This document shows, in pieces, positions 1 to 64,000 of a DNA stretch of 64,000 bases. This DNA is from Bacteroidota bacterium (GTDB lineage: Bacteria; Bacteroidota; Rhodothermia; JANXDC01), in assembly GCA_025998875.1 (NCBI GenBank), contig AP024675.1:1337549-1401548 (forward strand), read 5' to 3'. How positions within the stretch are numbered: position 1 is the first letter of the stretch; every line of letters starts with the position of its first letter. A program made the translations under genes and the position numbers. The notes below the pieces were generated by a model. It did no database searches. It worked only from the letters and a program-made list of their open reading frames with translations, and had not been told where the DNA came from.

Positions 1-364
1 GCAGGCGGGCTGGGTCCAGGCCCCTCCCCTCGCAACGCGGGCAGCTGAGCTCCGGGGCGGGCCCGAGGCCGAGCTCGTGAGCCAGGGCGAGGGCGTCTTC
101 TTTCAGGTGCAGGCCCTCTTCGGTGCGCTCCAGAAGCCCTCTCTCCAGCAGGACTTCCCAGAAGGCGCACAGGGCGCGCATGGGTACCCGGCTGCGTCGG
201 ATGGCATCCCAGAGGTCTTCTGCCTCCAGCAGGGCCACGAGGGCGCGCTCTGCGTCCCGTAGCGTAAAAGGAACGGGCACACGTTCCTGTGCAGCCCTCA
301 GGAGGGCCTCCAGCGTTTCCGCCGCCACGGCGGAGTTTGGCGAATGCAGTCCAGATGCAGACAT
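1..364 (-). CDS. bpsA: N4-bis(aminopropyl)spermidine synthase BpsA, N-terminal part (cut by window edge)
   Basis: An open minus-strand frame starts at the ATG at 364 and runs off the left edge, giving about 121 residues. A GGAG lies 8 nt before the ATG. The visible part is a winged-helix-like region (about residues 15-100) followed by GLGPAPELSCPRCEGRG. This closely follows the N-terminus of archaeal BpsA as I remember it (IPVYERT..., DVWRIV, YGIGP, TCSHCQGR). BpsA (formerly DUF43) transfers aminopropyl groups from decarboxylated S-adenosylmethionine to spermidine, making branched polyamines in the cytoplasm of thermophiles. The catalytic Rossmann domain lies outside the window, so activity cannot be judged here. 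The gene is separated from the downstream-oriented lysine aminotransferase gene by a terminator. Confidence 0.72.
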   Translation of the reverse strand, partial: MSASGLHSPNSAVAAETLEALLRAAQERVPVPFTLRDAERALVALLEAEDLWDAIRRSRVPMRALCAFWEVLLERGLLERTEEGLHLKEDALALAHELGLGPAPELSCPRCEGRGLDPARL

Positions 365-440
365 TGAAAAGGCTCCAGAGGTTTAGGAGGAACGCGGGAT
401 TATACAAGTTACGCATGCACGGACTTTTCTAAAAAGCGGG

Positions 441-478
441 AAAAACAAAAGCGCCCGCCGGGGAGGGACGGCGGACGC
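441..478 (-). terminator. Rho-independent terminator after lysine aminotransferase
   Basis: On the minus strand a 9-bp stem with one mismatch (arms 470-478 and 451-459) is followed by a T-rich run (complement of 441-450). It lies about 40 nt past the stop of the aminotransferase gene and before bpsA, so the two same-strand genes are probably separate transcripts. Confidence 0.75.
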
Positions 479-520
479 TCTGTAGGGAGGGATGTGAAGT
501 GAAGGGCAACGTGCCGATGG

Positions 521-1855
521 CTATAGCCTCGACATCGTCGCGCGAATGATACCCATGCCCTCGTCAACTTGTTCCCGTGTGATGCAGAGCGGGGGACGAA
601 AACGCACGGATCGTTCCCCGCAGGGCAACATGAGCAGGCCGTTGCCCTTGAGTCCTTCCAGAAAGCGCTGCCGGACCTCCGGGTTGGGCAGATCGAAGGC
701 GCACATCAACCCTCGTCCCCGGGCGTTGGAGACCAGATGGGGGAACTCCGCCTGAAGCGCCTCCAGGTGCTCCCGCAGGTAGGCCCCCACCGAGGCGGCG
801 TTCTCCACGAGACGATCCTCTTCGATCACCTCCAGAAACTTGGTGGCCCGCACCATGTCGGCCAGATTCCCGCCCCAGGTAGAGTTGATCCGGCTCGGAA
901 CCCGAAAGACGTTCTCCTCCACTTCATCGACCCGCCGGGAGACCAGGATACCGCAGACCTGCATCTTTTTGCCGAAGACGAGAATATCCGGTTTGACGAA
1001 GTGCTCATAGGCCCAGAACTTGCCCGTGATCCCGACCCCCGTCTGTACCTCATCGAAGATGAGCATGGCATCGTTTTCATCGGCCAGCTGGCGGAGCTGC
1101 TCAAAAAACTCTTTGCGGAAGTGGTTGTCCCCGCCCTCACCCTGGATGGGCTCGATGATGATGGCGGCGATGTCGTCCTTGCGCTCATAGAAGTGCTGTT
1201 TAGCCTGCAGGATGGCCAGCCGTTCACGCCTCTCCAGGTCCTCCAGCCGTTCCGGCGTAAGGGGGAATTCGATTTTCGGATTGAGCACACGGGGCCAGTC
1301 GAACTTTGGAAACAGGGCGGTCTTGCGCCAGTCCGTGTTCGTCAGCGACAGGCAATAGCCGGAACGGCCATGGAAGGCCTGCTCAAAATGCAGGACCTGA
1401 TGTCCCTTTTCGTAGCGGTATCCCTTGGCGAAGTTCTTGCGCACTTTCCAGTCAAAGGCCACCTTCAGGGCGTTCTCCACGGCCAGCGTTCCTCCGCTGA
1501 TGAAGAACGCATGGGGCAGAAAGTCCGGAATGGCGATCCGGGAAAAGGTATCCACAAAGAGCGCGTACTCTTCTGTGTAGATATCCGAATTGGAGGGGTT
1601 GGCCAGGGCCGTCCGTAGCAACCGCTCCAGAAAGGCCTCATCGCCCACCACTTTGGGATGGTTCAGGCCCAGCGGAGAGGAGGCGAAAAAGGTGAAGAAG
1701 TCCAGATAATCCCTCCCGGAGAGCTTGTCGTGTAGATACGGCGTGTGGCTTTGCTCCAGGTCCAGCACGAGATCAAATCCATCGACCAGAATATGCCGGC
1801 CCAGGATACGGTGGACTTCTTCCGGAGCTATACGTGTCCGCAACAACGTGGACAT
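521..1855 (-). CDS. lat: L-lysine 6-transaminase (PLP-dependent, class III)
   Basis: A 444-residue fold-type I aminotransferase of the lysine epsilon-aminotransferase type. It moves the 6-amino group of L-lysine to 2-oxoglutarate, giving 2-aminoadipate 6-semialdehyde, which cyclises to piperideine-6-carboxylate. Visible hallmarks are the substrate/PLP region FFISGGTLAVENALK, the PLP-phosphate aspartate motif LIFDEVQTG, and the Schiff-base lysine in VFGKKMQ at about residues 296-297. The start at 1855 is chosen because AGAGGAGG lies 7 nt upstream; the frame stays open to 1984, but that extension looks unlike coding sequence. No dehydrogenase for the semialdehyde or other lysine-degradation gene is next to it, so the pathway (lysine catabolism or aminoadipate formation) is unknown. 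Confidence 0.9.
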   Translation of the reverse strand: MSTLLRTRIAPEEVHRILGRHILVDGFDLVLDLEQSHTPYLHDKLSGRDYLDFFTFFASSPLGLNHPKVVGDEAFLERLLRTALANPSNSDIYTEEYALFVDTFSRIAIPDFLPHAFFISGGTLAVENALKVAFDWKVRKNFAKGYRYEKGHQVLHFEQAFHGRSGYCLSLTNTDWRKTALFPKFDWPRVLNPKIEFPLTPERLEDLERRERLAILQAKQHFYERKDDIAAIIIEPIQGEGGDNHFRKEFFEQLRQLADENDAMLIFDEVQTGVGITGKFWAYEHFVKPDILVFGKKMQVCGILVSRRVDEVEENVFRVPSRINSTWGGNLADMVRATKFLEVIEEDRLVENAASVGAYLREHLEALQAEFPHLVSNARGRGLMCAFDLPNPEVRQRFLEGLKGNGLLMLPCGERSVRFRPPLCITREQVDEGMGIIRATMSRL

Positions 1856-1974
1856 AACGGGGCCTCCTCTAGTGATGGAAATAAGGAGCAAAAAGATCTG
1901 TTCGGGCGCAAGCGTTCTTTTTTCGTGACGGGTTTGTCGGCCGGGGATCCTTGTACGAAGGAAATGCGATTTTG

Positions 1975-3117
1975 TTAGGCGCACTCCAGCAGCAGGCTAT
2001 CGGTAAGCAGCCAGCCCTGCGCCGTCAGCCGCAGTCGGTCCCCCGTATATTCGGCCCACCCCCGGGCGATCCAGCGCCGCAGTAGCTCCGGATCCGGCCG
2101 CCATCCGTATCGATTGGCCAGCCTTTGCAGATCCAGGCCCTCCTGCAGGCGCAGGCCCAGCAGGAGGGCTTCTGTGCGCAGTGCCTCAACGCCCAGCTCC
2201 TCGCTCCAGGCCACAGGGAGACGATCGGCCTCCAGGGCGCGCAGGTATTGGCGCAGGCTGGCCACATTGGCCCACCGCCGGGCGCGGTCCGGACCCGTCC
2301 ACCGGAAGGAGTGCGCCGATGGGCCCAGGCCCAGGTACGGGATATGATGCCAGTACTTGCGGTTGTGTTGGCTCTCATGTCCCGGCAGGGCGTAGTTGGA
2401 GACCTCATAGTGTTGGTAGCCAGCGCCGGTGAGCCGCTCATGAGTGTAGAGAAAACGTTCCGCCTGCTGATCTTCATCCGGGGCGGGACAGCGGCCTTTT
2501 CGGATCGCCCAGGCCAATACGGTACGCGGTTCGATGGTCAGGCTGTAACAGGACAGATGAGGAGGGTGCCACCGGAGCGCATATTCCAGTTCGGCGGCCC
2601 ACTGCTCTGCGCTCTCCCCCGGAAGCCCGAAGATGAGGTCCACGTTGAAGGAACGCAATCCGGCCTCCTGAACCCAGTCCAGCGCCCGCCGAGCCTGCGA
2701 TTCCCCATGTCCCCGTCCCAGAAAGGCCAGCCGGTTTTTATCGAAGGCCTGCACGCCCAGGCTCAGGCGATTGATGCCCAGGGCTCGGAGGCCGCGCAGA
2801 TAGTCGGGGTCGATATCCTCGGGATTGGCCTCCAGGGTCACCTCCACGGGATGCAAGGCGAAGTGCCGATGCAGCGCCTCCAGGATGTGGGCCAGCTGGG
2901 CGATGGAAAGCTGCGACGGCGTGCCTCCCCCGAAGTACAGCGTATCAAAACGCATCCCCTCCCACTGCGGTGCCACGAGGGCGATTTCCCGCCGCAGGGC
3001 TTCTACGAAGGCTTCCCGATAGCGGAGGCTCGTGACTAGGTAAAAGTCGCAGTACGGGCAACGCCGGCGACAGAACGGCACATGTACGTAGATTCCCGCG
3101 GCCTGTTGATCCCGCAT
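1975..3117 (-). CDS. hemW: Radical SAM heme chaperone HemW (CPO3-like)
   Basis: A 380-residue radical SAM protein. The N-terminus carries the cluster motif CRRRCPYCDF, about 20 residues in, with the GGGTPS glycine motif downstream and the HemW-type stretch GLGPSAHSF. This family was long annotated as oxygen-independent coproporphyrinogen III oxidase, but this subclass binds heme and delivers it to apoproteins. The C-terminal 120 residues look like the winged HemN C-terminal domain. The ATG at 3117 is chosen because it places the [4Fe-4S] motif at the normal distance; the frame stays open to 4287, but that extension lies antisense to the MoxR gene and is not credible. The stop lies about 120 nt upstream of the aminotransferase start, so the two genes could be co-transcribed. 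Confidence 0.9.
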   Translation of the reverse strand: MRDQQAAGIYVHVPFCRRRCPYCDFYLVTSLRYREAFVEALRREIALVAPQWEGMRFDTLYFGGGTPSQLSIAQLAHILEALHRHFALHPVEVTLEANPEDIDPDYLRGLRALGINRLSLGVQAFDKNRLAFLGRGHGESQARRALDWVQEAGLRSFNVDLIFGLPGESAEQWAAELEYALRWHPPHLSCYSLTIEPRTVLAWAIRKGRCPAPDEDQQAERFLYTHERLTGAGYQHYEVSNYALPGHESQHNRKYWHHIPYLGLGPSAHSFRWTGPDRARRWANVASLRQYLRALEADRLPVAWSEELGVEALRTEALLLGLRLQEGLDLQRLANRYGWRPDPELLRRWIARGWAEYTGDRLRLTAQGWLLTDSLLLECA

Positions 3118-3175
3118 ATGCCTGAGAGGACTGTCGCCGTCTGAAACGGTGCCTGACAGATTGGGTTCCGAAACG

Positions 3176-3206
3176 AAAAACCCGGCGACGGTTTGCGTAC
3201 GCCGGG
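3176..3206 (-). terminator. Intrinsic-terminator-like hairpin in the hemW leader
   Basis: On the minus strand a 7-bp GC stem, CCCGGCG/CGCCGGG, is continued by a 3-bp inner stem (ACG/CGT) and followed by TTTTTCG. It sits between hemW (start 3117) and the divergent MoxR gene, with no recognisable minus-strand gene upstream of it. It could be an attenuator in the hemW leader or the end of an unseen small RNA. The rest of 3118-3384 shows nothing I can identify. Confidence 0.5.
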
Positions 3207-3384
3207 AAGGGAAAATAAGCCCGCAGGGGGGTGAAACACCCTCAAGCAAACATCGGGCCGGGTGATGAGCCGGTCCGGTTCGGGGGGCAGGATGAGCGGG
3301 TTTGTTGGAGGTTGGGGACAGGGCGGTTCCTTGCCAGGACCGGGGAAATCGCCGTAAAATCGAAAACCGATTGCGATAAGACGC

Positions 3385-4377
3385 ATGCATCCTTCGTTGG
3401 CCGCACTGGAAGAGCGGATCCTCTCTCGGAGCGCTTTCCTGGAGGCGCTTCGCACCGAGCTGAGTCGGGTCATCGTTGGCCAGCAGGAGCTTCTGGAGCG
3501 GCTCTTGATCGCGCTCCTGGCCGATGGGCATGTGCTCCTGGAGGGGGTTCCCGGGCTGGCTAAAACGCTCACGATCAGCGCACTGGCCCAGGCCATGCAG
3601 ATCCGATTTCAGCGGATTCAGTTCACCCCGGATCTGTTGCCGGCCGATCTGATCGGCACGCTCATATACCAGCAGCACGAAGGGCGGTTTTTGGTGCGCA
3701 AGGGGCCCATTTTCGCCAACCTGGTGCTGGCCGATGAGGTCAACCGGGCACCGGCCAAGGTGCAGAGCGCGTTGCTGGAGGCGATGCAGGAGCGGCAGGT
3801 TACAATTGGTGAGGAGACTTTCCGGCTTCCGGAGCCGTTTCTCGTGCTGGCCACGCAGAACCCGATCGAGCAAGAAGGCACCTATCCACTCCCGGAGGCG
3901 CAGCTGGATCGGTTTATGTTCAAGGTGCGCGTGGAGTATCCCACGGCCGAGGAAGAGCTGGAAATCATGCGTCGCATGGCCCGCACCGGCCCGCGCCCCC
4001 AGGTGCGGCCCGTGGTGGCTCCAGTGGCCATTCTGGAGGCCCGGGCGCTGCTCGATGAAATCTATCTGGACGCTCGTCTGGAGCGCTATATCGTCGATCT
4101 CGTGCAGGCCACCCGGTGGCCGGAGCGATACGGGCTCAAAGGGATGCGGCCGTACATTCAGTACGGCGCCTCCCCACGGGCGAGCATATATCTGAATCTG
4201 GCGGCCCGGGCGCGGGCTTTTCTCAACCGGCGTCCCTATGTGGTTCCGGACGACATCCGGGTGCTGCTTCCGGATGTGTTGCGGCATCGGATTGTGCTCT
4301 CCTATGAGGCCGAAGCGGAGGGGCTGGACGCCGAATGGATCATTAAAGAGCTGTTGGAACGGCTTCCCGTACCATGA
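3385..4377 (+). CDS. MoxR-family AAA+ ATPase
   Basis: A 330-residue AAA+ ATPase of the MoxR branch, predicted to be a chaperone-like cofactor or complex assembly factor in the cytoplasm. Walker A is GVPGLAKT (residues 54-61), Walker B is LVLADEVN (113-120), and sensor 1 is LATQNP (155-160). The C-terminal lid contains the family pattern YGASPRAS. MoxR genes normally precede DUF58 and von Willebrand A-domain genes; here the next gene is a zinc phospholipase-like protein that overlaps it by 4 nt (ATGA), so the two are translationally coupled and the partner is unusual. The Shine-Dalgarno sequence is weak, so the start is supported mainly by family alignment. Confidence 0.88.
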   Translation: MHPSLAALEERILSRSAFLEALRTELSRVIVGQQELLERLLIALLADGHVLLEGVPGLAKTLTISALAQAMQIRFQRIQFTPDLLPADLIGTLIYQQHEGRFLVRKGPIFANLVLADEVNRAPAKVQSALLEAMQERQVTIGEETFRLPEPFLVLATQNPIEQEGTYPLPEAQLDRFMFKVRVEYPTAEEELEIMRRMARTGPRPQVRPVVAPVAILEARALLDEIYLDARLERYIVDLVQATRWPERYGLKGMRPYIQYGASPRASIYLNLAARARAFLNRRPYVVPDDIRVLLPDVLRHRIVLSYEAEAEGLDAEWIIKELLERLPVP

Positions 4378-5282
4378 GCAGAAAAGTATGGATCCTGCTG
4401 ATCGGCTGCCTGCTCCCGCTGATCGCTTCCGCCTGGGGGTTCTGGGCGCACCGGCAGATCCATGAGCACGCCATCGCCCGTCTTCCCGGGCCGCTGAAGG
4501 CCTTTTACAACAAGCACCGGGCCTGGCTTGTGGAACATGCTGTGGATCCGGATATGCGCCGAAGGGAGGATCCGGCTGAAGCCCCCCGGCATTTCATCGA
4601 CTTGGAGCGCTACGGGGAATATCCCTTTCCGGATCTTCCCCGCCGCTATGAGGAGGCCCTTGCACGCTATCCGGCCGATACGCTTTTCCGCTATGGGCTG
4701 GCCCCTTGGGCGATTGTGGAGGTCATGGAACGGCTCACAGAGGCCATGCGGCGCCGAGATACAGGCCAGATCCTGCGCTGGTCGGCCGATCTGGGCCATT
4801 ACCTGGCCGATGTCCATGTGCCCCTGCATACTACGCTCAACTACGACGGCCAGCTTACCGGCCAGCACGGAATTCATGCCCGCTGGGAGAGCGAGCTTCC
4901 GGAACGATTCGGTTCCCGGTATCGGCTCCATCGCGGGCCGCGGGCGCGCTATATTCCCGATGTGCTGGCGCATACCTGGGAGGTGATCCTCCGCTCTCAC
5001 CGACTGGTCGATTCCCTGCTGGCCACCGAACGTCGGGTGCGGGAACAACTGCCGCAGCAGGAGTGGTTTCAGGATCAGGTGCAGCCCGACGGCCGTTCGG
5101 TACGCCAGTATAGCGACCGGTACTATCAGCTCTGGCATCAAATGCTCGAGGGCATGGTGGAGCGCCAGATGCGGCAGGCCATCTTCGAGGTGGCCTCCTA
5201 TTGGTATACGGCGTGGGTGAATGCGGGCAGGCCCCCGCTGAGCCGGCGCGTACGGTTTTTGTTCTTCGAGTGGTATCGCTAA
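4374..5282 (+). CDS. Secreted zinc-dependent phospholipase C/S1-P1 nuclease-like protein
   Basis: A 302-residue exported protein. The first 20 residues form a signal peptide ending SA, so the mature chain begins WGFWAHR. In the S1/P1 nuclease and zinc phospholipase C superfamily the mature N-terminus is a tryptophan whose backbone binds zinc, which fits. Further zinc-ligand motifs are H26/H30, HFID (73-76), GHYLADVH (141-148) and GIHARWE (166-172), in the family order. It probably hydrolyses phosphodiesters (phospholipid or nucleic acid) outside the inner membrane; the substrate cannot be read from sequence. It overlaps the MoxR gene by 4 nt. Confidence 0.82.
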   Translation: MSRKVWILLIGCLLPLIASAWGFWAHRQIHEHAIARLPGPLKAFYNKHRAWLVEHAVDPDMRRREDPAEAPRHFIDLERYGEYPFPDLPRRYEEALARYPADTLFRYGLAPWAIVEVMERLTEAMRRRDTGQILRWSADLGHYLADVHVPLHTTLNYDGQLTGQHGIHARWESELPERFGSRYRLHRGPRARYIPDVLAHTWEVILRSHRLVDSLLATERRVREQLPQQEWFQDQVQPDGRSVRQYSDRYYQLWHQMLEGMVERQMRQAIFEVASYWYTAWVNAGRPPLSRRVRFLFFEWYR

Positions 5283-5302
5283 AAGAGCGGAAAGGTTTTC
5301 TC

Positions 5303-5668
5303 ATGGCGCGGGGTAGTTTTTCCAGAGGCTTTCTCTTCGGGGCCCTGGCTGGTGGGGTGGTGGCCGCTATGGCGGTGTTGTTGTTAACGCCGACCACAGG
5401 CGAACGACTGCGCCGCCGGCTCGTGTACCGGCTTTCGCGGCTGATCGAGGACGTACAAGATCAGCTGGATCGCATGCGGCAGGTCCGATCGGAACCGCTC
5501 AACGAGGCGCGGATACGGGATCGCGCCCTGGTGGGGGAGCTAGAGCGCGAGGCCGAGGCGATCTCCCAGGAGATGCAGGGGCTCATGCAGCAGCTGCAGG
5601 GGCAGAAGAATCCAAAGCGCTATTCCGGGCGCCGGGACATGATCGAAGGGGTGGCCCCGACAGGATAG
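5303..5668 (+). CDS. YtxH-like membrane-anchored coiled-coil protein
   Basis: A 121-residue protein with one N-terminal transmembrane helix (about residues 8-28, GFLFGALAGGVVAAMAVLLL) followed by TPTTGERLRRR and a charged, helical cytoplasmic part. This is the YtxH pattern (small stress-associated membrane proteins of unknown mechanism). The start at 5303 comes 20 nt after the preceding stop and is led by GGAAAGG; a longer in-frame start inside the upstream gene is rejected. It is probably the last gene of the operon; the convergent antiporter gene ends 2 nt away. Confidence 0.7.
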   Translation: MARGSFSRGFLFGALAGGVVAAMAVLLLTPTTGERLRRRLVYRLSRLIEDVQDQLDRMRQVRSEPLNEARIRDRALVGELEREAEAISQEMQGLMQQLQGQKNPKRYSGRRDMIEGVAPTG

Positions 5669-5670
5669 CA

Positions 5671-7710
5671 TCAGCCCTCCCGAGAAGGCACCGTTTCCGA
5701 TTCGGGCGGCAGCAAGCAGGACAGAGCCCGGTCCACGTCTTGGTGGTTGCCGAAGACGATGAGCAGATCGTCCGGCTGCAGGCGGAAATCCGGACCGGGA
5801 TTGGGGTAGGGCGTGTGCGCACGCACCACGCCGATAATGCTGGCCCCTGTCTGGCGGCGCAGATCCAGCTCTCCGAGTGTGCGTCCCACAGCCGGGCTCT
5901 GGGGAGGTAGTCGGACCGTTTCCACCGTTCCGGCGGCAAGCAGTTCCGGTAGCCGGGCCAGGGTGCGACCGCTCAGCCGCCCTAGCCGCAGCAGTTCGTA
6001 TCCTTCGCTGCGCGCCACAGCGGCCTGTGCGGTGATGAGGTAACGGGGGATGTGGTAGTACTCTAGAGCGCGTGTAAAGAGCGTAAGCGTGGCCTCCAGC
6101 TCATCGGCCACTACCTGTGTGGCGCCCAGGCGATAGAGTTCCTCGATTTCCGATAGAAAGCGTGTGCGGACCAGAATGGCCAGATCGGGCCGGAGCATGC
6201 GCACCAGACGCACGGCCACGCGCGTGGCCACAGGATCTCCGATGGTGAGAATGAACAGCCGCGCCTGTCCGATGTGGGCCGATTCGAGCACCTCTGGTCG
6301 GGTGACGTCGCCAAAGCGAAACGGAATACCCTCCAGTTCGGCCTCCCGCTGGGCGGGATGGGTGAAGTCGATCACGCAGAAGGGGATCTGCGCTTCGCGA
6401 AAGACGCGCCCAAGCATCTGTCCGCTTGTGCCGTATCCGGCCACGATTATGTGGCCCTGAAGCGGTTTCCCGTCCGCCTCGGCTTCCGATGGCGGCTCCT
6501 GGAGTTGCTGTTGCCGCAAGACGAGGGAGTTCCGGTCGCGCCAGCGCAGCCCGGCCCAGACCAGCTGCGAGCCATAGAACACCAGCAGAGGGGTGATGAG
6601 CAAGCTCAGCACGGCTGCAGCCAGAAAGAGCTGTTCGGCCTGTGAGCTCATAAGCCCGTAATCCCTTCCCAGGGCGGCGATGAGAAAGGAAAATTCCCCG
6701 ATCTGCGCCAGGCTCATCCCGGCCAGTAAGCCCACCCGCCAGCTGTAGCCGATCAGGCGCGCGCTCAAGGCTACCAAGGCGATCTTGAGGAGCACAATCC
6801 CCAGCGTGAGGCCCAGCACCTCTGGCCCGAAACGCACAAGGGTGTGGGGGTCGAGCAGCATGCCGATCGAAATAAAGAAAAACGCGCTCAGGCTATCGCG
6901 GAAGGGCAGAATATCGGCGATGGCCTGGTAGCTGTATTCCGACTCCGAGATCACCACACCCGCCAGGAAAGCTCCCAGCGCCAGGGAGAGTCCGGCCTCC
7001 GCCCCGAGCCAGGCCGTTCCGATGCATATCGTGATCAGGCCCAGCAGGAAGATCTCCCGGCTCCCTGTGCGCACCAGGAAGGTGAGCAGTCGGGGTATGA
7101 GCAACCGCGCCCCGAGGAGCATGAAGGCCAGCGTGATCGTCACCTTGAGCAGAGTGGGAAGGATCCGAGGAGGCTCCTCAAGGAGCGCTGTTCCCTTGCT
7201 GGCGGCCAACAGGGGGATCAGGATCATGGCCGGTACGATCATGAGATCCTGAAAGAGCAGGATCCCCACGCTGAGCCGGCCATGGGGTGTGCCCAAGAGG
7301 CCCTGATTGGAGAGCAGGCGAAAGACAACCGCCGTGCTGCTCATGGCCACCAGGATGCCCCAGAGTGCGGCGTCGGCCTCTCCCAGACCCAGTCCTGTGG
7401 CCAAAGCCCAGGCCACAAGCCCGGTTAGGGCAACCTGTAGCAGGCCTCCCAGGAAGACCTCGCGCGCCATGCGGCGCAGGTGAGAGAAGGAAAACTCCAG
7501 TCCGATGGCGAACAGGAGCAGGACGACGCCGATCTCGGCCAACACCTGCACCTGCTCCGTGTTCGGGATAATGCCCAGCGCGTTGGGACCGATCAGCAGT
7601 CCAGCGGCCAGAAATCCGATCAGAGTGGGCAACCGCAGCCGGGCGAAGAGCAACACCACGGCCAGCGCTATGGCCAGGAGCAGAACGATATCGCGTAAGA
7701 GGTGCTCCAT
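5671..7710 (-). CDS. CPA2-family monovalent cation:proton antiporter with TrkA-N/C domains (KefB/RosB-like)
   Basis: About 679 residues. The N-terminal two thirds are hydrophobic with 12 or so membrane segments of the Na+/H+ exchanger fold (RLRLPTLIGFLAAGLLIGP; LFFQDLM-type region LLFQDLMIVPA). They are followed by an NAD-binding RCK/TrkA-N domain (IIVAGYGTSGQMLGRVF) and a C-terminal TrkA-C domain ending near the stop. It should exchange K+ or Na+ for H+ across the inner membrane under nucleotide control. The ATG at 7710 is preferred because a GGGGGAGG lies upstream, although the spacing (about 14 nt) is long; an ATG at 7743 is the alternative. Confidence 0.88.
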   Translation of the reverse strand: MEHLLRDIVLLLAIALAVVLLFARLRLPTLIGFLAAGLLIGPNALGIIPNTEQVQVLAEIGVVLLLFAIGLEFSFSHLRRMAREVFLGGLLQVALTGLVAWALATGLGLGEADAALWGILVAMSSTAVVFRLLSNQGLLGTPHGRLSVGILLFQDLMIVPAMILIPLLAASKGTALLEEPPRILPTLLKVTITLAFMLLGARLLIPRLLTFLVRTGSREIFLLGLITICIGTAWLGAEAGLSLALGAFLAGVVISESEYSYQAIADILPFRDSLSAFFFISIGMLLDPHTLVRFGPEVLGLTLGIVLLKIALVALSARLIGYSWRVGLLAGMSLAQIGEFSFLIAALGRDYGLMSSQAEQLFLAAAVLSLLITPLLVFYGSQLVWAGLRWRDRNSLVLRQQQLQEPPSEAEADGKPLQGHIIVAGYGTSGQMLGRVFREAQIPFCVIDFTHPAQREAELEGIPFRFGDVTRPEVLESAHIGQARLFILTIGDPVATRVAVRLVRMLRPDLAILVRTRFLSEIEELYRLGATQVVADELEATLTLFTRALEYYHIPRYLITAQAAVARSEGYELLRLGRLSGRTLARLPELLAAGTVETVRLPPQSPAVGRTLGELDLRRQTGASIIGVVRAHTPYPNPGPDFRLQPDDLLIVFGNHQDVDRALSCLLPPESETVPSREG

Positions 7711-7787
7711 CGAAAAAGAAAATACCTCCCCCTGCGCGCCCATTACAAGAGCCCGCGCCCGTGGCCCGGAAAAACGGGTCGGCCCGA

Positions 7788-8258
7788 TCAGGGAATCGCC
7801 TGGAGGGTGCGCTTGATGGCCTCGAAGTCGGGCAGATTGGCGGGATTATCGAGCACCTCAGCGTAGCGGATTACCCCATCCCGGTCGATAACGAAAGCGG
7901 CCCGGTTGGAGACGCCTTTCATGCCCAGGATGAAATCCTCTCGATAGGTTCCGTAGAGGCGGCTTACCTCTTTATTGAAATCGCTCAATAGCTCAAAGGG
8001 TAGCTGGTAGTCTTCCTTGAAGCGGGCCAGGGCGAAGGGGCTGTCGACGCTGATGGCCAGCACCTCCGCCTGGAGCGTGGCATACTCGCCCCAGGAGTCG
8101 CGCACAGAGCACATCTCCTGCGTACAGACGCTCGTCCAGGCCCCGGGAAAAAACAGCAAGACCACTTTTCTGCCCCGCAGATCGGCCAGCCGCAGGGGCT
8201 GCCGGCCGGTGTTGTAAAGCGTAAAATCCGGTGCGGGTTGTCCAATGTGCACAGCCAT
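7788..8258 (-). CDS. Peroxiredoxin (AhpC/TSA family, Bcp/AhpE-like)
   Basis: A 156-residue thioredoxin-fold peroxidase that reduces hydrogen peroxide and organic peroxides in the cytoplasm. The peroxidatic cysteine is in PGAWTSVCTQEMC (about residues 41-53), preceded by the VVLLFFPGA strand. A second Cys five residues later could act as resolving residue, as in some Bcp-type enzymes. The ATG at 8258 follows GGAGGAAG at good spacing. The gene follows the IscA-like gene by 16 nt, so the pair is probably one transcript. Confidence 0.88.
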   Translation of the reverse strand: MAVHIGQPAPDFTLYNTGRQPLRLADLRGRKVVLLFFPGAWTSVCTQEMCSVRDSWGEYATLQAEVLAISVDSPFALARFKEDYQLPFELLSDFNKEVSRLYGTYREDFILGMKGVSNRAAFVIDRDGVIRYAEVLDNPANLPDFEAIKRTLQAIP

Positions 8259-8274
8259 TGCCGCTTCCTCCTTT

Positions 8275-8592
8275 TTATTCCTCCCAAAAACAGCTCGAAG
8301 CCCCGTACGGACTGAGGAGTACGAAGGCTTCTCCATAGGGGGTTTCCGTATGGTCGATCAGCAGTTCCTGCGCGTATGGGATGAGGCTCGGATCCAGCAC
8401 GATATACCACCCATCCTCAAGCTCGATCCGGTGAGCCTGGGGATCGGGCTCCGTTTCCCATGCCAGCCCGAAGGCCAGCCCGCCACAGGCCGAGCAGGCC
8501 ATCGAAAGGCGCAGCGCAGGGAGCCGTTCCGGGTGCGCGGCGCGCAGCGCCTGCAGTCTGGCGCGCGCCGCCTCAGTCAATCTGACAAACAT
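8275..8592 (-). CDS. Degenerate HesB/IscA-like (A-type carrier fold) protein
   Basis: 105 residues resembling the iron-sulfur A-type carrier fold: an N-terminal helix LTEAARARLQALRA, then ACSACGGLAFGL where IscA has its first cluster cysteine, a central DGWYIVLDP, and a C-terminus ending SSCFWEE. The canonical C-terminal Cys-x-Cys is reduced to a single cysteine, so cluster binding is doubtful. The ATG at 8592 is chosen over a TTG three codons earlier. It lies directly upstream of the peroxiredoxin gene, suggesting an oxidative-stress-related unit (inference). Confidence 0.6.
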   Translation of the reverse strand: MFVRLTEAARARLQALRAAHPERLPALRLSMACSACGGLAFGLAWETEPDPQAHRIELEDGWYIVLDPSLIPYAQELLIDHTETPYGEAFVLLSPYGASSCFWEE

Positions 8593-8628
8593 AGGATGCA
8601 AAACCGACCGGGCCGTTAAACCCGAATC

Positions 8629-8684
8629 GCGCAGAAGAGGTTTCGCACAAGTTTTGTTTAGGGGAACTTTGCCTCTTCTGGCGC
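8629..8684. repeat. Long imperfect inverted repeat upstream of the hibernation factor gene
   Basis: The arms GCGCAGAAGAGG (8629-8640) and CCTCTTCTgGCGC (8672-8684) are perfectly complementary over 12 bp except for one bulged G. The spacer is 31 nt and AT-richer. It lies in the divergent region between the IscA-like gene and the baeRF3 gene. It could be a DNA operator or a hairpin in the 5' leader of the plus-strand gene; no T-run follows, so it is not a standard terminator. Confidence 0.6.
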
Positions 8685-8745
8685 AATAGCTTCTTGAGGA
8701 AGACCTGCAAACAGGCTCATGTTTTCAGCGAAAGGAGGGGATTTT

Positions 8746-9846
8746 ATGCTTCGCACGCTCACCCAGGCGGAGCTCCGTACTCTGCAACGGATTCGTTCCT
8801 ACCCGGCCATCTCTGTGCTGTTACCCACGGCCAGGGCATTTCCGGAAAGCCAGCAAAATCCCGTCAGGCTGCGCGATCTGCTTCGGGAAGCCGAGCAGCG
8901 TCTGCTTCAGGAGCTGGGAAAGCGAGAGGCGGTCCCCTACATAGAGCGCCTCCATGCGCTTGCCGAGGCGGTGCCCTGGGATCATCCCCGGGATGGGCTG
9001 GCTATATTTGTGAATGCGGACTACAGCGGGGTGTTCTGGCTTCCGTTTTCCGTATCGCCCCAGGTGGTGATCGATGAGACCTTCGCCACCCGGGATCTGG
9101 TGCGCACGCTCAACCGTTCCCTGCGATACTGGGTGCTGGCCCTCAGCGAGAACCACACCCGGCTCTGGGCCGGCTTCCGCGATCAGCTCCAAGAGGTGGG
9201 CGACCACGGGTTCCCCATGCGTTTTGAGATGCCGGCCAAGGTGATCAGCCAGCCCGGTCCCATTGCGGCCGATGACGGAGAATACTGGCAGGAACAGTAT
9301 CGGCATTTCTGCCGGCGCATTGATCAGGCTTTTGCCCAGGTTGCTGGCTCGGAAGAACAGCCTCTGGTCGTCTTCGGTGTTGATCGCTGGCTTGCGCTCT
9401 TCAGGGAGGTCAGCGCGCACGCCGGCTGGATCGTGGCCACCTTTCCCGGAAGCCCGGATCATGAGCCGGAGCATGAGCTGGCGCGCAAAAGCTGGGAGGC
9501 CGTGCTTCGCCACATCGAGGAGAAGCGGCTGGAGCTCATTCGGCGATGGAACGAAACCCCGCCGGCCCGTCGGGCTGAGGGCCTGGAGGCGGTATGGCAG
9601 GCCATGATCGAGGGCCGCACGCATATGCTCCTTATCGAAGAGGGTTTTCATCAGCCCGGCCGCATCGGGGAAGACGGTCTGCGCATTGAGCGGCTTCCGG
9701 AACACCGGCGCACCGAACCGGGCGTGGTCGATGATCTGGTAGATGAGCTTTTGGAGCGCGCCCTTGCGAAAGGAGCCCGCGCCTGGTTTGTGCCCAACGA
9801 AAGCCTTCGGGAGCACGGGCGAATAGTCGCCTTTCTGCGCTACTGA
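8746..9846 (+). CDS. baeRF3-family ribosome hibernation factor (Balon-like)
   Basis: A 366-residue soluble protein matching the bacterial archaeo-eukaryotic release factor family 3: N-terminal LRTLTQAELRTL..YPAISVLLPTA, an eRF1-like middle region, and a C-terminal part with VVDDLVDELLERALAKGARAWFV. A member of this family, Balon (AOC03_06830 of Psychrobacter), occupies the vacant ribosomal A site and holds ribosomes inactive under stress. By homology this protein should bind ribosomes rather than terminate translation; I see no GGQ motif. The start at 8746 is fixed by AAAGGAGGGG 5 nt upstream. Its leader contains the inverted repeat at 8629-8684, a possible stress-control element. Confidence 0.78.
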   Translation: MLRTLTQAELRTLQRIRSYPAISVLLPTARAFPESQQNPVRLRDLLREAEQRLLQELGKREAVPYIERLHALAEAVPWDHPRDGLAIFVNADYSGVFWLPFSVSPQVVIDETFATRDLVRTLNRSLRYWVLALSENHTRLWAGFRDQLQEVGDHGFPMRFEMPAKVISQPGPIAADDGEYWQEQYRHFCRRIDQAFAQVAGSEEQPLVVFGVDRWLALFREVSAHAGWIVATFPGSPDHEPEHELARKSWEAVLRHIEEKRLELIRRWNETPPARRAEGLEAVWQAMIEGRTHMLLIEEGFHQPGRIGEDGLRIERLPEHRRTEPGVVDDLVDELLERALAKGARAWFVPNESLREHGRIVAFLRY

Positions 9847-11999
9847 AGGAGGAAGCGCGTTCGGGCGTGGGCTTCCCTGCCTTTGCTGTCCCGAAGATGC
9901 AGGAGCAACACATAGGCCCCGGCTGGCAGGGAGGCCAGGTCCAGCGTAACGTAATACCTTCCCGTGGGCTGGGGGAAAGAAACCGGCAGGCGGGCGGAGA
10001 TGCGGGCCCCCTGCCGCCCCGGAGGGCGATCAGGGGCCTCGGAGGAAGAGCCGACCTGTTCCAGGATCGTATATTCGACCTCGACCTCGTATCGACCCCT
10101 CTCGTCGGGCTGTAGTCCGTAAACCTCCCAGTACACGTACAGGGGATGGTGGCGTTGGAAGCGTTCCCCGATGGCGGGAAGGATCCAGTACGGGCTCCGG
10201 TGCCAGACCGGTCCCCCCAGGGGCTCTTCAGAGACCTGCTCTGCCAGCAGAAGGCTGCTTATTGCGAGCTGATCATCCGAAAAGCGGGGAACGCTCAGCG
10301 GACCATGCTCGATTCCGGCCATCTGAAGCGTCTCGTCGTACAGCTCGAAGGCCGCTCGATACGTCCCCGGGGGCACGCTGTGCGGGCTGATGCCCACCCA
10401 TAGGGAGCGTCCGTCGACGATGCGCAGCTGGTCGGTGGGCAGACGCCGCATGCGCTCCTGGTACGTGTACCGGCGTCTTCCCAGGGAATCTTCCAGAAAG
10501 AATCCCAGCCGGAAGACAGCTCCCGGGATGTGGGATACCTCCCGCTGGCCGGGGCGTAGTCGGATCGGGATGCCGTAGAGGTGTACGACTTCGGTTGCTC
10601 CGCTGTCGGAGCGGAAATAGTAGACCCGGTGGGTGAGTTCAAAGAGCCCCCCGGCCGGGATGAACCGGTAGGTGCTCGGCATTTTACGGCGCAGTTCGGC
10701 CTCCAGGGCAGGCATGTTGAGCCAGCGGATGACCTCGGGATCATCCCCCGCTTTCGGGGCGAAGAGAACAAATCCATCGCCACCGAGACGTTCCTCGAAA
10801 GCGAGGGCAAAGGAGCCGTAATCCCAGAACAGGTATGCGGGTTGGTATCCCCCCTCCAGCTGGGGCCGCTGCAGGACCTCCCGCAGGGGCAGGCCATAGC
10901 GGATCACCAGCCGACCCCGGTCTGTCTTCCACCCTGGCACGCCGGATCGGGGTGTTGTGTATACCAGGGTGGCGTATCCAACGCGGGCGTAATGCTCCAG
11001 CTGCCGTTCGTTATGCGCGGTGAGCAGGAAGGGGTCCTGCTGCACCCAGAACCGTTCCGGATCTTCGGGGGGAGCGTCGGGTTCCCGTAGCAGGGAGATG
11101 TCCTGCAGGGCGCGGCGTGTTTCCGCATCCAGCAGAGTGAGGGCGCGTCTGAAGGCGTCCTCCGCCTCCGCGAAGCGCTTCTGAAAATGGCGCACCACCC
11201 CGATCCCGAGCCAGGCCAGCCCATCTGCGGGCAGGTTCCGGCTGAAGCGCTCAAAGACAGAGGCGGCTCCGGAGAGGTCCCTTGCCTCCAGGTGCAACCG
11301 TCCCAGGGCCAGGTAGGCATCCCGGTACAGGGAATCGAGCTGCAGGGCGGTCTCCAGGTGTGCGATGGCGGCCCGTCGGGCCTCCTCGGCCGCGCTCTGC
11401 AGCCGGAGCACGCGCTGGCGGCGGGCGTGCCAGAATTCCGGATCGAAAGCCGCGCGCAGGCTGCTGGCCCCCATACCTCGGATACGTTCCTCGAGCGGTT
11501 CCGGGGCGGTTTCATAGGCGTTGTGCAGCCTTCTCCAGGCGCGCAACTGCAGCATACCGAGCGCATACTGCACGGGGGCTGTGTTGTACCCCCCCAGTTC
11601 TTCGATGCGCTTCAGAAGCAGGCGAAGCCGCCCGTCGGCCAGCACCTGCAGGCCGGCGCGTTCGGCCTCGAAGGCGCGGATTTCCAGCTCCAGGAGCCGG
11701 TAGGTCAGGTTATCGGGCTGGAGGCGGAGGGCGCGATCCAGCAGGCGCCGAGCCTCCCGGCGGTGGCGCTCTGGATTCCGGCTCCAGAGTAGACGGGCCA
11801 GCGCATAGTAGGCCGAATCCAGGCGGGAGTCCATGCGGATGGCTGCTTGCCAGCTTGCCTCCGCCATGGCCGAGTCACCGCGGCGGAGCGCCTCCTGGCC
11901 GGCCTTGAGGAGTTCGCGGCCGGAGCGCTGTCCGATGGCCGAAGAAACAAAGGCCGGCCCCAGCAACAGGCCGGCCAGGATCAAGGCCAGAGGGCGCAT
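9840..11999 (-). CDS. GWxTD-domain protein with TPR-like N-terminal region (exported)
   Basis: 719 residues: a signal peptide (MRPLALILAGLLLG...), helical TPR-like repeats over about residues 25-300, the signature GWKTDRGRLVIRYGLP that gives the GWxTD domain its name (near residue 355), then a beta-rich region to the end. GWxTD proteins are envelope proteins of unknown function in Bacteroidota and relatives. The start at 11999 is chosen because it begins a clean signal peptide 10 nt after the stop of the upstream gene, so the two are coupled. The last codons overlap the convergent hibernation-factor gene by 7 nt. Confidence 0.75.
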   Translation of the reverse strand: MRPLALILAGLLLGPAFVSSAIGQRSGRELLKAGQEALRRGDSAMAEASWQAAIRMDSRLDSAYYALARLLWSRNPERHRREARRLLDRALRLQPDNLTYRLLELEIRAFEAERAGLQVLADGRLRLLLKRIEELGGYNTAPVQYALGMLQLRAWRRLHNAYETAPEPLEERIRGMGASSLRAAFDPEFWHARRQRVLRLQSAAEEARRAAIAHLETALQLDSLYRDAYLALGRLHLEARDLSGAASVFERFSRNLPADGLAWLGIGVVRHFQKRFAEAEDAFRRALTLLDAETRRALQDISLLREPDAPPEDPERFWVQQDPFLLTAHNERQLEHYARVGYATLVYTTPRSGVPGWKTDRGRLVIRYGLPLREVLQRPQLEGGYQPAYLFWDYGSFALAFEERLGGDGFVLFAPKAGDDPEVIRWLNMPALEAELRRKMPSTYRFIPAGGLFELTHRVYYFRSDSGATEVVHLYGIPIRLRPGQREVSHIPGAVFRLGFFLEDSLGRRRYTYQERMRRLPTDQLRIVDGRSLWVGISPHSVPPGTYRAAFELYDETLQMAGIEHGPLSVPRFSDDQLAISSLLLAEQVSEEPLGGPVWHRSPYWILPAIGERFQRHHPLYVYWEVYGLQPDERGRYEVEVEYTILEQVGSSSEAPDRPPGRQGARISARLPVSFPQPTGRYYVTLDLASLPAGAYVLLLHLRDSKGREAHARTRFLLQ

Positions 12000-12009
12000 G
12001 GCAACCGGC

Positions 12010-15000
12010 TTAGAAATCCAACCCGATGGAAATATACGTTTTGCGTTTGCCAAAGCGCTGGCCATCGTAAGGCCAGGCGAAGTCGAACCGCAGCGGAAAG
12101 CCCAACAGAATCGTGCGCAGGCCGAAGCCCGTGCCTATGTACAGGTCCCGAAAGACCTGCTCGCCGCGGTTGTTGATCTGATAGGCCCGGAAGTTCCCGT
12201 TCCGGAACACGGCAGCCGCATCCACAAAGAGCACGCCCTGCAGGTTGTAAAGCGGCAGAATGGGCACCGGGCCGGGTACAATGGCCGCAAAGAGCGGGAA
12301 ACGCAGCTCCGTATTCCAGAGCACAAACCGGTTCCCGTTGGCCTCGTTGAAGTCAAACCCTCGGAGGGGCAGAATGGGGGTGGCAAAGAGAAAATCGCTC
12401 AGCTTTGTGATGGGAAACTGCATGTAGTAGAAGATCGGGTTCAGCCAGCCCTCCACCCCGCCGGTGTAGTATAGTTGGGCATCCGGACCGAAACTGGCCC
12501 CCGCAGCCAGGCGAGTAGCAAACGTATACCACGGGCTGCCGAGCATCCAGTAGCGTCTGGCGTCGGCCAGCAGGCTCACAAACCGCAGGCTACCGGACCA
12601 GAGTGGGGGGCTTCCGGTGAGGCTGATGGCGTAGCGCGTGCCCCGCACGGGCGTGGTGTATCCCCATATGCTCCGGTCTACCGTGTACGTCAGCGCAGGA
12701 TATAGGAAGGAGATGCGCTGGACGGGTTCTGAGAGAGGGCTAGAAAGGTTAGTCCGCGAAATGGCCACCCAGGATAGATCCGCATCCACGCGCCGGAAGC
12801 GGTCCAGCGGATACGACATGGACATCCCCAGCCCGTAGGTGCGGTAACGATAGTAATCGATGTAAAGCCCGTCGGGGGAGTAGTCCAGAAAGATGCGCGC
12901 CGTATGGAAGAGCAGCAGGCCGTAGTCGGTGCGCCGGGGCAGATAGCGGTAGGATAGGAAGTAATCGCTGTTGCGCAGATCTACGAGCAGGTTGGTGGCC
13001 AGAAAGATCTGGTGGTTGCCCATCAGATCGCTGAACTGCATCTGGGTCACCCCCTGCACGCCGTAAATGACGTCGTATCCGGCCGAGCCGTAGATCAGGT
13101 CTGCGGTGAAGTGGATCCGGTACGGACGGGCGATGAACTGGCCGCTGTCGGTAACGGCATCGACGGGGTTGAACTTATCGGTCGGGTTCTCCGAGCGGGA
13201 GGCCGCTTCCCGGAAGGCCTCGCTGAAGACGTAGTTGCGGAAATCCACTCGGAGCCGGCCGTAGGCCGAGGTATCGGGCGGCGCCTGCGCAGGGGTGTCT
13301 GCGGGCTGCGAGGTGTTCTCAGGGGGATCGGCCGGCTGCACCAGGGTGCGAAGCAGGGGATTGCGCTGCAGGAGTTCCCCGGTGGCCAGGGCCAGAACGG
13401 GCGCCCGGAGGGTATCGGGCCGTTCTTGCTGCATGCGCTGACCCCACACGGTGGGCCGATAGGCGCCCTCGGCGGTGCGCCGGGTAAAGGGGCTGTTCAT
13501 GACGAAGATATCCAGATATCCCTCCCGCAGCGCGGCCATGGCCATGCGGCTCCCGTCGTTGGAGACGGAGATCTGCCGGATCCCGGTAAGCACATTCGTG
13601 ATGGGCCGCTCCTGGCGGGTCTGCAGGTTCAGCTCCCAAACGTTGTAGATCCCGTTGCGATCGGAGATGTAGAGGATCCGATCCGGGTCAGCGCCGAACT
13701 GAGGTCGGGTCTCATCGGCATACGGGGTAGAGGTGAGCCGTTCGATACGCCCCGTGGCGACCTCGATCCGGTATAGATCCAGCTGTTGGGGATTGTAGGC
13801 GAACATGGAGAATCGCTCTCCATATCGAGCTGGCTCCAGGAACTGTCCCCGATCGGAGCTGAAGACGATGTATCGCCCGTCGGGAGACCAGGCCGGATCC
13901 ATATCGGAGAAGACATCGTCGGTGAGGTTGCGCAGTTGGCCGGTGTCCAGGTCGTAGATCCAGATATCGGAGCGGTACTGTTGAAGCCCCATGAAGGCGA
14001 TCTGGTTTCCCTTCGGAGACCAGTCCACGGAGAAGATGCTCGCCCCCCGGATCGGGATGCGGCGGGTGCGGCGCGTCCGCGCGTCGATAAGCATGATGGC
14101 GTCTTCGCCCTTACCGTAGGTGGCCACGGCTACCGTGCGGCCATCGGGGCTCCAGGTCAGGTTGGGGGTAAGGATTTTCAGCTGCTCGAAATTGGGATTG
14201 ATCTCTCCGGAGGCCAGTTTGCCCAGCGGGCGACCATCGGTAGCCGATACCAGAACGATGTCGAAGTAAAGGTTCTTGTTCGTAATGAACGCCAGCAGGT
14301 CTCCGCGGGGGGAGAGGGCGGGACTGGTATTATAGGTGCCCGCGTTGCGGCGGGTGGTAATACGTCGGCCTATATCTTCGATATCCTCCCGGGCGGCCAG
14401 CTCCGGCCAGTGTACCACTTTCAGCGCCTGCTGCCAGCGCCTGGACAGTTCCTCTATGCCCATGCCGATAGCCCGACGGAAAGCCAGTTCCACGTTGCGG
14501 CTCGTGCGCAGACGCTGCAGAATCTCCCCGATCTTCTCCTCCCCGTACTGCTGGGCGATGTAGTCCCAGACAGACTGCCCCCCTCGATAGGCGAAATAGC
14601 CGTCTAGAGCCGGAATCGGGGCCAGATAATTGTACACGATGGCGTCCCGGATGAACATATCCGAGTTGGAGTCCCAGCGCAGGGCGGAGTATTCCGCCAG
14701 GCCCTCGTTGAACCAGAGGGGAATCTGCAGCTGGATATTGTTCTGGATCACCGACTGCAGGGAACCCCCATAGAACATGTCGTTGATGACCGCGTGCACG
14801 AGCTCGTGATGGATCACATGCCGGAACTGGCGATAATCGCCCTCAAACGGAAGGACGATGCGGTTTTTGAACAGCTCCGTTACCCCGCCGACCCCTTCGG
14901 GGATGCTCATGTCCAGCACGTTGGTCTGCTGAAAGTCCGTGTGGGAATTGTAGACGATGATGGGGATCCGGTTGGTGATGTCATAGCGAAACAGCTGGCG

Positions 15001-15228
15001 GATGCGCTCGTAGGCCGCTTCGGCTGCGCGCGCGGTAAAGTCGGCCAGGTATTCACCCCCGGAGTAGAAGTAGACATCGAAGTGTCGGGACTGAATATAC
15101 TTCCAGTCAAAGCGTTTGTACTGGATCTTGTTCTGGCCAAAGCTGAAGTACTGTCCCTCTGCGGAGGTGACCAGACCGAGCCCGAGCATCCAGCCCAGCA
15201 TCCATGGCCGCCACATGGCCCACCTCAT
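12010..15228 (-). CDS. Outer-membrane fusion protein: HExxH peptidase domain, WD40-like propeller, BamA-like barrel
   Basis: About 1072 residues. After a signal peptide (MRWAMWRPWMLGW...SAEGQ) comes a gluzincin-like metallopeptidase module with HHELVHAV and, about 40 residues later, NEGLAEYSA (candidate zinc ligands). The middle holds a beta-propeller of TolB/PD40 repeats (LTWSPDGRTVAV, VDWSPKGNQIAF, PAWSPDGRYIVFSSD). The last 350 or so residues are rich in aromatic strands and end SIGLDF, as in outer-membrane barrels with a terminal Phe. It probably sits in the outer membrane with the peptidase and propeller in the periplasm or outside. The start at 15228 is preferred to a TTG at 15282; an ATG at 15216 is also possible. 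It is co-oriented and nearly contiguous with the GWxTD gene. Confidence 0.78.
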   Translation of the reverse strand: MRWAMWRPWMLGWMLGLGLVTSAEGQYFSFGQNKIQYKRFDWKYIQSRHFDVYFYSGGEYLADFTARAAEAAYERIRQLFRYDITNRIPIIVYNSHTDFQQTNVLDMSIPEGVGGVTELFKNRIVLPFEGDYRQFRHVIHHELVHAVINDMFYGGSLQSVIQNNIQLQIPLWFNEGLAEYSALRWDSNSDMFIRDAIVYNYLAPIPALDGYFAYRGGQSVWDYIAQQYGEEKIGEILQRLRTSRNVELAFRRAIGMGIEELSRRWQQALKVVHWPELAAREDIEDIGRRITTRRNAGTYNTSPALSPRGDLLAFITNKNLYFDIVLVSATDGRPLGKLASGEINPNFEQLKILTPNLTWSPDGRTVAVATYGKGEDAIMLIDARTRRTRRIPIRGASIFSVDWSPKGNQIAFMGLQQYRSDIWIYDLDTGQLRNLTDDVFSDMDPAWSPDGRYIVFSSDRGQFLEPARYGERFSMFAYNPQQLDLYRIEVATGRIERLTSTPYADETRPQFGADPDRILYISDRNGIYNVWELNLQTRQERPITNVLTGIRQISVSNDGSRMAMAALREGYLDIFVMNSPFTRRTAEGAYRPTVWGQRMQQERPDTLRAPVLALATGELLQRNPLLRTLVQPADPPENTSQPADTPAQAPPDTSAYGRLRVDFRNYVFSEAFREAASRSENPTDKFNPVDAVTDSGQFIARPYRIHFTADLIYGSAGYDVIYGVQGVTQMQFSDLMGNHQIFLATNLLVDLRNSDYFLSYRYLPRRTDYGLLLFHTARIFLDYSPDGLYIDYYRYRTYGLGMSMSYPLDRFRRVDADLSWVAISRTNLSSPLSEPVQRISFLYPALTYTVDRSIWGYTTPVRGTRYAISLTGSPPLWSGSLRFVSLLADARRYWMLGSPWYTFATRLAAGASFGPDAQLYYTGGVEGWLNPIFYYMQFPITKLSDFLFATPILPLRGFDFNEANGNRFVLWNTELRFPLFAAIVPGPVPILPLYNLQGVLFVDAAAVFRNGNFRAYQINNRGEQVFRDLYIGTGFGLRTILLGFPLRFDFAWPYDGQRFGKRKTYISIGLDF

Positions 15229-15371
15229 GGGTTTAGGTTTGCCCGTTAGACGCACACCAAACTTTTCGGTACCAACCCTCAAGAAACATCACGCGTTCCC
15301 GGAACGCAAGCGCTGCAAACCGGAGGAACATTTTTTGTAACACATCGCCTTATCGACAGCACGGGGGCGTT

Positions 15372-15809
15372 ATGGCGCAGACGCAGCTTTTGGCGCTGGT
15401 TCTGGGTGTCCTCATCGTGGGCCTGGCCATCGTGCTGGGTATAGAGGTCTTTCACCGGCAAGAGAGGCAACATCGTCGGGATCGGGCCTATCTGTTCTGT
15501 ATGGAGACGGCCACAAAGGCGCGTGCCTACTACCGCATGCCTCGCAGCCTTGGTGGGGGGGAGTTCAGCTTCGAGGGCTTCGATTTTACCAAAATAGGCC
15601 TGGCCCCTTCGCAAAACCCCCTTCTCTATGAGGATCCGGAGGGCACGCGCTATGAGCTCCAGCCGGAGGGAAGAGAGCGTCTTCGCCTGGTGGCCTCCTA
15701 TCGGGAACCGGGAGGGATCGTCTATCTGGCCGTATGCCTGATCGAACCGGATACCATGTACCTCTATCGCTCCTTTGCCGAAGCGCAGGCGGAGGAACTT
15801 CCCCGCTGA
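15372..15809 (+). CDS. Single-pass membrane protein of unknown function
   Basis: 145 residues. An N-terminal transmembrane helix (about residues 5-26, LLALVLGVLIVGLAIVLGIEVF) is followed by a soluble domain of about 115 residues containing RDRAYLFCMETATKARAYYRMP and several aromatic beta-type strands. I do not recognise a family. The layout (short N-terminus, one helix, then a soluble alpha/beta part) superficially resembles pseudopilins, but no prepilin peptidase site is convincing. It lies in front of the hybrid histidine kinase but is separated from it by a promoter-like sequence. Confidence 0.6.
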   Translation: MAQTQLLALVLGVLIVGLAIVLGIEVFHRQERQHRRDRAYLFCMETATKARAYYRMPRSLGGGEFSFEGFDFTKIGLAPSQNPLLYEDPEGTRYELQPEGRERLRLVASYREPGGIVYLAVCLIEPDTMYLYRSFAEAQAEELPR

Positions 15810-15826
15810 GCCCGTGAGCCGGCAGG

Positions 15827-15857
15827 TTTCCAGAAGCCCCCCGCCCCTCTATATTTG
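15827..15857 (+). promoter_or_regulatory. Bacteroidota-type promoter for the hybrid kinase gene
   Basis: TTTC (15827-15830), a 19-nt spacer and a perfect TAnnTTTG box, TATATTTG (15850-15857). Transcription would start near 15862, leaving only a few nucleotides before the kinase ATG at 15869. Confidence 0.55.
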
Positions 15858-15868
15858 AACCGGGGCGC

Positions 15869-17275
15869 ATGGCCGCACCGTGGCTCATATTGCTCTGCAG
15901 TCCGGATGGAACGGTGCTGGGAGGGTATCCTCCCGGGCAGCGGTTGCACCTGCGCGCCTACCTGAGCGCGGAAGCCTATGGATCGCTGGCCCGGGCGCTG
16001 GAACAGCTCGCCGGACATGAGGCCGAGCCTCGGACTCTCCTGCTGCCCTGGGGGCCGGATTCACGTCTGGCGGAGGTGCGCCTGATTCCGGTGCGCAGCG
16101 CTACGCTGGCGCCCATGGTGTGTGTCTGGGTGGGCTCCCCGGAGGAGGAAAGTGAATGGGCCACGCTCGGCAAGCTCACCGCCGGGGTGGTGCATGACCT
16201 CAACAACCTGTTGAGCAGCATTCTGGGCTACACCCAGCTCTTGCGGCAGAGCCCGGAGGGGGGGAGTTCGTATCTGAAAACCATCGAGCAGGCCGCCCTC
16301 GATGCGGCGGCCATTCTGACCAAGATCCGGGAGTTTCTGCGCAAGGGCGAGGGACGTCCAGAGCCCGTATCCGTGCGCCAGCTGCTGGAAGATTGCCTCC
16401 TGCTTACCCGCCCGCGCTGGTACAACGAGGCTCGAAAGCGCGGGGTCGAGATTCGGATCGAGGCCGATCTACAGGATACCCCTCCCGTGCTGGCCAGGCC
16501 TGCTGAGCTGCGCGAGGTGTTCGTGAACCTGTTGCTCAACGCCGTCGATGCGCTGGCCGAAACAGGAGGGAGCATCTACCTGCGCAACCGGCTGCAGGGG
16601 GGCTGGGTGGAGGTAGAGGTCGCCGATACCGGTCCGGGCATTCCGGAAATGTTGCTCTCCCGCATCTTCGAACCCCGCTTTACTACGAAGGGGGAGCGAG
16701 GCACGGGTATGGGGCTAAGCATAAGCCGAAGCATTGTAGAGCGTCTGGGAGGGAGCATCCTCGTCGAGAGCGTGCCGGGAGAAGGGGCGCGTTTTCTGGT
16801 CCGGCTTCCGCTCGCCCTCCCCGAGCCCCGGGAGCCGGGTGCGGCGGCGCGTTCAGCCTCGGAGGGTATCGCCTCGCCTGCGCTAGCCGATCGCAGCGAT
16901 CCCCGAAGGCCCGGCCGCATGCTGGTCGTCGATGACGAGCCCGTTGTACGGGCCGTGCTGGCCAAACTGCTGCGGCTCGAGGGGCACACCGTCGTGGAGG
17001 CGGAGTCCGGAGAGCAGGCGCTCCGGGAACTGGAACGGGCGCCTTTTGAGCTTGTCTTCACCGATCTGGGCATGCCGCATATGGATGGGCGTACGCTGGC
17101 CCGCCAGATCCGTTCTCGATGGCCCGCGGTGGGCATCGTGCTCGTGACCGGGTACCTGGATCCGACAGAAGAGGCCTATCCTGAAATCGACGTGCTCCTG
17201 CGCAAACCCTTTAAGCTCGACGAGGTGCGGATTGCGGTCAAAACAGCCCGGCTTAAGCGCGCCTCCGCCGGTTGA
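15869..17275 (+). CDS. Hybrid sensor histidine kinase with C-terminal receiver domain
   Basis: 468 residues without membrane segments, so cytoplasmic. The N-terminal 95 residues are an unassigned, PAS-like sensory region. The phosphoacceptor box GVVHDLNNLLSSILGY has its histidine near residue 109. The ATPase domain shows the N box (NLLLNAVDAL), G1 (DTGPGIP) and G2 (GTGMGLSISRS). A linker leads to a receiver domain with the acidic pair in VVDDEP, the phosphoacceptor Asp in FTDLGMPHMDG and the conserved Lys in LRKPF. The HDxNN box is typical of NtrB/PAS-type hybrid kinases. No output regulator lies next to it. Its last 393 nt are overlapped on the other strand by the open cvpA frame. Confidence 0.9.
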   Translation: MAAPWLILLCSPDGTVLGGYPPGQRLHLRAYLSAEAYGSLARALEQLAGHEAEPRTLLLPWGPDSRLAEVRLIPVRSATLAPMVCVWVGSPEEESEWATLGKLTAGVVHDLNNLLSSILGYTQLLRQSPEGGSSYLKTIEQAALDAAAILTKIREFLRKGEGRPEPVSVRQLLEDCLLLTRPRWYNEARKRGVEIRIEADLQDTPPVLARPAELREVFVNLLLNAVDALAETGGSIYLRNRLQGGWVEVEVADTGPGIPEMLLSRIFEPRFTTKGERGTGMGLSISRSIVERLGGSILVESVPGEGARFLVRLPLALPEPREPGAAARSASEGIASPALADRSDPRRPGRMLVVDDEPVVRAVLAKLLRLEGHTVVEAESGEQALRELERAPFELVFTDLGMPHMDGRTLARQIRSRWPAVGIVLVTGYLDPTEEAYPEIDVLLRKPFKLDEVRIAVKTARLKRASAG

Positions 17276-17821
17276 GGGGCGAGGGGTCAGGGGGCTGAAC
17301 TCCTCAAATGCGCCCCGGAGTTTTTCCTCATAGGAACGCAATCCGGGCACAAGGCGCACCAGCGCGTTATACGTGCGTGGGGCCACCTGCAGCAGCGGAT
17401 CGTAGAGGATGGATCCCCCCCTCCAGCCCTGGGGAGGGAGGCCAAAGACGCGCAGTAGAATGAGGATCAGACTCAGTGCGAGGGCGCTTTTCAACAGCCC
17501 GAATATTCCCCCACCGAGTCGATTCACCCAGCCCAGCCCGAACATCCGCAACGTGCCTCCAGCCCACCAGGCCGCCTGATGGGCCACAAATTGCCCCGCG
17601 GCTAACAGCACGCCATAGCTCAGGGCCGGTCCCCAGCGCCGTCCCAACTGCGGCCACAGGGCGAGCAGCTCCTCCGTTACGATCGGCAGATAGCGCGTGG
17701 CCAGGATCAGCGTAAGAGCCAGACCGGCATAGCCGGCTATCTCCCGCAAAAAGCCACGCCGAAGTCCCCGGGAGAACGACCAGGCCAGCGGGAGCAGGAG
17801 CAGGAGGTCCAATGCGCTCAT
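16883..17821 (-). CDS. cvpA: CvpA-family membrane protein with an unusual C-terminal extension overlapping the kinase gene
   Basis: The first 180 residues are a normal CvpA protein: four or five membrane helices (LLLLLPLAWSFSRGLRRGF; LALTLILATRYL; YGVLLAAGQFV; ALALSLILILLRVFG) and the NRLGGGIFGLLK signature. CvpA proteins are about 160-190 residues and are linked to colicin V export, purine control and cell-envelope stress. Here no stop follows and the frame runs another 130 codons, antisense to the kinase receiver domain. That extension is Pro/His/Gln-rich and looks like antisense translation. Either a real tail-to-tail overlap of about 390 nt exists or a stop was lost by sequence error. The ATG at 17821 overlaps the yqeY stop by 4 nt. 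Confidence 0.72.
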   Translation of the reverse strand: MSALDLLLLLPLAWSFSRGLRRGFLREIAGYAGLALTLILATRYLPIVTEELLALWPQLGRRWGPALSYGVLLAAGQFVAHQAAWWAGGTLRMFGLGWVNRLGGGIFGLLKSALALSLILILLRVFGLPPQGWRGGSILYDPLLQVAPRTYNALVRLVPGLRSYEEKLRGAFEEFSPLTPRPSTGGGALKPGCFDRNPHLVELKGFAQEHVDFRIGLFCRIQVPGHEHDAHRGPSRTDLAGQRTPIHMRHAQIGEDKLKRRPFQFPERLLSGLRLHDGVPLEPQQFGQHGPYNGLVIDDQHAAGPSGIAAIG

Positions 17822-18279
17822 CTGCCTTCCAGCGCTTCCCGTACCAGTCGCTGCACTCGGCTTCCATCGGCCCGTCCCCGAAGGCGTGGCATGATTGTGC
17901 TCATTACCCGGCCCAGATCCCCGGGTCCGGAAGCGCCCAGCTCGGCGATCACCGACTGGATGAAGGCGCGAAGCTCTTCTTCCGATAGCGGCTGGGGAAG
18001 GTAGGATTCGATGATGGCCAGCTCTCGTCGCTCTCGCTCAGCCAGATCCATGCGGCCTGCGGCTTCAAACTGGGCAATGGCTTCGCGGCGTTTCTTGGCC
18101 TGCCGCTGCAGCACTTCGAGCACCAGTTCGTCGGGAAAATCCGTCCGGCTTCGATAGCCCTTCGCAATGGCCTGCTCCATGAGCTCAGCCCGGATGAGAC
18201 GCAACGTATCGAGTCGGATCATGTCCTGCTGGCGCATGGCCTCCTTGAGATCCGTCTGCAGGCGCTCGGAAAGCCTCAT
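17818..18279 (-). CDS. yqeY: GatB/YqeY domain protein
   Basis: 153 residues, the whole family length: RLQTDLKEAMRQQD at the N-terminus, then KGYRSRTDFPDELVLEVLQRQAKKRREAI, YLPQPLSEEEL and a C-terminal GDLGRVMSTIMPRLRGRADG. YqeY shares the tRNA-binding tail domain of GatB (amidotransferase) and is thought to act on tRNA or amino-acyl-tRNA metabolism; the exact role is unknown. The ATG at 18279 is chosen because it follows GAGGAG and a promoter-like box; a longer frame start at 18357 is rejected. It is coupled to cvpA. Confidence 0.88.
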   Translation of the reverse strand: MRLSERLQTDLKEAMRQQDMIRLDTLRLIRAELMEQAIAKGYRSRTDFPDELVLEVLQRQAKKRREAIAQFEAAGRMDLAERERRELAIIESYLPQPLSEEELRAFIQSVIAELGASGPGDLGRVMSTIMPRLRGRADGSRVQRLVREALEGR

Positions 18280-18308
18280 CGCCCCGTCTCCTCTTCTTCC
18301 GATCTGTG

Positions 18309-18320
18309 CAAATATATTCG
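18309..18320. promoter_or_regulatory. Overlapping divergent -7 boxes between yqeY and the phospholipase D gene
   Basis: The minus strand reads TATATTTG (18316 down to 18309), a perfect TAnnTTTG box about 30 nt before the yqeY start. The plus strand reads TATATTCG at 18313-18320, a one-mismatch box facing the phospholipase D gene. The two boxes overlap, so divergent initiation could be mutually exclusive. No clear -33 TTTG is visible for either. Confidence 0.45.
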
Positions 18321-18374
18321 CACACCCGCCAAGCACCAGCCGGAAGGCAGATGCCAATTTCGGAGCGAAAACGG

Positions 18375-20018
18375 ATGCGTCGCGTGCTTCTTCTGCTGCT
18401 GCTGTTGCCCCTTGTGGCCCGGGCGCAGGTCTTTGTCCGCGAACCGGAGGAAGTGGCCTGGGGGGAGGATCGGATCCGCATCCGGTGGGTTACCGACCAA
18501 CCCGTCGAAGCTCGTCTCCAGTATGGGCGCACGGAGGCCCTCGAGCTGGGCGAACAGATCGTGCCTGCTTCGGGCACCGAGGTTCAGGTCGAGCTTCAGG
18601 GGCTCAATCCGGCCACGATTTACTGGGTGGCCGTCGCGCTGCAAGGGGGGGCGCGCTTCGGGCCCTGGCCCGTGATCACGGCCTCTAGGTCGAGCGCCCA
18701 GGTGCGCGCTTTTTTTACCTGCTCCGTGGACCCATCGGCGGTTCCGGGTCCAGGGGCCGAGGGGGAGGCGAACCTGCTGAGCTTCCTGCTGGAGCGCATC
18801 CGCGCTGCGCGCGCCTCGATCGATGTGGCCATCTACAGTTTCGGAGATGAGGGCGGCATCGAAGCGCTCGTTGATGCCCTCATTGAAGCGCATCGGCGAG
18901 GGGTGCGCGTGCGTCTGATCACGGAAGATCGAGCCGGAATATCCACCGGGGTGGGCCGGTTGCGCGCCGCCGGCCTGCCCGTATCGGCCGACAACGTGGG
19001 GGCAAACGACGGATCGGGCCTCATGCACCACAAGTTCGCCGTTTTTGACTACCTCACCCCGGATCCGCTGGACGACTGGGTTCTGCTGGGCTCCTGGAAC
19101 TGGACCCGACAGCAGACCTGGACGGATTGCCAGAACGTGCTCTGGGTGCAGGATCAGGCGCTGGCCGCCGTGTTTGTGCAGGAGTTTGAGGAGATGTGGG
19201 GCTCTTCCGGTCCTGTGCCCGATCCGGAGCAAGCCCGCTTTGCCGTGCGCAAACGCGATAATACCCCCCACCGGTTGCGCGTCGGCTCCCGCCGGGTGGA
19301 GGTCTACTTCAGCCCTTCCGATAGCACAGCCCGTGCTCTTGGCCGGCTGCTTGCCGGAACCGAACGGGCGCTCTATGTGGCCATGAGCACCTTTACGCAC
19401 GGAGGGCTGGCCAACACGTTGCTTGAACGCCTGCGTGCCGGGGTGGACGTGCGCGTGATTCTGGATAACCCCACGGCGACCGGCTCCCAGTACGGCTTTC
19501 TGCAAGCAGGCGGGGTGGAAACCCGGGTCTGGCCCTTTTCTCCGGGTCGCCTGTTGCACCATAAATACGCTATCCTGGACAACCGCGTCGTCGTGACCGG
19601 ATCGTTCAACTGGACGTTTTCGGCCGACAGGCGCAACGACGAGCACTTGGTCGTGTTCTTTGATACAGACCTGGCCAGCATGTTCCTTCAGGAATGGGCC
19701 GCCCGATATCGCGAGGTGGGGGGTAGTCGTCCCCTGACCTGGCTGGGATCGAGCCCCGATCCGGGGCCGGATTTGCACGGGCCGCGACTGTTTCCGCAAC
19801 CGGCCGACGCAGACGGGGTGATGGTGGCCTGGGACTATGAGGGACCCGTGCAGGTGGACATTTATTCCATCACGGGCCGGCGTTTGTGGTCGGCCACTTT
19901 CCGGGCCCTGGCGCCCCGGTGGCGGTTGCCCTTTCCGAAACTTCTCCCGGGTGTTTACGGAATTACGTTCTCCACCCCCACGGGGATGTGGCGAAGGCTG
20001 CTCTGGGTGCGATTTTGA
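18375..20018 (+). CDS. Secreted phospholipase D-like protein with T9SS-type C-terminal sorting domain
   Basis: 547 residues. Signal peptide MRRVLLLLLLLPLVARAQ, then a fibronectin-type-III-like domain (about 20-110: IRIRWVTDQPVEARLQYG), then two HKD half-sites: MHHKFAVFD with GSWNWT, and LHHKYAILD with GSFNWT. Two HxK motifs make one phosphodiesterase active site, so hydrolysis of a phosphodiester (lipid or nucleic acid) outside the cell is likely. The last 80 residues (VQVDIYSITGRRLWS..., LLPGVYGITF) match the T9SS C-terminal sorting domain pattern, predicting export across the outer membrane and surface attachment. The ATG at 18375 begins the signal peptide. Confidence 0.83.
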   Translation: MRRVLLLLLLLPLVARAQVFVREPEEVAWGEDRIRIRWVTDQPVEARLQYGRTEALELGEQIVPASGTEVQVELQGLNPATIYWVAVALQGGARFGPWPVITASRSSAQVRAFFTCSVDPSAVPGPGAEGEANLLSFLLERIRAARASIDVAIYSFGDEGGIEALVDALIEAHRRGVRVRLITEDRAGISTGVGRLRAAGLPVSADNVGANDGSGLMHHKFAVFDYLTPDPLDDWVLLGSWNWTRQQTWTDCQNVLWVQDQALAAVFVQEFEEMWGSSGPVPDPEQARFAVRKRDNTPHRLRVGSRRVEVYFSPSDSTARALGRLLAGTERALYVAMSTFTHGGLANTLLERLRAGVDVRVILDNPTATGSQYGFLQAGGVETRVWPFSPGRLLHHKYAILDNRVVVTGSFNWTFSADRRNDEHLVVFFDTDLASMFLQEWAARYREVGGSRPLTWLGSSPDPGPDLHGPRLFPQPADADGVMVAWDYEGPVQVDIYSITGRRLWSATFRALAPRWRLPFPKLLPGVYGITFSTPTGMWRRLLWVRF

Positions 20019-20086
20019 AGGGGGCATAAGGGGTGGCATGTTTGTTGACTTTGGGATACTTCGAAGGTAGTGGAAAGGATGCCCCC

Positions 20087-20248
20087 ATGACTACCGCCCT
20101 GCTGGTTGCCGTGATCGTGAGCGTGCTCTATGTATACGGAATCCTGCTCAGCATCCTGGCCAATGTCCCCGTAAGGCGGCACCCGCGCCAGGGGATGGCC
20201 TGTTATGGTCAGGAGCTGACCCGGATTCGGGAGTTTCAGTACAACTAG
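20087..20248 (+). CDS. Small single-pass membrane protein
   Basis: 53 residues: a hydrophobic helix (MTTALLVAVIVSVLYVYGILL, residues 1-21), then a short basic and polar tail ending REFQYN. AGGA lies 6 nt before the ATG at 20087. It sits between the phospholipase D gene and a strong hairpin. No function can be assigned. Confidence 0.5.
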   Translation: MTTALLVAVIVSVLYVYGILLSILANVPVRRHPRQGMACYGQELTRIREFQYN

Positions 20249-20278
20249 TAGAGCACCGGCGCCGACATGCGTGCCCTC

Positions 20279-20316
20279 CCGCCGGCGGGCTCCCGGGGAT
20301 CGGAGCCCGCCGGCGG
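20279..20316. terminator. Strong hairpin between convergent genes (bidirectional terminator)
   Basis: A perfect 15-bp stem (CCGCCGGCGGGCTCC at 20279-20293 with its complement at 20302-20316) and an 8-nt loop lie between a plus-strand gene ending at 20248 and a minus-strand gene ending at 20321. The plus side is followed by the weak T-rich GTTTGTT. It probably serves both directions. Confidence 0.65.
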
Positions 20317-20320
20317 TTTG

Positions 20321-22951
20321 TTACCAGCCCCCTGTCCAGAAGATCGCATTGAAGAGAAAGCCCTCCGTACCGCGCCAGAAGAGCCGGAAGAGCGGATCGT
20401 CAGCAAAGAGCACGACCCGACCCCGAGCGTGAAACTCCTCTACTGCGTAGGCGTTGCCCGGAAACCGGGCTTTCGTCTCCTCCCAGGCAAACCCTCCTCG
20501 TACGGGATCTTGAGCGGCAAAGCGTACCGCGTTTCGGCCGGTGCGGGAAGGGGTGAAGATCCACTCCGACTGGATATGCACGACCAGGGGAGCCACAAAG
20601 CCGGCCGAAATGGCCGATAGCGTATCGACCTCCACCACCACGGCGGCCCCCGGGGTGTAGTCGACCGATCCCTCTTCTTCGTCTTCTTCTCCGGATGGCT
20701 TGGGGAGCTTCGCGCCCAGCAGGCGCGTTGTGCTGAGCCCTACGGCCGAGTCCGCTGCCCAGACGGAGGCGCCCTTCAGGGTGATGAGCACGCCTCCCAT
20801 TTCCACAAAGCGGCGCAGCGCCTCCGCGCCGGCTCGGCCCAGCACGCTGGAGTAGCCCTCCGGAGAGCCATGGGGCAGGATGAGCACATCGTAGCGTTGC
20901 AGGGGGATGCGTCCCAGCTGGTCGGCTCGCAGGGCGGTAAACGGATATCCGAGCCGACGTTCGAGCCAGAACCATATGGCCCCGTAGGCTGTGGCGCTGG
21001 TGGGGGCCTCGGTTACCACGGCCAGGCGCGGGGGATGGATTTCGTGCACATCGTTGGAGCCCAGGTCCGGGCCTTCGGGCGTATACGGGGAGGCGGTGCT
21101 CAGCACGCGCACGCCTTCGGCCTGAGCGAGGCTATCAAGCAGCCGTTCCAGTTCCAGATGGGTATTGCGTTCTACGCGCACGACGGCTGTTCCTGAGGGC
21201 AGGGCAACCCCTTCGGCCGTGGTAAATGCCTTGCGCGCCACGGCCAGCCGTATCCCCCGGCGCAGAAGCTGAGCCACCAGGCGCCGGCCTCCTTCCTGGT
21301 CGGTGCGGATCAGGTAAGCGAATACGGGCTTGTGGCGTTCCACTCCGCCTTGTAGGGCGGGCAGTTCCTGCATCAGCTCGTAAGGACCCGCGGGCACGTC
21401 TTCCGTCCAGTAGGCCAGCAGCCCGTAGGCCACGGGCAGCGACCAGAAGTTCGTGTCGTAAAAGCCCAGGGGTTCGCGGGGCACCCGGGGAGGCTGGCTC
21501 CGGTTGTAATCGCGGGCCTGACGGGCCTGGGATACAAAAAGGGGGTCCAGGGGTACATCCGGCTCCAGCAGGGCGCGGATCAGGCGAGCCTGCGGTTGCC
21601 GGAAGAGAACAAGGAAGCTGCCTTCGGGGAAACTCATGCGTCGGGGGGTGGGGTTGAGAAAATCCCGGGCTCGCTGGCTGGTGAGCGCCCCCCGGGCCTG
21701 GCGGATTTCGATATCGTGCATCCGGAGTAGTTCCAGAAAAGCCCGCAAGCGGTGGGGATCCTGATCCGGGGGGAGAAGGAGCGCTTTGTAGCGGGCTTTT
21801 TCCGATTCCATCATCCCCGAGGCGAAGAAACGGTAGTAGTCGCTCAGCACCTCTTCTCGATGCCGGGCCAGGAGCTCCAGCATGCTCCAGGAAGCCACCA
21901 CGTGTCGGTCGATAGCCTCGCGGAAGGTCACAATCGTCCCGTCTTCCCGTTCCCAGCGCAGGCCCTTGCGTCCTCCTCCGTCGGTCTCGAAGGTCATCCC
22001 GATGGCGCCGTTGAGCGCAGGATAGCTGTCCCAGTAGCCCGGATAGTGCAGATCGAAGACCTCGGCGGTAAAGGCCGCCCATCCGCGGCGGCCGAATTCC
22101 CGGGCCGTTTCCTCTCCGAAGCGCTGAGCCCACCGGACCGTGGAGGCCGGTACATGGGGGTTGACCGGAATCGCATACGGGGGAAAGAACATGTTCTTCG
22201 TTTCCCCGTGATGGTCGATGAAGAGGTGGGGTTTCCAGCGGTGGAATTGCTCCAGTATGAAGCGCGTCTCCTGCTGGGTGGCGGCGAAGGCGTCCCGGTT
22301 CAGATCGATCTGGTAGTGGTTGTTGTTCGTGCTCATGCGCCAGTCCCCCTGATGCTCCTGCGCCCAGGGGTCGGCCGTGCCCTCCGGGCCGACCAGGGAG
22401 GCCCGGAACCAGGCCACGTAGCGCTCGTGGCTGTCGGGGTTGTGGGCCAGGTTGAGCAATACGACCACATGGCGTCGGATGGCCCGCGCGGCCGAATCCG
22501 TCCGGGCTGTGAGTTGCCAGAGCAACTCCAGGCCTGCCTCGAAGGCGGCCGATTCATTTCCGTCGTTGGCGAAATTCAGCCAGGCCACCGCGGGTAGGCC
22601 CTCCAGCCGGGCCTTCGGTTCTCCTTCCGGGAGGCGATCGGGTGTCCTCAGGCTTTGCCAGCGCGCCCGTAGGTGATCGAGTTGCTCTAGGTTGCGCTCA
22701 TCGGATACGATGGCCAGATACATGGGCCGGCGTTCGTAGGACTGCCCGTAGCGTACCAGACGCACCCGGTGCGGGGCCACCTGGGCAAGGGTGAGCGCGT
22801 AGCGCTCCATGGAGGCGTGATCGGTGACGTAGTGGCCGATCTCATAGCCCAGGATCTGGGCGGGAGGGGGGATGGTCGGATCGACGGTCTGTTGCCCATG
22901 GACCTGCAGGCAGGAAAGTGCGCTCAAGAAAACGGTTATCGCCAGGCGCAT
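20321..22951 (-). CDS. M14-family metallocarboxypeptidase with C-terminal amidotransferase-like domain (exported)
   Basis: 876 residues with a signal peptide (MRLAITVFLSALSCLQVHG). The N-terminal half is an M14 zinc carboxypeptidase fold: FANDGNESAAFEAG where the family has its HxxE zinc motif, LNLAHNPDSHERY, DLNRD, FIDHHGETKN for the third ligand and MTFETDGG for the catalytic Glu region. The usual first zinc His appears as Asp (NDGNE). A C-terminal region has the class I glutamine amidotransferase-like pattern (YDVLILPHGSPEGY..., LRRFVEMGGVLITLKGA). It probably trims peptides in the periplasm or outside. The ATG at 22951 follows AGGAGGTACACCG. It is divergent from the B3/B4 gene. Confidence 0.8.
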   Translation of the reverse strand: MRLAITVFLSALSCLQVHGQQTVDPTIPPPAQILGYEIGHYVTDHASMERYALTLAQVAPHRVRLVRYGQSYERRPMYLAIVSDERNLEQLDHLRARWQSLRTPDRLPEGEPKARLEGLPAVAWLNFANDGNESAAFEAGLELLWQLTARTDSAARAIRRHVVVLLNLAHNPDSHERYVAWFRASLVGPEGTADPWAQEHQGDWRMSTNNNHYQIDLNRDAFAATQQETRFILEQFHRWKPHLFIDHHGETKNMFFPPYAIPVNPHVPASTVRWAQRFGEETAREFGRRGWAAFTAEVFDLHYPGYWDSYPALNGAIGMTFETDGGGRKGLRWEREDGTIVTFREAIDRHVVASWSMLELLARHREEVLSDYYRFFASGMMESEKARYKALLLPPDQDPHRLRAFLELLRMHDIEIRQARGALTSQRARDFLNPTPRRMSFPEGSFLVLFRQPQARLIRALLEPDVPLDPLFVSQARQARDYNRSQPPRVPREPLGFYDTNFWSLPVAYGLLAYWTEDVPAGPYELMQELPALQGGVERHKPVFAYLIRTDQEGGRRLVAQLLRRGIRLAVARKAFTTAEGVALPSGTAVVRVERNTHLELERLLDSLAQAEGVRVLSTASPYTPEGPDLGSNDVHEIHPPRLAVVTEAPTSATAYGAIWFWLERRLGYPFTALRADQLGRIPLQRYDVLILPHGSPEGYSSVLGRAGAEALRRFVEMGGVLITLKGASVWAADSAVGLSTTRLLGAKLPKPSGEEDEEEGSVDYTPGAAVVVEVDTLSAISAGFVAPLVVHIQSEWIFTPSRTGRNAVRFAAQDPVRGGFAWEETKARFPGNAYAVEEFHARGRVVLFADDPLFRLFWRGTEGFLFNAIFWTGGW

Positions 22952-23063
22952 CGGTGTACCTCCTCTGGGATGCGCCGGCAAAATAGTCCTCCGAAAGCGG
23001 GTCCGGCAATCGGGTCTCGAGGGTGTAGTATATTCAGGCCGGGTACCAGCCAGGAGGTATCGT

Positions 23064-23747
23064 ATGCGCATACAGGTGCATGTGCCCAGACCCACGGCCA
23101 TAGGGGCTGTGCGGCTGGAGGGGGTGCGGCCGGATGTTCCCGTTCCGGAACTGGAGGCGCGGCTTCAGAGGCTTCTGGATCGCCTGCAGAGCGAACCCCT
23201 TCCAGAGGAGCTGGAGGCTCGCCGGCAGGCGGTGCGCACGTTGCTTCGCAACGGCCGCTACAAGCCCACCGGACGCGCTAAGCCGGCCAGCGAGTACCTG
23301 CTACGCGAAGCCCAGCAGGGACGCTTCCCTCGCATCAACACCCTTGTAGATGCGGCCAACTACGTAAGCCTGGCCTACATGCTGCCCATCTCCCTATGGG
23401 ATGTGGATCGGGCTGGCTCGGAAGAGTACCGATTCCGCCTCGGGCGTCCCGGAGAACGCTATGTCTTCAACACCTCCGGGCAGGTGCTGGAGCTGGAGGA
23501 TCTGCTCATCGGATGCGCGCTGCGGGATGAAGGGGAGCGTCCGATCATCAGTCCGGTCAAAGACGCGCTGGAGACGAAAACCAGCGGGCAGACGCGTCGA
23601 GTCGGGGTGGCCGTTTACGCTCCCCCGGAAGCGTGTTCGATCGTAGAGGCCCTGCTTCAGGAGCTTGTCGAGCTGCTGGAGCGCACGGGCCCGGAGGTGC
23701 GTCTGCGCGCCTTTCTCTGGCAGGAGAGCCGAGGAGAGGAGGGATAG
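23064..23747 (+). CDS. Free-standing B3/B4 (PheRS beta-like) domain protein
   Basis: 227 residues. The central part (INTLVDAANYVSLAYMLPISLWDVDR, then LRDEGERPIISPVKD) is the B3/B4 fold found in the beta chain of phenylalanyl-tRNA synthetase, where it hydrolyses mischarged Tyr-tRNA-Phe. Free-standing copies occur in many bacteria; trans-editing of misacylated tRNA is a reasonable but unproven role. The start at 23064 is set by AGGAGGTATCGT. TATATTCA at 23029-23036 could be its -7 box. It is followed 3 nt later by spmA. Confidence 0.72.
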   Translation: MRIQVHVPRPTAIGAVRLEGVRPDVPVPELEARLQRLLDRLQSEPLPEELEARRQAVRTLLRNGRYKPTGRAKPASEYLLREAQQGRFPRINTLVDAANYVSLAYMLPISLWDVDRAGSEEYRFRLGRPGERYVFNTSGQVLELEDLLIGCALRDEGERPIISPVKDALETKTSGQTRRVGVAVYAPPEACSIVEALLQELVELLERTGPEVRLRAFLWQESRGEEG

Positions 23748-23750
23748 CCC

Positions 23751-24713
23751 ATGCTCAACTATATCTGGGCGGGTCTGATCATCCTGAGCCTGTTTTTTGC
23801 CGTCAGGAGCGATCTGGAAGACGAACGCCGCAATCGATTTCGAAACGGGTTGCCGTTTCCTCTGCGGATCGAGCTCGATGGGCCCTACCACCCGGAGGCC
23901 TCCATCCTGACCGGAACGGCGGTGATTTCCGGTTCCCATTTTGCCGCCTTTTACGGGGAACCGGTTGCGGAAAGAGAGCTGCGCTATCCGGTCCGGTTGC
24001 TGCGTCTCGGAGGGCAGACGGAGATACGCCTGCTGGTGGGGCCTTCGGCACCGGGGCCGTGGGAGGTGGCGCGTACGATGCACAATCCACGCACCCAGGA
24101 TGAGATCCGGGGTCGGCTGCGGCGTCTACGTCTTTTCGGTGATCGCGAGCTGGAGGCTGAGGCGGTCTGGAATCCCGTGCGCTTCGTCAAGGTTCGGGCC
24201 GTGGCGCAGGCGGCCCTGGATCTGGCCGATACGGCCGTCGAGGTCGCCCTGGGCCTGATCGGGGTTATGGCCCTCTGGCTGGGCCTGCTCCGGATCGCGG
24301 AGTCGGGGGGGATTATTCGTCTTCTCGTACGGGGGGTCGAGCCCCTGTTACGCCCCCTCTTTCCCAATCTGCCCAGGGGGCATCCGGCGTTGGGTGCCAT
24401 TGCGCTCAACATCACGGCCAACATACTGGGTCTGGGCAATGCGGCCACCCCTATGGGGATCAAGGCCATGGAGGAGCTCCAGAAGCTCAATCCCCGCCCC
24501 GAGGTGGCCACGCACGCCATGTGCATGTTTCTGGCCATCAACACTTCGAGCGTGCAGCTCCTGCCCCCGGCCACGCTGGTGGCCCTGATGGGGCTCGGGA
24601 TCGGGGAGCTCATGCTGCCCATCACGCTGGCCACGCTCTGTTCCACGCTCGTCGGCATTGCGGCGGCCTGGACGTTTGCCCGGCTCAAGCCGTGGCGGGA
24701 TGAGCACATATAA
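23751..24713 (+). CDS. spmA: SpmA-like nucleoside-recognition (Gate domain) membrane protein with inserted domain
   Basis: 320 residues. An N-terminal helix MLNYIWAGLIILSLFFAV is followed by an unusual soluble insert of about 130 residues (24-160), then ALDLADTAVEVALGLIGVMALWLGL and the SpmA core with LNITANILGLGNAATPMGIKAM and AMCMFLAINTSSVQLLPP. SpmA/SpmB form Gate-domain membrane pairs first known from Bacillus spore dehydration; here, in a non-sporulating background, the substrate is unknown. It is paired with spmB 12 nt downstream. Confidence 0.82.
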   Translation: MLNYIWAGLIILSLFFAVRSDLEDERRNRFRNGLPFPLRIELDGPYHPEASILTGTAVISGSHFAAFYGEPVAERELRYPVRLLRLGGQTEIRLLVGPSAPGPWEVARTMHNPRTQDEIRGRLRRLRLFGDRELEAEAVWNPVRFVKVRAVAQAALDLADTAVEVALGLIGVMALWLGLLRIAESGGIIRLLVRGVEPLLRPLFPNLPRGHPALGAIALNITANILGLGNAATPMGIKAMEELQKLNPRPEVATHAMCMFLAINTSSVQLLPPATLVALMGLGIGELMLPITLATLCSTLVGIAAAWTFARLKPWRDEHI

Positions 24714-24725
24714 GGAGGGAATTCG

Positions 24726-25253
24726 ATGGACTGGATGGCATACACCGTCTTTGTCTTGCCCGTGCTCATCGTGGGCATCCCGCTCTGGGGGCTTTTCCGG
24801 GGGGTGAAGGTCTATGAGGAGTTTGTCGAAGGGGCGCGGGAGGGTTTCGAGGTGGCCGTGCGCATCATCCCGTATCTGGTGGCCATCTTGTTTGCGATCG
24901 GAATGTTCCGGGCCTCCGGAGCCATGGAGTGGACGGTCGAGGCGCTGGGTCCTCTGCTGCGCGCTATAGGCTTTCCGCCCGAGGTCCTGCCCATGGCCAT
25001 CATTCGGCCCCTGACGGGGAGCGGATCGGTGGGGGTGTTGGCCGATATGATTCGCACCTATGGAGAGGACTCGCTTGTTGTGAAGATGGCCGCCACCCTG
25101 TTCGGCTCTACGGAGACGACCTTCTACGTGATCGCTGTCTATTTCGGAGCGGTTTCTGTGCGCAAGACGCGCTACGCCGTGGCGGCCGGTCTGCTGGCCG
25201 ATCTAGCCGGGGTGATTGCCTCGGTGGCCATCTGCTCCTGGCTCTTCGGGTAG
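24726..25253 (+). CDS. spmB: SpmB-like nucleoside-recognition (Gate domain) membrane protein
   Basis: 175 residues with about five membrane helices. Family motifs: VAVRIIPYLVAILFAIGMFRASGAM, MAIIRPLTGSGSVGVLADMI, TLFGSTETTFYVIAVYFGAV. It should form a heteromeric membrane unit with the SpmA-like protein. AAGGAGGG precedes the ATG. A perfect 9-bp hairpin (25261-25282) with a distant T-run follows and may partly terminate the transcript. Confidence 0.85.
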   Translation: MDWMAYTVFVLPVLIVGIPLWGLFRGVKVYEEFVEGAREGFEVAVRIIPYLVAILFAIGMFRASGAMEWTVEALGPLLRAIGFPPEVLPMAIIRPLTGSGSVGVLADMIRTYGEDSLVVKMAATLFGSTETTFYVIAVYFGAVSVRKTRYAVAAGLLADLAGVIASVAICSWLFG

Positions 25254-25327
25254 AGATGGGCCGCTCTGGCGCCCCAGAGCGGGGCCGCGTATTTTTCCCC
25301 CGCGAGTTTCCTACGGGGAGGTGCACC

Positions 25328-26077
25328 ATGCGCAGACTGGGTTTTCTCTGGATCCTGCTCGGGGTGGTTTCGGGTGCCGGGGCGCAGTCGGTCTCCGAGC
25401 TCCTGGCGCGGGCCGATGGGCTGCGGGCGGAGGGGCGCTTTGCCCAGGTACTGCCCCTTCTGGAGCAGGCCCAGCGCCTGGAGCCCCGCAACGCGGAGGT
25501 GCTCTGGCGGCTGGCCCGGGCCAAGGTCGATCTGGGGGAACAAGCCCCCGACCGGAGTACGCAGAAGAGGCTCTACACAGAAGCCCTGGAGCATGCCCGG
25601 GCGGCCGTGGCGGCTGACGAGCGCAATGCCAACGCGTACAAGTACGTGGCCATCGCCGCCGGACGGGTGGGGCTTATTTCCGATACCCGCACGAAGGTGG
25701 AGCTCTCCCGTCAGGTCAAGGAAAACATCGAGCGGGCGCTTGTGCTCAACCCCGCCGATGATGACGCCTATCACGTGCTGGGACGCTGGCATCATGAGGT
25801 GGCCAGCCTGGGTTTTGTGGCCCGGACGATCGTACGTCTGGTCTACGGCGGGTTGCCGGAGGCCTCTTACGAGAAGGCCGTGGAAAACTTCCAGCGGGCC
25901 CTGCGCATCCGGGATGCCATCCGGCACCGGGTGGAGCTGGCCCGAAGCCTGATCGCCCTGGGACGCAAATCGGAAGCCCGGGCTGTCCTGGAGCAGGCCC
26001 TCAGTATGCAGGCGGCGGACGTCAAGGATCAGGATTATCGCGCCCAGGCCCGGGAGTTGCTCAAAAAGGTCGATTAG
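25328..26077 (+). CDS. Exported TPR protein related to eukaryotic RMDN (regulator of microtubule dynamics) proteins
   Basis: 249 residues with a signal peptide (MRRLGFLWILLGVVSGAGAQ) and an all-helical TPR body. The run ANAYKYVAIAAGRVG, VKENIERALVLNPADDDAYH, LGRWHHEVASLGFVARTIVR and LPEASYEKAVENFQRA lines up, segment by segment, with the C-terminal half of vertebrate RMDN1-3 as I recall it (IKEHFEKAIELNPKD, HLMGIWCY, PPSSTYEKAL). The signal peptide predicts a periplasmic location. Function in bacteria is not known. The ATG at 25328 follows GGGAGGTGCACC. It comes after spmB with a hairpin between. Confidence 0.72.
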   Translation: MRRLGFLWILLGVVSGAGAQSVSELLARADGLRAEGRFAQVLPLLEQAQRLEPRNAEVLWRLARAKVDLGEQAPDRSTQKRLYTEALEHARAAVAADERNANAYKYVAIAAGRVGLISDTRTKVELSRQVKENIERALVLNPADDDAYHVLGRWHHEVASLGFVARTIVRLVYGGLPEASYEKAVENFQRALRIRDAIRHRVELARSLIALGRKSEARAVLEQALSMQAADVKDQDYRAQARELLKKVD

Positions 26078-26288
26078 CCGGAATCGGCTCTTCTTATGGC
26101 GCAACCCCGGAACTCCGCCGCGGGCGCGGAAATGCCGCTCGAGCAGCAAACCGCAGGCGGATGGAACCGCTCCGCAGCCAGGACGCTCGCCCCTTTCGTG
26201 CCGGTAAGGCCGGATTCGGCCCTCCTGTAGGCCGAGGCGGTTTCTGTGGGGATCGGGTGATGCGCACGAAGACGCATCCGCTCTGGCG

Positions 26289-27068
26289 ATGAGGGCGCAA
26301 TGGGGTCGCAACATCGCCCACCGGGGCGCATCCGGATATGCCCCGGAAAACACCCTGCTGGCCTTTTCGCGCGCCCTGGAGCTCGGCGCCGACGGGCTGG
26401 AGTTGGACGTACAGCTGAGCGCGGACAATCGGCTGCTTGTGCTCCACGATGCCACGCTGGAGCGCACCACCGATGGTCGGGGTCCGGTACGCCGACTTCC
26501 CTGGTCCCGCCTGCGTTGGCTCGATGCGGGTTATCGTTTTTCTCCCGATGGGGGACGTTCTTTTCCCTTCCGGGCCCGGGGCCTGCGCATCCCGCTTCTG
26601 GAAGAGGTGTTGGAGGCCTTTCCGGAGGTGCCCATCACGATCGAGATCAAGCCTCAAGACCCCGAAGCGGTCTATGCGCTTGTCCGCCTGTTGCGGGGAC
26701 GTCGGGATCGAGCCCGGATCGTGGTGGCCTCTTTCCATACCGATCAGCTGATCCGGTTCCGGGAGCTGTTGCCGGATGTGGCCACCAGCGCGGGGGTGCG
26801 CGAGGTGTTCCGGCTTCGGACCCGGCTTGGAAGGCCACCGTGGCCTTTCCGCCTGGTGCAGATCCCTCCGGCGTATCCCGGCCGCTGGCCGTTGGTGCGC
26901 CTGGACCGGCCGGACTGGATAGCCTGGCTCAGCGCCCAGGGCCTTGTGGTGCACTACTGGACCGTCGATGACCCGGAGCAGATGCGGCGGCTGCTTCAAC
27001 GGGGGGCGGAGGGGATCATAACCGGATACCCGGACCGGTTCCCCCGTGATCTTGGCAGGCAGGTTTGA
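26289..27068 (+). CDS. Glycerophosphodiester phosphodiesterase
   Basis: 259 residues, GDPD TIM-barrel. The catalytic pair of histidines appears in NIAHRGASGYAPENT and LLVLHDATLERTT, and the metal-binding acidic motif in DGLELDVQLSAD and ITIEIKP. It cleaves deacylated phospholipids to glycerol 3-phosphate and an alcohol. No signal peptide, so probably cytoplasmic. The 211-nt gap before it (26078-26288) contains no element I recognise. A second in-frame ATG is not near, so the start at 26289 is taken. Confidence 0.87.
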   Translation: MRAQWGRNIAHRGASGYAPENTLLAFSRALELGADGLELDVQLSADNRLLVLHDATLERTTDGRGPVRRLPWSRLRWLDAGYRFSPDGGRSFPFRARGLRIPLLEEVLEAFPEVPITIEIKPQDPEAVYALVRLLRGRRDRARIVVASFHTDQLIRFRELLPDVATSAGVREVFRLRTRLGRPPWPFRLVQIPPAYPGRWPLVRLDRPDWIAWLSAQGLVVHYWTVDDPEQMRRLLQRGAEGIITGYPDRFPRDLGRQV

Positions 27069-27112
27069 GGTGTTGTACCTTTTCCGGTCCAAACGGGAAA
27101 AACCGGAAGCCT

Positions 27113-30100
27113 ATGGCTCGGCGTTTTGCGGAGGCCAAGTCCCTGCATTATCCCGCCCTGGAGGCGGAGATTCTATCCTGGTGGGATGCCAATCGCATCT
27201 TTGAGCAAAGCATCAGCACCCGCGAGGGTGGAGTGGAGTTTACCTTCTATGAGGGCCCTCCTACGGCCAACGGCAGGCCGGGGATTCATCACGTTATGGC
27301 CCGGACAATCAAGGATCTCTTCTGCCGATATCGCACGCTCAAGGGCTATCGTGTTCTGCGCAAGGCCGGATGGGATACGCATGGCCTTCCCGTAGAGATC
27401 GAGGTAGAAAAAGAGCTCGGCATCCAGGGAAGGGAGCAGATCGAGCGCTTCGGTATAGCCGCCTTCAACGCCCGGTGCCGGGAGTCCGTGCTCCGCTACA
27501 AAAACGAATGGGATCAGCTCACCCGGCGCATGGGCTACTGGGTGGACCTGCAGAGCCCCTACATCACCTTTGAGAACCGGTACATCGAGACGCTCTGGTG
27601 GATCCTGCAACAGCTCTACGAACGCGGCCTGCTGTATCGGGGATACAAGATCCAGCCGTATTGTCCCCGATGCGGTACGGCGCTTTCCTCCCATGAGGTG
27701 GGCCTCGGATATGAAGAGGTCGATGATCCGTCCGTGTACGTGCGTTTCCGCCTGCGGGAGCGGCCGAACGTACATCTGCTGGCATGGACAACGACGCCCT
27801 GGACGCTTATTTCGAATGTGGCGCTGGCCGTGCATCCTGAACTGACCTACGTGCGCCTCCGGCTGCTGGATGGGGAGGGGGATCCGGAACGCGAGGAGCT
27901 CATCATGGCCGAGGCGCGCCTTTCGGTGTTGGGGCGTCCCTACGAGGTGCTGGAGCGCTTCGAAGGCCGTCGGATGGTGGGGTGGGCTTATGAGCCCCTG
28001 TTTACGTATCTGCAGCCCGACAGGCCCTGCTGGCGCGTGGTGGGGGCGGAGTTCGTCTCCACAGAAGAGGGAACGGGCATCGTACACATCGCCCCGGCCT
28101 TTGGGGAAGAGGATTTCGAGATCGGCCAGCGGGAAGGGCTGCCCCTGCTGAACCCCATCCGGCCGGACGGCACCTTTGAGGAGCGCATCACCGATGTGGC
28201 CGGCGTGTGGTTTAAGGACGCCGATCGGACGATCATCGGCTTGCTGCGCCAGCAGGGCAACTTGTTCCGGGCGGAGACCTATCGGCACAGCTATCCGCAC
28301 TGCTGGCGTCACGGCACCCCCCTGCTGTACTATCCGGTCGATTCCTGGTTCATCCGCACCACGGCCTTTAAAGACCGCATGGTCGAACTCAACCGGACCA
28401 TTCGGTGGCGGCCGGAGGGAATCGGCTCCGGTCGGTTCGGCCAGTGGCTGGAACATAACGTGGACTGGTCCCTAAGTCGGCGCCGATTCTGGGGTACGCC
28501 CCTGCCCATCTGGATCTGCGATCGATGTGGAGCTGAGCGCTGTCTGGGCAGTATTGAAGAGCTGCGTCGCTATGGGGGGCTTTCCCCGGAGCAGGAGCTC
28601 GATCTGCACCGCCCCTATGTGGACGAGATCAGCTGGCCCTGTGAACGCTGTTCGGAGGGCACCATGCGTCGGGTGCCCGATCTGGTCGATGTGTGGTTCG
28701 ACTCCGGGGCTATGCCCTATGCCCAGTGGCATTATCCCTTCGAAAACCGGGAGGCGTTCCGGGCACATTTCCCGGCTGATTTCATCGCCGAAGGGGTGGA
28801 CCAGACCCGCGGCTGGTTCTACACGTTGCACGCGCTGGCCGTGATGCTTTTCGACAGCGTGGCCTTTCGCAACGTGGTCGTCAACGGCCTTGTGCTCGAT
28901 GAGCACGGGGAAAAGATGTCCAAAAGCCGGGGCAATACGGTCGATCCCTTCGAGGTGATCGAGGCCTACGGAGCCGATGCTACGCGCTGGTATCTGATCG
29001 CCAACAGCCCCCCCTGGGAGAACATACGCTTCTCCGTGCGGGGCATCCAGGAGGTTCAGCGCCGCTTTTTCAACACCCTGCTCAACACGTACAACTTCTT
29101 CGCCCTGTATGCCAATATAGACGGCTTCACTTACCAGAGTGCGCGCATTCCCGTAGGTAGCCGTCCGGAGATGGATCGGTGGATCCTGTCGCGGCTCAAC
29201 TCCACGATCAAGGCCGTCGACGGGTATCTGGAGGACTACGATCCCACGCGCGCGGCCCGCGCTATTGAGGCTTTTGTGGAGGAGCTCTCCAACTGGTATG
29301 TGCGCCGCAACCGGCGCCGGTTCTGGAAGTCGGACATGGCGCCGGACAAACTGGCCGCCTATCAGACGCTTTATGAGTGTCTGCTGAGCACGGCCAAGCT
29401 CATCTCTCCCATCGCGCCGTTTTTTGCCGAGTGGCTGTACCGAAACCTCAACGAGGTCACCCGTCTGGAGCCGTACGAGTCCGTACATCTGGCCTTATTT
29501 CCCGCTGTGGAGGAGACAGCCATCGATTCGGTGCTGGAGTATCGCATGGCGTTGGCCCGGCGCGTGGTCTCGCTGGTGCTGAGCCTGCGCAATCGGGCCG
29601 GGATCAATGTGCGCCAGCCCCTGCGTCGTATGCTGCTGCCCCGGCTACATCCGGAGGCTCGGGCGGCTGTGGAGCAGATGCGCGAGGTGATCCTCGATGA
29701 GGTTAACGTCAAAACGATCGAGTACGTCGATGACGACTCCGGGCTGGTGCGCAAAACGGTCAAGCCCAACTTCCGCCTGCTCGGCCCCCGGCTGGGTGCG
29801 CGCATGAAGGCCGTGGCCGAGGCGGTACGTACGCTCAGCCCGGAAGCGATCGCCCGCTATGAGACCCAAGGGCAACTGGAGCTGATCTTAAATGGGGAAT
29901 CCATCCTGCTTCAGCGCGGAGATCTGGAGATCATCCGGGAGGATATCGCCGGCTGGCTTGTGGAATCCGATGGGGAGCTTACGGTGGCTCTGGACACGAC
30001 GATCACCCCGGAACTGCGTGCCGAAGGGCTGGCCCGCGAGTTCGTCAATCGCGTCCAGCATATGCGCAAAGAAGCCGGTTATGCGGTTACAGACCGCATC

Positions 30101-30283
30101 GCGATCGCTTTCGAGGCCGACGCCGAACTACAGGCGGCCATCGAAAGCCAGGCTGCCTACATTCAGCAGGAGACCCTGGCCGAAGCCTTGCAATCGGGCA
30201 TCGGGCCGGCCGATCTTGTGCGGGACTGGGATATCGAGGCACACACCTGCCGGATCGCCATCCGACGTCTTACTACCTCGTAA
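27113..30283 (+). CDS. ileS: Isoleucyl-tRNA synthetase (class Ia, PGIHH type)
   Basis: 1056 residues. Catalytic signatures: GPPTANGRPGIHHVMART in place of the classical HIGH box, and KMSKSRGN. The CP1 editing domain (about 200-400) has LAWTTTPWTL and EEGTGIVHIAPAFGEEDF. The anticodon-binding helical domain and a C-terminal domain follow. The PGIHH form belongs to the eukaryote-like IleRS lineage that is normal in Bacteroidota. The ATG at 27113 follows GGAAG. It is followed by the DksA/TraR-like and lspA genes at short spacing. I see no T-box, as expected outside Gram-positives. Confidence 0.96.
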   Translation: MARRFAEAKSLHYPALEAEILSWWDANRIFEQSISTREGGVEFTFYEGPPTANGRPGIHHVMARTIKDLFCRYRTLKGYRVLRKAGWDTHGLPVEIEVEKELGIQGREQIERFGIAAFNARCRESVLRYKNEWDQLTRRMGYWVDLQSPYITFENRYIETLWWILQQLYERGLLYRGYKIQPYCPRCGTALSSHEVGLGYEEVDDPSVYVRFRLRERPNVHLLAWTTTPWTLISNVALAVHPELTYVRLRLLDGEGDPEREELIMAEARLSVLGRPYEVLERFEGRRMVGWAYEPLFTYLQPDRPCWRVVGAEFVSTEEGTGIVHIAPAFGEEDFEIGQREGLPLLNPIRPDGTFEERITDVAGVWFKDADRTIIGLLRQQGNLFRAETYRHSYPHCWRHGTPLLYYPVDSWFIRTTAFKDRMVELNRTIRWRPEGIGSGRFGQWLEHNVDWSLSRRRFWGTPLPIWICDRCGAERCLGSIEELRRYGGLSPEQELDLHRPYVDEISWPCERCSEGTMRRVPDLVDVWFDSGAMPYAQWHYPFENREAFRAHFPADFIAEGVDQTRGWFYTLHALAVMLFDSVAFRNVVVNGLVLDEHGEKMSKSRGNTVDPFEVIEAYGADATRWYLIANSPPWENIRFSVRGIQEVQRRFFNTLLNTYNFFALYANIDGFTYQSARIPVGSRPEMDRWILSRLNSTIKAVDGYLEDYDPTRAARAIEAFVEELSNWYVRRNRRRFWKSDMAPDKLAAYQTLYECLLSTAKLISPIAPFFAEWLYRNLNEVTRLEPYESVHLALFPAVEETAIDSVLEYRMALARRVVSLVLSLRNRAGINVRQPLRRMLLPRLHPEARAAVEQMREVILDEVNVKTIEYVDDDSGLVRKTVKPNFRLLGPRLGARMKAVAEAVRTLSPEAIARYETQGQLELILNGESILLQRGDLEIIREDIAGWLVESDGELTVALDTTITPELRAEGLAREFVNRVQHMRKEAGYAVTDRIAIAFEADAELQAAIESQAAYIQQETLAEALQSGIGPADLVRDWDIEAHTCRIAIRRLTTS

Positions 30284-30295
30284 GGGAGAACGGAA

Positions 30296-30688
30296 ATGCC
30301 CAACGCGACCGATATGAGCCCCCGCTATTCAGCCGAAGAGCTGGCCTATTTTAGGGAACTCATCGAGCGTAAAAAAGCCCAGACCCGGGAAGACCTGGAG
30401 CGTATGCGTCAGACCGTGCTCGATGATATCGAGCTCGGGGAGGTGGACTCGGCCTACTCCTACCATATGGCCGATGCGGGCACCGACGCCATGGAGCGGG
30501 AGAAGATTTATCTTTTGATTGCCCGCGCAGAAAAGTTTCTGCGCTACCTGGATGCCGCCCTGGAGCGTATCGAGCGGGGCACATACGGCATCTGCCGGGA
30601 GTGTGGTCGTCTCATCGAGAAAGGCCGTCTGGAGGCCGTTCCCCACACCCAGATCTGTATCGAGTGCAAGCGACGCCAGCAGAGCTGA
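30296..30688 (+). CDS. DksA/TraR C4-type zinc-finger protein
   Basis: 130 residues: a helical coiled-coil (EELAYFRELIERKKAQTRED...) then YGICRECGRLIEKGRL...CIECKR, the C-x2-C-x17-C-x2-C zinc finger of the DksA/TraR family. DksA binds the RNA polymerase secondary channel and mediates the stringent response; members in this phylum sit near ileS and lspA, as here. The acidic coiled-coil tip residues of E. coli DksA are not clearly preserved, so a role as polymerase regulator is inferred from the family only. GGGAGAACGGAA precedes the ATG. Confidence 0.88.
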   Translation: MPNATDMSPRYSAEELAYFRELIERKKAQTREDLERMRQTVLDDIELGEVDSAYSYHMADAGTDAMEREKIYLLIARAEKFLRYLDAALERIERGTYGICRECGRLIEKGRLEAVPHTQICIECKRRQQS

Positions 30689-30735
30689 TGTTTTTCGCTC
30701 ACCCACCTGGGCAGGATAGGCCCGATTCCCGCCCC

Positions 30736-31287
30736 ATGCGCGTCTTATGGCTTACATTCGGCATTATCGTGCTGGACCAGGCCATCAAGTTCTGGGTGCG
30801 GTCCTCTATGTATCTGGGCCAGTCCATCGACGTACTGGGGCAGATCTTGCGGATCACCTATACGGAGAACCCGGGTATCGCCTTCGGTTTGCGCATCGGG
30901 GAGGGGGTGCTGGTGACTTGGCTGGCCATCGCCGCCACGGCCGGGATCGCCTGGTACCTCTACCGGGTTCGCCATGCGCGGCTGGGCTACCGACTGGCTC
31001 TGGCCTCCATTCTGGGCGGGGCGATCGGTAACCTGATCGATCGCATCTTTTACGCCCGCTGGTTCGGGTACGGGGACTACTTCCAGGGCCGCGTGGTCGA
31101 TTACCTGCACATCGACCTCTGGAGAGGGGAGCTCTTTGGGCACTACGTAGCCCTCTGGCCCATCTTCAACCTGGCCGATGTGGCTATCGTAACCGGGGTG
31201 GTGGCGATCTACGTCTTCCAGAACCGCTTCCTCGATCAGCCGACCCCGGCCGGCCAGTCTGCTGCCGAGCCCTCCCAGAGTGGCTGA
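30736..31287 (+). CDS. lspA: Lipoprotein signal peptidase (signal peptidase II)
   Basis: 183 residues with four membrane helices. The two catalytic aspartates lie in GAIGNLIDRIFY and FNLADVAI, and the substrate-side motif is YTENPGIAFG. It removes signal peptides from prolipoproteins at the inner membrane, consistent with lipoproteins elsewhere in the window (DUF4837, BP74-like). An alternative ATG at 30688 overlaps the DksA stop (TGATG) and would add 16 polar residues; the shorter form matches the family better, while the overlap favours coupling. Confidence 0.92.
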   Translation: MRVLWLTFGIIVLDQAIKFWVRSSMYLGQSIDVLGQILRITYTENPGIAFGLRIGEGVLVTWLAIAATAGIAWYLYRVRHARLGYRLALASILGGAIGNLIDRIFYARWFGYGDYFQGRVVDYLHIDLWRGELFGHYVALWPIFNLADVAIVTGVVAIYVFQNRFLDQPTPAGQSAAEPSQSG

Positions 31288-31299
31288 GCCGGTGTATAC

Positions 31300-31731
31300 T
31301 CAGCCCTGCATGCCGATCAGTTCCGCCTCGGAAAAGAAGAAGGCGATTTCGCGTTGGGCGTTTTCCGGGGAATCGGATCCGTGCACTACGTTTTCTCCCT
31401 TGCTTGTGCCCAGATCGCGCCGGATCGTGCCCGGGTCGGCTTTAGCCGGATCGGTGGCTCCGATCAGGGTCCGAAAATCCGCCACGGCGTTTTCCTTCTC
31501 CAGCACCATGGGCACGCAGGGCCCGCTGGACATGAAGGCAACCAGATCGGAAAAGAAGGGTTGTTCTCGATGCACCGCGTAGAAGCCCTCAGCCACCCGG
31601 GGGCTCATGTGCACCATTTTCAGCGCCACAATGCGAAATCCGGCCCCTTCGATGCGCCGAATCACCTCCCCGATGAGGTTGCGACGTACGCAATCGGGTT
31701 TGAGAATGGCCAGCGTGCGTTCTATAGCCAT
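31300..31731 (-). CDS. ndk: Nucleoside diphosphate kinase
   Basis: 143 residues, full family length. [21 protein letters not shown] at the N-terminus; the phosphohistidine is in [17 protein letters not shown]. It exchanges gamma-phosphates among NTPs. Two ATGs compete (31737 and 31731); the second has AAAGGAG at better spacing. The -7 box TATCTTTG lies 29 nt upstream. Confidence 0.95.
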
Positions 31732-31759
31732 CGGCATGCTCCTTTCTTCAGGACGCCGG

Positions 31760-31767
31760 CAAAGATA
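31760..31767 (-). promoter_or_regulatory. TAnnTTTG-type -7 box of ndk
   Basis: The minus strand reads TATCTTTG, a perfect match to the Bacteroidota -7 consensus, placing the start of transcription about 20 nt before the ndk ATG. A -33 TTTG is not clear. Confidence 0.45.
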
Positions 31768-31794
31768 GCCCGGCAGACCGGGCAAGAACCAGCC

Positions 31795-31826
31795 TTGCCG
31801 GAAAGGTATTCGGGCCGCTAACTTTA
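31795..31826 (+). promoter_or_regulatory. Possible promoter for the TPP-riboswitch leader
   Basis: TTG (31795-31797), then 21 nt, then TAACTTTA (31819-31826), one mismatch from TAnnTTTG. Transcription would begin some 20 nt before the riboswitch P1 stem. Confidence 0.35.
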
Positions 31827-31852
31827 TGGCGGCCAAAGCTCAGGTCGCTTTG

Positions 31853-31948
31853 TGCCGTGCTGGGGGTGTCCCCGCCTTTTGCGGCGGGGGCTGAGAGCAT
31901 ACCCTTTGAACCTGATCCGGGTCATGCCGGCGAAGGGAAAGCACGGCG
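31853..31948 (+). promoter_or_regulatory. TPP (THI-box) riboswitch aptamer
   Basis: P1 pairs TGCCGTGC (31853-31860) with GCACGGCG (31941-31948). The conserved THI elements are present in order: GGGGGTGTCCCCGCC..., CTGAGAG followed by ATACCC, then TGAACCTGATCCGGGTCATGCCGGCG and AAGGGAAAGC. This aptamer binds thiamine diphosphate. It stands 130 nt before the TonB receptor gene, so thiamine sufficiency should shut off this uptake locus. The rest of the 31732-32077 gap is promoter and expression platform. Confidence 0.96.
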
Positions 31949-32024
31949 GGATAGCCGCTCTTCCATCGCCCCCAGAGTGCGTGCGGCTCTGGAAGCCGCC
32001 GACGGGGGTCTTCGCTCTTCCTCC

Positions 32025-32077
32025 AGCACGTCTCTGACCTGTTAGCAGATGATCCCTGTAGCACAAGGAGACGTGCT
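32025..32077 (+). promoter_or_regulatory. Riboswitch expression platform: SD-sequestering hairpin
   Basis: AGCACGTCTC (32025-32034) is exactly complementary to GAGACGTGCT (32068-32077), a 10-bp stem. The 3' arm covers the end of the Shine-Dalgarno AAGGAG (32065-32070) and reaches the base before the ATG. No T-run follows, so control looks translational: ligand binding would favour this hairpin and block the ribosome. Whether an alternative antisequestor forms was not modelled. Confidence 0.75.
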
Positions 32078-34483
32078 ATGCGAACCGTTCTCAGTGCGTG
32101 CTTGTTGTTCTTCGGGCTGTGGAGCCCGATGCTCTGGGCGCAGGAGCGCGCCCGTATCGAGGGCCAGGTGCGGGAGGCCGAGTCCGCTCAACCGCTGGCC
32201 GGGGCCACGGTGCTCGTGGTGGGCACCTTCCGGGGCACCACGACGGACGCCGAAGGGCGATACGTGCTCTCCGGTTTGCCTGCCGGATCCCACCGGCTGC
32301 GCTTTAGCTTCGTCGGATACGCGTCCGTAGAGGTAACTGTCGAGTTAGCGCCAGGCCAGGTGCGGCATTTAGATGTGGAGCTTTCCCGCCGGGCCGTGCC
32401 CGCTCCGGAGGTGGTGGTCACAGCTACAAGGGGACGCGAACGGGAACGGCCCATCACCTTCAGCAACCTCTCCCGCCAGGATGTGGAGGCCCGTTCCGCC
32501 ATCCGGGATATTCCGAGCCTGCTGAGCATGCTCCCCGCCGTGGTGATGCATTCGGAAAACGGCAACGGGCTCGGATACAACTACCTCCGCATCCGGGGTT
32601 TCGACCAGCGCCGGATTTCTGTACTCATCGACGGGGTTCCGCAGAATGACCCCGAAGACCACAACGTGTACTGGATCAACTTCTACGATCTGGCCGGCTC
32701 GCTCGAAGACGTGCAGGTGCAGCGGGGAGGGGGAGGCGCCTTCTATGGTCCTCCGGCTATCGGAGGGTCGATCAATCTCGTAACGCGCTTTTTTGGCGGA
32801 CATCCCCGGGTGGCCCTGGAGTTCGGATACGGAAGCTTCGATACCCGGCGCTACACGGTGACGGCCCAGACTCCCCTGGCGGGAGGTCGATACGCCCTCT
32901 ACGGGCGCCTGACCCACGTGCGCTCGGAGGGCTATCGGCAGTGGTCCTGGACCCGATTCTGGCGCTTCTTCCTGGGCGTGGCCGGCTACGGGGAGCGGGC
33001 CACCTGGAAGATCCAGGCCTTTGGAGGGCCTCAGGAAGACGGGCTGGCCTTCTACGGCATCCCCAAATCGTACAACGCCGACCCCCAGAAGCGCCGCACC
33101 AACTACGGAGCCGCCTCCCGGGATCGAGAGTGGTTCCATCAGCCCCAGGTCATGGCGCTACATGAATGGCGGCTCCGTCCGAATCTCACGCTGCACAACA
33201 CGCTCTTTTACGTCTCCGGAGATGGGTATTTCGATTTCGATGGCTCCTGGGGGACCAAGGAATACTTCCGGCTTCAGGATCGCCAAGATGTGCGTGAGAT
33301 CCCCCCAGATCTCATCATTCGCGCCTATGTGGATAACGATCAGGTGGGCTGGTTGCCCCGGGCCGAACTCTCTGCCCCCTGGGGGCGTCTGGTTGTCGGG
33401 GCCGAGTTACGCTGGCATGAATCCCTGCACTGGGGCCGAATCCAGTCCGGAACCGGGTTGCCGGCCGATGTAGTCGGCGAGGCCGACCGGCGCTACTACG
33501 AGTACAAGGGCGCCAAGCATATCGCCTCCCTGTACGCAAGCCAGCTCTGGAGGGCCACTGAAGCGCTCCTGTTGACCGCCGATCTGCAGCTGGTCCGTCA
33601 GCGCTACCGGCTCTATGAGGAAAAGTACGTGGGGCACGATTTCCGGGTCCCCTATACGTTCCTCAATCCCAAGCTGGGACTGACCTACAACCTCTCCTCT
33701 CGGCTGAGTCTATACACAAGCCTGGCCTATACGTCCCGGGAGCCGCGGCTGAAGGATATCTACGATGCGGAGGCTTCTTCTCTGGGGCAGGAGCCCCAGT
33801 TTGCCCGGCGTCCGGATGGATCCCTGGATTACCGCCGCCCGCTTGTTCGTCCGGAGCGCCTCTGGGATTGGGAGCTGGGCTTCCGCTACCGTCACGGTCC
33901 GATCTGGCTTGTGCTCAACGGATACTGGATGGAGTTCCGCGACGAGATCGTCAAGTCCGGCGGACTGGATCTGTACGGCCAGCCCCGCATGGGCAATGCG
34001 GAGCGTACGCGCCATAGGGGGCTGGAGCTGGAAGGGGGCTTTCGCCTGCTTCCGGGACTGGATGTGCTGGGCAACCTGACGCTGAGCCGCCATCGCTTTG
34101 TGCGCTTTACCGAATACGACGATCAGGGTCGTCCCCAGGTGCGAGACGGCAATCCGATTGCCAACGCCCCGGAGCGGTTGGCCACCGCAATCCTGCGCTA
34201 TCAGCGTGGCGCCTGGGAGGGGGAGTTGCTGTTGCGGCACGTGGGTGCGCAGCATACGGATAATTCCGGCTCCCGGGATCCGTCCCGATATGTCGATCCC
34301 TACACCGTCCTGGACGGCCGGCTGAGCTATCGAAGGCCGGTGGCTGATCGAATGCGTTTGCGTTTCACGCTGGAAGCGAGCAACCTGACCAACCGGCGCT
34401 ATCTCATGACAGGCTTCGGGGCCGATAACTTCTTCCCGGCCGCTACGCGAGCCCTATATGCCGGGGTGCGCCTGGAATGGTAG
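32078..34483 (+). CDS. TonB-dependent outer-membrane receptor, probably for thiamine
   Basis: 801 residues. Signal peptide (MRTVLSACLLFFGLWSPMLWAQ), a carboxypeptidase-regulatory-like domain (about 25-110: IEGQVREAESAQPLAGATV, LRFSFVGYASVEV), a plug domain (about 120-240: RIRGFDQRRISVLIDGVPQND, FYGPPAIGGSINLVT) and a 22-strand-type barrel ending in an aromatic residue (GVRLEW). It imports a ligand across the outer membrane using TonB energy. The TPP riboswitch in front and the thiamine kinase behind point to thiamine or a phosphate ester of it as ligand (inference). The start is fixed by AAGGAGACGTGCT. Confidence 0.92.
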   Translation: MRTVLSACLLFFGLWSPMLWAQERARIEGQVREAESAQPLAGATVLVVGTFRGTTTDAEGRYVLSGLPAGSHRLRFSFVGYASVEVTVELAPGQVRHLDVELSRRAVPAPEVVVTATRGRERERPITFSNLSRQDVEARSAIRDIPSLLSMLPAVVMHSENGNGLGYNYLRIRGFDQRRISVLIDGVPQNDPEDHNVYWINFYDLAGSLEDVQVQRGGGGAFYGPPAIGGSINLVTRFFGGHPRVALEFGYGSFDTRRYTVTAQTPLAGGRYALYGRLTHVRSEGYRQWSWTRFWRFFLGVAGYGERATWKIQAFGGPQEDGLAFYGIPKSYNADPQKRRTNYGAASRDREWFHQPQVMALHEWRLRPNLTLHNTLFYVSGDGYFDFDGSWGTKEYFRLQDRQDVREIPPDLIIRAYVDNDQVGWLPRAELSAPWGRLVVGAELRWHESLHWGRIQSGTGLPADVVGEADRRYYEYKGAKHIASLYASQLWRATEALLLTADLQLVRQRYRLYEEKYVGHDFRVPYTFLNPKLGLTYNLSSRLSLYTSLAYTSREPRLKDIYDAEASSLGQEPQFARRPDGSLDYRRPLVRPERLWDWELGFRYRHGPIWLVLNGYWMEFRDEIVKSGGLDLYGQPRMGNAERTRHRGLELEGGFRLLPGLDVLGNLTLSRHRFVRFTEYDDQGRPQVRDGNPIANAPERLATAILRYQRGAWEGELLLRHVGAQHTDNSGSRDPSRYVDPYTVLDGRLSYRRPVADRMRLRFTLEASNLTNRRYLMTGFGADNFFPAATRALYAGVRLEW

Positions 34484-34488
34484 CAGAC

Positions 34489-34522
34489 GGGGTGGGTCTC
34501 TGCAGACCCACCCCGGTTTTTT
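34489..34522 (+). terminator. Rho-independent terminator inside the thiamine operon
   Basis: A perfect 11-bp stem (GGGGTGGGTCT with AGACCCACCCC, loop 34500-34503) is followed by GGTTTTTT. It lies 6 nt after the receptor stop and 19 nt before the kinase start. It should reduce transcription of the kinase and symporter relative to the receptor. Confidence 0.85.
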
Positions 34523-34540
34523 CCTTGAGGTCCTCGTAAT

Positions 34541-35212
34541 ATGCGTGTGCTGGTGCTCGCCGATGGACAGCCGCCCCGCAAAAAGCGGGTTCTGCTGCAC
34601 CTGCGCCGGGCCGATCAGTTCCTGCTCACCGATGGGGCCGCGCGTACGGCTCGGCGCTGGGGGCTTGTGCCCCGGGCGGTGATCGGCGACCTGGATAGCT
34701 ATCGGGGGGATTTCGACGGCCAGGCTGAGGTGATCCGGGATCCGGATCAGGAGACGAACGATCTGGAGAAGGCCCTGGCCTGGGCGCTCGGACAGGGCGC
34801 TCGTGAGGTTGTCGTGCTCGGGGCCACAGGCCGCAGGCTCGATCACACGCTCAAAAACCTCTCGGTGCTGCGGCGCTTCCACCCCCATTTTGCCCGCATC
34901 TGGATGGAAGACGAGGACCACCGCATCGAGCTTGTGCGCTCCGGTCAGGAGCTCTATTTCGAAGGCCCCGTGGGGCTTCCGGTTTCGCTTTTTCCCCTCT
35001 CCGGACGGGCCGAGGGCATCTGGACCGAGGGGTTGCGCTGGGCGCTCCGGGGCGAATCGCTGGAAAACGGGGTCCGGGACGGCTCCTCCAACGAGATCAG
35101 CTCTTCCCCGGTGCGGGTGGGCCTCGAAAGGGGGGATCTGCTTGTGCTGATCACCCACCCCGAGCGTGTGGGGCTTCGCTGGAGAGGACCCCGGGAGCCC
35201 GAACTGCGATGA
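34541..35212 (+). CDS. thiN: Thiamine diphosphokinase
   Basis: 223 residues of the thiamine pyrophosphokinase family: LTDGAARTARRWG, VIGDLDSY, DQETNDLEKAL, VLGATGRRLDHTLKNL (ATP and Mg binding residues) and, near the end, DGSSNEISSSPVRV for thiamine binding. It converts thiamine and ATP to thiamine diphosphate and AMP in the cytoplasm, trapping imported vitamin and making the riboswitch ligand. GAGG lies 10 nt before the ATG. It overlaps the next gene by 4 nt. Confidence 0.94.
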   Translation: MRVLVLADGQPPRKKRVLLHLRRADQFLLTDGAARTARRWGLVPRAVIGDLDSYRGDFDGQAEVIRDPDQETNDLEKALAWALGQGAREVVVLGATGRRLDHTLKNLSVLRRFHPHFARIWMEDEDHRIELVRSGQELYFEGPVGLPVSLFPLSGRAEGIWTEGLRWALRGESLENGVRDGSSNEISSSPVRVGLERGDLLVLITHPERVGLRWRGPREPELR

Positions 35213-36615
35213 AGTCCCTCTCCCCGCTGGATCTCTTCTGCGTAGGCGCTTACCTCTGCTGGTTGCTTTTTCGGGGTCTGTGGCGTCTGCGGGCGCGCAG
35301 CGAAGATGTGACCGATTTTCTGCTCGCCGGTCGGTCTCTGACTGCGCCCGCCTTCGTGGCTACGCTCGTTTCGACCTGGTACGGGGGTATCCTCGGGGTT
35401 GGCGAATATGCGTATCGATACGGAATCTCCCAGTGGGTCGTCTTCGGCCTGCCCTACTATCTCTTCGCGCTGCTGTTCGCCGGCCTGTTCGTGGAGCCTA
35501 TCTGGCGTGGGAGGGCCCTTTCTCTGTCCGATCGCCTGCGTCAGGTGTACGGACCGGCCGCAGGGCTTGTGGGGGCGCTTTGGAGCGCTGTGCTCTGTAG
35601 TCCCGCTCCGTATGTGTTCATGTTGGGTCTGCTGGTGCAGGTCCTGACCGGGATGTCCTTTTTCTGGTCGCTGTTTGCGGGCGTCCTGCTGTCCGGTCTT
35701 TACGTCTGGACCGGTGGGTTCCGGGCCGTGGTGCGCACGGATCGGTGGCAGTTCGGGCTCATGTACGTGGGTTTTGGCGTCCTTGTGGCCGTCTTGCTTA
35801 CGCAACATGGCAACCTTGCCTGGCTGCGTTCGGCCCTGCCCGCCGGACACTGGTCGTGGGATGGAGGCCAGGGGATCGGCTATGTGCTCGTATGGTTTTT
35901 CGTGGCGCTCTGGACGCTGGTCGATCCGGGTTTTCATCAGCGTGTGCTGGCCGCCAGATCTCCGCAGACGGCGCGCAAAGGGATACTGAGCGCCATTGGA
36001 TTCTGGATCCTCTTCGATGCGCTTACGACCACGGCCGGTCTGTACGCGCGCGCCCTGCTTCCGGATCTGGACCAGCCCCCGTTGGCCTATCCGGCTCTGG
36101 CCGATCGGGTACTGCCTTCGGGGCTGAGGGGGCTTTTCTGGGCGGGCATGCTGGCTACGATTATGTCCACGGTGGACAGCTACCTGTTGCTTTCGGCCCA
36201 GATGCTGGGCTGGGAGGTTCTGGGGCGCTGGCACAACCGGTGGAGTCCGGGGCGATATATACGCCTGGGGTTGCTGGGGACCGGGGTGCTGGCCTTCGGC
36301 ATCGCGCTCTGGGCTCCCGGAGTGGTGGCGATCTGGTACACGCTGGGGACTTTATTCGTTCCGGCCCTGTTGGTGCCCACGGTGGCCGCCTATGCCCCGA
36401 GCGGGCACCTGAGCCGGGGGGCCGTGCTCATGATCCTGCTCGGGGCCCCTTTATGGGCGTCGCTCTGGATGGGGTTGGCCCGAACGTCGGACGGATACTG
36501 GCTGGGGCTGGAGCCCATGTATCCCGGCCTGATCTGGGCCCTGTTGGTCGCCGCGGCCGATCGGGTGCGCCGTGGTCAGGGCTTCCGTTCCCGGCACCGG
36601 AGGATCTCCTCGTAA
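35209..36615 (+). CDS. Sodium:solute symporter (SSS family), candidate inner-membrane thiamine transporter
   Basis: 468 residues with about 12-13 membrane helices. SSS-family hallmarks: VTDFLLAGRSLTAPAFVATLVSTWYGG (helix 1-2), WTLVDPGFHQRVLAARSP and FWAGMLATIMSTVDSYLLLSAQML (the sodium-site helix). It overlaps the thiamine diphosphokinase gene by 4 nt and follows a TPP-regulated receptor, so the substrate is probably thiamine, in the position usually filled by PnuT in Bacteroidota. That substrate is inferred from context alone. The 3' end overlaps the convergent rsmA by 40 nt. Confidence 0.85.
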   Translation: MKSLSPLDLFCVGAYLCWLLFRGLWRLRARSEDVTDFLLAGRSLTAPAFVATLVSTWYGGILGVGEYAYRYGISQWVVFGLPYYLFALLFAGLFVEPIWRGRALSLSDRLRQVYGPAAGLVGALWSAVLCSPAPYVFMLGLLVQVLTGMSFFWSLFAGVLLSGLYVWTGGFRAVVRTDRWQFGLMYVGFGVLVAVLLTQHGNLAWLRSALPAGHWSWDGGQGIGYVLVWFFVALWTLVDPGFHQRVLAARSPQTARKGILSAIGFWILFDALTTTAGLYARALLPDLDQPPLAYPALADRVLPSGLRGLFWAGMLATIMSTVDSYLLLSAQMLGWEVLGRWHNRWSPGRYIRLGLLGTGVLAFGIALWAPGVVAIWYTLGTLFVPALLVPTVAAYAPSGHLSRGAVLMILLGAPLWASLWMGLARTSDGYWLGLEPMYPGLIWALLVAAADRVRRGQGFRSRHRRISS

Positions 36616-37388
36616 GCCAAAGCCATCTCCAGAAAGATCTCCGGGGGGAGCTCTTCGGCCCGATATCCGCCCCATCGTGCCAGGAGTTCCTCTGGCAGGG
36701 GCGGATCGAGGCGCTTGAAGTTGTTGCGCAGGGTTTTGCGCCGTTGTCCGAAGGCCCTGCGCAGCAGATGCTCGATCGTCTGATCGGCTACCGGTAGCGG
36801 GGGGCGGTCGAAGAGCAGGCGTACCACGGCGCTCTCCACCTCGGGTGGGGGATAAAACGCCCCGGGAGCCACCCGCAGGCACAGACTCGGCCGGCTCCAG
36901 AGCTGGGCCAACACGCTCAGGGTTCCGTAGCTTTTCCGACCCGGCACGGAGACCAGGCGTTCGGCCACCTCCCGTTGTAGCATGAATACGGCCGCCTGCA
37001 GGCGGTTTCGCAGCCGGAGCGCGGTGCGGATCAGGTATCCGCTCAGGTAATAAGGCAGGTTGCCGCACAAAATCACACGTCCCCCGTGCTCCCCGAGCAG
37101 GGATTCCCAGTCCAGACGCCGCACGTCCAGATGCCGTACGTCCAGCTCCGGAAACAAGTGGCGCAGATGGGCCACCGCTTCGGCATCGACTTCTACAGCG
37201 GTCACCTGCGGGGTGCGCTCCAGGAGCCATCGGGTCAGGGAGCCCGTTCCCGGTCCAATTTCGATGATCCGATCGCCGGGCTTGGCTTCCGTGAGCGCGG
37301 CGATGCGACGGGCCAGCTCCGCATCGCGGAGAAAATGCTGGCCCCAGCGCTTGCGAGGCTTCCAGGAGGGAAGAAAGTCGGGTTTCAC
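36576..37388 (-). CDS. rsmA: 16S rRNA dimethyladenosine transferase RsmA/KsgA
   Basis: 270 residues. KRWGQHFLRD at the N-terminus, SAM motif IIEIGPGTGSLTRWLL, catalytic NLPYYLS, and FYPPPEVESAVV plus AFGQRRKTLRNNF in the C-terminal domain. It dimethylates two adjacent adenines in helix 45 of 16S rRNA late in 30S assembly. It overlaps rlmD by 4 nt, so two rRNA methyltransferases are coupled. Confidence 0.95.
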   Translation of the reverse strand: MKPDFLPSWKPRKRWGQHFLRDAELARRIAALTEAKPGDRIIEIGPGTGSLTRWLLERTPQVTAVEVDAEAVAHLRHLFPELDVRHLDVRRLDWESLLGEHGGRVILCGNLPYYLSGYLIRTALRLRNRLQAAVFMLQREVAERLVSVPGRKSYGTLSVLAQLWSRPSLCLRVAPGAFYPPPEVESAVVRLLFDRPPLPVADQTIEHLLRRAFGQRRKTLRNNFKRLDPPLPEELLARWGGYRAEELPPEIFLEMALAYEEILRCRERKP

Positions 37389-38794
37389 AGGCGGCGAAGA
37401 CGCACCACGGTTTCGATATGGTAGGTGTGCGGAAACATGTCTACAGGCTGGATGACCTCGATCCGATACCGGTCTATGAGCCCCTTGAGGTCCCGGGCTT
37501 GGGTGGCGGGATGACAGCTGACGTACAGAATGCGCTCCGGGGCCATGGTGCGCAGCAGGCGCACCACATCCGGGTGCATGCCCGATCGGGGAGGATCGGT
37601 CACCACCACGTCCGGCTTTCCGTACTGACTCAGCAAGGCTTCCGAAAGCACCTTCCGCACATCCCCGCAGAAGAAGCGCACGTTTTGGACCCCATTGAGG
37701 CGGGCGTTCTCTTCGGCATTTTGCACGGCTACGGGGACCTCTTCGATGCCGATGGCTTCCTGCACGAACGGGCTCAGGTAGATGGCGATCGTGCCGGCCC
37801 CGCAGTAGAGGTCATAGAGGCGGTCCGTAGGCCGAAATTCGCCCAGCTCGCGCAGGAGCTCGTAGAGCCGTTCGGCCTGTTCCGTGTTCGTCTGGAAGAA
37901 GGAATTGGCCGAGATCCGAAACCGGAAGGGGCCGATCTGCTCTTCGATATAGCCCGGGCCCAGGTATACACGCTCCCATTCTCCCCGGGCTACCTGAGCC
38001 GGACGCGTATTGATGTTGTTGACGAACGTGGTCACTTCAGGAAAATGTTCTCGGAGCCAGTCGGCCATCTCCTGCATGCGCTCGGGCTCGTCGGTGTGCG
38101 TGACCAGGTTGACCAGCACCTGCCCGGTGCGCAGACCAAAACGCAGCACGAGATTGCGCAGATATCCTGCCTGCTTGTGGGGATCGTAAATAGACCAGCC
38201 CCGGCTGCGCGCATACTGGCCAATGGCCTGCAGGAGTCGGTTGCCGATCTCGGGGGCCAGCCAGCAGCGCTCCAGATGCAACACCCGATCGTAGCGGCCG
38301 GGTAGATGAAAGCCGAGGGCGAAATCCCGATCCAGCACCTCGCCCGTGGCGATCTCTTTGGGCAGAAGCCATCGGCGGGGGGAGAAGGAGAATTCCAGCT
38401 TGTTTCGGTACCCGAAGAGGCGCTCGGCCCCGATGGGCGGCGCTACTTCGGGGAGCTGGGTAAGCCCACCCAGATGAACGAAAAGCTCCCGGACGAGCTC
38501 CCGTTTGTAGGCCAGCTGCGCCTCATAGCGTACATGTTGCCAGGAGCAACCGCCGCAGGTGCCGAAGTAGGGGCAGGGGGGATCGACCCGGTCCGGAGAG
38601 GGGCGCAGGACCTCTATCGGGATGGCTTCGGCGTACTGAGAACGGATTTTGGTGGGGCGAACCCGAAGCCGATCCCCGGGCACGCCCCGGGGCACGAAGA
38701 CGATACGGCCGTCGAGCCGGGCCAGCCCTTTGCCCTCGAAAGCGGGCTTTTCGATATCCAGGATCCATTCCAGAGGGACGGATCGGGAAGTCAT
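37385..38794 (-). CDS. rlmD: 23S rRNA (uracil-C5)-methyltransferase, RlmD/RumA type
   Basis: 469 residues. N-terminal TRAM domain (about 5-65), iron-sulfur cysteines C74, C80 and C83 in CPYFGTCGGC with a fourth in LERCWLA, SAM motif LYDLYCGAGTIAIYL, DPPRSGMHPD and the nucleophile region YVSCHPATQARD. It methylates C5 of a uracil in 23S rRNA (U1939 in E. coli); related enzymes act at U747 or on tRNA U54, so the exact site is provisional. It ends inside rsmA. Confidence 0.9.
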   Translation of the reverse strand: MTSRSVPLEWILDIEKPAFEGKGLARLDGRIVFVPRGVPGDRLRVRPTKIRSQYAEAIPIEVLRPSPDRVDPPCPYFGTCGGCSWQHVRYEAQLAYKRELVRELFVHLGGLTQLPEVAPPIGAERLFGYRNKLEFSFSPRRWLLPKEIATGEVLDRDFALGFHLPGRYDRVLHLERCWLAPEIGNRLLQAIGQYARSRGWSIYDPHKQAGYLRNLVLRFGLRTGQVLVNLVTHTDEPERMQEMADWLREHFPEVTTFVNNINTRPAQVARGEWERVYLGPGYIEEQIGPFRFRISANSFFQTNTEQAERLYELLRELGEFRPTDRLYDLYCGAGTIAIYLSPFVQEAIGIEEVPVAVQNAEENARLNGVQNVRFFCGDVRKVLSEALLSQYGKPDVVVTDPPRSGMHPDVVRLLRTMAPERILYVSCHPATQARDLKGLIDRYRIEVIQPVDMFPHTYHIETVVRLRRL

Positions 38795-38796
38795 GG

Positions 38797-39351
38797 CTAT
38801 TGCGGTATCAGGAGCTGGAGGGCCGTAATCGGCCCCTGGAGTTCCTGCAGCCTGCCCAGGAGCGCTACCACTTGGGCGCTCAGATGTTCGGCCATCGCGG
38901 CGTAGAATTTACTCGTCAAGCCGGGCCTGCGGATGCGCAGCGCCTCCAGATCAGGCCGGAACAGGCAGAGCGTATGCACCTCATCTACAGCGATCGCGGT
39001 GAAAAAGCGGCGGTAGGGGCCGAAGAGGGTCAGTTCCCCGAAGAACTGGCCTGCGCCCAGGGTGGCCACATCCTGAGGCCCGCTTTCCGGCACGTGCACG
39101 AGCAACTCCACCGTGCCGCGGGTGATCAGATACATCCCCAGACCGGGATCTCCCTGATGATAGATGACCTCGCCCGGGGCGAAACAACGGAAATGGCCGC
39201 TGTAGGCCAGCTCTCGCCGCTCCTCCTGAGATAGGCGACCCAGTACGGGGGCGCGTTCCAGGGCGGAGATGGCCTCCTGGATTTCCGGTGGGTCTTCTGA
39301 GCGGAGCCAACCGCTCATGTGCCGGTAGAAGGAAAATCGGAACATAGCCAT
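38797..39351 (-). CDS. Cyclic-nucleotide-binding domain protein (Crp-like sensor domain only)
   Basis: 184 residues. The cNMP-binding roll spans about 30-145 (YSGHFRCFAPGEVIYHQGD, GMYLITRGTVELLV, GAGQFFGELTLFGPYRRFFTAIA); the phosphate-binding GE pair is present and the usual arginine a few residues on appears as RR. The C-terminal 40 residues are helical; I see no helix-turn-helix, so it is not an obvious transcription factor. ATG at 39351 or 39345. It stands 2 nt before rlmD. Confidence 0.78.
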   Translation of the reverse strand: MAMFRFSFYRHMSGWLRSEDPPEIQEAISALERAPVLGRLSQEERRELAYSGHFRCFAPGEVIYHQGDPGLGMYLITRGTVELLVHVPESGPQDVATLGAGQFFGELTLFGPYRRFFTAIAVDEVHTLCLFRPDLEALRIRRPGLTSKFYAAMAEHLSAQVVALLGRLQELQGPITALQLLIPQ

Positions 39352-39377
39352 TCCAGGAACATCGGCCCAACACGCTA

Positions 39378-39385
39378 CAAAGGTA
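39378..39385 (-). promoter_or_regulatory. TAnnTTTG-type -7 box of the cNMP-binding/rlmD/rsmA operon
   Basis: The minus strand reads TACCTTTG, a perfect -7 consensus match about 27 nt before the first start codon of the three-gene operon. Confidence 0.45.
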
Positions 39386-39397
39386 GCCGCTTTTCCC

Positions 39398-41713
39398 CTA
39401 AAAGGCCTGCCCTAAACCCAGATGGAGCGTCCACCACAGGCCTTTTTTCCCCTCCGAGGGGGAGGGCAACCATCCTCTTCCCAGCGCCGGATCATAAAGG
39501 CGAAGGGCCCAGTCGAGGCGGAAGATCACATAGGTCCAGTCCAGACGCAGGCCCGGCCCCACCCCCCAGGCCAGTTCCCCGAGGGATTGGGGAAAACGGA
39601 ACCGGCCTGCCTCCGGACCCGGATTGCGGGGGCCATACCAGACATTGCCTACATCGGAGAAAAGGGCCAGTTGCCAGTTGGCTGCTAGAAAGTTTCTCAG
39701 CACCTCGAGGCGCCATTCCAGGCTGCCCTCCAGTTTGATGTCTGCGCCCGTGGCCTGAAGGCTTTTCTGGCTCAGCCGTCCGGGACCCAGCTGGCGGAAC
39801 CCCCATCCCCGCACGCTCGTCGGCCCCCCGCCGAAGAAGCGGCTCTCAAAGGGCAGGGTAGGTTGTTGGCCGAATGGGAGGCCAAAGCCGACGAGCACCT
39901 TCCAGCCCCAGCTGGATCGGTCGGATAAGGCATAATAGCGACGCACATCAAGCTGGGCTTTTACATATGGACTGTAACCGAGCCGTCTCCCCGGGCTGGG
40001 TAGAGATCCTTCCGTTTTTCCCGGCGTGTATATCCAGCGGTCCAGCGCCCACGGCAGCAGGCCCCCAATCTCGGCCAGGGCTTCCAGATAAAGGCCCGTA
40101 CGTCGGGTAAGCAGGTTGGCCGTGATCCATCGGTGTGTCCAGCGCGTGGCGGAGTTCACATAGGGGCGATAGCTCTCCAGCACGGGCACCACGGCCAGGG
40201 TATCCAGTCCCGCCAGGAAGTTCTGGCGAAATCCGCGCAGCGTATCCACATCCGACCAGAGCAGTTCCAGCAGATCGAGCTGACTGGAGCGCACGCGGCT
40301 GTGTTGCAGGTTGCTCTGGTAGCGCACCGCCCAGCGGGGCCAGATGCGGTATTCTCGTTGCTGGGCCAAGAGGGCGGAGATTTCCAGGATCGTGCGCACC
40401 TGCAACAGCTCACTCTCCCGTCGCCGGTGCAGGGGGAAGACGAAGTACGGGACCTCCAGGCGGGCCTGGGCTTCGAGCTGCATGCGGTCGAAGAGGCCAA
40501 TGCGGCCCAGCGCGCCCCCGGATACGGAGGATTCCAGGCTCCCGTAGAGGCGCAGCCCCATCTGTTCCCCCTGGCCAAAGGCGTTCGTGTTCTGATATCC
40601 GATCCCGGAGCTGAAGCCAATGCCTTCCCGGCTGATGAAGCTGCCCTGGAGTTCGAGCTGGTGGCGCGCCAGGGTACGTATGTCGAGTCGAACGGGCAGA
40701 TACGTTTGTCCGGAGTCCGCCGGAGCGGGCAGGGATAATTCGGAAAACCCGGTCAGGGCCAGGTTATCGATGGCCTGTTTGGTGGCCATAAGCCGGGACC
40801 GATTGTACCAGGCACCGGGTTGGAAGCGAAGCTGACGCCACAGGCCGGAGGGGCGCAGAAACGGTTCTCCGATAAGCTCCATGCGCATCCGGTGCGGGCG
40901 ACCGTCCGGGGTGGTTTCCGCCGCTAGCCATACAGAGTCCATCCGGACCGAAGCCTCAGGGAGGGGACCTTCTACTCGAACCTCCACGTCCCCGATCCGA
41001 AATCGGGGTCCGGTCCGGATGCGCAGTTCCAGGCTGGCCGTATGCCTCTGGGAGTTCAGGGTTACGTAGGCTCGGATGCTGTCGAGGTTGGCCGCCGCAT
41101 AGCCGTGGTCATGTAGCCAGCTCAGGGCCCGATCCCGCTCCTCGAGCAGCAGGAGCTCATCGAGCGGACGTCCGGGCCGTAATGGACTTCGGGGGCGTCG
41201 AAGCAGGGCCTCCAGCTCCGGAGGGGCGCCCACGATGCGAATCTCCGACCAGGTCGTCCGAGGGCCCTCCCGGATGCGGAAAAGCACAGTAACCTGCGAG
41301 CGGGATCCGGGTCTGGATATATATTGCGTTTCTATGGAGGCAGATCGGAATCCCCGGCGCTCGTAGAACCGAAGGAGCGCCTTCCGATCGGCCTCGACAC
41401 GGGCGGTGTCCAGCAATCGAGGAGGTTCGCCGTTCTGCAGCAGGAAGCGGCGGAAAAACGGAGGAAGATGCCGGTTCTGGCCCAGTTGGTACATCCAGAG
41501 CCAGATCGGAAGACGGGGCCAGGGAAGGAAGTCCAGCAGGCGCCGATTGGAACGAGTCTGGATCAAGGGCAGCAGTTCCTCGTCGGAGAAGGTCTGGTTT
41601 CCCTCCAGGCGCACCTCGTAGATGAGCGGGGCCGGGGCGGGCTGCGCCAGGCCTGCCTGACCCTGCAGAAGGCACACCATAAGAAGAGCCGACCACCGCC
41701 ACTGCATACGCAT
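39398..41713 (-). CDS. Omp85/BamA-TamA family outer-membrane protein
   Basis: 771 residues. Signal peptide (MRMQWRWSALLMVCLLQGQAGLAQ), POTRA-like repeats (about 30-290: YEVRLEGNQTFSDEELLPLI, RALLRFYERRGFRSASI), then a 16-strand surface-antigen barrel with the loop-6 signature FFGGGPTSVRGWGF and a terminal Phe (GLGQAF). Omp85 proteins insert or translocate proteins at the outer membrane. The many substitutions relative to BamA suggest a TamA-like or secondary paralogue rather than the essential BamA. Start at 41713 or 41707. The 193-nt divergent region to the M23 gene shows only weak promoter-like AT tracts. Confidence 0.85.
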   Translation of the reverse strand: MRMQWRWSALLMVCLLQGQAGLAQPAPAPLIYEVRLEGNQTFSDEELLPLIQTRSNRRLLDFLPWPRLPIWLWMYQLGQNRHLPPFFRRFLLQNGEPPRLLDTARVEADRKALLRFYERRGFRSASIETQYISRPGSRSQVTVLFRIREGPRTTWSEIRIVGAPPELEALLRRPRSPLRPGRPLDELLLLEERDRALSWLHDHGYAAANLDSIRAYVTLNSQRHTASLELRIRTGPRFRIGDVEVRVEGPLPEASVRMDSVWLAAETTPDGRPHRMRMELIGEPFLRPSGLWRQLRFQPGAWYNRSRLMATKQAIDNLALTGFSELSLPAPADSGQTYLPVRLDIRTLARHQLELQGSFISREGIGFSSGIGYQNTNAFGQGEQMGLRLYGSLESSVSGGALGRIGLFDRMQLEAQARLEVPYFVFPLHRRRESELLQVRTILEISALLAQQREYRIWPRWAVRYQSNLQHSRVRSSQLDLLELLWSDVDTLRGFRQNFLAGLDTLAVVPVLESYRPYVNSATRWTHRWITANLLTRRTGLYLEALAEIGGLLPWALDRWIYTPGKTEGSLPSPGRRLGYSPYVKAQLDVRRYYALSDRSSWGWKVLVGFGLPFGQQPTLPFESRFFGGGPTSVRGWGFRQLGPGRLSQKSLQATGADIKLEGSLEWRLEVLRNFLAANWQLALFSDVGNVWYGPRNPGPEAGRFRFPQSLGELAWGVGPGLRLDWTYVIFRLDWALRLYDPALGRGWLPSPSEGKKGLWWTLHLGLGQAF

Positions 41714-41906
41714 GCCGCCTGTTTCGCGGCCGGAAAAATACGCCTCCGGAAGCCGGCGGGGAAAACCCCTTTGTGTGGGTGGGCGAACGTAAAAACTTGA
41801 CCCCTTAGTCTGCGTGCCTGTATTTTCCTTGCCGCTTGCAGGGGCCGGAGGTGCCCGCATCTCCGGAATGCATCGCAGGGGTGCCATAAGGGGAAAGGAG
41901 AAGGGC

Positions 41907-42875
41907 ATGCACCGACGACTCTTCGTCTACGATGAGCAGTCGTGCTCTTTTGTGGAGGCTGGCTTCTCACCCACCCGTCGATACGTCGCCTTTCTGGGTT
42001 TTTTCCTTCTGGGTGCGGTTCTGAGCGCGCTAATCCTGTGGCTGTTGAGCCCCGTTCTGGGCACGCCGGCCGAAACGGCGCTGCGTGCCGAAAACGAGGC
42101 TCTCCGTCGGCAAATGGAGCAGACGCAGGATCGCATCCAGTCCTTGCAGGCGCGTCTGGAGGAGCTGGTGCGTCGGGATGAGGAGCTCTACCGAGTTCTT
42201 CTGGGGGCCAGACCTGTGGATCCGGAGGTGCGCCAGGCGGCCGTAGGAGGGGCGGAGGCGTATCGGTTTCTGAACGTTTTTTCCTCCCCCGCGGCGGCCG
42301 CGCTGCGTCAGACGTTGAAGCGGCTCGATCAGCTGGAACGGCAAATCCAGCTTCAGCAGCACAGTTTCGCCGAACTGCGCCGGCTCCTTCAGGAACGGGA
42401 AAAGCTTCTGCCCGCACTGCCGGCCATTGTGCCCGTGCAGGGGACGTTGGTGAGCGGTTTCGGTCGGCGTTTCCACCCCATTTTGCGCATCGTGCGCGAT
42501 CACGAAGGGGTGGATTTCATCGCCCCGCCGGGCACCCCCGTATACGCCACCGGAGACGGCATCGTGCTCCGGGCAGAAACCGGAGGGGGGTACGGCAACC
42601 ACATCGTCATCGAGCACGGCTTCGGTTACACCACGCTCTACGGGCATTTGCGCGCTTTTGCCCCCGGCATGCGCCCGGGCCGGCGTGTAAAGCGTGGGGA
42701 GGTGATCGGCTATATCGGCAATACGGGTTTGTCGACCGGGCCGCATCTGCACTACGAGGTGCGCCGTTTCGATCGCCCTCTGAACCCGTTGCACTTTTTC
42801 CTGGCCGATATTTCTCCGGCCCGCTATCAGGCCCTCCGGGAGGCGGCCGAGCGCAGTCGGCTGTCGCTGGATTAG
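41907..42875 (+). CDS. M23-family peptidoglycan endopeptidase, membrane-anchored
   Basis: 322 residues. One membrane helix (about 28-48), a coiled coil (55-95 and 125-160), then the LytM domain: SGFGRRFHPI, DHEGVDFIAPPGTPVYATGDGIV, GNHIVIEHGFGYTTLYGHL and GPHLHYEVR, which contain the zinc ligands HxxxD, H and HxH. It cleaves peptide cross-links or activates amidases in the periplasm. Such proteins with coiled coils (MepM/EnvC/NlpD type) are linked to cell division and elongation. AAAGGAG precedes the ATG at 41907. Confidence 0.92.
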   Translation: MHRRLFVYDEQSCSFVEAGFSPTRRYVAFLGFFLLGAVLSALILWLLSPVLGTPAETALRAENEALRRQMEQTQDRIQSLQARLEELVRRDEELYRVLLGARPVDPEVRQAAVGGAEAYRFLNVFSSPAAAALRQTLKRLDQLERQIQLQQHSFAELRRLLQEREKLLPALPAIVPVQGTLVSGFGRRFHPILRIVRDHEGVDFIAPPGTPVYATGDGIVLRAETGGGYGNHIVIEHGFGYTTLYGHLRAFAPGMRPGRRVKRGEVIGYIGNTGLSTGPHLHYEVRRFDRPLNPLHFFLADISPARYQALREAAERSRLSLD

Positions 42876-42906
42876 CGCCGCCTTGCGGCCCGGATCCTTC
42901 CGGACC

Positions 42907-42914
42907 TATATTCG
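42907..42914 (+). promoter_or_regulatory. -7 box of tRNA-Ser
   Basis: TATATTCG, one mismatch from TAnnTTTG, ends 4 nt before the first base of the mature tRNA. A TTGC 20 nt upstream may be the -33 element. The transcript would have almost no 5' leader. Confidence 0.4.
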
Positions 42915-42918
42915 CCCC

Positions 42919-43010
42919 GGAGAGGTGCCGGAGCGGTCGAACGGGGCGGTCTCGAAAACCGCTAGACCCCTTCCGGGGTCTCGAGGGTTCGAATCCCTCC
43001 CTCTCCGCCA
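42919..43010 (+). tRNA. tRNA-Ser(CGA)
   Basis: 92 nt including encoded CCA. Acceptor GGAGAGG/CCTCTCC, anticodon loop CTCGAAA with anticodon CGA (reads UCG), long variable arm GACCCCTTCCGGGGTC, and T loop GGTTCGAATCC. It stands alone between the M23 peptidase and NCS2 genes. Confidence 0.97.
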
Positions 43011-43015
43011 GTCGG

Positions 43016-43038
43016 GCGGCCCCAGGAGGCCGCTTTTT
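43016..43038 (+). terminator. Rho-independent terminator of tRNA-Ser
   Basis: Stem GCGGCC/GGCCGC with a 6-nt loop followed by TTTTT, starting 6 nt after the tRNA. The T-run ends at the stop of the convergent permease gene. Confidence 0.85.
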
Positions 43039-44345
43039 CAGTCTGCCCCCAGCCAGATGTAGCGGGCCACAAGCAGCAAGGCCAATACGTAGAGCACCCC
43101 GCTGACTGTGCGTCCCCGCCCCGAGAAGAGGTGCACGGCGGCGTAGGAGATGATGCCCCCTGCGATGCCGTGGGCGATGGAGTAGGTCAGGGGGATCAGG
43201 GCGATCGTCAGAAAGGCCGGTATGGCTTCTTCGTATCGTTGCCAGGGGATTTCCTCCACACCCCGCATCATGAAGGCGCCCACGAGCACAAGGGCCGGGG
43301 CGGTGGCGTACAGGGGGATAGCCTCAATCAAGGGGCCCAGAAAGAGGGCCAACAGAAAGCACAGGCTCACCACAACGGCCACCAGGCCCGTTCGGCCCCC
43401 CTCTTCGATTCCGGTGGCCGACTCCACATAGGCGGTAACCGTAGAGGTGCCCAGCAAAGCGCCCAGGGAGATCCCCACGGAGTCAGCCAGAAAAGCCCGA
43501 TCGGCGCGCGGCAGGTCTCCTCTTGCATCCAGAAATCCACCCAACCTGGCCAGTCCGATCAACGTGCCCGTGGCGTCGAGTATGCTCACGAACAGGAACG
43601 TAAAGACCACCGTGAGCAACCCCAGATCGAGCGCCCCCCGGATATCGAGCGCAAGAAAGGTCTCCGAGGGCCAGCGCGGCCAGTCCCATACCCGATTCGG
43701 CGGATCGGAAACGCCCAAGGCCCATCCCAGCGCGGTGGTAAAGAGAATGCCCAGCAGGATGGCCCCTGTAACGCGCCGGATGAGCAGGCTGGCCGTAAGC
43801 AGGAGCCCGATGAGGGCCAGCCAGGCGGTAGGCTCATGGAGCGGGCCCAGGCTCAGGCCCGTGGTGGCGCTGAAGACCACCAGCCCCGCGTTGTGTAGGC
43901 CGATGAGGGCCAGGAACAGTCCGATGCCCGTCATAATGGCCTGTTTGAGCGCCATGGGGATGCCCGTAACGAGCGCCCGGCGAAGGCCTAAGAGGGTCAG
44001 CAGCACAAAGAGGACTCCCTCAAGAAAGACCGCGCCCAGGGCCACAGGCCAGGGAACGCCCATAGTACGCACCACCGTGTAGGCGAAATACGCGTTGAGC
44101 CCCATTCCGGGGGCCAGCGCAAACGGATAGTTGGCTACAACGCCCATAAGCAGGGAGCCCAGGGCCGCAGCCAGCGCCGTGGCCACGAGCACATCCTGGC
44201 GGGGCATGCCCGCTTCCCCCAGAATCGCCGGGTTGACGAAGAGGATGTAGGCCATGGTAAGGAAAGTCGCCGCCCCGGCCCGCAGTTCCCTCCCCCAGGT
44301 TGTCGTCTCCCCATCGAGCCCGAAAAATCGGCCTATCGGCTTCAT
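43038..44345 (-). CDS. NCS2-family purine permease (AzgA/guanine-hypoxanthine type)
   Basis: 435 residues with 13-14 membrane segments. Start FGLDGETTTWGRELRAGAATFLTMAYILFVNP, then PGMGLNAYFAYTVV, the family block FVSILDATGTLIGLARLGGFLD and ESATGIEEGGRTGLVAVVV. This is the AzgA-like branch (guanine, hypoxanthine, adenine) rather than the uracil/xanthine branch. It imports purines with protons across the inner membrane. It follows the AtuA-like gene by 29 nt. Confidence 0.9.
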   Translation of the reverse strand: MKPIGRFFGLDGETTTWGRELRAGAATFLTMAYILFVNPAILGEAGMPRQDVLVATALAAALGSLLMGVVANYPFALAPGMGLNAYFAYTVVRTMGVPWPVALGAVFLEGVLFVLLTLLGLRRALVTGIPMALKQAIMTGIGLFLALIGLHNAGLVVFSATTGLSLGPLHEPTAWLALIGLLLTASLLIRRVTGAILLGILFTTALGWALGVSDPPNRVWDWPRWPSETFLALDIRGALDLGLLTVVFTFLFVSILDATGTLIGLARLGGFLDARGDLPRADRAFLADSVGISLGALLGTSTVTAYVESATGIEEGGRTGLVAVVVSLCFLLALFLGPLIEAIPLYATAPALVLVGAFMMRGVEEIPWQRYEEAIPAFLTIALIPLTYSIAHGIAGGIISYAAVHLFSGRGRTVSGVLYVLALLLVARYIWLGAD

Positions 44346-44374
44346 ACCCTAGAGCCCGGCACGTGGGCAACCGC

Positions 44375-44710
44375 TCAAAGTCGCAACAGCTCCTCGGGTA
44401 CCTCAAGCTCCATGCGTAGCAGGGCCGAGGCATAGGTCTTGCCCTGTGCGTCGAGCTTGAGCGAGACCGTGCCTCCCCCTCCCAGGGCCTGGTGCAGTAC
44501 GAAGTTGAGCGCCTGCAGATTGGGGAGCTCATAGCGCTCCACCGCTCCCAGGCAGATGCCCTCGAAATGGGCTTTTACCCGGTCGGCTGTGAGCACATCC
44601 CGGAGAAAGGGATAGTACTCCGCTCGGCGTGCGATGACGCCGATGTTGACCGCATCGCCTTTATCACCCGAGCGGGCGATGGCCAGCTTGAGCAGACGCA
44701 CGCGTGGCAT
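44375..44710 (-). CDS. AtuA-related ferredoxin-fold protein
   Basis: 111 residues. The signature LLKLAIARSGDKGDAVNIGVIAR begins the domain that forms the C-terminal part of AtuA (acyclic terpene utilisation) proteins; here it is a free-standing subunit, a form common in many bacteria. Usually the partner large subunit (DUF1446) is adjacent, but it is absent in this window. Role unknown. The 255-nt region upstream (44711-44965) contains a TATTTTTC box on the minus strand near 44890 but no other element I recognise. Confidence 0.8.
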   Translation of the reverse strand: MPRVRLLKLAIARSGDKGDAVNIGVIARRAEYYPFLRDVLTADRVKAHFEGICLGAVERYELPNLQALNFVLHQALGGGGTVSLKLDAQGKTYASALLRMELEVPEELLRL

Positions 44711-44965
44711 AAAAGGCTCCGAAACCGATAGATCCGGGTTCCGATCTGGCCCTCCCTCCGGGCGCGGGGACCTGCAGGGAAACCCCCAAAGCCGCGAGGG
44801 AACGGGGGCGGGCTGGAAATCTTACCCGGAAGCGAAATGTGCTCCCGATTTGCGCGCGCCCCGAAGGGGCTTTCCCGCCTCCAGTGCGGAAAAATACGCG
44901 CAAGCGGCGTGTCGGGCAATGCGTACCTGCATACCGGCAACGGTTGTCCGGTTTTCCCAGAGAGC

Positions 44966-45889
44966 TCAGGGCACGATCTTGTTCAGGGGATACTCGATGA
45001 TCCCCTCCGCACCGCGCCTTTTGAGCTCCGGGATGAGCTGGCGCACGAGGCTTTCGTCGATGATCGTCTCCACGGCCACCCAGCCGCTCAGGGCCAGCTC
45101 CGAGATCGTCGGATTGCGCAAGGCGGGCAGGATGGAGACGATCTGCGGCACGTCCTCGCGCCGGCAGTTGAGTTTAAGGCCCACTTTGCCCTCGGCCAGA
45201 ATGGCGCCCTGCACCAAGAGGGCCAGATTTTCGATTTTTTGCCGTTTCCAGGGGTCGTTCCAGGCCTGAGGATTGGCGATGAGCTGGGTGTTGGACTCCA
45301 GCACCACCTCCACGATGCGCAGCTTGTTGGCCCGCAGGGAGGCACCCGTTTCCGTCACCTCCACGATGGCGTCGGCCAAATAAGGGGCTTTGACCTCCGT
45401 CGCCCCCCAGGAGAACTCCACCTGGGCCTCTACACCGTGCTGAGCCAGCCAGCGGCGTGTGATGTTGACGACTTCCGTGGCGATGCGCTTGCCCTGCAGG
45501 TCCCGTACGGACTGGATGGGGGAATCCTCCGGAACGGCCAGCACCCAGCGCACAGGCCGAAAGCTCGCCTTGGAGTACACCAGATCGGCCACCACGAGCA
45601 CGTCGGCTTCGGTCTCCAGCACCCAGTCCTTTCCCGTAAAACCGGCATCAAAAAGGCCCTGTGCCACGTAGCGGGCCATTTCCTGGGCCCGCACGAGCAT
45701 GGGGGCGATCTCCTCGTCATCGGAGATGGGAAAATATGAGCGCTCCTGGACGTGGAAGCCGAAACCGGCCTTTCTAAGCAGGTTCAGGGTGGCTTGCTGC
45801 AGGCTGCCTTTGGGCAGGCCTAGGCGCAATCGGGGTCTGCCGTCGCTTTCCAGGCTCAGAAAGCGGCCTATTGCGCTCTGTGTTTCCAT
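44966..45889 (-). CDS. hisG: ATP phosphoribosyltransferase, long form (HisG-L)
   Basis: 307 residues: the catalytic domains ([71 protein letters not shown]) plus a C-terminal ACT-like regulatory domain ([26 protein letters not shown]) that binds histidine, so HisZ is not needed. It makes phosphoribosyl-ATP from ATP and PRPP, the first step of histidine synthesis. No other his gene is adjacent. It follows the DUF4837 gene by 6 nt, and that gene overlaps trpA, so hisG may lie on the trp transcript. CAGGAG precedes the ATG. Confidence 0.95.
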
Positions 45890-45895
45890 GGTCTT

Positions 45896-46996
45896 TCACT
45901 CCTGGTGCTCGTTTTCCGTCGCGGCTATGGCGGCCAGCTCCTCGCGGGTGCGGAAGGTGTAGAGGATGGCCTCCAGCTGTCGGAGGAATTCCCGCTTATC
46001 ATAGCGCGGGGCGAAGACCGATCCATCCAGCATATAGAGGCGCTGCTGGCGCGGATCGAAGAAAGTAATGTTCAGAAACGGCCCCCCCATGGCGTCGCCG
46101 GCCATGCGCCACAGCCCCCGGGTTTCGTAGGCGAAGCGGCCGTGGAAGTTGATCACCCGCTGTACGATGGGCATGCGCCGTTCCAAGGTGACGTAGCTGT
46201 CCTCGTATCGGCCTCGCAGGTGGGTCCGGGTCAAGCTGTCGCGGGTGGCCAGGATCCATTCCGGGGTGATCGCATCGGGCCGGGCGCGTTCCCGCCACCA
46301 GACGAAAAACCATCGCTGGTTATCCGGAAGCAGGCGTCGGATCCAGACGAAGTTCGCCGTATCCCGGGCGATGAGGTAATCGTGCTGGATGCGCACGCGC
46401 CAGCCGTGTCGCCTCAGGAGGCTGTCGGCCAGGGCCCGCTGCTCGGCGCGCCGGAAAAGTTCCCTTTCGGTGCGCTGTCGTTCGAGGCGATCAAAGAGGT
46501 CGCGCAGCTCGGGGGCTTTGTTGCGCACAAAGGCGATGAGATCCCCCTCCGTGGCGGCGCTCAGGTAGAGCACCTGCTGGTCCTGGGCCCAGAGGTCCCG
46601 GCGGGCCACGCTCAAGGGGTTCCCGGCTCGTACGTGGGCCTGTACGGCGGAGTCCATGCGCGCCCGCAGAAAAGCCCCTGTGGGCGTGGGGCTGTCGAGA
46701 GGGGCGATGAAGACCAAGTTGCGGTCTCGTTTGAGCCGATCAAAGCTCTCCTGATCCTGCAGGGGCTTGAAGGCCAGATCGAACCAGGGCTCCGGCTGGG
46801 GAAGGGTGGGGATATCGGCGCCGAAGGTTTCCCGCACCGCCTCACCCAAGGGACCGGCCCAGTCGGTGGAATCCATCACCACAGTAACCAGCCCCGGACG
46901 ACCCACCGAGGGGGGAAGGAACTCCGAGGGGCTGAGCCGACAGGACGCGGCCGAGAATAACACAACAGCGAGTCCGCACAGGTTACGAGGCGACAT
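45896..46996 (-). CDS. DUF4837 lipoprotein
   Basis: 366 residues with a lipoprotein signal peptide (LCGLAVVLFSAASC, lipobox Cys at about 19). The DUF4837 family is largely confined to Bacteroidota and relatives. Visible blocks: FKPLQDQESFDRLKRDRNLVFIAP, GWRVRIQHDYLIARDTANFVWIRR, INFHGRFAYETRGLWRMAGDAMGGPF. Function unknown. It overlaps the end of trpA by 14 nt and precedes hisG by 6 nt. Confidence 0.85.
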   Translation of the reverse strand: MSPRNLCGLAVVLFSAASCRLSPSEFLPPSVGRPGLVTVVMDSTDWAGPLGEAVRETFGADIPTLPQPEPWFDLAFKPLQDQESFDRLKRDRNLVFIAPLDSPTPTGAFLRARMDSAVQAHVRAGNPLSVARRDLWAQDQQVLYLSAATEGDLIAFVRNKAPELRDLFDRLERQRTERELFRRAEQRALADSLLRRHGWRVRIQHDYLIARDTANFVWIRRLLPDNQRWFFVWWRERARPDAITPEWILATRDSLTRTHLRGRYEDSYVTLERRMPIVQRVINFHGRFAYETRGLWRMAGDAMGGPFLNITFFDPRQQRLYMLDGSVFAPRYDKREFLRQLEAILYTFRTREELAAIAATENEHQE

Positions 46997-47801
46997 GAAG
47001 GATCTCCTTCTTCAGCGTGCGCACCCAGGAGGTGATCTGCTCGATCCAATCCGGTTCCGGATAGCTGCGTTCGATGCGTTCTACCAGGGCGCTTCCGATG
47101 ATGATCCCGTCGGCTCGCGACAGAAGCTGGCGTGCGTCTTCGGCCGTGGCGATGCCGAAGCCCACATACAGGGGGTTGGTGCGCACCACGGAGCGGGCGC
47201 GCTCCAGAAAGGCCATGGCCTGTCGGGCCACGTCCTGACGGGCTCCGGTCACGCCGGTAACGGAGACGGCATATACGAACCCCCGACTTTCCTGGTCGAT
47301 CCGGCGCAGGCGCTCCTCCGAAGAAGTCGGAGCGGCCAGCAGCACCAGGTCCACCCCGATGCGGTCGAGCGCCTCGCCGATCCAGGATCGCTCCTCGAGC
47401 GGCAGATCGGCCACGATCACCCCATCGACGCCGCAGGCCCGGGCCTGGCGGGCAAAGGCCTCCGGCCCGTAGGCCAGGATGGGGTTCAGGTAGCCCATGA
47501 GCACGATCGGCGTGCGGGAATCGCGTTCTCGAAAGGCGCGTACGTGATCGAAAATCCAGCCCAGATCGACGCCCCGGCGCAGCGCCTGCTGGCTGGATCG
47601 CTGGATCGTGGGGCCATCGGCCAGGGGATCGCTGAAGGGTACCCCGATCTCCAGAAAATCCGCCCCTGCCTCGACCAGCCTGTGCCACAGGGGCAGGGAG
47701 GCCTCCGGATCCGGGAAACCGGCTGTTACATACAGCCCGAGCACGGACCGAGGACGCTGGGCCAGCAGCCGCAGTCGGGAAGCGGCCTTCTCAGGCGACA
47801 T
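46983..47801 (-). CDS. trpA: Tryptophan synthase alpha chain
   Basis: 272 residues. Active-site acids in [19 protein letters not shown] and [14 protein letters not shown]; loop residues [12 protein letters not shown]; phosphate-binding [10 protein letters not shown] and GIIIGSALV. It cleaves indole-3-glycerol phosphate to indole and glyceraldehyde 3-phosphate. It overlaps trpB by 11 nt. Confidence 0.96.
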
Positions 47802-49008
47802 CTTCTTCTGCCTCCTCGAAAGCGCTCACTATGGTGGCCAGGTCCTTATCTCCTCGCCCGGAGCAGTTGACCACGATGAGATCTTCCGGATTGGTTTCGG
47901 GCATGAGGCGGTTCAGGAACGCGATGGCGTGCGCCGTCTCCAGCGCAGGTAGAATGCCCTCCAAGCGGGTGAGCAGGCGCACGGCCTGGAGCGCCTCGGA
48001 ATCCGTTGCCGCCTCGTAGTGGACGCGTCGGATATCGCGCAGGTAGCTGTGTTCCGGACCTACGCCGGGGTAGTCCAGGCCGGCCGAGATGGAGTGGGCC
48101 GGCAGTACCTGCCCGTCTGGGGTCTGCAGCAGATAGGAGTAGGCCCCGTGTAAGACGCCGGGTCGACCCCGACTGAGCGTGGCCGCGGTGTGATCCGTAT
48201 CCAGGCCCAGTCCGGCCGCCTCTACTCCGTAGAGCTGTACGGAGGGCTCTTGGAGGAAGGGGTAAAAAAGCCCGATGGCGTTGGATCCCCCGCCCACGCA
48301 GGCGACCAGATGGGTCGGCAGCCGGCCCTCGCGCCGGAGCATTTGCTCACGAACCTCGTCGCCGATGATCCGCTGAAAATCCCGCACCAGTCGGGGATAG
48401 GGATGCGGGCCCACGACGGAGCCGATCACATAGAAGGTCGTGCGCACGTTCGTGACCCAGTCCCGGATGGCTTCGTTGGTGGCATCTTTCAGCGTGGCGC
48501 TTCCGCTCCGGACCGCCCGAACCTCGGCTCCGAGCAGCTGCATGCGCTCCACGTTGAGGCGCTGGCGCTCCATGTCGCGAGCGCCCATGTAGACGACGCA
48601 CTCCAGCCCAAAGCGGGCGCAGGCGGTGGCCGTGGCCACCCCGTGCTGTCCGGCCCCGGTTTCGGCGATGATGCGTCGTTTGCCCATGCGGAGGGCGAGC
48701 AGCACCTGGCCCAGGGCATTGTTGATCTTATGGGCGCCGGTGTGGCAGAGGTCTTCTCGTTTCAGGTAGATGCGTCCCCGGCCGAAATGCGCCGTCAAGC
48801 GTTCGGCGTACGTCAGCGGGGTGGGCCGACCCACGTATTCAGCCAGCAGGGATCGATACGCATCCCAGAAGGCGGGATCCTGGCAGGCGGATGCGTAGGC
48901 GGCTTCAAGTTCCTCTAAGGCCGGGATCAGGGTTTCCGGAACGAAACGACCCCCGTAGGGGCCGAAACGGCCCCGGGCATCGGGTTGACTCGGCAGGGCA
49001 GTGGTCAT
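47791..49008 (-). CDS. trpB: Tryptophan synthase beta chain
   Basis: 405 residues. PLP lysine in [46 protein letters not shown], phosphate-binding [14 protein letters not shown] and [14 protein letters not shown]. It condenses indole with serine to give tryptophan in the alpha2beta2 complex. This is the TrpB1 type, suited to work with TrpA. It overlaps trpF by 4 nt. Confidence 0.97.
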
Positions 49009-49682
49009 TGTGCTTCTCCTCTGCGGGGTGCTTCCAGTTCAGCCCAGGCGGAAAAGAGCGCCTGCACACGGGCTGGATCCTTGCGGCCGGGCTCGGACTC
49101 CAGGCGGCTGTTTACGTCCAGCCCGTAGGGGCGCACCGTGCGGGCGGCCAACAAGAGGTTATCCGGACCGATGCCGCCGGCCAGAAACAGGGGGAATTCC
49201 GAGGCCATGGCGCGCGCCAGCCGCCAGTCGAAGCACTCCCCCGTGCCGCCCCAGAGATCGCCGGATCGGGTGTCCAGGAGCAGGTAATCGACCAGCTCCC
49301 GGTAGGGTTCGGCCAGCGCGCGCAGATGTTCGATGCTGGCATCATGGGCCGCATGCAGCGTTTTGATGATGCGCAGACCCCGGTCTCGTAGCCTCCGGAT
49401 TTGTTCCGGGCTCTCAAGGCCATGCAGCTGCACGGTCCGGATGCCCGTGGCGGCAACGATCTGTAGGATCTCCTCGGGATCGGATCCCAGGAAGACCCCG
49501 ACCGGTTCCGGGCCATGGATCCAGGCCAGGATTTCTCGCACCCGCTCCGGTTCCACGTAGCGAGGGCTTCCGGGATAGAAGATGAACCCGAGGTAATCGG
49601 CGCCCAGCGCCGCTACGAGCCGGGCATCATCCAGATTCGTGATCCCGCAGATCTTCAACCGGGGTTTGCTCAAGTAGGGCAT
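49005..49682 (-). CDS. trpF: Phosphoribosylanthranilate isomerase
   Basis: 225 residues. Catalytic Cys in LKICGIT (near residue 10) and catalytic Asp in [24 protein letters not shown] and [10 protein letters not shown] for phosphate binding; C-terminal [16 protein letters not shown]. The family pattern is GVDVSSGVE, so the SSG-to-NSR change is noted. The ATG at 49682 overlaps trpC by 56 nt; a start at 49730 would overlap further. Confidence 0.92.
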
Positions 49683-50463
49683 AGAAGGCGCGTCTGAGCT
49701 GGTAGAGGGCTTCTCCCGGGTCGGGCGCACGCATAAGGGATTCCCCGATCAGAGCGGCCTCGACCCCGTGTCGATACAGCAACAGCAGATCTTCGGCCGA
49801 CCGGATGCCGGACTCTGAGACCCGCACCACGTTCGGGGGCAGGTGCGCAAGCAGGCGTATGGAATGCATCAGATCGACCGTAAACGTGCGCAGGTTCCGG
49901 TTGTTTACTCCCACCACGCGCACGAGATCGAAGTCCACCCGATCCAGTTCTTCCGGGTCGTGTACTTCCAGGAGCACATCCAGCCCCAGTGCGCGGGCGC
50001 CCTGGCAGAGATCGCGCAGCTGGACGGGGTCCAGAATGGCGGCGATGAGCAGGACCGCATCGGCCCCGAAAGCGCGCGCCTCGTAGAGCTGAAACTCGTC
50101 GATGATGAAGTCCTTGCGCAACAGGGGCCGGTCAATCCAGGGCCGGATGTGCTTGAGGTTGTCCAGAGAGCCTCCGAAGAAGGCCTCTTCGGTGAGCACG
50201 GACAGCGCCGAGGCGCCGGCGTGTCGATACCCGATGGCGATCTGGACCGGATCGATACGGCGGCGGATCTGACCGGCCGATGGGGAGGCGGGTTTGATTT
50301 CCGCGATCAGGGCCATGGGACCTCCTCGGCGCAGGGCGTCGGCCAGGCCCAGGGTGGGGGTAGAGAAATACGGCAGGCTCTCCAGGTAGGCGCGGCTGTA
50401 GCGCTGTTTGCGCCTCATGAGCGTCGCACGCGTCTCTTCGAGAATGCGATCCAGGATGGTCAT
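49627..50463 (-). CDS. trpC: Indole-3-glycerol phosphate synthase
   Basis: 278 residues, TIM barrel. LIAEIKPASPSAG contains the catalytic Glu and Lys; LSVLTEEAFFGGS, LLRKDFIIDEFQLYEAR, LEVHDPEELDR, GVNNRNLRTFTVD and VSESGIRSAEDL follow the family order. It closes the indole ring from the carboxyphenylaminodeoxyribulose phosphate. It overlaps trpD by 4 nt. Confidence 0.96.
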   Translation of the reverse strand: MTILDRILEETRATLMRRKQRYSRAYLESLPYFSTPTLGLADALRRGGPMALIAEIKPASPSAGQIRRRIDPVQIAIGYRHAGASALSVLTEEAFFGGSLDNLKHIRPWIDRPLLRKDFIIDEFQLYEARAFGADAVLLIAAILDPVQLRDLCQGARALGLDVLLEVHDPEELDRVDFDLVRVVGVNNRNLRTFTVDLMHSIRLLAHLPPNVVRVSESGIRSAEDLLLLYRHGVEAALIGESLMRAPDPGEALYQLRRAFYALLEQTPVEDLRDHESG

Positions 50464-51500
50464 AGCCGTTTGGCTCCCGGTATCGTCCTGCGCAGGGATT
50501 GCAGCACGGCGCGGGCGCGCCCCTCGTCGAGGCTTTTTCGGGCCAGGCTCAGCCCTTCGGCCGGAGTGTCGGCGGCGCCGGCCACGTAGAGGGCGAAGGC
50601 CGCATTCAACAGGACGGCGTCCCGGTAGGGTCCGGGAGCTCCGTTGAGCAGCGCCTCCAGGGCGTGGGCGTTTTCCTCCGGATCCCCGCCCCGGAGCGCC
50701 CCGGGCTCGACGCGCTCCAGGCCCAGATCTTCGGGAGAGACGCGATAGGTGCGCAGACCGAAATCGGCGCGGTATTCGAAGACCGTGCTGGGGGCGCAGA
50801 GCGAGAGCTCATCCCAGCCGTCCTCGCCATGCACGGCCAGGACGTGTTCGGCCCCGAGTCGGGCGGCCACCTGGGCCATCTGCTCGGCCGCTTCCCGGGA
50901 AAAAGCCCCCATGAGCTGTCGGCGGACGGGGGCCGGATTCAGAAGCGGGCCCATCAGATTAAAGCAGGTTCGCACACCCAGCGCACGCCGCACCCCGGAA
51001 ACCCGCCCCATAGCGGGATGGTATCGGGGGGCGAAGAGGAAAACCATCCCGCATCGCCGCAGCGTTTCAGCCGCCTCCTCGGGTCCCAGTTCGATGGCTA
51101 TGCCCAGCGCCTCGAGCACATCGGCCGAACCGGATCGGCTTGAGATGCCCCGGTTGCCGTGTTTGGCTACGGGTACCCCGGCCCCGGCCACCACGAAGGC
51201 CACGGCGGTGGAAATGTTGCGCGTGCCCGATCCATCCCCCCCGGTGCCGCATACATCCACCAGTCGGGGGTGGGAGAAGGGCACCGGCACAGCGGCCTGG
51301 CGCATGACCTCTACGAAGGAGACGAGTTCCTCAAGCCGCTCCCCCCGGGCGCGCAGGCCCATGAGAAAGCCGGCGATTTCGGCCTCCGTGGCCCCTTCCT
51401 CGATGATCTGCCGCAGAGCGGATCGGGCCAGCTCGCCCTCCAGCTCCTGATGCTCGGCCAGGCGCATGAGGGCCATTCGCAGAGGGGAGGGGGAAATCAT
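50460..51500 (-). CDS. trpD: Anthranilate phosphoribosyltransferase
   Basis: 346 residues. PRPP site VCGTGGDGSGTRNISTAVAFVVAGAGV, then KHGNRGISSRSGSADVLEALG and FLFAPRYHPAM, FNLMGPLLNPA. It transfers phosphoribose to anthranilate. It overlaps trpG by 4 nt. Confidence 0.96.
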   Translation of the reverse strand: MISPSPLRMALMRLAEHQELEGELARSALRQIIEEGATEAEIAGFLMGLRARGERLEELVSFVEVMRQAAVPVPFSHPRLVDVCGTGGDGSGTRNISTAVAFVVAGAGVPVAKHGNRGISSRSGSADVLEALGIAIELGPEEAAETLRRCGMVFLFAPRYHPAMGRVSGVRRALGVRTCFNLMGPLLNPAPVRRQLMGAFSREAAEQMAQVAARLGAEHVLAVHGEDGWDELSLCAPSTVFEYRADFGLRTYRVSPEDLGLERVEPGALRGGDPEENAHALEALLNGAPGPYRDAVLLNAAFALYVAGAADTPAEGLSLARKSLDEGRARAVLQSLRRTIPGAKRL

Positions 51501-52090
51501 GATTCGGCCTCCTGTCTACCTCGAAGCGCGCTTCGCACCCAGCTTGCTATAAGCTCCGCGCCAGGACGGGTGAGCACGGATTCGGGATGAAACTGCACCC
51601 CTTCCACAGGCCAGTATCGATGGCGCAGACCCATGATCAGGCCGTCTTCGGTCCAGGCGGACACCTCGAGTACCTCCGGCAGGCTTTCCCGATCCACGAT
51701 CAGGCTGTGGTACCGGGTGGCCTGGAAAGGATTGGGCAGGTTTTCGAAGATCGTTCGTCCGTCGTGGTAGATCGGGCTCGTTTTTCCGTGTACCAGCGCC
51801 GGAGCCCGTACGATTCGTCCGCCAAAGACCTCTCCAATGGCCTGATGACCCAGGCAGACGCCCAGGACGGGGATGCGTTCCCCCAGGTGTTCGATAACGG
51901 CTTCCGAAATCCCGGCCTCTCGAGGTCGGCCCGGACCCGGAGAGAGCACGATCCCGGTCGGGTGGAGCGCTTCCAGCTCCCGGAGGGAAATGGTATCGTT
52001 GCGAAAAACCCGCACCTGAGCGGTGACCCGATAGATCAGGTGCACGAGGTTGTAGGTGAAGGAGTCGTAATTGTCGATGACCACGATCAT
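51497..52090 (-). CDS. trpG: Anthranilate synthase component II (glutamine amidotransferase)
   Basis: 197 residues, class I amidotransferase: VVIDNYDSFTYNLVH, SPGPGRPREAG, nucleophile in PVLGVCLGHQAI, and His-Glu pair in GVQFHPESVL. It supplies ammonia to TrpE. The gene is separate from trpE, and trpS lies between them. Confidence 0.95.
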   Translation of the reverse strand: MIVVIDNYDSFTYNLVHLIYRVTAQVRVFRNDTISLRELEALHPTGIVLSPGPGRPREAGISEAVIEHLGERIPVLGVCLGHQAIGEVFGGRIVRAPALVHGKTSPIYHDGRTIFENLPNPFQATRYHSLIVDRESLPEVLEVSAWTEDGLIMGLRHRYWPVEGVQFHPESVLTRPGAELIASWVRSALRGRQEAES

Positions 52091-53139
52091 ATTTTCCGCA
52101 GGGCGAAGCTTTTCGAGTACGTTGTCAACAGCCCCGTTGCCTGGCGCACGCGCTCCATGACCGCTTCGGCCACCTCCCGGGCCCGCTGGCCGCCCTGGCG
52201 CAGGATGTCCCGCACCTCATCGGGATGGGCCTCCCAGTAGCGGCGCCGCTGACGGGCTTCCTCGAAGTAATGCTCCATGAGCTCGTAGAGGCGCTCTTTG
52301 GCCTGTCCGTATCCGTATCCGCCACGCAGGTAGGCCTGCCGAATCTCCTCTAGTTCCTCCGGGGTGGCAAACAGCTTCAAGAGGGCAAAGACGGTGCAGC
52401 GGTCCGGATCCTTGGGCGCCTCCAGCGGGGTGGAGTCCGTTACGATGCTCATGATGCGTTTACGCAGGGCCGAGCCGGAGGCGAAGATCTCGATCGTATT
52501 CCCGTAGGATTTGGACATCTTCTGCCCATCGATGCCCGGGACCACGGCCACCTCGGGGTGGATGTAGGGCTCCGGTAGCTTGAAGACCTCGCCATACAGG
52601 GTGTTGAACTTCTGGGCGATATCCCGCGTGAACTCCAGATGTTGTTTCTGGTCCTGCCCTACGGGTACGATATCGGCCTCATAGATGAGGATATCGGCGG
52701 CCTGCAGTACCGGATAGGTGAGCAGGCCCGCCACGGGCGAAAGTCCCCGGGCGATTTTGTCTTTGTAGGCGACGCCTTTTTCCAGGAAGCTGACCGGCAC
52801 CAGACAGGTGAAGATCCAGGCCAGTTCGGTCACCTGGGGCACATCGCTCTGCACAAAGAAGGTGGCCTGTTCCGGATCCAGCCCCAGAGCCAGATAGTCC
52901 ATGGCCACCTCAAGCGTGTAGGCTTCCAGCAGCTCCCGATCGTTGAGCGAGGTGAGCGCGTGGTAGTTGGCGATGAAGTAAAAGGCCCGGTTCCCATACT
53001 GAAAGGCCAGGTGTTGCCGAATGGCCCCAAAGTAGTTGCCGATATGTAGCCGGCCGGAGGGTTGGATGCCGGACAGGATCAGGCGCCCCTTGGGAAGCTG
53101 GGCGGCGAGTGCCCGGACGTGATCGGCTACGGTGCGCAT
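52087..53139 (-). CDS. trpS: Tryptophanyl-tRNA synthetase
   Basis: 350 residues, class Ic synthetase. GIQPSGRLHIGNYFGA carries the HIGH-type motif; KMSKSYGN the second signature; the binding residues DQKQHLEF and YKDKIARG are present. It charges tRNA-Trp. Position inside the trp operon, overlapping trpG by 4 nt and 14 nt after trpE, puts charging capacity under the same attenuator that senses charged tRNA-Trp. Confidence 0.96.
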   Translation of the reverse strand: MRTVADHVRALAAQLPKGRLILSGIQPSGRLHIGNYFGAIRQHLAFQYGNRAFYFIANYHALTSLNDRELLEAYTLEVAMDYLALGLDPEQATFFVQSDVPQVTELAWIFTCLVPVSFLEKGVAYKDKIARGLSPVAGLLTYPVLQAADILIYEADIVPVGQDQKQHLEFTRDIAQKFNTLYGEVFKLPEPYIHPEVAVVPGIDGQKMSKSYGNTIEIFASGSALRKRIMSIVTDSTPLEAPKDPDRCTVFALLKLFATPEELEEIRQAYLRGGYGYGQAKERLYELMEHYFEEARQRRRYWEAHPDEVRDILRQGGQRAREVAEAVMERVRQATGLLTTYSKSFALRKI

Positions 53140-53153
53140 AGGTGCTCAACTCC

Positions 53154-54584
53154 TTATAGTTGCAGTCCCGTTGCGGCCAGATGGAGGGCCCTTTCCAGGG
53201 CCCGGGCTTTATTGCGTGTCTCCTCGTATTCTCGGGCGGGATCGGAATCGGCCACGATACCGGCTCCGGCCTGGTAGAAAAGCCGCCCCTGCGTGGCCAG
53301 GAAGCTGCGGATCCCGATACACATATCCAGGTTGCCGCGCCGATCCAGGTATCCCACAGCGCCCGCATAGGGGCCCCGTGATTCGGGTTCCAGCTCGTGG
53401 ATGATTTCCATGGCCCGCACCTTGGGCGCGCCGCTCACGGTACCCGCTGGGAAACAGGCCCGGAGCGCATCCACGGGCCCCAGATCCCCACGCAGGCGGG
53501 CTACGAGATGGGATACCAGATGCATCACGTGGGAATAGCGTTCGACGTAGGCATATCGCTCCACGCGTACCGATCCCGGCTCGGCGATACGCCCCAGGTC
53601 GTTTCGCCCCAGATCCACCAGCATCACATGCTCGGCCTGCTCTTTTGGATCGGCCCTCAGCTCCTGCTCCAGCTCGGCGTCCTCCTGCGGACTATGCCCC
53701 CGGCGCCGGGTTCCCGCAATGGGCAACAGCTCCACCCGGTCTGCTTCAACCCGCACCAGGACCTCGGGGGAGGATCCGAAGAGCTGGAAGCTCCCGAAGT
53801 CCAGATAGAACAGGTAGGGCGAGGGATTGATGATGCGCAGAGCCCGATATACCTGAAATGGATCTCCCGCATAGGGCACCGACCAGCGCTGGCTGAGCAC
53901 AACCTGGAAGATGTCCCCCGCGGCGATGTAGCGCAGGGCGCACCGTACGGCTTTTTCGAAGGCCGCCCGGTCCTGATGGGCCTCGGGTTCCTGGCTCAGA
54001 AGGGCGAACCGCACCCCGGAGGGATCGATCTCCTCCGGAGCGGGACGGCACAGGCGTTCGCGGAGGGCGTCCAGGCGCTGTTCGGCCTCCGAGGCGCTTT
54101 CGGCCAGGGTCAATAGCACAAGCAGACGGCGCACGTGATCGAAGACGATCACCGTATCGTAGAGGCCGAAGCAGGCCTGAGGAACGGAAAATGGGCTTTT
54201 TCGGGGTTTGGGCAGCCGTTCCAGGGCGCGCGTGGCCTCATAGCCGATATACCCCACCGCGCCGCCCACGAAACGGGGCAGCTCCTGCGCCAGCTCCCCG
54301 ATCTCCTCCCGAGGCCAGAGGGAGGAAAGCTGCTCCAGCATGGTGAACACATCCGGCTTTTGGCTTACCCTGCCGGCCAGCTCCAGGTGCGCTTCTCCTT
54401 CGTGGGCGACCAGGCGGCCTGTGGGGTGGGAGCCGATGAAGGAATAGCGACCCAGGCGTTCTCCGCCCTCTACGGATTCGAGTAGAAAGGAGAACGTACC
54501 GGGCTGTCGGAGCCGCAGGTAGGCCGACACCGGCGTGAGCAGGTCGGCTACGAGCTCGCGTCTGTAGAGCCGCTTCAGGCGCAT
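53154..54584 (-). CDS. trpE: Anthranilate synthase component I
   Basis: 476 residues. N-terminal SAYLRLRQPGTFSFLLESVEGGERLGRYSF includes the tryptophan feedback pocket (LLES); the chorismate domain has GDIFQVVLSQRW, SPYLFYLDFG, PIAGTRRRG, DLGRNDLG, and CFPAGTVSGAPK near the end. It converts chorismate and ammonia to anthranilate. The ATG at 54584 lies about 14 nt after the T-run of the attenuator; the frame stays open into the leader, but that is not coding. Confidence 0.96.
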   Translation of the reverse strand: MRLKRLYRRELVADLLTPVSAYLRLRQPGTFSFLLESVEGGERLGRYSFIGSHPTGRLVAHEGEAHLELAGRVSQKPDVFTMLEQLSSLWPREEIGELAQELPRFVGGAVGYIGYEATRALERLPKPRKSPFSVPQACFGLYDTVIVFDHVRRLLVLLTLAESASEAEQRLDALRERLCRPAPEEIDPSGVRFALLSQEPEAHQDRAAFEKAVRCALRYIAAGDIFQVVLSQRWSVPYAGDPFQVYRALRIINPSPYLFYLDFGSFQLFGSSPEVLVRVEADRVELLPIAGTRRRGHSPQEDAELEQELRADPKEQAEHVMLVDLGRNDLGRIAEPGSVRVERYAYVERYSHVMHLVSHLVARLRGDLGPVDALRACFPAGTVSGAPKVRAMEIIHELEPESRGPYAGAVGYLDRRGNLDMCIGIRSFLATQGRLFYQAGAGIVADSDPAREYEETRNKARALERALHLAATGLQL

Positions 54585-54597
54585 GCTCTCGGGCAAC

Positions 54598-54635
54598 AAA
54601 AAACGCCCACCGGTTGCGCAACCGGTGGGCGTTTT
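54598..54635 (-). terminator. trp attenuator terminator (3:4 hairpin)
   Basis: On the minus strand, ACGCCCACCGGTT (54632 down to 54620), loop GCGC, and AACCGGTGGGCGT (54615 down to 54603) form a perfect 13-bp stem, extendable by A:T pairs to 16, ending in a T-run (complement of 54598-54603). It lies between the leader peptide and trpE, so it stops transcription when the leader is read through. Confidence 0.93.
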
Positions 54636-54726
54636 GCGATTTCCTGGTTCTTTCCTGGCGGCTATGCGCGCCCATCCCGCCCACCGGTCCGCGCGTCGGA
54701 CCAGCGCCACCACCAACCGTGGGCGG
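54620..54726 (-). promoter_or_regulatory. trp leader: mutually exclusive 1:2 and 2:3 stems
   Basis: Segment 1, CCGCCCAC (complement of 54719-54726), lies just before the Trp codons. Segment 2, ACCGGTGGGCGG (54677-54688), lies just after them. Segment 3, beginning CGCCCACCGGT, is the 5' arm of the terminator. Segments 1:2 pair over 8 bp; 2:3 pair perfectly over 11 bp; 3:4 is the terminator. A ribosome stalled at the Trp codons covers segment 1, frees segment 2 and lets 2:3 prevent termination. Confidence 0.92.
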
Positions 54727-54748
54727 TATGGAGGCACATCATGTCCAT
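54662..54748 (-). CDS. trpL: trp operon leader peptide (WWWRW)
   Basis: A 28-codon frame: ATG at 54748 and TAG at 54662-54664. It contains the run GWWWRW, four Trp in five codons (54701-54715), preceded by MDMM and followed by SDARTGG. Tryptophan is otherwise rare, so this density at this site identifies a regulatory leader peptide. Translation speed over the TGG codons reports the level of charged tRNA-Trp. No Shine-Dalgarno is visible; the promoter puts the transcript start within a few nucleotides of the ATG, so translation is probably leaderless. In-frame ATGs at codons 3 and 4 are alternatives. Confidence 0.92.
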   Translation of the reverse strand: MDMMCLHTAHGWWWRWSDARTGGRDGRA

Positions 54749-54755
54749 GCCGGCG

Positions 54756-54787
54756 CAAGTATACAGAAAAGCCCGCCGGCAAGTCAA
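54756..54787 (-). promoter_or_regulatory. trp operon promoter
   Basis: On the minus strand TTGACT (54787-54782), an 18-nt spacer and TATACT (54763-54758) fit the classical -35/-10 pattern. The same place also fits the Bacteroidota pattern: TATACTTG is one mismatch from TAnnTTTG. Transcription should begin about 0-5 nt before the trpL ATG. Confidence 0.7.
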
Positions 54788-54838
54788 GCCGCCGCGGGCC
54801 GTTGGCGTATCCTGATCGGGCTCATCCGGATCGTCTCG

Positions 54839-54923
54839 TACCCGGGGTGGGACTCGAACCCACACGGCCGCGAGGGCCACTTGATTTTGAGTCAAGCGCG
54901 TCTGCCAGTTCCGCCACCCGGGC
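54839..54923 (-). tRNA. tRNA-Leu(CAA)
   Basis: 85 nt, CCA not encoded. Acceptor GCCCGGG with CCCGGGT, D arm TGGCGGAACTGGCAGACGC, anticodon loop CTCAAAA (anticodon CAA, reads UUG), type II variable arm GGCCCTCGCGGCC, and T loop GGTTCGAGTCC. It lies about 50 nt upstream of the trp promoter. Confidence 0.97.
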
Positions 54924-55020
54924 GATCAGGGCCAAAGATAATCTCCCCGCAAGGCTCTGGCAACCAGGCCGGAGAGGTCGCAACGGTTGCTCGGAGTGCG
55001 GGGCTTGAGGAAACCGGCAG

Positions 55021-55049
55021 AAAAACAAAGGCCCGGGTTGCCCCGGGCC
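55021..55049 (-). terminator. Rho-independent terminator of tRNA-Arg
   Basis: On the minus strand GGCCCGGG, loop GCAA, CCCGGGCC, then TTTGTTTTT. It starts 2 nt after the encoded CCA of tRNA-Arg and separates it from tRNA-Leu. Confidence 0.88.
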
Positions 55050-55050
55050 C

Positions 55051-55127
55051 TGGTACCCTCGGCAGGACTCGAACCTGCGACCTTCTGCTCCGGAGGCAGA
55101 CGCTCTATCCACCTGAGCTACGAGGGC
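55051..55127 (-). tRNA. tRNA-Arg(CCG)
   Basis: 77 nt with encoded CCA. Acceptor GCCCTCG with CGAGGGT, D arm AGCTCAGGTGGATAGAGC, anticodon loop CTCCGGA (anticodon CCG, reads CGG), T loop GGTTCGAGTCC. Confidence 0.97.
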
Positions 55128-55216
55128 ACCTGCAAAGTCGCCCGAAAGATAGGATAAAACGCGGGCGAATGCAACAGGAGGGGGCTACGGACGGCATCGC
55201 AGCCGGATGGCCGAGC

Positions 55217-55248
55217 TTTTCCCGAGGCGCTCTTCGGCGGTATATTCC
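55217..55248 (+). promoter_or_regulatory. Possible promoter of the 486-residue protein gene
   Basis: TTTT (55217-55220), 20-nt spacer, TATATTCC (55241-55248). The start of transcription near 55253 supports the ATG at 55271 rather than an upstream start. Confidence 0.35.
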
Positions 55249-55270
55249 CGCCGCGATCTTCGGGGGTTCC

Positions 55271-56731
55271 ATGGGTTCGTTTCTGATCGATGCCCTGACG
55301 GATCGGCTAGTCGGTCGGCTTGTGCGGACGCTGCCCGCGGAAGCGGTGCCCGTGCGCCTGAGAGATCTGTCCTCTCTTGGTTGGCCGGCTTCTGTGCTGG
55401 CTTTCCTGGAGCAGGCTTTTGTGGAGACGCTCGAGGAAGCGCGCTCCCAGCTCGTCAGCCCCTGGTTTGACTTCGACGAGCCCTCCGTGCAGGAGGCGGC
55501 ATCGGCTTTCTGGCGGGCCGTATACCGTACCGCCCGTCTACCCGCGGATCGACGCGCCGAGCTCATCGAAGAGGCGGCCCGGGCGGTGGTCCGGCACCTG
55601 ATCGAGCCCGTTCCCGCCCTGGTGGACTTCGTCTTTCCGCACGGAGCGGGATCGCAGGAGCTCGATCGGGTGCTGTTTCGGATGCGCTATTTCGTCGCCT
55701 ATTCGTATTTGCCCGAGCTTTTCGAAGTCTATGCCCACCAGCGTCGATGGAGTGCGCTGGGACGAGAGGAGTTTCTGCGCGCGTTGCGCTGGTTGGATCG
55801 GCTGTTTTGCGAGGATCTGGATCCGGAAAGCTGGGTGGAGCTGTTAACCCCCTGGTTTGCCTGTTTCCCGGAGGGCGTGCCCGGAGAGGCGCTGGCGCGG
55901 TTTTTCGAACAAAAAGAGCGCCCTTATGAAGCCGCTCTGATGGCCTCCCGTGAGCGTATTGCCGATGCGCAGCAGCTGCTGGAGCTGCTCTCCGGCCTGC
56001 CGGGCGTCTCGGGCCGGGAGCTTGAGCGGATCGCCCCGATCCCGGAGCCACCTGACTGGCAGGAAGAGTCGCTACAACCCCGACAGACAGGGCCGGTTCC
56101 GCCGCGCTCTGAAGCCCTTCCGCCAGGGGAAGAACACGAAGGCCTCCGGGAAGAAGTCCCGAACAGCCCCTCGGAGGAGGTGGAGGCCTGGGAGCGCGAG
56201 CTCCGGGAGCGGCTTCGGCAGTGGCAGACAGAGGGGGGAGCGGGCCTGCCTCCATCCCCTGGGCAGCCGGAGTCGGCGGGGCCCCGATCCGAAGCGGATG
56301 TTTCGCATGCCTCACAGCCCCCGAGCGAGCCCATTACCCCCGCATCACGCACGTCGGAGTCGGAGGAAAAGGGGGTTCCGCTGTGGAAGCTCTTCCTGCG
56401 GCGTTCCTCTGCAGACCAGCCAGCTGCCTCATCCGGGCCGCTCTGGAGCCGATTCCGGCCCACTGCAGAGAGCTCGACTTCCGGTCCCGAGCTGGCGCTC
56501 AGCCCAGAGCAACGCGCGCGTTTTGTGCGGGAGATCTTTCGGGGTCAGGAAGGCGCCCTGGAGGCCCTGTTGCGAAACGTGCGTCAGTTTCCGGACTGGA
56601 AGTCCTGTAGTCGGTTTCTGGAAAAACAACTCTTCGAGCTCTACGATGTCGATCCCTATGCGCCGGCCACGGTCGAGCTGGTAGATCTCCTGCAGGCCTA
56701 CTTCGAGCGGCGGGCTCGGAGGCAGGGATAA
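55271..56731 (+). CDS. Uncharacterised cytoplasmic protein with two helical domains and a disordered linker
   Basis: 486 residues. The first 260 residues are helical and acidic ([64 protein letters not shown]). A linker of about 130 residues (260-390) is rich in Pro, Glu, Ser and Gly. The last 80 residues ([28 protein letters not shown]...[19 protein letters not shown]) form a compact helical domain. No signal peptide or membrane segment. I do not recognise the family. It ends 34 nt before the carboxyltransferase gene and may share its transcript. Confidence 0.72.
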
Positions 56732-56765
56732 ACCGTCTTCCGGAAAAACAGGTAGGTGGGTTTTC

Positions 56766-58307
56766 ATGCGAAATCTGGAACGTCTGCGTCAGTTGCGTGC
56801 CGAGGCCCTGCAGGGCGGGGGGGCGGAGCGTATCGCCGAGCAGCACCGAAGGGGCAAGCTCACGGCACGCGAACGCATTGAGCTCCTGCTCGATCCGGGG
56901 AGCTTTGAAGAGCTTGGCATGTTCGTGCGCCATCGGTGTCATGATTTCGGCCTGGATCGCAAGCGGCCGCTCGGTGATGGCGTGGTGACCGGGTACGGAA
57001 CGATCAACGGACGGCTGGTATACGTCTTCAGCCAAGACTTCACCGTCTTCGGGGGTTCGCTGGGGCTGGCGCACGCGGAAAAGATCGTGCGCCTGATGGA
57101 TATGGCCATGAAAAACGGGGCCCCCTTGATCGGGCTCAACGATTCCGGGGGAGCGCGTATCCAGGAGGGGGTTGATAGCCTGGGAGGGTATGCGGAGATC
57201 TTCTACCGCAACACGCTCGCCTCGGGCCTGATCCCGCAGATCTCGGCCATTCTGGGCCCTTGCGCGGGAGGGGCGGTCTACAGCCCGGCCATCACGGATT
57301 TCGTGCTCATGGTTCGGGGCACGAGTTACATGTACGTCACCGGCCCCAATGTGGTCAAAACGGTCACCCATGAAGAGGTCACGCACGAAGAACTGGGCGG
57401 GGCCGATGTGCACGGAACCAAAAGCGGGGTCGCCCATTTTGTCTGCGACACGGAGCTGGAGCTCTTCGAGACCATTCGGGAGCTGCTCTCCTACATTCCC
57501 CAGAATTGCGACGATCCCCCTCCGTATGTGCCTACCGGGGATCCCGTTGACCGGCCCTGTGCGGAGCTGGAGGCACTCATTCCGGATAACCCCAATAAAC
57601 CCTACGACATCAAAGACGTCATCCGAAGCGTAGTCGATGAGGGGCGCTTTCTGGAGGTGCAACCCGACTTCGCCCCCAATCTCGTGGTCGGCTTTGCTCG
57701 GTTGGGCGGCTTTTCCGTAGGGATCGTGGCCAACCAGCCGGCCCATCTGGCCGGGGTACTGGATATCGATGCCTCCACCAAGGGAGCCCGTTTTGTGCGC
57801 TTCTGCGACTGCTTCAACATTCCCCTGGTCGTCTTCGAGGATGTGCCCGGCTTTCTACCCGGTACGGATCAAGAGTGGCGTGGCATCATCCGGCATGGGG
57901 CCAAGCTGCTTTTTGCCTTCTGCGAGGCCACTGTGCCCCGGCTGACCGTGATCACCCGGAAGGCCTACGGCGGCGCCTATGACGTGATGAACTCCAAGCA
58001 CATCCGGGGGGATCTGGTCTTCGCCTGGCCCACGGCCGAAATCGCCGTCATGGGGCCCAAGGGGGCTGTGGAGATCATCTTCCGCCGGGAAATTGAGCGC
58101 GCACCGGATCCGGCACAGCGCACCGAAGAGCTCATCCAGGAGTACACGGAAAAGTTCGCCAACCCCTTTGTGGCCGCCGAGCGGGGGTATATCGACGATG
58201 TGATCGAGCCCCGGGAGACGCGCCAGCGGCTTATCCGGGGTCTGCAGATGTTGCGCAATAAAGTCGATCGGTTGCCGCGCAAGAAGCACGACAACATCCC
58301 CCTATAG
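56766..58307 (+). CDS. pccB: Acyl-CoA carboxylase carboxyltransferase subunit (propionyl-CoA carboxylase beta type)
   Basis: 513 residues, crotonase-fold carboxyltransferase. Key glycine-rich motifs: [31 protein letters not shown] and [18 protein letters not shown] in the N-terminal half; [40 protein letters not shown] and [17 protein letters not shown] in the C-terminal half. It transfers CO2 from biotin to an acyl-CoA (propionyl-CoA likely, which would feed methylmalonyl-CoA). No biotin carboxylase or biotin carrier gene is in this window. Substrate specificity is not certain. Confidence 0.9.
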
Positions 58308-58313
58308 GTGAGC

Positions 58314-58718
58314 ATGCGCTGGAAATCGTTGCTGCTCTTGCTGATAGCGTTTCCCGCCTGCGGCCGGGAAGAGGAACAGGAGCGCGATTTTCTGGTACGC
58401 GTGGGCGAGGAGCGCTTCGTGGTCCGTATCGCCGATCCGGCCCAGATTGCACTGGCCCGGGAGATCCTGGCCGGGCGTCGTTCGCCCATGATTGTCACCG
58501 GCGAGCTCCGCCCGGGAGATGGGGGATTTAATCGCGACCCCATTGCGGGTCGGCGCTGGTCGTGGCATCTGGATCCCCGTAGCGTGACCTTTGCGGAGGT
58601 AACGATCGAGCTCTGTGACGGCCGCCCTTCTTTTGTAGAGGAAAACCTCTCCTACTGGCTCTATACGGTGCGCCGCTTCTGTCCCTGGAATTCGATTCTG
58701 GAACGGGAATTGCCCTGA
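58314..58718 (+). CDS. BP74-like domain lipoprotein
   Basis: 134 residues. Signal peptide MRWKSLLLLLIAFPAC with a lipobox Cys near residue 16. The body, FVVRIADPAQIALAREIL, then WSWHLDPRSVTFAEVTIELCDGRPSFVEENL and FCPWNSIL, follows the BP74 N-terminal domain pattern found in secreted and calmodulin-binding-annotated proteins. Function unknown; export and lipidation are predicted. The ATG at 58314 is preferred to a GTG six nt earlier. It follows the carboxyltransferase gene by 6 nt. Confidence 0.62.
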   Translation: MRWKSLLLLLIAFPACGREEEQERDFLVRVGEERFVVRIADPAQIALAREILAGRRSPMIVTGELRPGDGGFNRDPIAGRRWSWHLDPRSVTFAEVTIELCDGRPSFVEENLSYWLYTVRRFCPWNSILERELP

Positions 58719-58766
58719 AGTGGCGCGTCCCCTTCGGCTCGGATGGAAGCGGAGGGCTCATGAGAG

Positions 58767-59219
58767 ATGGCGGCCTGCGCTCTGCGGTACTGGTGGTCCT
58801 GTCTGCGCGCCCGGGTGGAGGCCTGGCTCGGGCTGGTACCCAAGTTTGGCTCGCTGGATGCGCTCCGCTGGTGTCTGATCAGGTATCTCCGGAGCGAGTT
58901 CGGCCTCATCGAGCAGATCGACCTGCCCGACGGCTCTTTCGGGGTGGCTCCGCACACCTACACGGCCGGGTTCCGTCTGAGCCTGGAGCGCGATTCCGAG
59001 GAGCAACCGCTGTTGTTGTGTTTTGAGCTGGAGCCCAGCAGTTCCTGGGTGTTGCTGGAGCAGCGTCTGGAGCGTCTGGAACAACTGGCTCAGCAGGTAG
59101 CCGATCGGCTACGGGGATATGGTTTTTGCTGTGGTGTCGATGGGCGCAGCCTCTGGGTGGCGGTTCGCCCCCATCTGCACGGGGCCTTCACGGAAGAAGG
59201 CCAAGCCGCTGTAGCATGA
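58767..59219 (+). CDS. Hypothetical protein
   Basis: 150 residues, soluble, leucine- and arginine-rich, with DALRWCLIRYLRSEFGLIEQ, LLLCFELEPSSSWVLLEQRLERLEQLAQQVADRLRG and WVAVRPHLHGAF. No family is recognised. Another frame is open over 58760-59026, but this one is longer and has codon use like its neighbours. Its last 32 nt overlap the convergent response-regulator gene. Confidence 0.5.
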   Translation: MAACALRYWWSCLRARVEAWLGLVPKFGSLDALRWCLIRYLRSEFGLIEQIDLPDGSFGVAPHTYTAGFRLSLERDSEEQPLLLCFELEPSSSWVLLEQRLERLEQLAQQVADRLRGYGFCCGVDGRSLWVAVRPHLHGAFTEEGQAAVA

Positions 59220-59571
59220 GCTGTAGTCCTTCGGCGCTCACGGGCACGCGCAGTAGCCCATCCACTCCCAGCTGGCGCAACTTGACCTCCAGGGCCGGAT
59301 CTTCCTGAGTGGTCGCCACCACTATGCGTACCTGGCCGTCGGGATCCGCCTCGCGCACCTGACGGCAGAGCTCCCATCCCGACACGAAGGGAAGTGTCAA
59401 ATCCAGAAGCATCAGATCGAAACGTTCTGTCCGCAGGATCTGCTGGGCGATACGCCCATCCTGGGCAAGGCGCACCTCGAGGTTCGGGTTCTTCAGCAAC
59501 CGGCGCACATGGTGTTCATGTAGCCGGGCCGTGATGGGGTTGTCCTCTACGATGAGCACGCGCCGGATCAT
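59188..59571 (-). CDS. Single-domain response regulator (CheY-like)
   Basis: 127 residues, receiver domain only. Acidic pair in LIVEDN, phosphoacceptor Asp in DLMLLDLTLPFVSG, and Thr in VVATTQE. The conserved lysine before beta5-proline is replaced: GLLRVPVS has Arg. The ATG at 59571 overlaps the stop of the upstream glycosyltransferase by 4 nt. It is the last gene of the exopolysaccharide-like cluster and may regulate it. Confidence 0.82.
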   Translation of the reverse strand: MIRRVLIVEDNPITARLHEHHVRRLLKNPNLEVRLAQDGRIAQQILRTERFDLMLLDLTLPFVSGWELCRQVREADPDGQVRIVVATTQEDPALEVKLRQLGVDGLLRVPVSAEGLQLMLQRLGLLP

Positions 59572-61121
59572 GGGGCTTCTCCTTTCCGGAGGAAGATATA
59601 CCATGGTCCGATGCGTTCTTCAAGGTGGAAACCGGCTATGCCTTCCAGCTGCCAGTCGGGGAAGCTTCGGTGTAGCCGGTCCAGGCGTCCGTTGCCGTAG
59701 CCCGGATCGGGAAGTACGAGCGCCTCCGCGTGCCGTTCGGGTGCGGCCAGGGCCTCGGCGAAACGGTATCCCCGGTAGGGCAGAAGGAGCCGACTCAAAT
59801 CCGGAAAGCAGGCTACGATCGGAAACCCCTCCGTATCGTCGAGTAAAATTGTTTGCGCCTTCGAGAGCCGCTCGGCTGCTGCGCGCGCCTGCTCCCATAT
59901 GGGGGGTGGGGAGCCGGACCAGAGCTCTCGCGCCTCAGCGGTGCCGTATCGCTGCAACAGATGCAGGCTGCCCGGGATGGTGAGCACCAGCGCGATCATG
60001 AGACTCCCGTACCAGAGGCGATTGGGCCTTCTTCCCGGCAGAAAGGCCGCCGCGGAGCCAAGCAGGAGCAATAGCACCAGATCTTCTGCCGCCGGTCGTA
60101 TAGCCCCGAAATAGGCCAGGATCCAGTAACCCAGCCAGGAAGCGAGGAGCAATCCGCTGAGCCGTCCCGAGCGGGCCACAACGAGGGGAAAAAGCGGCAC
60201 CCCTATGGCGGTCCACGTGATGCCCGTCCACATGGCATCCAGCAGCGAGCTGCGCACCACCAGCAGATCCGTGCTCCCGGGCTCCAGTACACCCGGGATG
60301 CGCACGTACAGTTGGGGGTCGCGCAGAAATGCCCAGCCGTCGCCCAGAAAAACCCAGTTCAGAAACACCCATCCGGCGAGCCCGAACAGGGCGGGGCTGA
60401 GGAGCATGAGGTAGACGGCCAGCAGCGCCCATCGACCCGAAAAGCTGTATTCCCGAAACACGAAGGGCACAAAGGGGGCGAAAAGCAACAGGATAAGCAC
60501 GCCGTCGAAACGACTCAGCGTGTAGGCGCCCATGGCCAGACCGCAGAACATGAGGTAATAGGAAATGCGCCGTTCCAGAAGCTTGGTCAGGGACAGAAGG
60601 GCGAGCAGGAGCCACGCCGCCGCCCATGCCGTGGAGCTGCCCGTGCCGAAGGCCTGCAGGCTCAGCGGATGCAGGGCCATGACGATGGCCACCAGCACGG
60701 CCGAGGCCCGGCCGACTTGGGCATGGCGCCAGAGATACACCAGAGCGGTCAGGGTAATACCCCCGGCCAGGGCGGAAAGGAACACGGGGGCCACCGGCCA
60801 CCCCAGGATCGCCCCCGGCAGGTTGAGCAAAAGCCCCGTCGGCGGGTAGACCAGCCCCAGGTTTTCCAGGCGGGCGGGTTCTCCGTATAAAGCCAGACGG
60901 GCCTTGGCGTACAGAAAGAGCCCCTCCCGGCCCAGGAATCCGTATCCGTAGGCCAGCAGAAGCCCGAAGCTGCTGTAGATGGCCACAGCGCAGAGGAATA
61001 CCAGTGCGTATCCCCCCCAGCGTGTGCTCAGGCGGCGCGAGCCAGCATCTCCGATGGCCGTATCTGGCTGAGCCCGTGTCGGGTTTTTTCCCAGTAGGAG
61101 GGTTTGAAGAATAACTGCCAT
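59568..61121 (-). CDS. Multi-pass membrane glycosyltransferase (GT39/ArnT-like)
   Basis: 517 residues. About 10-12 membrane helices in the first 400 residues, with the acidic first loop (ARLENLGLVYPPTGLLL) that resembles the acceptor loop of GT-C (PMT/ArnT) enzymes, then a soluble C-terminal domain of about 100 residues. It should transfer sugars from a polyprenyl-phosphate donor on the periplasmic side. The ATG at 61121 overlaps the end of the GT2 gene by 94 nt; no better start is visible because the nearest alternatives cut the first helix. Confidence 0.72.
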   Translation of the reverse strand: MAVILQTLLLGKNPTRAQPDTAIGDAGSRRLSTRWGGYALVFLCAVAIYSSFGLLLAYGYGFLGREGLFLYAKARLALYGEPARLENLGLVYPPTGLLLNLPGAILGWPVAPVFLSALAGGITLTALVYLWRHAQVGRASAVLVAIVMALHPLSLQAFGTGSSTAWAAAWLLLALLSLTKLLERRISYYLMFCGLAMGAYTLSRFDGVLILLLFAPFVPFVFREYSFSGRWALLAVYLMLLSPALFGLAGWVFLNWVFLGDGWAFLRDPQLYVRIPGVLEPGSTDLLVVRSSLLDAMWTGITWTAIGVPLFPLVVARSGRLSGLLLASWLGYWILAYFGAIRPAAEDLVLLLLLGSAAAFLPGRRPNRLWYGSLMIALVLTIPGSLHLLQRYGTAEARELWSGSPPPIWEQARAAAERLSKAQTILLDDTEGFPIVACFPDLSRLLLPYRGYRFAEALAAPERHAEALVLPDPGYGNGRLDRLHRSFPDWQLEGIAGFHLEERIGPWYIFLRKGEAP

Positions 61122-62887
61122 AACGCTTTATAGGCGGCCACGCTGTGCAGAAGCCAGTACAACGGGTTCAGGAAGGCATACGGGAGGAGATGGTATAGCC
61201 CCCTGCGGAAAACCGCGACCATGTTCACGTAAATCATCAGCGCGTTGCCCACCAGAAAGTTGAACAGAGCCACATACAGCGCCCACCCCGGAAAGAGCGC
61301 CTCGACCCAGGACCAGCGAAACAGCAGCCAGCCCGCAAAGAGCACGCTCAAGGGCAGATGGCCAAGAAAAGCCAGGGGACTTCCCCCGATAAAGAGGATA
61401 AAGCCGATCATGGCTCGACCGCCCAGGGAGCGCCAGAGCTGAATGGGTCGGCGTATGTGCACCAGAAAGGTCTGCATATAGCCCTTGATCCAGCGGGAAC
61501 GTTGCCGTATCCAGTTGCCCAGCGACTTGTTGGCTTCCTCGTAGGTGGTGGAGTTGACGATGCCCACCCGGTATCCCCGCGCCGCCGCCCGGATGCCCAG
61601 GTCAGCATCCTCGGTGACGTTGAACGGATCCCAGGCGTGAAGCTCCAGCAACTTATCCATACGGAAGTGATTGCTGGTGCCGCCCAGCGGAATGGGCATG
61701 CGCAGCGCATCGAGTCCGGGTAGCATGTAATCGAACCAGTACGAATATTCCAGGGTAAAGAGGCGTGTGAGCAGGTTTTCCTCGGCGTTGTAGTAGTTCA
61801 GCGCGGCCTGGAGCACGATCACCTCGTTGGGCGACTTTCGAAAGGCCACCACGACCTTTTTGAGCTGATCGGGTTCCGGGATGTCTTCGGCATCGTAGAT
61901 TGTAATGTACTGACCCCGGCAGAAGAGCAACCCGTAATTGCAGGCCTTGGGTTTGGTTTTGGGGGGCAGATCGGGAATGATGAGGGGTTCAAAGATGGCC
62001 GGTACGTCCAGCTCCCGGATGGCCTCAAGCGTTTCCCGATCGTCCTGTTCCAGGAGCAGTTTCACGTCCAGGCGATCTCGCGGATAATCCAATCGTCCCA
62101 GGCCGAAGGCGATCTCCCGCACGATGGCCGCTTCCCGGTAGACGGGGATCAGGATGCTGTATTCGGGTAGTTCCTCCTGCCGCACGGCGGCCAGTTCTTC
62201 TTCACTGACCGTTTGATGCAGTTCCCGTCGGGCCCCGGCGAGCGTAAGGGAGGCCTTGAAGAGGATATTGAGCAGGTAAAACCCGTTCAGGGCCAACAAA
62301 AGCGCGGCCAGGGTTTGGGTGCCGTATCCGTACAGGCCAGCAAGCAGGGCCGTAAGCAGCAGGGCGATACCCAGCAGCTGGGCGGGGGTGAAGGGCTGAA
62401 TGGCCGAACGAAGCGGATCTTCGAGAAAAAGCAGGTGTACGGTATCGGCGGCCAGGTCGCGCCCGAAGTACGTATGATGAACCCAGGCCAGATCTACGTC
62501 TAGGGCGAACCGATACCGAACCCGAAGCCCGGTAAGGGCCTCGATCCAGCGGGCGGGTTCGGGGTCGAAGGGGTCCAGCACGGCCACCTCCAGCTCCGTG
62601 CCCTCCCGGCGAAGGGGCCAGCACTGCAGGCGCTCGAGCTCATAGCGGGGCAGGGCGAGCTGTTCCAGGAGCGCGAAGGCGTCTGTGCGGCCGATGAGGG
62701 CAAGCGCCTCCAGCCCGGTCTGCTCTCCGATCCAGGCGGCATAGGTGCTGCGGGCGATAAAGCCGCCCTGTAACAGAGCGCGCGCAAGCGGCCACTGCCG
62801 TTGCTGCGCCAGGACTTCTGCCTCTCTTAGGCTTTGGGCCTCCAGAAGCCCGCAGTCCAGGATTCGATCACGGAGCGTGCTTTTCAT
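61028..62887 (-). CDS. Membrane GT2 glycosyltransferase with N-terminal MshEN-like domain (NfrB/BcsA-like)
   Basis: 619 residues. An N-terminal 150-residue region resembles the MshEN/GspE-N fold (LREAEVLAQQRQWPLARALLQGGFI, AYAAWIGEQTGLE-like), known in other proteins to bind cyclic di-GMP. After two membrane helices comes the GT2 domain: YSILIPVYREAAIV, DAED, NVTEDADLGIRA and the QxxRW motif QRSRWIKG, then four C-terminal helices. This is the layout of processive polysaccharide synthases (BcsA, NfrB). It overlaps the upstream BcsB-like gene by 4 nt. Confidence 0.82.
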   Translation of the reverse strand: MKSTLRDRILDCGLLEAQSLREAEVLAQQRQWPLARALLQGGFIARSTYAAWIGEQTGLEALALIGRTDAFALLEQLALPRYELERLQCWPLRREGTELEVAVLDPFDPEPARWIEALTGLRVRYRFALDVDLAWVHHTYFGRDLAADTVHLLFLEDPLRSAIQPFTPAQLLGIALLLTALLAGLYGYGTQTLAALLLALNGFYLLNILFKASLTLAGARRELHQTVSEEELAAVRQEELPEYSILIPVYREAAIVREIAFGLGRLDYPRDRLDVKLLLEQDDRETLEAIRELDVPAIFEPLIIPDLPPKTKPKACNYGLLFCRGQYITIYDAEDIPEPDQLKKVVVAFRKSPNEVIVLQAALNYYNAEENLLTRLFTLEYSYWFDYMLPGLDALRMPIPLGGTSNHFRMDKLLELHAWDPFNVTEDADLGIRAAARGYRVGIVNSTTYEEANKSLGNWIRQRSRWIKGYMQTFLVHIRRPIQLWRSLGGRAMIGFILFIGGSPLAFLGHLPLSVLFAGWLLFRWSWVEALFPGWALYVALFNFLVGNALMIYVNMVAVFRRGLYHLLPYAFLNPLYWLLHSVAAYKALWQLFFKPSYWEKTRHGLSQIRPSEMLARAA

Positions 62888-64000
62888 GCCGCCTGCCGAA
62901 GCACCTTGCTGCTCTGGTTCTGGCGAAGGCGCTCGTAGATCCAGAACAGGCCGAAGAGCACCAGCACCCAGACTAGGATGAAGAGCAGTAGACGATATTT
63001 GCGTACGTAGTAACCTATCCCGGGCCGGTCAGGGATCCAGATGCGGTACGGCCCCTCTGTGTGCAGGCCGTAGGCAAGCCGTCCGTCGGTGAAGGCCAGG
63101 TTGGCCCCGCGCAGCAGGCGGGAGGCGGGGATGCGCTCCAGGAGCCGGGAGGCCAGCGCATATCCCCCCTCGCCGCGGCTGATCACCCCCAGCAACGGGG
63201 CGCGGCCCGTGCCCCCCAGCACGACCATGCCGGTAATCTGCTGTAGGGAGGCGGCAAAAAGTACGCTTCCATCTTCGCGGATGAGGGTCAATTCCTGATC
63301 TGGCCGCACGGGAAAGCGTTCTAGCAGGGGCCGGGGTATGGCCGATGCGCGGGCCAGTATCGCTCCCCCCTCCGGAGGGACCTCGAAGCGCACGGTCGGC
63401 CACCGGGGTAGGCCGCTCTGCCGAGCCGCCCAGCGCACCAAGAGCGCGGCCGCCTGGATCTGCTCCGGCTCAATCGGGGGCAGTAGCCCGATGTCTAGCT
63501 CCGGCAACAATAACCCGGGAAGCATGCCCAGCGTGAGTCGATCCGGCGGGGTGGGATCGGGGATGCGCACATAGGAGTCAGGCAGAATATGGCCCAGAAA
63601 TGGGCGCCCGCTCCCCTGACATCCCCCATCCTGCGGGTAAAAAAGTAGCTCGAAGTCCAACTTGCCCGGCTCCATGGCGGAGACCGGGGCTATGGGTATG
63701 TGAACCTCCTCCCAGGTGCCGGATCGGTCCAGTTTCCGGCTGTAGAGGAGTCTTTCGTTCCAGTACACATTCAAAAACCCCTTCTCTCCGGAATCCAGGG
63801 GCGTGTAACGGCCGCGGAGGACTAGCTCCATGCTTCGGGCAAAGAACCCGCGATCTGCCGGGGAGAAATAGACGGTTTGTCGCAAAACCCCGGATCCGCT
63901 GAAGATGAGGTCTTTCCAGCCTAGTTCCTCGAAGGTGAGCTGAACCGGGGCGCGTGTGGGGGCGGATGTCTTGAGTTCCCGGGCCTCGATGAGCCGGATG
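62884..64000 (-). CDS. BcsB-like periplasmic/membrane protein of polysaccharide synthesis (5' end outside window)
   Basis: At least 371 residues, open to the right edge. The visible start QLTFEELGWKDLIFSGSG, then LRQTVYFSPADRGF is the BcsB-like beta-sandwich pattern (L-G.....L-G, sheet). It continues through LNVYWNERLLYSRKL and ends in a C-terminal transmembrane helix (LLLFILVWVLVLFGLFWIYE) just before the stop. BcsB-type proteins guide the nascent chain through the periplasm next to a GT2 synthase. The TTG at 63885 is an internal codon, not the start. Confidence 0.78.
   Translation of the reverse strand, partial: IRLIEARELKTSAPTRAPVQLTFEELGWKDLIFSGSGVLRQTVYFSPADRGFFARSMELVLRGRYTPLDSGEKGFLNVYWNERLLYSRKLDRSGTWEEVHIPIAPVSAMEPGKLDFELLFYPQDGGCQGSGRPFLGHILPDSYVRIPDPTPPDRLTLGMLPGLLLPELDIGLLPPIEPEQIQAAALLVRWAARQSGLPRWPTVRFEVPPEGGAILARASAIPRPLLERFPVRPDQELTLIREDGSVLFAASLQQITGMVVLGGTGRAPLLGVISRGEGGYALASRLLERIPASRLLRGANLAFTDGRLAYGLHTEGPYRIWIPDRPGIGYYVRKYRLLLFILVWVLVLFGLFWIYERLRQNQSSKVLRQAA

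Follow-up and report, generated by a model that had tools for sequence, protein, structure and literature searches.

A predicted ribosome-mediated trp attenuator with a probably leaderless leader ORF is widespread in a class of Bacteroidota

A short Trp-rich ORF and a set of competing hairpins were found directly upstream of trpE on the minus strand of the analyzed window, a stretch of 64,000 nucleotides of contig AP024675.1 (Table 1). We consider this element very probably to be a ribosome-mediated trp attenuator that would sense charged tRNA-Trp. The mechanism named in the original prediction is backed by a Trp-rich frame conserved among relatives, helices that exclude each other and carry compensatory changes, a strong terminator, and the trp operon downstream. 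The comparative evidence indicates that ribosome-mediated trp attenuation is a common rule in a Bacteroidota class.

Table 1. Features of the trp leader and of the operon downstream (positions in the window).
Feature	Position	Strand	Remarks
Predicted trp operon promoter, TTGACT-18-TATACT	54758..54787	-	10/12 match
Promoter boxes	TTGACT 54787-54782; TATACT 54763-54758	-	18-nt spacer
Leader ORF (trpL-like), 28 codons, MDMMCLHTAHGWWWRWSDARTGGRDGRA	54662..54748	-	ATG 54748, stop ending 54662
In-frame ATGs within leader ORF	54742 and 54739	-	
Regulatory codons 12-16, Trp-Trp-Trp-Arg-Trp	54701..54715	-	
Segment 1, CCGCCCAC	54719..54726	-	pairs with segment 2
Segment 2, ACCGGTGGGCGG and flank	54677..54689	-	within leader ORF; pairs with segment 1 or 3
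Segment 3, AAAACGCCCACCGGTT	54620..54635	-	partner is segment 2 (antiterminator) or 4 (terminator)
Segment 4, AACCGGTGGGCGTTTT	54600..54615	-	terminator 3' arm
Intrinsic terminator T-run, T6	54598..54603	-	
trpE, anthranilate synthase component I	53154..54584	-	TIGR00564, 526.9 bits vs cut-off 517.7
trpS, tryptophan--tRNA ligase	52087..53139	-	TIGR00233, 294 bits
trpG, anthranilate synthase component II	51497..52090	-	TIGR00566
trpD, anthranilate phosphoribosyltransferase	50460..51500	-	TIGR01245
trpC, indole-3-glycerol phosphate synthase	49627..50463	-	NF001377
trpF, phosphoribosylanthranilate isomerase	49005..49730	-	NF002298 best match, below its cut-off
trpB, tryptophan synthase beta	47791..49008	-	TIGR00263
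trpA, tryptophan synthase alpha	46983..47801	-	TIGR00262
DUF4837 protein	45896..46996	-	PF16125; overlaps trpA by 14 nt
hisG	44966..45889	-	PF01634; starts 6 nt after DUF4837

The 28-codon minus-strand peptide with four Trp in five codons, claimed from the sequence of this locus, was present upstream of trpE at 54748-54662. Trp occupies leader codons 12, 13, 14, and 16 (WWWRW), a density with a chance of about 7e-8 per five-codon window at the Trp frequency of the neighboring proteins (1.1%). Outside the Trp run and the codons forming segments 1 and 2, the peptide was poorly conserved in the class. The TTGACT-18-TATACT sequence was the only promoter match in a scan of the leader stretch (0.1 expected), and transcription is predicted to start 0-5 nt from the leader ATG. 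Two tRNA genes, tRNA-Leu(CAA) at 54838-54923 and tRNA-Arg(CCG) at 55051-55127, both on the minus strand, lie just upstream of the trp promoter, and two tRNA genes are also found upstream of it in the same-genus genome L002.

The 1:2, 2:3, and 3:4 pairings of the original prediction, together with the T-run, were all confirmed. Segments 1 and 2 match exactly over 8 bp (CCGCCCAC, 54726-54719, with GTGGGCGG, 54684-54677), and the 2:3 helix comprises 11-12 bp (ACCGGTGGGCG, 54688-54678, with CGCCCACCGGT, 54631-54621). The 3:4 terminator hairpin (54635-54600; AAAACGCCCACCGGTT-GCGC-AACCGGTGGGCGTTTT) has 16 bp, four basal pairs being A:U, and folded alone with a dG of -28 kcal/mol; 13 bases separate the end of the T-run from the trpE ATG (54584). 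This terminator was not listed by a simple promoter/terminator scan of the leader stretch, because the scan needs a T-run past the stem and four T here pair with the preceding AAAA. Compared with 200 dinucleotide shuffles, pairing in the window was stronger for both 2:3 (z -5.3, 0/200) and 1:2 (z -2.8, p 0.01).

The folding of 2:3 against 3:4, proposed as a check on the original prediction, was examined stage by stage with a masked ribosome footprint and the polymerase at successive positions. The expected switch appeared in these stages; full-length equilibrium folding always gave 3:4 and, being uninformative by itself, was rejected as a test of the switch. While segment 4 was unmade, the 12-bp 2:3 helix formed with the ribosome A site at Trp codon 12, 13, or 14 and was abolished with the ribosome at the stop codon. 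The 12-bp helix did not form with the ribosome at codon 16 and the polymerase just past segment 3, and a half-made segment 4 with the ribosome at the stop still allowed 9 bp of 2:3. Once segment 4 was complete, 3:4 won whatever the state of the ribosome, so that antitermination must act before segment 4 emerges, which is the usual kinetic assumption. With no ribosome and segment 4 unmade, 2:3 and not 1:2 was predicted; basal termination without translation therefore rests on kinetics beyond this folding.

From these parts, their conservation and covariation, and the predicted folds, we infer termination, translation, and a Trp response of the leader as follows. The polymerase would start at or very near the leader ATG, and a ribosome would load on the 5' end of the RNA and translate the leader. 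When charged tRNA-Trp is scarce, the ribosome would stall at codons 12-14 and cover segment 1; 2:3 would then pair before the polymerase has completed segment 4, and transcription would proceed into trpE-trpS-...-trpA (DUF4837-hisG). When Trp is plentiful, the ribosome would continue past segment 2, reach the stop codon about 15 nt further on, and cover part of segment 2, so that 2:3 could not form, 3:4 would, and transcription would end just before trpE. In a finished leader without a ribosome, 1:2 and 3:4 would form, leading to termination. The second gene of the operon is trpS, the genome's only gene for a Trp-tRNA ligase, so the switch would also feed back on the maker of its own signal. 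The leader ORF ran through segment 2 in 36 of the 38 leaders with a placeable segment 2 (three further leaders, in which the segment-2 match fell on the terminator, were left out of this count); in L033 and L052, the leader stop lies just before segment 2.

Covariation was analyzed in an alignment (A2) of 31 leaders chosen for clear geometry, with a structure derived from the same leaders. The core of the alignment was CAGTGGG / CCCACTG / AGTGGG. Helix 2:3 was paired in 89.6% of cells and helix 3:4 in 93.1%, percentages that lean upward because the leaders were picked for geometry and the structure was taken from them. The both-side changes, in which related sequences share events, are stronger evidence than these percentages and numbered 21 in helix 2:3 (6.4 in shuffles) and 16 in helix 3:4 (4.4 in shuffles). 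The covariation of 2:3 was 0.241 versus 0.143 in shuffles, and none of 500 shuffles reached the observed covariation in either helix. When the partner was slid by 1-3 columns, 2:3 pairing fell to 57% or less. Compensatory stem changes in relatives, on which the original prediction was to be judged, were thus found in both 2:3 and 3:4. Segments 2, 3, and 4 change together, which fits the need of a competing-hairpin model. Dinucleotide-shuffle counts covered 35 of about 46 leaders; 2:3 pairing exceeded the shuffles (p<0.05) in 32 of these 35, and the 1:2 stem in only 3, being absent in the low-GC family. By eye, the segment 1 core was seen only in L002 (GCCCAT) and family f3 (GCCCAC) and was missing in most other families. 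Given this poor conservation, the role of the 1:2 stem here may be minor.

The 5' ends of the leaders were examined for promoter elements. Of 45 distinct leaders, 36 had a TAnnTT hexamer whose end lay 5-10 nt upstream of the leader ATG, compared with an average of 4.3 and at most 11 in shuffles and with 2 of 59 trpE start codons. This spacing fits the Bacteroidota -7 box, for which the consensus is TAnnTTTG as cited in PMC7366714, and implies that transcription begins at the ATG or a few nt from it. In the window, TATACT stands in place of TAnnTT, with its end 9 nt upstream of the leader ATG. These findings suggest that the leader mRNA is probably leaderless, which would imply that transcription and translation are tightly coupled at the 5' end, in a phylum noted for making weak use of Shine-Dalgarno sites. 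In L002, TATACTTG is kept further upstream and AGAAAGGGG precedes the ATG; its 5' region is longer, so not every leader of this type is leaderless. Leaderless trp leaders have been described in Sinorhizobium meliloti (trpL; PMC7298713) and Streptomyces lividans (trpL1, MFAHSTRNWWWTAHPAAH; PMC8079986), and only about 3.7% of 5' UTRs in Bacteroides are <10 nt (PMC7366714).

We then considered the distribution of the element, using TrpE loci from 60 genomes: the present one, one of the same genus, and 58 of the same class. The lack of a Trp-rich frame in relatives had been set beforehand as the outcome that would count against an attenuator; a Trp-rich short ORF, mostly with WWW, followed by a terminator was present before trpE in 48 of the 60. 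The 12 genomes without the element belong to three families (all three of f5, six of f10, and three of f7). Two f5 loci, L032 and L043, have no WW leader; by eye, a conserved single-Trp ORF (MVKHYISSVVNWQSLLTT / MVKHYISPVVNWQRLPTT) precedes a terminator upstream of trpE, and this ORF is perhaps a reduced attenuator. For the Balneolaceae, which lie within the class, the leader in the named record L064 is MMKPNVHTNWWWPGRTYMAVESL, and its terminator is of the same type. An RNA model of the leader, R1, matched 154 of 196 class genomes (E<=0.01), and its only match in the present genome was the trp leader site (E 9e-11; the site belongs to the R1 training set).

Outside the class, in a sample of the phylum Bacteroidota, R1 found WWW leaders before trpE in L171, L174, L185, L186, and L187, before trpB in L173, and before a TrpB-like gene in L172. 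RF01692 did not match the five leaders before trpE, and RF00513 reached only 31-32 bits in three of them. Weak R1 matches in L175 and L176 (outside the class) and in L181 and L188 (inside) were terminators lacking a Trp leader, and we did not count them as attenuators. Among the at least 80 TrpE loci listed for named genomes, a biased sample, an ORF with WW or W.W and a terminator occurred only in L061 and L064 of Bacteroidota and L066 of Calditrichota. In the last of these (Calditrichota bacterium M_MetaBat.96), a leader with WWWW, MNGFLFKYTPKKSWWWWTLTRSGWRW, and then a CCCACTCC...GGAGTGGG terminator lie upstream of trpE. A BLAST search of the leader against plasmids gave no match. In this branch of Bacteroidota, the attenuator proves to be both old and widespread. 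The full case had been called notable for its lineage, a view that we do not share: within the class it is the rule, comparable leaders are found in other Bacteroidota, and Rfam already holds Bacteroid-trp (RF01692).

In E. coli trpL, segment 1 contains the Trp codons and the stop codon precedes segment 2, whereas here the Trp codons come after segment 1 and before segment 2, and the stop lies about 15 nt past segment 2. The claim that all enterobacterial parts were present in order and spacing was accordingly too strong, as the ORF spans segment 2, the Trp codons are outside segment 1, and the class does not conserve the 1:2 stem. Like the enterobacterial Trp_leader (RF00513), the element has an ORF with Trp codons, competing 2:3 and 3:4 helices, a U-rich terminator just before trpE, and presumably control by a stalled ribosome. 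It differs in being probably leaderless, in having trpS in the operon, and in the result of a search for the Trp repressor TrpR (PF01371), which gave no match in the genome even at E<=10. RF00513 scored 16.5 bits on the leader against a gathering cut-off of 41, which is not significant, and had no match in the genome at E<=0.001. Attenuators were reportedly found in Bacteroidetes/Chlorobi by Vitreschak and co-workers in 2004.

Bacteroid-trp (RF01692; cut-off 49 bits) was published for Bacteroidetes in 2010 (PMC2864571). It is likewise an RNA of this phylum before trp genes, but differs in sequence and size; it matched none of the 60 class genomes (E<=0.01), the control Bacteroides ihuae was matched, and L173, with its WWW leader upstream of trpB, scored 63.4 bits. 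Current Rfam models miss the trp attenuator in all 60 class genomes tested. As in the leaderless attenuators of Actinobacteria and S. meliloti, the transcript would open with the leader ORF, given the start predicted here. A complementary triple is conserved across two hairpins in Actinobacteria (PMC1262725), a different phylum, with gGCC-rGCy-GGCC in place of the CAGTGGG/CCCACTG/AGTGGG core found here. Another paper of 2010 regarded leader peptide systems as known only from Proteobacteria, Actinobacteria, and its own Firmicutes hisS case (PMC2965389), and the literature searched yielded no paper on trp attenuation in Rhodothermia. As far as we can tell, the kind of element and its presence in the phylum were known, and its class-wide conservation and layout are documented here.

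The terminator might instead be the constitutive end of the upstream tRNA-Leu transcript, the trpE promoter following it and the short ORF being decoration. Two tRNA genes do lie upstream on the same strand, and terminators commonly stand before operons, but the single promoter match precedes the leader ORF, and the 13 bases between the T-run and the trpE ATG leave no room for another. Moreover, segment 2 is complementary to a terminator arm and covaries with it throughout the class, and the run of Trp codons is conserved. We regard constitutive termination as very improbable.

T-box RNAs or TRAP control trp genes in some other bacteria, and a riboswitch, a T-box, or a TRAP-like protein could in principle work the terminator, with the Trp-rich ORF not acting as the sensor. 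However, T-box (RF00230) had no match in the genome at E<=1, and Rfam at gathering thresholds returned over the window only tRNAs and a TPP riboswitch (31852-31956, plus strand, 66.2 bits), with no aptamer at the leader. The ORF and the hairpins take up the whole leader, of about 150 nt, and we find control by another sensor scarcely credible. An additional action in trans of the leader peptide or the terminated RNA, like that of peTrpL/rnTrpL, would be compatible with an attenuator. The layout resembles that of S. meliloti, in which trpL is leaderless and both the terminated RNA and the peptide act in trans (PMC7298713), but the poor conservation of the peptide beyond the Trp run and the segment 1 and 2 codons suggests no selected peptide function, and we consider such action unlikely.

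The operon that the attenuator would control runs from trpE to trpA with mostly overlapping genes. The start codon of trpF is uncertain, its longest frame overlapping trpC by 104 nt. Profile searches found trpS and hisG in single copy in the genome, and trpS was located 3' of trpE in 29 of 30 loci of relatives. The ten-gene order trpE...trpA-DUF4837-hisG was shared by the same-genus genome and by two other families (L192, L193, L196), and the order up to DUF4837 in two more loci of relatives. These results suggest that DUF4837 and hisG are probably co-transcribed with the trp operon, and hisG, encoding the first enzyme of histidine, may fall under the Trp attenuator. The operon under control would thus include trpS, the source of the sensed signal, and possibly hisG. 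No match to leuA was found in the genome (TIGR00973 search).

The R1 model also picked out candidate attenuators for other amino acids. Its weaker matches included Cys/Met-rich leader ORFs of Balneolaceae-type genomes (e.g., MCVMCMCCCMCMPRGSGTDMSK), sharing the segment-2 core and terminator of the trp leader, before sulfur genes (L178, L179, L180, L182, L189, L197-L199, L201, L202, L205, L206, and L209-L211). Such leaders precede a rhodanese gene in L180 (MNTQNQIHNFSMIPTTMCVMCMCCCMCMPRGSGTDMSK), a CitMHS-type permease in L182 and, by sequence, also in L209-L211, PAPS reductase in L200, and sulfite reductase in L205 and perhaps L183/L184. Significant 2:3 pairing was found in 13 of 15 tested, a count that is not independent as R1 selects that core, and those tested had no Rfam match. 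Mycobacteria are known to have leaderless short ORFs that respond to Cys (Canestrari 2020, as cited in PMC9031893), and the Cys-rich leaders here are possible candidates for cysteine attenuators before sulfur-assimilation genes. We tentatively raise the idea, which we hold to be somewhat less than an even chance, of an old portable module: a leaderless ORF whose last codons ('S-G', CAGTGGG) form segment 2, a fixed spacer, and a matching terminator, with the regulatory codons exchanged (Trp before trpE, Cys/Met before the Balneolaceae sulfur genes). If true, one chassis would serve different amino acids. In L203 and L207, Met/Cys-rich leaders (MNIFGQTIMCQMMCSMQMQMCCMNC... and MCDMFCAMQMHMSMQMQMCCMNC..., respectively) with a terminator were observed ahead of genes encoding long proteins whose N-terminus is CarboxypepD_reg-like (TonB-receptor-like).
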